Positions 1-21,228 of a stretch of 21,228 nt of DNA are shown here, one piece after another. The notes under the pieces are model-generated. The model was given only the letters and a program-made list of their open reading frames with translations, did not search any database and was not told the origin of the DNA. Position numbers and translations under genes: made by a program. Source of the stretch: Bacteroidetes bacterium UBA4408 (GTDB lineage Bacteria > Bacteroidota > Bacteroidia > UBA4408); NCBI GenBank assembly GCA_002389785.1, contig DGQS01000239.1:1-21228 (forward strand), read 5' to 3'. Position 1 is the stretch's first letter. Each line of letters begins with the position of its first letter.

Positions 1-1000
1 GAATCGGGTGATCAATAGCAGTGTCATTTTTGTTAATCAGGAATGAATCGCCGGTTTTAGTTAATTCTATTTTTGAAATAACAAGTTCCTCTCTGTCGAC
101 AAGCAAACGATGAGATGAGGAAGAAAAGATTTTACCAGACTTTCCGTTTAAAGCCTCGCTAATTTCAGTGCAAACAGTTGAATTAAAATTGTAACTTCTT
201 AAAAATTCATACAGATAGGTAGGCAAGGGGTTCAACTTTTTTAATTTGACTATGGATAAACGAGTGTCGGAATGTGTGAGTTGTTGTAAAGAATTTTGTT
301 TCTCTTGAACCAACTGCCGGTAAAGTAATTCAGACTGATAAATGTTTTGAGCACTAGCATAAAACTGCTCTTCAAATTCAGGATTTATTTTCGCTAATTG
401 AGGCAAAACCCAGTGTCTTATTTGGTTGCGAACATACTCTGTTGAAGCATTGCTTTTGTCTTCACGGAAATTAATTTTATTTGCGATTGCAAATTTTTCC
501 AATTCGCTGCGAGTTGAAAAAAGTAATGGTCGAATCAGCTTGTTCTTTTTGGGATAAATACCGTGCAAACCTGAAATGCCTGTTCCTCTAAGTAAGTTAA
601 TCAGCATAGTTTCGGCTACATCGGTTTTATGATGTGCAGTTGAGATGTAGTTAGCGTTAATTTTTTTGCGAAGTTTTTCAAACCATTCATAGCGTAAATT
701 CCGCGCTGCCATTTGAATGGAAACTTGGTTTTCATGCGCGAATTTTTTTGTGTCGAAGCGGGTGGAATAAAAGGGAATAGCATTTTTTTTACAAATCAAT
801 TTCACAAATCGTTCATCTTCATCGGATTCTTTACCACGAAGCTTAAAATTACAATGTGCAACAGCAATGGTCGCTTTGCAAGCAATAAACAAATAAAGCA
901 TTACCATCGAGTCGAGACCGCCGCTTACCGCCAGCAAAATTTTATCGCCGGGTTCAAAAAGTTTTTGTTCACCAACAAATTTCTCAAAGTGTTTTTGCAC
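1..1000 (-). CDS. tilS: tRNA(Ile)-lysidine synthase TilS (C-terminus cut by window edge)
   Basis: TilS is a cytoplasmic N-type ATP pyrophosphatase. It attaches lysine to C34 of the CAU-anticodon tRNA-Ile, so that the tRNA reads AUA instead of AUG. The frame is open from the left edge to about base 1033, and 333 codons are visible from the chosen start. The PP-loop SGGLDSMV is at residues 26-33, and typical family segments AHHKTDVAETML, NLLRGTGISGLHG and SIQMAARNLRYEWF follow. About 100 C-terminal residues should lie outside the window. No ATG fits. I chose GTG at 1000 because it gives the usual short N-terminus before the PP-loop. TTG at 1033 is in frame and would overlap pabB. The gene lies 10 bases after the pabB stop and is probably co-transcribed with it. 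The identification is secure; the start is less so. Confidence 0.95.
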   Translation of the reverse strand, partial: MQKHFEKFVGEQKLFEPGDKILLAVSGGLDSMVMLYLFIACKATIAVAHCNFKLRGKESDEDERFVKLICKKNAIPFYSTRFDTKKFAHENQVSIQMAARNLRYEWFEKLRKKINANYISTAHHKTDVAETMLINLLRGTGISGLHGIYPKKNKLIRPLLFSTRSELEKFAIANKINFREDKSNASTEYVRNQIRHWVLPQLAKINPEFEEQFYASAQNIYQSELLYRQLVQEKQNSLQQLTHSDTRLSIVKLKKLNPLPTYLYEFLRSYNFNSTVCTEISEALNGKSGKIFSSSSHRLLVDREELVISKIELTKTGDSFLINKNDTAIDHPI

Positions 1001-1010
1001 GGTGTAAAAT

Positions 1011-2342
1011 TTAATGTTGTTGTTTTTTTTCAATCACTTGAAACAATGCCGCTGCTTTTACAAAGCATTCATCGTATTCGTTTTCTGTAATGGAGTTTGC
1101 AGTAATTGCGCTTCCTACCATAAAAGAACTTGTGTTCGTTTTACTGTTGTGTAAGATACTTCTTATTACCACATTAAAATCAAAATCTTTTTCGGGAGTA
1201 ATATATCCTACTGCTCCTGAGTAAGCTCCTCGTTTACTGTTTTCGAATTGCTCAATAAGTTGCATTGCCCTTACTTTTGGAGCTCCTGTCATACTGCCCA
1301 TCGGAAATGCATTTTTTATGGCATCAATAAAATGAATTTCGGAAGAAAGCTCGCAGCTTACAGTTGAAATTAATTGATGAACTTGTTGAAAGGAATATAC
1401 GCCAAACAATTCTTCAACTTTCACGCTGCCTTTGGAGGCACTTCGCGATAAATCATTTCGAACTAAATCAACAATCATGACGTTTTCGCTTCGTTCTTTT
1501 GCATCGTTCAATAGCTCCTTTCTTAGTTGATTGTTTTCGACTTCTGTCGTTCCTTTTTTACGCGTTCCTTTAATAGGTTGAGAAATTAATTTTGTTCCTG
1601 TTTTTTTTAAAAATCTTTCAGGACTTGCACAGCACAAATGCACAAAATCTGATTTATAATAACAAGACATTGGAGTTTGTGAAATACTGTTTAGTTGCTC
1701 ATAAAGCAAGTGTGCTTGTACTTGATGTTGTTGTGTAACAAACTCTATACAGTAATTTAATTCATAAATATCGCCTTGTTGAATGTGATGCTTGATTGCT
1801 GCTACATTTTTAAAATAATTTTCTTTGCTCACTTGAGCTTGAATTTCAGCAGCGTTATACCTGATGAATTCATTTCTTAGATCAATTGAGTTAATTTCCT
1901 CAATAAGCTTTTGCAGTTGACTTTCTGCATAGTTGTTTTCAAAAAAACTTACCTCCAACCGAGTTTCTTTGAGCATAAAAACCAATCGAGGTTGAAAGAA
2001 ATGTAAATCGGGGAATTCAAGACTGTCTTGATTTTTGGAAAACAGTGTTTTCTCAACATCATTTTTTAAGTCATAGGATAAATACCCAAAACACCAGTCA
2101 TTTATGCTTTCAATAAAGTTTTCTAGCTGTTTAAAAGCCCCTTCAAAGCTGCATTTTAATTCGCAAATGGCGTCTACCCCCACCACTAAATCATATGTAT
2201 TAACATTAATGTTTGAATGGTTTTCTGAACCGGTGGTATTACTATTTAAAAAGGCAAGATTTGAAAATTGAGAAGCCCATTGCAGTAATTGCGACTTAAA
2301 CAGCAGGGGAGAAGTCAGGTTGAAAAAAAGTGATTTTCGCAT
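1011..2342 (-). CDS. pabB: aminodeoxychorismate synthase component I (PabB)
   Basis: This chorismate-using enzyme makes 4-amino-4-deoxychorismate, the precursor of p-aminobenzoate for folate, in the cytoplasm. It normally needs a PabA glutaminase partner, which is not in this window. Chorismate-enzyme signatures are clear: PIKGTRKKG (Lys at about residue 258, where TrpE-type proteins usually have Ala), DLVRNDLSR, FPMGSMTGAPK and GAYSGAVGYI. The Lys in PIKGT favours PabB over TrpE or isochorismate synthase. The frame extends upstream to 2426, but the extra 28 residues look unlike the family. The ATG at 2342 gives MRKSLFFNL and a 443-residue protein, close to the usual length. The gene heads a minus-strand unit with tilS and diverges from folK, another folate gene. 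Confidence 0.93.
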   Translation of the reverse strand: MRKSLFFNLTSPLLFKSQLLQWASQFSNLAFLNSNTTGSENHSNINVNTYDLVVGVDAICELKCSFEGAFKQLENFIESINDWCFGYLSYDLKNDVEKTLFSKNQDSLEFPDLHFFQPRLVFMLKETRLEVSFFENNYAESQLQKLIEEINSIDLRNEFIRYNAAEIQAQVSKENYFKNVAAIKHHIQQGDIYELNYCIEFVTQQHQVQAHLLYEQLNSISQTPMSCYYKSDFVHLCCASPERFLKKTGTKLISQPIKGTRKKGTTEVENNQLRKELLNDAKERSENVMIVDLVRNDLSRSASKGSVKVEELFGVYSFQQVHQLISTVSCELSSEIHFIDAIKNAFPMGSMTGAPKVRAMQLIEQFENSKRGAYSGAVGYITPEKDFDFNVVIRSILHNSKTNTSSFMVGSAITANSITENEYDECFVKAAALFQVIEKKQQH

Positions 2343-2356
2343 GTTAGGATTCTTTG

Positions 2357-2364
2357 CGAAGGTA
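2357..2364 (-). promoter_or_regulatory. possible -7 box for pabB-tilS
   Basis: On the minus strand this reads TACCTTCG, one base off the Bacteroidota -7 consensus TAnnTTTG. It lies 15 bases upstream of the chosen pabB ATG. A TTGC element about 22 bases further upstream could act as the -33 box. Its position agrees with the internal start at 2342 and not with the longer frame. Motif-only evidence. Confidence 0.3.
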
Positions 2365-2436
2365 TAAAATTGTATCACCAATAAGTGCAAGAATCTGCTA
2401 AAAGATTTCAATGCTTTCCAAACCAAAAATTGAGAT

Positions 2437-2444
2437 TATATTTG
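2437..2444 (+). promoter_or_regulatory. -7 box (TATATTTG) upstream of folK
   Basis: This is an exact match to TAnnTTTG, the Bacteroidota -7 consensus. It lies 11 bases before the folK ATG at 2456, so the mRNA leader would be very short. It sits inside the longer folK reading frame that begins at 2411, which argues that the upstream ATG is not the real start. No convincing -33 box was seen. Confidence 0.35.
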
Positions 2445-2455
2445 AAAAAAATTTT

Positions 2456-2974
2456 ATGCACAAGGTATTTCTTCTTTTAGGCAGCAATATGGGAAAACGA
2501 GATGAAGTTTTGTTTCATGCTTTGCGTAAAATTGACCGGCAAATTGGAAAAGTTGCTTTGCAATCAGCTATTTATGAAACGGCAGCATGGGGATTTGAAG
2601 AACAAAACTCTTTTTATAATTGTGTGCTTTGTGTTTTTACTGAAAGTTCGGCATTAGAAGTATTGGATAAAGTACTTTCAATTGAACAACAGATTGGTAG
2701 GGTGAGAAATGAAACTAAATGGAAGGAGCGAATCATAGATATTGATATTTTGTTTTACGAAGATGCAATTATCGAAATGGATAACTTATCGATTCCACAT
2801 CCCTATTTACACCAGCGAAGATTTACATTAATTCCCTTGCAGGAAATTGCTCCCAATATACAGCACCCTGTTTTGAAGAAAAGTGTTCAGCAACTGTTGA
2901 TTGATTGCGAGGATACATTGGAAGTGAAAAAAGTGTATGAAGCAAGCCAATTTTTTCATAGTTTGCAATCCTAA
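2456..2974 (+). CDS. folK: 2-amino-4-hydroxy-6-hydroxymethyldihydropteridine pyrophosphokinase (HPPK)
   Basis: HPPK moves pyrophosphate from ATP to 6-hydroxymethyl-dihydropterin, the step before dihydropteroate synthase in folate synthesis. The N-terminal LLLGSNMGKR and YETAAWGF segments are typical of HPPK. The signature KWKERIIDIDILFYED places R92, D95 and D97, which by the known family pattern bind ATP and magnesium; the numbering matches E. coli HPPK. IPHPYLHQRRFTLIPLQEIAP is the usual C-terminal segment (residues about 111-131). An upstream ATG at 2411 would add 15 unrelated residues. I prefer 2456, which starts the family-like sequence and follows a -7 box. The 172-residue length is normal. 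A deoxynucleoside kinase gene follows after 57 bases. Confidence 0.95.
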   Translation: MHKVFLLLGSNMGKRDEVLFHALRKIDRQIGKVALQSAIYETAAWGFEEQNSFYNCVLCVFTESSALEVLDKVLSIEQQIGRVRNETKWKERIIDIDILFYEDAIIEMDNLSIPHPYLHQRRFTLIPLQEIAPNIQHPVLKKSVQQLLIDCEDTLEVKKVYEASQFFHSLQS

Positions 2975-3031
2975 ATTAGTAGCGGTAAATGTTAGCGTTA
3001 AAATATTGGTTTAAATTTATTGCAGGTTAAT

Positions 3032-3664
3032 ATGCGCTACGATTTTATTGCTATTGAGGGGAATATTGGTGCAGGCAAAACCTCCCTATCTACACTTATC
3101 GCTGAGCAGTATGGGGCGAAGTTGATTTTGGAACAATTTGAAGAGAATTTGTTTTTGTCAAAGTTTTATGAAAATCCCGATAAATATGCTTTTACAGTGG
3201 AGCTTTCATTTTTGGCAGAACGCTATCAACAATTGACTAACCATTTGAGCAATCGTGATTTATTTGCGAGTTTTACGATATCCGATTATTTTTTCAATAA
3301 ATGTTTAATATTTGCCAAGGCTAATTTGAAGGAGGATGAATTTGGGTTATACACCAAATTATTTAGCATCATTCACGCACAACTTCCTAAACCCGATTTA
3401 TTGGTTTACCTTTATTTGGATATAGACCGCCTAAAATACAACATTAAGAAGCGGGGCCGAGAGTTTGAGCAAAACATTGCCCCGCAATACCTTGAAAAGG
3501 TACAACAAAACTACTTTGATTACATTCGTCAGCAGCAGCAACAACGCACTTTAATAATTGATGTGAACAATATTGATTTTGTCGCGAACAAGCATCATTA
3601 CCAACAAATCTTAGAGGCCATTAAGGATGAGTATCCAATTGGAATTAATCGATTAATTTTATAA
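3032..3664 (+). CDS. deoxynucleoside kinase (deoxyadenosine/deoxyguanosine kinase family)
   Basis: This cytoplasmic salvage enzyme phosphorylates deoxynucleosides with a nucleoside triphosphate. The P-loop GNIGAGKT is at residues 10-17. Further family segments are the EQFEENLFLSKFYENP region, the AERYQQL helix, SDYFFNKCLIFAKANL, and the LID-like KKRGREFEQN with its arginines. The 210-residue length fits the bacterial dNK family. Substrate preference (dA, dG or broader) cannot be read from the sequence. A TTG at 3020 could extend the protein by four residues, but ATG 3032 gives the expected short MRYDFIAIEGN start. The last 50 residues are Gln-rich (a QQQQQ run at about residue 165) and then variable. 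It is probably transcribed with folK. Confidence 0.9.
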   Translation: MRYDFIAIEGNIGAGKTSLSTLIAEQYGAKLILEQFEENLFLSKFYENPDKYAFTVELSFLAERYQQLTNHLSNRDLFASFTISDYFFNKCLIFAKANLKEDEFGLYTKLFSIIHAQLPKPDLLVYLYLDIDRLKYNIKKRGREFEQNIAPQYLEKVQQNYFDYIRQQQQQRTLIIDVNNIDFVANKHHYQQILEAIKDEYPIGINRLIL

Positions 3665-3804
3665 AACCCTTTGTTTTAGCCACAAATTGAGAATTATCAA
3701 CAATTCGATTATCTGTTCAGACTCGATTCATTCCCATTCGCTCGCAGATAATTCCCGTTCATTCGTCTTTAAAAAAAAGTTTTTCATATTATGAATATAA
3801 AAAT

Positions 3805-3812
3805 TACTTTCG
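3805..3812 (+). promoter_or_regulatory. possible -7 box upstream of the OmpA/TPR lipoprotein
   Basis: TACTTTCG differs by one base from TAnnTTTG and lies 52 bases before the ATG at 3865. The 200-base gap 3665-3864 otherwise shows only AT-rich sequence. There is no clear terminator for the kinase gene and no RNA gene. Confidence 0.3.
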
Positions 3813-3864
3813 CAGCAGATTTGATACTTACTAAAACTTAAAAATCTAATTAATTCACTCTCAA

Positions 3865-5577
3865 ATGAAAAAAAATCTACTAAAAGGATTTTCAGTGGTT
3901 GCAGCAGCATCTGTTGTTCTTGTAGGATGTAAAAGTACCGATTGGTCGAAAGTAACTTACACGGTTACTCCCAGCCCAATGGAAATGCACGGCGATAGCG
4001 TAGCAATTACTGTTAAAGGTCATATTCCGGAAAAAGCGTATGGCCCAAAAAACACCGTAGTTTTAATGCCAAGCATTAAATGGAACGGTGGCGAAAAAGC
4101 GCTAAAAACCATCACATTTGATGGTGAGAAAGTGAAAGAAGGAACAGGTGTTAAAGTTGTTCGCGACAAAGGTTATGACTTTACCATTGTTGATAAAGTG
4201 GCCTATGAAGAAGGAATGAAAGTTTCTGAATTGGGTGGAAAAGCAGTCATTTCTAAAAAGAGCAAATCAAAAGATTTTCCATTACCTAAAATGGCCGATG
4301 GAACCATTATTACTTCTAGACTTGTCATGAGTGATGAGCGTCCAATAATGGCAAAGGATAATTTTCAGAAAGTAGTTCCGGTTAGTAAAGAAGCGGACAT
4401 TAATTTTGCTATGAGTCAGTCAGATATTCGTGCTGCCGAATTAAAGCAAGAAGACATGAAGGCTGTTGACGATTTCTTTAAAAATGGAATGGCAAAAGGA
4501 TTTGAGTTCAAAGGCATTGCTATATCTGCTTATGCATCTCCTGATGGAGAGCAGGATAAAAATGCAAATCTTGCCAGCGATCGTGCTGATGCAACAGCTA
4601 AATTTTTCATGACTCAAATGAAGAAAAAGAAATCAACTTTTGGATTGGATGATGCGTTTTACAGTAAATCATCTACTCCTGAAGACTGGGCTGGTTTTCA
4701 ATCGTTGATGCAAGCTTCAAATGTTCCTGATAAAGACATGATTTTACGCATACTTTCTACCTATTCAGATTTAGATAAAAGAGAATCTGAAATAAAAAAC
4801 ATCTCTAAAGCATATACCGAAATTGCTGATGAAATACTTCCAAAATTGCGTAAATCAAAGATTACGGTAAATGCAAATAAATTAGGAAGAACTGATGAAG
4901 TATTAACACAAATGTCGGCAGCGACCCCTGATTCATTAACTATTGAAGAGTTATTGTATGCTGCAACTCTATCGAATGATCTCACAACCAAAATGAATAT
5001 TTTTACAAATGCAGCCCGTTTATATCCTGGCGATTGGAGAGGACATAATAATATGGGATATGTATATGTTTTACAAAATAAGATGGCTGATGCCGAGACA
5101 GCATTTAATAAAGCAGCTGCTGCTTCTGCAAACAATCCGGTTATTGAGAATAACTTGGGTATAGTTGCGATTAAGAAAGGTGACAGAGCAGGCGCTACAG
5201 CTCATTATGCTGCTGCGTCAGGCGCAGGTCCAGAGGCTAGCTACAACATGGGAGCAATCAATATTATGAATGGAAAATATTCGCAAGCTGTAAGCAATTA
5301 CGGTAGCGAAAATACTTTTAACGCTGCTTTAGCAAAATTATTAAACTTAGATGCTGCAGGTGCCCTCTCAACTGTGGAAGCAAGTAAAGATAATAACTCA
5401 GCAATGGGATACTATTTGAAAGCTGTAATACAAGCACGTAAAAACGATGCTGCAGCTACTGTAAATAATCTGAAAAGCGCTTTTGAGAAAGATGCTTCAT
5501 TAAAGGCAAAAGCTTCAGAAGACCGAGAGTTTTTAAAATTCAAAGACAATGCAGACTTTAAAGCTGCGGTTAACTAA
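3865..5577 (+). CDS. lipoprotein with OmpA-like domain and TPRs
   Basis: A type II signal peptide ends in LVGC, with the lipid-accepting Cys at residue 22. Residues about 30-175 look like an all-beta domain. Residues about 178-345 resemble the OmpA-like domain of Bacteroidales fimbrial-associated proteins: a strand-helix start (INFAMSQSDIRAAELK), AYASPDG...NLASDRADAT, then EDWAGF...MPDKD-like ...LRILSTYSDLDKRE and LPKLRKSKITV. TPR-like helices follow at about 355-545 (MGYVYVLQNKMADAETAFNKA and similar). The classic peptidoglycan-binding Asp of the 'TD' motif is Ser here, while the Arg (R240) is kept, so wall binding is uncertain. It is probably an abundant envelope lipoprotein with a structural or scaffold role; this is inference. 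It stands alone between its own promoter-like sequence and a strong terminator. Confidence 0.85.
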   Translation: MKKNLLKGFSVVAAASVVLVGCKSTDWSKVTYTVTPSPMEMHGDSVAITVKGHIPEKAYGPKNTVVLMPSIKWNGGEKALKTITFDGEKVKEGTGVKVVRDKGYDFTIVDKVAYEEGMKVSELGGKAVISKKSKSKDFPLPKMADGTIITSRLVMSDERPIMAKDNFQKVVPVSKEADINFAMSQSDIRAAELKQEDMKAVDDFFKNGMAKGFEFKGIAISAYASPDGEQDKNANLASDRADATAKFFMTQMKKKKSTFGLDDAFYSKSSTPEDWAGFQSLMQASNVPDKDMILRILSTYSDLDKRESEIKNISKAYTEIADEILPKLRKSKITVNANKLGRTDEVLTQMSAATPDSLTIEELLYAATLSNDLTTKMNIFTNAARLYPGDWRGHNNMGYVYVLQNKMADAETAFNKAAAASANNPVIENNLGIVAIKKGDRAGATAHYAAASGAGPEASYNMGAINIMNGKYSQAVSNYGSENTFNAALAKLLNLDAAGALSTVEASKDNNSAMGYYLKAVIQARKNDAAATVNNLKSAFEKDASLKAKASEDREFLKFKDNADFKAAVN

Positions 5578-5593
5578 GAAATAAATCGAATTC

Positions 5594-5632
5594 AAAAAAG
5601 CCCTGTTAGCATATTCCTAACAGGGCTTTTTT
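5594..5632. terminator. bidirectional intrinsic terminator
   Basis: A perfect 10-bp stem, GCCCTGTTAG / CTAACAGGGC, with a 7-base loop is flanked by A6 on the left and T6 on the right, so it can work on both strands. It lies 17 bases after the stop of the OmpA/TPR lipoprotein gene and ends that unit before the next plus-strand gene. Confidence 0.93.
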
Positions 5633-5692
5633 ATTAACAATTTATTGAGGATATCAAACACTTCAATGAACCACATTCCTCCTAAAAATAAT

Positions 5693-5700
5693 TAGTTTTG
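5693..5700 (+). promoter_or_regulatory. -7 box (TAGTTTTG)
   Basis: An exact fit to TAnnTTTG, 17 bases before the ATG at 5718 and downstream of the strong terminator. This gene therefore probably has its own promoter. No clear -33 TTTG at the usual spacing was found. Confidence 0.4.
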
Positions 5701-5717
5701 TAGAAAACACTTCTAAA

Positions 5718-6323
5718 ATGAAATTAGCAGTATACAAATTGTGCAAAACATTCTTTGTTTTTGCACTTGTTTTAAACGGTTTATCGGTACTTGCACAAAC
5801 AGATACTATTGTGAAGAAACAACGTAAAGTTGATTCACTCATGTTAGATAATCCAAAGTATTACCTCATGCTTGACGGTATGGTTTACCAGTCGGCAGTT
5901 AGTGAAAATGGCAAACAAAAAGCCTTGGATTCTGTGATGATTCGTGTGCTAAATGAAACTGATTTTACAATGGATAAGCGGTTTACTAAGAAAGGAAGAT
6001 GTGCAATTAAATTGCCCTTGGGTAAAAAATACACTATTGAGTTTTCTAAGAAGGGGTATGTATCTAAAATTATTGGGGTAAATACAATTGTACCACGCTA
6101 CGACACTTTTGTTAGTGTGTTTCCATTTGATATTGATTTATTTCGAGAAGAACCTGAATTGGATGTAGCAGTTTTGAGCGAGCCTATCGCTAAAATCAAT
6201 TTCAACAATTTTAATAAAACCTTTGATTACGACTACAACTATACTGTGAAGGTGAATAACAATATTAAAAAGCTGTATGCCGAGTATTATCGACTTCAAA
6301 AGCTTAAAAAGGAAAAGAAGTAA
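5718..6323 (+). CDS. secreted carboxypeptidase-regulatory-like protein of unknown function
   Basis: A signal peptide of about 27 residues ends ...SVLAQ and is followed by a short charged linker. Residues about 50-135 look like a single transthyretin/CarboxypepD-regulatory-like beta-sandwich: LDGMVYQS, then ALDSVMIRVLNETD, then CAIKLPLGKKYTIEFSKKGYVSKIIGVNT. The 'KKYTIEFSKKGYVSK' strand is the most typical piece. Such domains are common in periplasmic or outer-membrane-associated Bacteroidota proteins, but this one has no TonB receptor or peptidase attached. The C-terminus is Asn/Tyr-rich and ends in a basic tail (LKKEKK). There is no T9SS sorting domain, so it is probably periplasmic. The specific role is unknown. 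The 143 bases downstream contain no feature I can support. Confidence 0.8.
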   Translation: MKLAVYKLCKTFFVFALVLNGLSVLAQTDTIVKKQRKVDSLMLDNPKYYLMLDGMVYQSAVSENGKQKALDSVMIRVLNETDFTMDKRFTKKGRCAIKLPLGKKYTIEFSKKGYVSKIIGVNTIVPRYDTFVSVFPFDIDLFREEPELDVAVLSEPIAKINFNNFNKTFDYDYNYTVKVNNNIKKLYAEYYRLQKLKKEKK

Positions 6324-6466
6324 AAGTTATGTTTTTACTTTGAGGACTTTTATTCAGTTCTATAATTTTCTTTTAAGTTGAGACCTATTGAAATGCTCTA
6401 TTAATTTGTAAAAGGAAATAAAATTTTGTATAATTACTCTTTATCAATAACCCAAACTATTTTACC

Positions 6467-9400
6467 ATGTTTTTTTCTACTAATTTTTTAAAAAGGTTAA
6501 TACTTATTACCCTGTTTGTAGTTTTTCAACTATACTCAAATAAATCTCAAGCTCAATATTGTATTGGCTCAAATTTAGGCGGTGGTGCCTGTGCTACCGG
6601 TCAACTAATTACCTCGGTACAAATTACCGGAACCAGTTTTTTGAGCAACAATACGATTTGCACCAGCGGTTCAAATGGCACCTTAACTACCATTGCACCA
6701 AGTGCTACAACCACTGCGGTTTTAAATCAAGGATCATCTTATAATTTAGGAGTTACAACCGATGCTGTAAACAATATTTCTGTGTGGATTGATTATGACC
6801 ATAACCTGATTTATGACGCCTATGAATGGACTGAAGTATGTACTACTTCAGTTGCCGGAGTCCCCAATTTTGCGGTTATAACTGTGCCGCAAGGAAGCTA
6901 TAATGGTACTACAGGAATGCGAATCCGCAGCCGACAGGCAGGTACCAACAATGGTGCTACGGATGCTTGCACTCAATTTGGTTCCGGCGAAACGGAAGAC
7001 TATACTGTTACCATTAGCGGTGGTGTTGCATGTACAGTACCACCCGTTGCTGGAATCGCGTTAAGTTCAGTTGTAGCTGCTTGTAGCGGTGTGAATTTTA
7101 CACTTTCACTATCCGGAAATTCTGTTGGAGTCGGATTAACCTACCAATGGCAGTTATCACAAAACAATAGTTCATGGACTTCAATTAGTGGAGCTACTTC
7201 AAGTATCTTAGTTACCTCTACAACCTTGCCATTATACTATCGATGTGTTTTAACTTGTTCCGGAAATTCAAGCGCTTCAAGCCCAGTTTATGTTGCCCTT
7301 AATTCAGCTTCCCAATGTTATTGTATATCGGCTGCAACAAATACTGCGGATGATGATATCGGGAACGTAACTTTTGGAAGTTTGAATAATGGAACGGCAA
7401 CCCCAGCACTCAATAATCCTACTTCCAATAAACTATATACTGATTTTACTTCCCTTACACCACAAAGCTTTTTACCCGGTAATACGTATTCTCTATCTGT
7501 AACTCAGATTAATATGGCTGGGTTTTATACGTGTTATTTGAATACGTATATTGATTATAATCAGGATGGTGACTTTTTAGATAATGGAGAATTAGTTTAC
7601 ACCGATACAACGAATGCTTCAGTTGGAGGTAACATCATGAATGGTAATGTAGTAATTCCATTTACTGCATTAAGTGGAACAACTCGAATGCGCTTTGTAT
7701 TATCAGAAGCAACTCCCGCAAGTTGTGGTTTATATACTTATGGCGAAACCGAAGACTATCTAATAACCATTCTTCCGGCCTTACCCTGTCCGGTACCTCC
7801 AAGTGCAGGCGCTGCAAGTTCAAGTCAAAGTTTGGTATGCTCTTCTCAATTTTTTACCCTACAACTAACCGGAAATTCAGCAGGAGTTGGTCAGGTATTT
7901 CAATGGCAAAATTCTACCAATGGAACTAATTGGACAAATCTGGTTGGAGCAAATTCTAATACTTATTCGTTAACGCAGAACCAAGCAAGTTACTACAGAT
8001 GTTATGTAACATGCAGCGGAAGCAGTGATACCAGTAACTCAATATCGGTTGGGATGAATTCCGTGACGTCTTGCTACTGTGCATCTTTTGCTAGCAATAC
8101 TGTTGATGACGATATTGGCAATGTTACTTTTGGTAGTTTATCGAATGGTACCAACACCACTGCCCTAAACAATAGCAGTTCGGTAAATACCTATACTGAT
8201 TTTACTTCCTTGCCTCCTCAATCGTTTACGCAAACTTTATCTTATCCGCTATCAATTACACAAATCAATAGTGCAGGTTTTTTTGCTTGTTGGGTAAGTG
8301 TTTTCATTGATTACAATCAGGATGGCGATTTTAGTGATGCAGGAGAACGAGTTTTTGATGCAGGAACTACAGCAGCAGTGGGAGGTAACATAGTATCAGG
8401 AACTGTTACAATTCCTTTGTCTGCAGCACCTGGAAATACCCGTATGCGAGTAATATTAGCTGAACAGGGAACCATTGCACAAACTGCATGTGCTACTTAC
8501 ACATGGGGTGAAACAGAAGATTATACCCTAACCATTATACCCATTGCACCTTGTACAACGCCGCCGGTTGCTGGTAATACAGTTAGCACCTCAAATGCTG
8601 TTTGCCCGCATGCTAACTTCACACTATCCTTATTAGGCAGTACAATAGGAACAGGCTTATCTTATCAATGGCAATCTTCCTCCGATGGAATAAACTGGAA
8701 TCTTATCGCAGGGGCGACTTCAGCTACCTACTCAACTTCTCAATTAAGTTCAACCTACTATCAATGTGAAGTTACCTGCAGTGGTGTTTCTGTAAATTCA
8801 AGTAGCTTGCTTGTTTCCATGGATGTTGCCTCTGGAACATTTTCAACCACCGCCGGAGGAGCAATTCCGGATAACAATTTTGCCGTATGTTTCCCGATTG
8901 TAGTTTCTGGATTACCTTCAGTAATTGATACATCATTCGGGGTGATGGAAGTATGTATAGATATTCAACATCCTGAAGTAGGAGAATTAAAAGTATTTTT
9001 AAAATCACCCATTGGCGACACTGTTTATTTGAGTCAAAATAACGGTGGATTATTTGCCAACTACAGCAATACTTGTTTCGCTATGAATGGTGCTAATGGA
9101 TACATTTATGCGGCCAATGCTCCGTTTACCGGAACCTTCATTCCTAATTTTTCACTTAACGATTTTAATAACGGACAAAACCCAAATGGAACCTGGAATT
9201 TATGTGTAATCGATGAAGCCCCGTCTGTTACCCCTCCTGGAAATTTTATTACTGCATCTATTTCGTTTTGCACCAACCCTCCGGCAGATCCTCCTATTCC
9301 TGTAGGTGCTTGCAGTGGCTCAAATGCATTTGCTTGCCAGTGTCCTGATGGAACTCAAAACTGTGATTTATTGCCGGATATGACTGCCAGCGCATTGATT

Positions 9401-10591
9401 ATACAAAACGATCATCCTGAATCATTAGGAGCAATGCGCTTAAGTAATGCTACTCCGAATATTGGCTGGGGACCTATGGAAATACATGGTTCAAACCAGT
9501 GTTTTTGTGATACAGTTTCAGTATCCTGCAGCACTACCATTTGTCCCAACGGTCAACCGGTAAAGGAGTTAGTTAAACAAACCATTTATCACAAAAATCA
9601 TGGTGTTATGACCAGTTCGGTGCGGGATGCAGGTTTTATGAGTTTTCATCCTACACATGGACACGTGCATGTTGATTCTTGGGGAGCATTTAGTTTGCGA
9701 ATTCCAACTTCAAATCCGGACGCAACTACTTGGCCTATTGTTGGAACCGGCGCGAAAGTTAGTTTTTGTTTAATCAATTTAGGAAATTGTACCAATAATT
9801 TAGGTTATTGCCTGGATAATACCGGAAATGTAATTACCATGGCCGATATACCGAATTCAGGTTTTGGAAGTGTTACTGGGTGTGGTACAGATCAGGGGAT
9901 TTTTACCGGAAATTTGGATATTTACTCTTCCGGTCTAGCAGGAATGCAAATTGATTTTCCGGGAACTTGCAACGGCAATTATGCCATTGTTTCGATTACC
10001 GATCCCAACAATAATTTTTTAGAACAAGATGAAACGAATAATTGGGTGCAGGTTCCTGTAACTTTAACACAGCAATTCCCACCTTCAGGTATAACTTCTT
10101 TTGCTTATAATGCCTCGGGTAATACTGTGTCATTTACCAACACAACACCACTAAGTTCAGGTTATTTATGGGATTTTGGAGATGGAACAACCGATACTAC
10201 CACTAATCCTGTACATACTTATAGTGGTAACGGACCTTATACAGTAAAACTCATAGCAATTAATCAATGCTATACAGCTTCAACCCAAACAGTTTTGATA
10301 ACAGGTGTTAAAGAAGTCGTTAATTTTGCAACTGGCTTTAGTGCAAATCCTAATCCGAGCACAGGTGAGATTGGTATTTCCTATTATTTACCAAACAGCG
10401 AACAAGTGCAAATTGAACTTTACAATTTGCTTGGTGAGCAGGTAAAAGAGTTGGTAAATACAAAACAAGAGGCAGGAAAGCAAGTCTTGAAACGTAATTT
10501 TAAGGCCGATGGTATTGTTGCCGGCACCTATTTATTAAAACTCACTGTTTCAGGTAATACGCAAACTTTGCGTATAGTTTTGCTTAATTAA
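6467..10591 (+). CDS. T9SS-secreted multidomain protein with lysyl-oxidase-like domain
   Basis: A 1374-residue extracellular protein. Modules in order: signal peptide (1-30, ...SQAQ); GEVED module (31-185); Ig-like (189-283); GEVED (284-437); Ig-like (441-535); GEVED (536-692); Ig-like (696-788); a P-domain-like beta-sandwich (789-935, including ELKVFLKSPIGD and NPNGTWNLCVID); a lysyl-oxidase-like domain (about 969-1205); PKD (1211-1280, YLWDFGDGTTD); and a T9SS type A sorting domain (about 1290-1374, NPNPSTGE...AGTYLLKL). The oxidase segment has H1061 and H1064-G-H-V-H1068, matching the HxxHxHxH copper site of human LOX. It also has K1097 in AKVSFCL and Y1153 in GNLDIY, aligning with the cofactor Lys and Tyr. 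Amine oxidation or cross-linking outside the cell is inferred. The next gene, 59 bases downstream, shares its modules. Confidence 0.88.
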   Translation: MFFSTNFLKRLILITLFVVFQLYSNKSQAQYCIGSNLGGGACATGQLITSVQITGTSFLSNNTICTSGSNGTLTTIAPSATTTAVLNQGSSYNLGVTTDAVNNISVWIDYDHNLIYDAYEWTEVCTTSVAGVPNFAVITVPQGSYNGTTGMRIRSRQAGTNNGATDACTQFGSGETEDYTVTISGGVACTVPPVAGIALSSVVAACSGVNFTLSLSGNSVGVGLTYQWQLSQNNSSWTSISGATSSILVTSTTLPLYYRCVLTCSGNSSASSPVYVALNSASQCYCISAATNTADDDIGNVTFGSLNNGTATPALNNPTSNKLYTDFTSLTPQSFLPGNTYSLSVTQINMAGFYTCYLNTYIDYNQDGDFLDNGELVYTDTTNASVGGNIMNGNVVIPFTALSGTTRMRFVLSEATPASCGLYTYGETEDYLITILPALPCPVPPSAGAASSSQSLVCSSQFFTLQLTGNSAGVGQVFQWQNSTNGTNWTNLVGANSNTYSLTQNQASYYRCYVTCSGSSDTSNSISVGMNSVTSCYCASFASNTVDDDIGNVTFGSLSNGTNTTALNNSSSVNTYTDFTSLPPQSFTQTLSYPLSITQINSAGFFACWVSVFIDYNQDGDFSDAGERVFDAGTTAAVGGNIVSGTVTIPLSAAPGNTRMRVILAEQGTIAQTACATYTWGETEDYTLTIIPIAPCTTPPVAGNTVSTSNAVCPHANFTLSLLGSTIGTGLSYQWQSSSDGINWNLIAGATSATYSTSQLSSTYYQCEVTCSGVSVNSSSLLVSMDVASGTFSTTAGGAIPDNNFAVCFPIVVSGLPSVIDTSFGVMEVCIDIQHPEVGELKVFLKSPIGDTVYLSQNNGGLFANYSNTCFAMNGANGYIYAANAPFTGTFIPNFSLNDFNNGQNPNGTWNLCVIDEAPSVTPPGNFITASISFCTNPPADPPIPVGACSGSNAFACQCPDGTQNCDLLPDMTASALIIQNDHPESLGAMRLSNATPNIGWGPMEIHGSNQCFCDTVSVSCSTTICPNGQPVKELVKQTIYHKNHGVMTSSVRDAGFMSFHPTHGHVHVDSWGAFSLRIPTSNPDATTWPIVGTGAKVSFCLINLGNCTNNLGYCLDNTGNVITMADIPNSGFGSVTGCGTDQGIFTGNLDIYSSGLAGMQIDFPGTCNGNYAIVSITDPNNNFLEQDETNNWVQVPVTLTQQFPPSGITSFAYNASGNTVSFTNTTPLSSGYLWDFGDGTTDTTTNPVHTYSGNGPYTVKLIAINQCYTASTQTVLITGVKEVVNFATGFSANPNPSTGEIGISYYLPNSEQVQIELYNLLGEQVKELVNTKQEAGKQVLKRNFKADGIVAGTYLLKLTVSGNTQTLRIVLLN
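7031..8551 (+). repeat. tandem Ig-like + GEVED coding repeat (two units)
   Basis: Two consecutive units, 7031-7786 and 7787-8551 (252 and 255 codons), each encode an Ig-like module and then a GEVED module opening with CYC and DDDIGNVTFGSL and closing with GETEDY. A third Ig-like module follows at 8552-8828. Protein similarity is high while the DNA differs at many third positions (for example around 7351-7392 compared with 8105-8148). This suggests an old in-gene duplication kept by selection, not recent slippage. Confidence 0.85.
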
Positions 10592-10632
10592 ATTTACCAA
10601 TGTTAAATTTTAATTTTATGAATGAATCATTT

Positions 10633-10640
10633 TAAATTTG
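10633..10640 (+). promoter_or_regulatory. -7 box (TAAATTTG)
   Basis: An exact match to TAnnTTTG within the 59-base gap between the two T9SS cargo genes. Transcription would begin near 10647, only a few bases before the ATG at 10651 but about 22 before the ATG at 10669, which favours the latter start. It suggests the second cargo gene can be transcribed independently. Confidence 0.35.
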
Positions 10641-10668
10641 TCTACAATTAATGAATAATAATAAACCT

Positions 10669-12285
10669 ATGAAAAAAACAATCCTTACATTTTGCTTAAT
10701 TTTTAGTAGTTTTTTTGTACAAACTACATTTGCTCAAACAACCCACTTTACTGAAAATTTTGGAACCGCAGCTTTACCTGCCGGATGGTCAAACGACAGT
10801 ATGGGTTTGCCTGCGTTGAATCTTTGGATATTCAATAATCAATATAACCGTACCATAACCGGAGCAGGTTTTGATGCTAATTTTGCTATTTTTGATAGCG
10901 ACGAAGGGAGCACGAATGACAATATAGATGAGAACGCTTCATTAACTAGCCCTGCTATTAATATAGCTGCTGCAACGGGTGTGCTATCACTTGAGTTTGA
11001 TGAGCAATACCGTGCATTAGCCGGTCCTAATACACAAGGCTCATCCCGAAGAGTTGAAATAACCTCCGATGGAGGTATTACTTGGAATACACTTGTGTTT
11101 GATTCATTGAATGTTGGATACCCTAATCCTGCAACGCATACTGCAATAAACATAAGTTCAAGTTTAGGAGCGACTAATATTCAAGTTCGATTTACTTATA
11201 CCGGAAGCTATGATTGGTGGTGGGCAATTGATAATGTAACGATAAAATCTTTCCCAGGTTGTACAACTGCGCCGAATGCAGGAAGCACGATCGCTAGTGC
11301 AGCTTCAGTTTGTTCAGGAGTAAATTTCACACTTTCCCTAGCAGGCGCTGACTCAGGAATTGTTATTTCATACCAATGGCAATCTTCACCAGATTCAATA
11401 AACTGGACTTCAATTTCTTCAGCCATTGCACCAACTTTAACTACTTCAACTACGGTTGCAACTTACTATCGTTGTGTGTTAACTTGCAGTGGATTTTCGG
11501 CAAACTCACTTCCGGTGCATCTTACTATCTTATCCCCTTCACTTTGTTATTGTACAGCAAACCTAGGAGGATCTGGATGTCCTTCAACTGATATTATAAG
11601 AAATGTTAGTTTTGCAGGAACCACCTTAAACAATACCGACACAATTTGCAATTTTATTAATGGTAGTACTTTAAGTGCGTTTTCTCCTGTTGGATCTGCT
11701 ACAGCTACATTGACCCGTGGTAATTCATATACCTTGAGTGTAACTACCACTTCAAATAATATTATTTCTGTTTGGATTGACTACAATCAGAATGGAATTT
11801 ACGAACCAAATGAATGGAACCAAGTATCAACTACTTCAACGGCAGGAGTTGCTAATACCATAAATGTGAACATTCCTTTTGGTATTCCTGGAGGTCAAAC
11901 CGGAATGCGAATTAGAAGCAGAGCAAACGGTAATACCAATGATTCAACATCGGCTTGTATCAATTTTGGTTCTGGTGAAACGGAAGATTATACAGTAACC
12001 ATTGATATTGGAACAGGCATTAGTAATGTTAGTAATAATTTCACTTTAACTGTTGTGCCCAACCCAGCTAATGCGTTTTTGAGTATTAATATAAATGGAA
12101 CACAAGCTGAAACGGCTGAATTAAAATTAATAAATGTACAAGGTCAATTGGTTTTCAGCGAATTGGTTCAATGCGCTGGAAAATACACTAAAACGCTTGA
12201 TGTTACGACCTTTGCGAAAGGTATCTACACCTTGCAAATGATTGGTTCAAGTGGAGTAATCAATAAAAAGGTTGTGATAGAATAA
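10669..12285 (+). CDS. T9SS-secreted protein: choice-of-anchor-J-like, Ig-like and GEVED modules
   Basis: A 538-residue extracellular protein. The signal peptide spans 1-23 (MKKTILTF...TTFAQ). Residues about 24-195 form a jelly-roll of the choice-of-anchor J / cleaved-adhesin type: FTENFGTAALPAGWSND at the start, SLTSPAINI and RVEITSDGGITWNTL in the middle, and YDWWWAIDNVTI at the end. An Ig-like module follows (198-292, SYQWQSSPDSINW ... YYRCVLTCSG), then a GEVED module (293-445, ISVWIDYNQNGIYEPNEWNQV ... GSGETEDYTV) and a T9SS type A sorting domain (about 460-538, VVPNPANAFLSINI ... KGIYTLQM). An ATG at 10651 would add six residues; ATG 10669 gives a better signal peptide and leader. Adhesion or glycan binding is likely but inferred. 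It may share a substrate or location with the upstream lysyl-oxidase-like protein. Confidence 0.88.
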   Translation: MKKTILTFCLIFSSFFVQTTFAQTTHFTENFGTAALPAGWSNDSMGLPALNLWIFNNQYNRTITGAGFDANFAIFDSDEGSTNDNIDENASLTSPAINIAAATGVLSLEFDEQYRALAGPNTQGSSRRVEITSDGGITWNTLVFDSLNVGYPNPATHTAINISSSLGATNIQVRFTYTGSYDWWWAIDNVTIKSFPGCTTAPNAGSTIASAASVCSGVNFTLSLAGADSGIVISYQWQSSPDSINWTSISSAIAPTLTTSTTVATYYRCVLTCSGFSANSLPVHLTILSPSLCYCTANLGGSGCPSTDIIRNVSFAGTTLNNTDTICNFINGSTLSAFSPVGSATATLTRGNSYTLSVTTTSNNIISVWIDYNQNGIYEPNEWNQVSTTSTAGVANTINVNIPFGIPGGQTGMRIRSRANGNTNDSTSACINFGSGETEDYTVTIDIGTGISNVSNNFTLTVVPNPANAFLSININGTQAETAELKLINVQGQLVFSELVQCAGKYTKTLDVTTFAKGIYTLQMIGSSGVINKKVVIE

Positions 12286-12303
12286 GGAAGCTAATTTGTT
12301 AAG

Positions 12304-12332
12304 AAAAGGGAGAGTAATATCTCCCTTTTTTT
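12304..12332 (+). terminator. intrinsic terminator
   Basis: A stem of GGGAGA / TCTCCC, extended by flanking A4/T4, encloses a 6-base loop and is followed by T7 (12326-12332). It lies 19 bases after the stop of the second T9SS cargo gene. The left-hand A-run may allow some activity on the other strand. Confidence 0.85.
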
Positions 12333-12397
12333 GTGCCTATATTTTAATAGTGGTAGCATAAATGTATGTGCGCAAAAATTATTTCTATCTTTAGAAA

Positions 12398-13354
12398 ATG
12401 GAAATTACCGTGCAGAAACAGAACAGTACACGTGTTGACGAACTTACGGATAGTGCTTCAGCTATACTTAAAACACTCTTGTATTTTGATGTTTTTAAGT
12501 ACCCTTTAACATTTGAAGAATTACTTTCATACACACAGTATATAAAAATCTCATCGGATGAAGCGCAATCAGAAATTGCTCTATTGCAAAATAAAGGTTG
12601 GGTTGAAAAATCGGGTGATTTTCTTTATTTAAAAGGAAAACACTTTGTTGTAGCACGCAGGTTGGAAGGCAATAAGCTGGCTCAAAAAAGAATGACATTA
12701 GCAAAAAAAATGTCGGAATTAATTGCACAATTTCCATTTGTAAAATCAGTGTGTATTTCAGGATCACTGTCGAAAAACTACATGGATGAAGATTCTGATA
12801 TTGATTTTTTTATTATTACCGAACCCGGTAGATTGTGGTTATGCAGAGGTTTACTGGTATTGTTTAAAAAAGTATTTCTACTAAACTCAAGAAGACATTT
12901 TTGCATTAACTATTATGTTGATTCAACGAATCTTGAAATTCCGGAGAGAAATATTTTCACGGCGACAGAAATTACCTTTTTATTGCCTACTTACAATTCA
13001 TTATTGTTTGATGAATTTAGAAAAAGAAATAATTGGACACACGATTTTTATCCGAATTTAAGTTATCAAGGGATGCTTGAAAAGCCATTGAAGAACAGTA
13101 TTATAAAGCAATTTTTTGAAAGAATATTAAATGGAACTATCGGTGAAAAAATGGATGCTTTGTTTTTCAAATTAACATTGCGTCGCTGGAAGAACAAATT
13201 TTCGCATTTTTCAAAGGAAGAATTTGATTTAAATTTGCGATCTCGGAAAAGCGTTTCAAAGCACCATCCGAGAGGTTATCAAAAAGTTGTGTTAGATCGT
13301 TTTCAGGAAAAATTAGATGAGTTTGAAAGAGCGAATAATGTTAAACTCCTTTAA
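12398..13354 (+). CDS. winged-helix plus nucleotidyltransferase-fold protein
   Basis: A cytoplasmic protein of 318 residues. Residues about 20-95 look like a winged-helix domain (LLYFDVFKYPLTFEELLSYT ... LQNKGWVEKSGDFLYLKG). A Pol-beta-type nucleotidyltransferase core follows: SGS at 121-123, then about ten residues, then DSDIDFFII with D134 and D136 as the expected metal ligands. After this comes a long, less recognisable C-terminal part with many Lys/Arg residues. The core is like that of stand-alone Bacteroidota nucleotidyltransferases; the acceptor (protein, tRNA or small molecule) is unknown. No antitoxin-like HEPN partner gene is adjacent, so a toxin-antitoxin role is not supported. A -7-like TATCTTTA lies at 12386-12393. 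The ctpA-type gene follows after 74 bases. Confidence 0.75.
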   Translation: MEITVQKQNSTRVDELTDSASAILKTLLYFDVFKYPLTFEELLSYTQYIKISSDEAQSEIALLQNKGWVEKSGDFLYLKGKHFVVARRLEGNKLAQKRMTLAKKMSELIAQFPFVKSVCISGSLSKNYMDEDSDIDFFIITEPGRLWLCRGLLVLFKKVFLLNSRRHFCINYYVDSTNLEIPERNIFTATEITFLLPTYNSLLFDEFRKRNNWTHDFYPNLSYQGMLEKPLKNSIIKQFFERILNGTIGEKMDALFFKLTLRRWKNKFSHFSKEEFDLNLRSRKSVSKHHPRGYQKVVLDRFQEKLDEFERANNVKLL

Positions 13355-13428
13355 AAGCATTTCGTCAAACACTCTTTTGTTGGTTAATCTTCCTAGCTTT
13401 ACAAGCTTTATTTTAGCAATTAATTCCT

Positions 13429-15039
13429 ATGAGTTTTCAACGAAATAATCCTTATCAACCATTTTTTTATTCGATTGTTTTAGTACTTGGAGTTCTATTG
13501 GGTTTCAAAATTAATCAGTCAACTTCATTTACTTTGCCCCAACGTGTTGGTGGTGGAAGTTCAAATAAAGTAAACCAGGTTTTGAATTACATTGAACAAG
13601 AGTATGTAGATACCATCAATAAAAATCGACTTTCCGAAACGGCCATTACTTCCATACTCGAAAACCTGGATCCTCACTCTGCTTATATACCGGCAAGTGA
13701 AGTACAGGCAATGAATGAACCTATGCAAGGTAATTTTGAAGGCATAGGCATAGAGTTTAATATTTTAAAGGATACCATAATTGTTGTTGCAGCACTTGCC
13801 GGCGGGCCCTCAGAAGCTTTAGGAATTAAAGCAGGTGACAGAATAGTGAAAATAGAAAAGGAAAATGTAGGAGGTATAAAAATTACAAATAATGATGTAC
13901 TAAAGCGACTCAGAGGTGCAGGTGGTACTAAAGTAAATATTAGTATTAAAAGAAGGGGCATTACTCGATTACTCGATTTTACCATTACCCGAGGTAAGAT
14001 TCCCATTTATAGCGTTGACGCAGCTTATATGATAAATAAGCAGGTTGGCTATATTAAAATCAGTCGTTTTGCAGCTACCACTTATGATGAATTTTTAAAG
14101 GCTTCTGACAAATTATTAGAGCAAGGAATGAAAAATCTTGTTTTAGATTTACGAGGTAATCCCGGAGGATACTTGAATACAGCAATAAGTATTTGTGATG
14201 AATTTTTGAGTACCGGAAAAAAAATCGTGTATACTCAAGGCAAATCACATCCACGTGAAGATTATACAGCAACTTCAACCGGCCGTTTAGAGGATTTGAA
14301 ACTTGCTGTACTCATTGATGAAGGTTCGGCATCGGCAAGTGAAATAGTTAGTGGTGCCTTGCAAGATAACGATCGTGGGGTGATTATCGGCAGGCGATCA
14401 TTTGGTAAAGGATTAGTTCAACAGCAATCAGAGTTTAAGGATGGGTCAGCCTTGCGATTAACAATTGCGAGGTATTACACACCTACCGGAAGATGTATAC
14501 AAAAACCTTACACCAAAGGTGAATCGGAAAATTATTATCAGGAAGAGTACACTCGTTATAAGCACGGAGAACTTGTTAATGCAGATAGTATACACTTTGC
14601 CGATTCATTGAAGTTTAAAACCCCAAAGGGAAAAATTGTGTATGGGGGTGGTGGTATAATGCCGGATATATTTGTTCCATTGGACACAAGTATTCGTTCG
14701 CGCTTTTTAAGTGAATTAATTGTAAAAGGAACATTGAATCAGTTCGCACTCACTTTTACCGATTTGGAAAGAAGCAACATTAAGAAATTTGCAAACCCGA
14801 TGGCATATAATGAAGGGTATAAAATTGGCGATAAAGTGTTTGAAGAGTTGCTCAATTTTGCCAATCACGATAGTATTAAGTTACCTACAAATGTCGAGAA
14901 ATTGCAAATCAGGGGTACTTTGCTTAATCAACTGAAAGCATTAATAGCGCGCAATATTTGGCGCAATGAAGGGTACTATCAAGTAATAAACACTGGTGAT
15001 AAAGCTATTGAAGCAGCTTTAAGAGAGGTAATAAAATAA
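13429..15039 (+). CDS. S41 family C-terminal processing peptidase (CtpA/Prc type)
   Basis: A periplasmic, membrane-anchored serine protease that trims or degrades envelope proteins from their C-termini. A hydrophobic N-terminal segment (about 12-28) acts as anchor or signal. A PDZ domain follows (about 100-185, GNFEGIGIEF ... GGPSEALGIKAGDRIVKI), then the S41 core (about 195-375). The catalytic dyad is S302 in DEGSASASEI and K327 in SFGKGLVQ, 25 residues apart as in E. coli Prc, with Q331 four residues after the Lys. LDLRGNPGGYL is the typical core strand. About 150 C-terminal residues follow (PYTKGESENYYQEEY ...), as is usual in Bacteroidota homologues. The first 74 bases upstream hold no clear promoter. 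The gene ends at a bidirectional terminator shared with a convergent lipoprotein gene. Confidence 0.93.
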   Translation: MSFQRNNPYQPFFYSIVLVLGVLLGFKINQSTSFTLPQRVGGGSSNKVNQVLNYIEQEYVDTINKNRLSETAITSILENLDPHSAYIPASEVQAMNEPMQGNFEGIGIEFNILKDTIIVVAALAGGPSEALGIKAGDRIVKIEKENVGGIKITNNDVLKRLRGAGGTKVNISIKRRGITRLLDFTITRGKIPIYSVDAAYMINKQVGYIKISRFAATTYDEFLKASDKLLEQGMKNLVLDLRGNPGGYLNTAISICDEFLSTGKKIVYTQGKSHPREDYTATSTGRLEDLKLAVLIDEGSASASEIVSGALQDNDRGVIIGRRSFGKGLVQQQSEFKDGSALRLTIARYYTPTGRCIQKPYTKGESENYYQEEYTRYKHGELVNADSIHFADSLKFKTPKGKIVYGGGGIMPDIFVPLDTSIRSRFLSELIVKGTLNQFALTFTDLERSNIKKFANPMAYNEGYKIGDKVFEELLNFANHDSIKLPTNVEKLQIRGTLLNQLKALIARNIWRNEGYYQVINTGDKAIEAALREVIK

Positions 15040-15040
15040 A

Positions 15041-15068
15041 AAAAGAGAACGGATTATTGTTCTCTTTT
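15041..15068. terminator. bidirectional intrinsic terminator between convergent genes
   Basis: AAAAGAGAAC (15041-15050) pairs with GTTCTCTTTT (15059-15068) around an 8-base loop. It starts 2 bases after the protease stop and 24 bases beyond the end of the minus-strand lipoprotein gene. The minus-strand side has the longer T-run, so it should serve the lipoprotein at least as well. Confidence 0.8.
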
Positions 15069-15091
15069 AAATCGTTTTAAAGCTAATGAGC

Positions 15092-15301
15092 TTAGTGAGC
15101 AGCAGAATCAGCTGGCGCAGCAGCAGAATCTGCAGGAACAGCTTCAGCAGCAGCAGCCTCAGCAGCTTTCATTACTGAATCAGCAGCAGCGGCAGCAGCT
15201 AAAGAATCAGCTTCAGCTTTAGCTTTGTCAGCAGCACCGCCACCACAAGAAGCTAATACAACTACAGTTGCAGCTAAAAGAAGTAAAGAGATTTTTTTCA
15301 T
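15092..15301 (-). CDS. small Ala/Asp/Ser-rich lipoprotein
   Basis: A 69-residue protein. A clear type II signal peptide (MKKISLLLLAATVVVLASC) places the lipidated Cys at residue 19. The mature 51 residues are almost only Ala, Asp, Glu, Ser, Lys, Gly and Pro, with ADS repeated about six times, no aromatic residue and a final His. The composition predicts an extended or helical acidic tether, not a folded domain. The coding strand is rich in GCA/GCT (CAGCAG on the plus strand), a slippage-prone tract. The good lipobox, terminator and promoter-like TACTTTTA upstream argue for a real gene in spite of its low complexity. The function is unknown; small lipoproteins of this style occur in other Bacteroidota. 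Confidence 0.75.
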   Translation of the reverse strand: MKKISLLLLAATVVVLASCGGGAADKAKAEADSLAAAAAADSVMKAAEAAAAEAVPADSAAAPADSAAH

Positions 15302-15331
15302 TTGGTTAAGTTTATTTTGTTTATAATGGCG

Positions 15332-15339
15332 TAAAAGTA
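15332..15339 (-). promoter_or_regulatory. possible -7 box of the small lipoprotein gene
   Basis: On the minus strand this reads TACTTTTA, one base off TAnnTTTG, 30 bases before the ATG at 15301. The 156-base gap 15302-15457 separates divergent genes and otherwise shows only AT-rich sequence. Confidence 0.3.
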
Positions 15340-15405
15340 AGGCAATTATAAAATGGTAATAACTTATTTATAATTATTTAGTAACAACTATTTGTGAATA
15401 ATTCC

Positions 15406-15413
15406 TACTTTTG
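15406..15413 (+). promoter_or_regulatory. -7 box (TACTTTTG) of the superoxide dismutase gene
   Basis: An exact TAnnTTTG match, 44 bases before the sod ATG. The ATG itself is preceded by an A-rich tract without a Shine-Dalgarno motif, as is usual in this phylum. No OxyR- or Fur-like palindrome was recognised. Confidence 0.4.
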
Positions 15414-15457
15414 AAGCTCATATAAAATATATCTTTCACTAAAAAAATATAACAATT

Positions 15458-16063
15458 ATGGCCTTTGAACTTCCCAAATTACCTTATTCATATGATGCAT
15501 TGGAACCGCATATTGATGCTCGAACCATGGAAATACATCATACTAAACACCACAATGCTTATGTTACCAATTTAAACGCTGCACTGGCTGGTACAGATGG
15601 AGAAAAATTATCACTCGAGCAATTATGTGCCAGCATTTCTAAATTTCCTATGCCGGTGCGTAACAATGGTGGTGGACATTTTAATCACAGTTTATTTTGG
15701 ACTATTTTATCACCAACCGGTGGTGGCGCTCCAGATGGAGATTTAGCAAATGCAATTAATACTGCGTTTGGATCTTTTGAAAAGCTTAAAGAAGAATTCA
15801 ATAAGGCTGCAACTACTCGCTTTGGCAGTGGTTGGGCATGGTTGATTGTGCATGACGGAAAATTGGTTGTTACTTCCACTCCCAATCAAGATAATACTTT
15901 GATGGACATTACCGAGGTAAAAGGAACTCCGATTTTAGCCTTGGATGTGTGGGAGCATGCTTATTATTTGCATTATCAAAACCGACGTCCCGATTATATT
16001 GCAGCATTTTGGAATGTAATAAATTGGACCGAAGTTGCCCGTAGATTTGCAGCAGCAAGATAA
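15458..16063 (+). CDS. superoxide dismutase, Fe/Mn family (Mn-type or cambialistic signature)
   Basis: This enzyme converts superoxide to oxygen and hydrogen peroxide. The metal ligands are H27 (MEIHHTKHH), H77 ([11 protein letters not shown]), D163 and H167 (DVWEHAYY), all in family positions. The second-shell pattern [11 protein letters not shown] together with Q144 in TPNQDN is Mn-like; Fe-type enzymes usually place the Gln in the AxQVWNHTFYW segment. Many Bacteroidota enzymes of this type accept either metal, so specificity is uncertain. The 201 residues have no signal peptide, so it is cytoplasmic. A TM2-domain gene begins 12 bases after the stop and is probably co-transcribed. Confidence 0.95.
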
Positions 16064-16075
16064 CTTGGGTAAACT

Positions 16076-16519
16076 ATGAAAATTAAGGTATCTCAGTTAC
16101 TTCTACTGTTATTGGGGTTTTCCTATTATTCAAAAGCAGCATCTTTATCTAATTTTGATAAGGATGCTGTTTTACTTTCAACTCCATCTGAACTTTTTAT
16201 TGTGTGCGATTTGGACTCTGCAGAAAGTGATAGTCCTTTAATTACTGAAACTATTCCAACCAAAGGATTGGCTACTAGATATCATGCAGCTTTTCAGGAA
16301 AACAAAAGATTGACTGCTGCAATGCTAACATTTGCGCTTGGAATGTTGGGTGTACATCGCTTGTATTTAGGAACCAAACCCTGGATTCCGGCAGTTTATT
16401 TATTTACCTGTGGAGGAGGATTTTTTGTTTTGCCTTTGATCGATTTTGGAGTAATCTTATTTAGTAAAGATATCAGCAAATTTGAGCACAACGATAGGGT
16501 ATTGATGTGGGTAAAATAG
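16076..16519 (+). CDS. TM2-domain membrane protein with N-terminal signal peptide
   Basis: A 147-residue protein. An N-terminal hydrophobic signal (about 1-22, ...YYSKAAS) is followed by a soluble linker of about 50 residues. Then comes the TM2 domain (about 81-135): NKRLTAAMLTFALGMLGVHRLYLG, a turn (TKPW), then a second hydrophobic segment ending PLIDFGVILF. The short charged turn between the two helices and the GxHRxYLG motif are typical of TM2. The family function is poorly known. It is tightly placed behind sod, and its stop lies 6 bases from the end of the convergent lptC gene, with no terminator visible between them. Confidence 0.85.
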   Translation: MKIKVSQLLLLLLGFSYYSKAASLSNFDKDAVLLSTPSELFIVCDLDSAESDSPLITETIPTKGLATRYHAAFQENKRLTAAMLTFALGMLGVHRLYLGTKPWIPAVYLFTCGGGFFVLPLIDFGVILFSKDISKFEHNDRVLMWVK

Positions 16520-16525
16520 CTCAAA

Positions 16526-17071
16526 TTATTGCTTCACACTGATGGTTCCTTTGATCTTTTTGAATTTATACCTACTAAAATCCTGATTCGATTCTAGTCC
16601 CTCTCCCATTATAATTTCATCCTTTGTAGTAATTTTTACAAATACATCCGAATAAATTAACTCCTTTTTTTCATCCCAAAACAAATGTTCAGTATTTAGT
16701 TTTTCACCTTTGTTATTTATCACTATAACATCGTTTTTGGCTTCCATCATATTGCTCTTTTCGTATCGTATTGCATAATTCGCCTTTAGACTCGACTCCA
16801 TTTTATTTTTATCGTTATAAAAAAAAACGGTTACACCTTTTGGAAATTCTACGTAGGCGTTTTCTCCATCAAAGTGGTCTAATTGAGGAGCACTTAATTT
16901 CATTTTGATACGTGCCGAATCACTGTAAACAATAAGTACATTTTTACCGGATTCGGAAGGAATATTTTTAGTTGCAGTGATTAGATTAATTTGATCAATA
17001 TCGGTTTCGCAAGCACTGAATAAAAATGTAAGGCAACAAAAAGAATATGCGAGGAGCGACTTATTTTTCAA
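16526..17071 (-). CDS. lptC: LPS export periplasmic protein LptC (lipoprotein form)
   Basis: LptC takes lipopolysaccharide from the LptBFG inner-membrane complex and hands it to the LptA bridge. The 181-residue protein starts with a signal peptide ending FLFSAC, so Cys21 is probably lipidated. A lipoprotein LptC is common in Bacteroidota, whereas E. coli LptC has a transmembrane anchor. The rest fits the beta-jelly-roll: SARIKMKLSAPQLDHFDG, YVEFPKGVTVFFYND, SLKANYAIRYEK, MMEAKNDVIVINNKGEKLNTEHLFWDEKKELIYSD (the 'V.V.N..GE.L.T..L.W' stretch is diagnostic) and a final EGLESNQDFSRYKFKKIKG. It lies 16 bases downstream of the outer-membrane protein gene in a coaX-led unit. Confidence 0.9.
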   Translation of the reverse strand: MKNKSLLAYSFCCLTFLFSACETDIDQINLITATKNIPSESGKNVLIVYSDSARIKMKLSAPQLDHFDGENAYVEFPKGVTVFFYNDKNKMESSLKANYAIRYEKSNMMEAKNDVIVINNKGEKLNTEHLFWDEKKELIYSDVFVKITTKDEIIMGEGLESNQDFSRYKFKKIKGTISVKQ

Positions 17072-17087
17072 ACTTTAAATTTTATTC

Positions 17088-18389
17088 TTAATCAAATTTA
17101 CGTTTTATAAACCATTTATCACTGAAGGATAGCCCAAGTGTGATGGCATAAAATTTTTCCTTAATTAAATTGTTTTCCAATGTTCCTCTATTTCCATACT
17201 GCAAAGCAATGTTGAGGGTTGATAAACTTTTAATGATAGGAAAACCAGCACCTATTGAGACAGATTGTTGAAGAAGTTGTGTTGAATTAATGCTTAAATA
17301 AGTTGATGCATAATTTACTCCGGCGCGGTATTGTACGTGTTGCCAAAATCCGCGACCATTTGCCGGATTAGGAATAAATTGGGCTCCAATAGAAATGGAT
17401 TGACTATTTTTTAAGTTATCGTTTGTATCAAAGGCTTTAAAATTTTTCCAATTCTGAGTTTTATAATCTATACCAAAAGCTATTTTATCTGAAAAGTTAA
17501 GTTGAATTCCAATTCCAAGCCTTGAAGGAAGCGTTACAGAGCCTTTTTGGTTGTCAAAATTGTTTACCGTATCCTTCGGGTATTCGATTCCATTTGATAA
17601 ATAATAGGTTTGTGCTAAACCTGAATGTTTTCCATTAATTTTTGTTGATGGAGATAATGTAAATCCAGACTGCAACAACCATTTTTTTGAAAGATGCGTT
17701 TTATATTGTAAACCATAATCAAAATAAAAATCACTCAAATTATAGATATTAATTTCACGTAAATTGTAATAATAATTACTTGTAGCTGTAGTAAAAATTG
17801 CTCTTCTTTCATAATTCATACTTCCAAATAAATACGCAACATTAAACCCGATTGAAAAGCCTTTCAGCCAGCTGCTATCAGGTTTCCCGGAAAATGGTTG
17901 TATACCACTTCCTAAGTAAATTCGGTTTAAACCTCCCGAGCCATTATATACATAGCTAATTTCTTCATTTTGAGCGGTAGTTGATACAGTACTCATTGCA
18001 TATCCAACACTGCTATAGGGCAACAATCCAAAGCTCATTCCCCATCCACGTTTTAAAGGAAAAGCAAGGGCAAGTGAAGTCATATTCCCGTTCCGTATTT
18101 TTTGTTTTAGTGTGTTACTGCTTTGTTCGGTTTGACTAATTTTGGCTCCTGTTTGAAAGGTGGTTAATTCAAACGATGAATAAGAGGCAGGGTTCGTATA
18201 ATTAATCCATGCCGAATATTGTAAAGCCTCATCAAGGCCTCCCATTGCTTGACTTTGTGCACTGTTGTTATCTATAATATCGCCTATTCCATAACGCGAA
18301 TACGGTGAATTAGTAAGTGTTTGAGCAAACGTTATAGTGTTTATTAAAATCACTATTAGTAGAAGCTTTAAAAAATTATCTGGTAACAT
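17088..18389 (-). CDS. outer-membrane beta-barrel protein encoded between coaX and lptC
   Basis: A 433-residue protein. A signal peptide of about 23 residues ends NTITFAQ. The mature N-terminus, TNSPYSRYGIGDI, is typical of a Bacteroidota-specific outer-membrane family whose genes often lie between coaX and lptC. The rest is made of alternating amphipathic strands with Tyr/Phe/Asn-rich turns (GWGMSFGLLPYSSVGYAMS, FDYGLQYKTHLSKKWLLQSGFTL, QFRAGVNYAS-like and NIALQYGNRGTLENN), consistent with a FadL/OmpP1-like barrel. It ends in aromatic and basic residues (LSFSDKWFIKRKFD). The start overlaps the coaX end by 14 bases, which implies coupled translation. No substrate can be assigned. Confidence 0.82.
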   Translation of the reverse strand: MLPDNFLKLLLIVILINTITFAQTLTNSPYSRYGIGDIIDNNSAQSQAMGGLDEALQYSAWINYTNPASYSSFELTTFQTGAKISQTEQSSNTLKQKIRNGNMTSLALAFPLKRGWGMSFGLLPYSSVGYAMSTVSTTAQNEEISYVYNGSGGLNRIYLGSGIQPFSGKPDSSWLKGFSIGFNVAYLFGSMNYERRAIFTTATSNYYYNLREINIYNLSDFYFDYGLQYKTHLSKKWLLQSGFTLSPSTKINGKHSGLAQTYYLSNGIEYPKDTVNNFDNQKGSVTLPSRLGIGIQLNFSDKIAFGIDYKTQNWKNFKAFDTNDNLKNSQSISIGAQFIPNPANGRGFWQHVQYRAGVNYASTYLSINSTQLLQQSVSIGAGFPIIKSLSTLNIALQYGNRGTLENNLIKEKFYAITLGLSFSDKWFIKRKFD

Positions 18390-19101
18390 TGTGAATAAGT
18401 ATAGAATTTAATCCCTCCAACACCAAATTAGGGCGCGCAAAGATGCTGTTTTTTAATCTTCCTGCAAAAAAGTCTGTATTGCCTCCACTAAGTATTATTT
18501 TCAATTCACCTACTTCTTGCCGATAAGCATTAATTACGGCATCGGTTTCGAGTATTGCATTGGTTAAAGCTCCGCTTAGCAACGACTCTTCTGTGTTTTT
18601 CCCAATCAGTTTGTCGAATGAAGCCGGTGCTTCTAGTTGTGGAAGTCTAGCTGTGAAATGGTGTAGGGCGTTTAAGCGCATTTGTAAACCCGGTGCAATG
18701 CTTCCTCCAACAAACTCGTTTTGCTTGTTTATAAAGTTGAATTTAATGCATGTGCCGGTATCTATATTAAGCACGTTTTGATTTTTGAAAATAGCATTTG
18801 CTCCAACTGCAGCTGCCAATCGATCACTTCCTAATGTACTACCGCTTTCATATAAATTTTTAATAGGAATAGGAGTTGTGCTGGTAAATGGTAAGCATAC
18901 GATGGATGAAAGAAACTGACCTAGCTCATCTATATTGGTGCTTACAGAACTGATAATGCAAGAAGAAATTCCGGCTGAAATAGTCTTTATTTCAGCCAGA
19001 AACTTTTCCTGATTTTCGTAAACAAAGAGCTGTGTTTGCTCAGTACCTCTAAAGATAGCAACTTTTATTCGAGTATTACCAAAATCAATAACTAAATTCA
19101 A
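18376..19101 (-). CDS. coaX: type III pantothenate kinase (CoaX)
   Basis: CoaX phosphorylates pantothenate in the first step of coenzyme A synthesis. It belongs to the ASKHA fold and differs from PanK types I and II. The 241 residues contain all family motifs: DFGNTR at 6-11 (phosphate 1), TLGSDRLAAAVGA with D93 as the expected catalytic base, NIDTGTCIKFNF at about 112-123, and GGSIAPGLQMR at 132-142. The C-terminal ILSGGNTDFF (about 205) completes the nucleotide site. The length and the monovalent-cation-type layout are normal. It is first in a unit with the overlapping outer-membrane protein gene and lptC. The GEVED cargo gene ends only 10 bases upstream, so its promoter must lie inside that gene or transcription reads through. 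Confidence 0.95.
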   Translation of the reverse strand: MNLVIDFGNTRIKVAIFRGTEQTQLFVYENQEKFLAEIKTISAGISSCIISSVSTNIDELGQFLSSIVCLPFTSTTPIPIKNLYESGSTLGSDRLAAAVGANAIFKNQNVLNIDTGTCIKFNFINKQNEFVGGSIAPGLQMRLNALHHFTARLPQLEAPASFDKLIGKNTEESLLSGALTNAILETDAVINAYRQEVGELKIILSGGNTDFFAGRLKNSIFARPNLVLEGLNSILIHNVTR

Positions 19102-19111
19102 AAACAGTTTT

Positions 19112-21228
19112 TTAATTAAGTATTACCTTTTTAGTAAGCACTTGCTTATCACTAATGAATTGAACAAAGTAAATTCCACGAGCCAAGTCGTTTACATTTA
19201 ATTTGTGTGAATAGCTTCCTTTGAATTTATCGTTGCTTTCGGTATAAATCACTCTTCCCTCAGGATTCATGAGTTTTATTTGCAAACTTTTTGCTTCTTC
19301 CGAATGGTATTCAAGGGTTACAAATCCCGATGCAGGGTTTGGATAAATGCGTACATTTTTATCGTTGCTCAGTTCCTTACCGGTTGAAATAGCTTCCACA
19401 ATGTTTACATAATAATCTTCAGTTTCACCGCTACCGTAATTGGTGCAGGCATCAGCACCTAAGTTTATGTTTCCGGCTTTACGTGAACGTACACGCATAC
19501 CGGTTGCGCCCAGTTGAGCGCTGGCAGGCAATACCAAAGGCACAGTGGTAGTTACAGCTGAATCAGTTGCCTGACTAACTTGTATCCATTCGTTGGCATC
19601 AAAAGTTCCGCTTTGGTCATAATCTAACCAAACAGAAATGTTACACGAACCCGAAGTTTTTACATACAAATCGAAGTAGTTTCCACGACCCAAATCTGCA
19701 GTTGTATTTCCGTTTATTGGATATTTTGAATAAGCAAATCCTGCATTGGCAGCGCAGCCTGTGTTGGCATTGTTAAAGGTAGTACCTCCAATGGCTAATG
19801 AATCAATAAAATAATCGGTGCTGCAGTTTCCGCTGATGCTTGAATTGCAATAATCACACTGTGTTACAGGCTTGTTCATTACCTTGGTAGCAACAGAGCT
19901 TTCCGTGGTTCCACCATTGCAGGTAACGTTGCAACGATACCATGAATTAAAGCTTTGCGAACCGCTGTAAATTTGAACGGTAGCACCTGCTATGTTGTTC
20001 CAGTTAATACTATCGAATGATTGTTGCCACTGAAAAGTAAAACCGGTATCGGGAGGCAAGCTATCAAGCGATAAAGTAAAGATATCCGAAGCACACACCA
20101 AATTTGAATTTGTTTTAGCAAACCCTGCAATGAAAGGAACTGTGCAAGAGTTAGGAGCTAAAATATTGATGAGGTAATCTTCAGTTTCACCCCAGGTATA
20201 GGTTCCGCAAGGTTGAGCAGCTGGATTGGCACCTTCTTTCAATACTACACGCATGGCAGTAACACCGGTTGCTGCCGTTAAAGGAATGGTTAAAGTTCCG
20301 CTAATGGTAGTATTTCCGGCCGATGTAGTACCACTCAAAACCGATTCGGTTGAAGGGTCAAAAGTTCCATCGTGGTCAAAATCAATAAAAATAGCTCCGC
20401 TGCACACGTAAAATCCATTCAAATTAATTTGTGTCATCGACATAGGATAGGTCAATGTTTGAATGTAGCTATAGGGAGGTAAATTGGTAAAGTCGGAGTA
20501 AGTATTTACAGAAGTTGGATTTTGAGTAGAAGGACTAGCCACCCCGTTATTCAACAAACCAAAAGTTACATTTCCAATATCGTCGTCGCCGGTGCTGGTA
20601 GCGCCACTGGTGCAGTAGCAGCTAAAGAATGAATTTAGTCCAACTAAAACAGGAGTAGAGTTAGATTGAATTCCGCTGCAGGTAACCACACAACGATAAT
20701 AAGTTGCTACTACTTGAGCATAGGAATATAAAATAGAAGTAGCTCCAATGATATCGGTCCAGGTAGTACCGTTGCTCGATTCTTGCCATTGATAAGTAAG
20801 TCCGGAAGCATTTGCACTACCGCTTAAGTTTAAATCAAAAGGTGCATTGGGACAAACTGACGGTGCCGAGCTAACAGCTGTACCAGCCACTGGGGGTGTA
20901 GCACAAGGTAGCGGAGTTTGAATGTCAACTATGTAATCTTCGGTTTCACCATTAAAATAAGTGCCACAAGGTGTTACGGTATTAAAAGTTCCTTCAACCA
21001 GCACTACACGCATACCGGTAAGTCCGTTTAATGCAGTAAGCGGAATGGTAATAACACCACTCACTACATTTCCCCCTTGGTTAGCAGTTGTTTGGTTTGA
21101 AAAAACTTCTTCGGTTGCCGGGTCATAAATACCGTTTTGATTGTAATCGATATACGCTTTTACATTGCAGGCATTAAAATTAAACTGGCTGATTTGCGTA
21201 ATTGAAATAGGATAATTAATACCCTGTA
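19112..21228 (-). CDS. T9SS-secreted GEVED/Ig-like repeat protein (N-terminus cut by window edge)
   Basis: The frame is open to the right edge, so the 5' end is missing; GTG 21064 is inside a module and is not a start. The 705 visible residues encode: the end of a GEVED module (21228 to about 20910, AYIDYNQNGIYDP ... GETEDYIVDI); an Ig-like module (from 20905); GEVED (from 20620, DDDIGNVTFG ... GETEDYLINI); an Ig-like module (from 20146); a second-type GEVED (19858 to about 19390, ISVWLDYDQSGTFDANEWIQV ... GSGETEDYYV); and a T9SS type A sorting domain (about 19390-19112, IYPNPASGFVTLEY ... RGIYFVQFI). No catalytic domain is seen in the visible part. It is related module by module to the two cargo genes 7-9 kb away, but lies on the opposite strand. 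It is probably a surface or released adhesin-like protein. Confidence 0.88.
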   Translation of the reverse strand, partial: QGINYPISITQISQFNFNACNVKAYIDYNQNGIYDPATEEVFSNQTTANQGGNVVSGVITIPLTALNGLTGMRVVLVEGTFNTVTPCGTYFNGETEDYIVDIQTPLPCATPPVAGTAVSSAPSVCPNAPFDLNLSGSANASGLTYQWQESSNGTTWTDIIGATSILYSYAQVVATYYRCVVTCSGIQSNSTPVLVGLNSFFSCYCTSGATSTGDDDIGNVTFGLLNNGVASPSTQNPTSVNTYSDFTNLPPYSYIQTLTYPMSMTQINLNGFYVCSGAIFIDFDHDGTFDPSTESVLSGTTSAGNTTISGTLTIPLTAATGVTAMRVVLKEGANPAAQPCGTYTWGETEDYLINILAPNSCTVPFIAGFAKTNSNLVCASDIFTLSLDSLPPDTGFTFQWQQSFDSINWNNIAGATVQIYSGSQSFNSWYRCNVTCNGGTTESSVATKVMNKPVTQCDYCNSSISGNCSTDYFIDSLAIGGTTFNNANTGCAANAGFAYSKYPINGNTTADLGRGNYFDLYVKTSGSCNISVWLDYDQSGTFDANEWIQVSQATDSAVTTTVPLVLPASAQLGATGMRVRSRKAGNINLGADACTNYGSGETEDYYVNIVEAISTGKELSNDKNVRIYPNPASGFVTLEYHSEEAKSLQIKLMNPEGRVIYTESNDKFKGSYSHKLNVNDLARGIYFVQFISDKQVLTKKVILN

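Follow-up and report, generated by a model that had tools for sequence, protein, structure and literature searches.

A divergent lysyl oxidase-like domain with predicted copper and quinone-cofactor residues in a T9SS cargo protein of Bacteroidota

Domain layout and surroundings of the gene

The window, meaning the whole stretch of 21,228 nucleotides analyzed here, encodes on its forward strand a multi-domain protein of 1374 aa in which a lysyl oxidase (LOX)-like domain is embedded. The following features were assigned to this gene:

6467..10591, + strand: T9SS cargo protein with LOX-like domain, 1374 aa (open reading frame and Pfam)
6467..6553, + strand: probable Sec signal peptide, residues 1-29 (translation judged by eye)
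8294..8533, + strand: GEVED domain, top-scoring of 3 stretches, residues 610-689 (PF20009, E 4e-52)
8948..9226, + strand: proprotein convertase P-domain, residues 828-920 (PF01483, 31.9 bits, cut-off 21)
9311..10081, + strand: lysyl-oxidase-like domain, residues ~949-1205 (profiles and predicted fold)
9647..9670, + strand: putative copper-site motif HPTHGHVH, with H1061, H1064, H1066 and H1068 (sequence, conservation)
9755..9757, + strand: K1097, predicted lysyl-tyrosyl-quinone (LTQ) lysine, in GAKVSFCL (in register with LOXL2; conservation)
9923..9925, + strand: Y1153, predicted LTQ tyrosine, in GNLDIYSS (in register with LOXL2; conservation)
10112..10297, + strand: PKD domain, residues 1216-1277 (PF00801, 30.4 bits; PF18911, 52.8 bits)
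10349..10579, + strand: T9SS type A sorting domain, residues 1295-1371 (Pfam Por_Secre_tail, TIGR04183)

According to Pfam, the P-domain lies directly N-terminal to the LOX domain. The original prediction had placed the latter at 9371..10060, which is correct as to location but slightly too narrow in extent, the limits falling at about 9311-10081. Its designation of the protein as a T9SS cargo is borne out by the C-terminal sorting domain, which scores above cut-off with TIGR04183 (39.4 bits versus 23) and with PF18962 (30.4 bits versus 27), and by the detection of SprA_N in the source genome (E 1.2e-149), SprA being the component by which the presence of the T9SS translocon was judged. The T9SS tail profile yielded at least 150 matches (150 of 216 candidates scored), and in a control set of 14 genomes it matched in two and exceeded its cut-off in one.

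The 15 other genes of the window were compared with 92 other loci via blastp (E up to 1e-8, open reading frames of at least 80 aa). The LOX gene itself is matched in 88 of these loci, a GEVED protein at 19112 in 6, a GEVED cargo at 10651 in 4 and an Fe/Mn superoxide dismutase (SOD) gene, located ~5 kb from the LOX gene, in 2; the other twelve genes are matched in 0 of the 92 loci, many of which have short flanks. No conserved neighbor gene hinting at a substrate was found in this comparison. The GEVED-domain T9SS cargo (10651-12285, + strand) begins 59 bases 3' of the LOX gene, contains a Reelin-subrepeat match below its Pfam cut-off and is a possible operon partner, although it is matched in only 4 of the 92 loci. 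The GEVED T9SS cargo on the opposite strand (19112-21064, - strand) contains three GEVED stretches. Immediately 5' of the LOX gene, positions 5718-6323 (+ strand) encode a protein of 201 aa with a signal-peptide-like start, 14% Lys and a Lys-rich C-terminus, for which no Pfam match and no counterpart in the 92 other loci were obtained; the idea that this Lys-rich protein is the LOX substrate was dropped as unsupported.

Relationship of the domain to lysyl oxidases

The lysyl oxidase family profile PF01186 (gathering cut-off 20.4 bits) gives a divided answer on the window protein, since the whole protein scores 17.2 bits, under the cut-off, whereas the domain alone reaches 22.6 bits (E 8.9e-5). 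In a PF01186 scan of the source genome the corresponding piece scored 19.5 bits, and 24 bits, marked as over cut-off, when combined with its in-frame neighbors. A single-sequence phmmer search of the domain against the PDB returned no match at E up to 1, and by sequence search LOXL2 in the PDB was reached with profiles only: with profile A1, which includes the PKD part, at E 3.7e-7, and with profile A3, trimmed to the LOX domain, at E 9.7e-8. The predicted structure likewise has the fold of the LOX catalytic domain, Foldseek retrieving 5ze3 at E 1e-6, and identity to LOXL2 is 23% across 164 aligned residues. Foldseek's own superposition on 5ze3 is poor (TMq 0.42, rmsd 12.3). The low score of the whole protein against PF01186 and the empty phmmer search are what might be expected if a CARDB-like beta-sandwich unrelated to LOX resembled it by chance. 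The predicted LOX fold, the alignment with PF01186-annotated LOX and the match of profile A3 to LOXL2 leave this explanation scarcely credible, and the likeness to the lysyl oxidase family, supported further by six residues conserved in 122 of 122 rows (see below), exceeds chance. Sequence profiles and the predicted fold together identify residues ~949-1205 as a genuine, if divergent, lysyl oxidase domain.

All the residues proposed for the active site were confirmed in the DNA. The stretch HPTHGHVH occupies residues 1061-1068 (nt 9647-9670) and has the H-x-x-H-x-H-x-H spacing of human LOX, K1097 (nt 9755-9757) lies within AKVSFCL and aligns with the lysine of LOXL2 KASFCL, and Y1153 (nt 9923-9925) lies within GIFTGNLDIY and aligns with the LOXL2 tyrosine, in both cases with profiles A1 and A3. 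These alignments differ in strength. With either profile, the significant stretch of the LOXL2 alignment is the one bearing the tyrosine; the stretch containing the core histidines H1064, H1066 and H1068 and K1097 is weak by itself (6.6 bits with A1, 4.8 bits with A3). All five residues also align with those of PF01186-annotated LOX. In human LOX, the copper motif is WEWHSCHQHYHSMD and the cofactor residues are K320 and Y355, as given in a 2015 survey (PMC4448552); H292, H294 and H296 are the counterparts of H1064, H1066 and H1068, and the stretch between Lys and Tyr spans 35 residues in the human protein versus 56 here.

Conservation, phylogeny and distribution

Conservation was assessed first among close relatives, in 122 rows consisting of the query, the 120 matches listed (the window's own protein, P0001, included) and a paralog from the source genome. 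Among the matches listed, H1061, H1064, H1066, H1068, K1097 and Y1153 are each present in 122 of 122 rows. So are the control residues K1043 and Y1172, the other two Lys being found in 62 and 95 of the 122 rows and the other Tyr in 115, 11 and 8; invariance among close relatives alone therefore cannot single out K1097 and Y1153. In profile A3, however, K1097 is the sole invariant Lys among four, with K1043 present in 30 of 35. In a second set, all 87 matches carry the domain, many as fragments, and the covered rows retain the core His (76/76), K1097 (70/70) and Y1153 (61/61), with the full HHHHKY combination in 54 of the 56 rows covering all six positions. H1061 is kept in 73 of 76 covered rows, the exceptions being two Asp and one Asn in the window-type sequences P0127, P0160 and P0168 (DRDHGHTH, DTDHGHTH and NPAHQHTH), which constitute natural tests of the importance of the first His. 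The HHHHKY combination recurs in L089, L090, L092 and L093, four loci that the profile detected in further genomes of the class, as well as in L106 and in the paralog L001. Among 85 domains extracted from loci, K1097 and Y1153 are each present in 85; H1061 is present in 83, replaced in L004 (K) and L005 (Q), both outside the window clade, although His counts in this set are uninformative because 81 of the 85 were fetched by a pattern requiring four His. The core His, Lys and Tyr are unreplaced in every covered member of the compared sets. Were the domain an inactive LOX-fold module, serving only for binding or as a spacer and holding a structural metal in its His cluster, these unreplaced Lys and Tyr, and the position of K1097 as the sole invariant Lys of profile A3, would go unexplained, and we regard such a role as improbable.

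In a tree of 54 rows, computed under LG+C20 without animal rows and shown midpoint-rooted, the 36 window-type rows, L106 included, form one clade (99/97) that comprises the branch to which the window belongs (20 rows, 99/97) and a 16-row branch containing the paralog L001 (93/92). Outside it, L004 and L005 come next (97/86), followed by P0207, a long branch whose placement is uncertain. Of 19 further LOX sequences whose motif could be read, only P0207 has the first His. The 2015 survey describes the first His as absent from bacterial LOX sequences (PMC4448552); this histidine is kept in the window clade, so that the statement fails for this clade. Work cited in the same source found the first His dispensable both for binding copper and for activity, and its replacement in 3 of 76 rows agrees with this. 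In L005 (L005:529-1926), outside the window clade, a P-domain-like stretch was seen by eye to precede the LOX domain, and the pairing of P-domain and LOX may hence predate the clade.

A contig scan confirmed 192 relatives, of which 80 (L009-L088) were kept; their titles name Bacteroidota groups, save for L053 ('uncultured bacterium'). Of 198 genomes sampled from the class, 46, own genome included, matched profile A3 at E up to 1e-5, with only weak partial matches in 7 and E of 1e-80 or better in 39. The 115 of 198 genomes obtained with profile A1 are an over-count, because A1 includes the PKD part, and were set aside in favor of the A3 figures. PF01186 matched in 58 of the same 198 genomes (57 over cut-off), its match to the window type being often confined to the last third. 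When genomes were drawn evenly across the phylum, it matched in 7 of 395 (4 over cut-off), suggesting that the gene is concentrated in part of the phylum. The family is seldom recognized by name: among the 120 matches listed, precomputed domains include PF01186 in 6 and the P-domain PF01483 in 106, most entries are nameless and none of the given names reads lysyl oxidase, while 3 of 87 in the second set (P0144, P0154, P0164) are so named. The source genome encodes a second LOX-like T9SS protein, the L001 paralog (contig C96, L001:1105-3192, 695 aa), with an N-terminal LOX domain that is 45-46% identical to that of the window, a T9SS tail and a PF01186 score of 44.1 bits, over cut-off.

Proposed function and comparison with known lysyl oxidases

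Lysyl oxidases oxidize lysines and are known for their part in collagen and elastin networks. In agreement with the original prediction, sequence and structural modeling make it very probable that the product of 6467..10591 is an exported LOX-type copper/LTQ amine oxidase. The protein would be exported by Sec and then by the T9SS, three or four His of HPTHGHVH would bind copper, and copper and O2 would convert Y1153 and K1097 into lysyl-tyrosyl-quinone. On the cell surface or beyond it, the mature enzyme would turn primary amines, be they peptidyl lysine or small molecules, into aldehydes and release H2O2 and NH3, and the P-, GEVED and PKD domains would serve for binding or as spacers. That the domain binds copper, forms LTQ and is active on such substrates is inferred by analogy with the LOX family, and specifically with HTU-LOX of Haloterrigena turkmenica.

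The most likely use of such an enzyme is to cross-link or modify proteins of the surface or matrix by way of aldehydes; cross-linking proper is a bolder proposition, to which we would give somewhat less than an even chance. Nearly as likely is that the enzyme oxidizes small amines or generates peroxide, serving feeding, amine detoxification or the use of H2O2 against competitors rather than cross-linking. HTU-LOX has relaxed specificity and oxidizes many small amines, aminoglycosides and polymyxin, although it acts on lysine-containing polypeptides too (PMC6452851). The lack of a conserved partner gene across the 92 loci is consistent with small-amine oxidation, as is the nearby SOD gene, even if its homologue recurs in only two of them; the accompanying P-, GEVED and PKD domains, together with the T9SS tail, point instead, indirectly, to a task at the surface or to large substrates. 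Bacteroidota with an exported LOX may thus chemically harden or modify extracellular proteins. That a large, seldom recognized T9SS-exported LOX family allows Bacteroidota to tie together proteins of their own surface or matrix via allysine, as a bacterial counterpart of animal matrix cross-linking and using an animal-like four-His copper site, is a further step that we consider rather unlikely.

The occurrence of LOX in Bacteroidetes has been in print since 2015. In the open-licence literature, no link between LOX and the T9SS in Bacteroidota was found, the sole paper in which the terms 'type IX secretion' and 'lysyl oxidase' co-occur being, by its listing, a review of P. gingivalis in oral cancer (PMC12607439). 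Within that literature, and as far as our searches show, three things are new: the connection to the T9SS, the combination of P-domain and LOX, and a bacterial clade with four His. The clade is widespread, ties a LOX domain to outer-surface export, keeps the catalytic residues, is seldom named LOX and constitutes an exception to the published absence of the first copper histidine from bacteria; it would make a role of LOX without collagen testable in surface-living bacteria.

Several known systems resemble the window protein in part. L003 and L097-L105 represent a second LOX type within the class, which also carries its LOX domain within long proteins (open frames of about 780-1240 codons) and scores well above the PF01186 cut-off (E about 1e-24 to 1e-34), but it has a C-H-x-H-x-H motif without the first His and forms its own tree branch. 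The prokaryotic LOX sequences surveyed by Grau-Bove et al. 2015, Bacteroidetes among them, share the three core His, Lys and Tyr, and most consist of the LOX domain only, whereas the window protein is a multi-domain T9SS cargo with the first His (PMC4448552). HTU-LOX, likened here by its published description (PMC6452851), belongs to the LOX family and has the three conserved His, Lys and Tyr, but is archaeal rather than bacterial; its truncated form was active in vitro after refolding with copper and was inhibited by 3-aminopropionitrile, no activity was seen with the full-length protein or in cultured cells, and its native function is termed cryptic by its authors. LOXL2/LOX (PF01186; 5ze3) differ from the window protein in their flanking domains, in lacking T9SS export, and in having Cys residues, one within the human copper motif and two flanking the LOXL2 Tyr motif, that have no counterpart here, yet they share with it the predicted fold, the H-x-x-H-x-H-x-H copper motif, first His included, the Lys in K-x-x-F-C-L and the Tyr in Q-G-I-x-x-G-x-x-D-x-Y.
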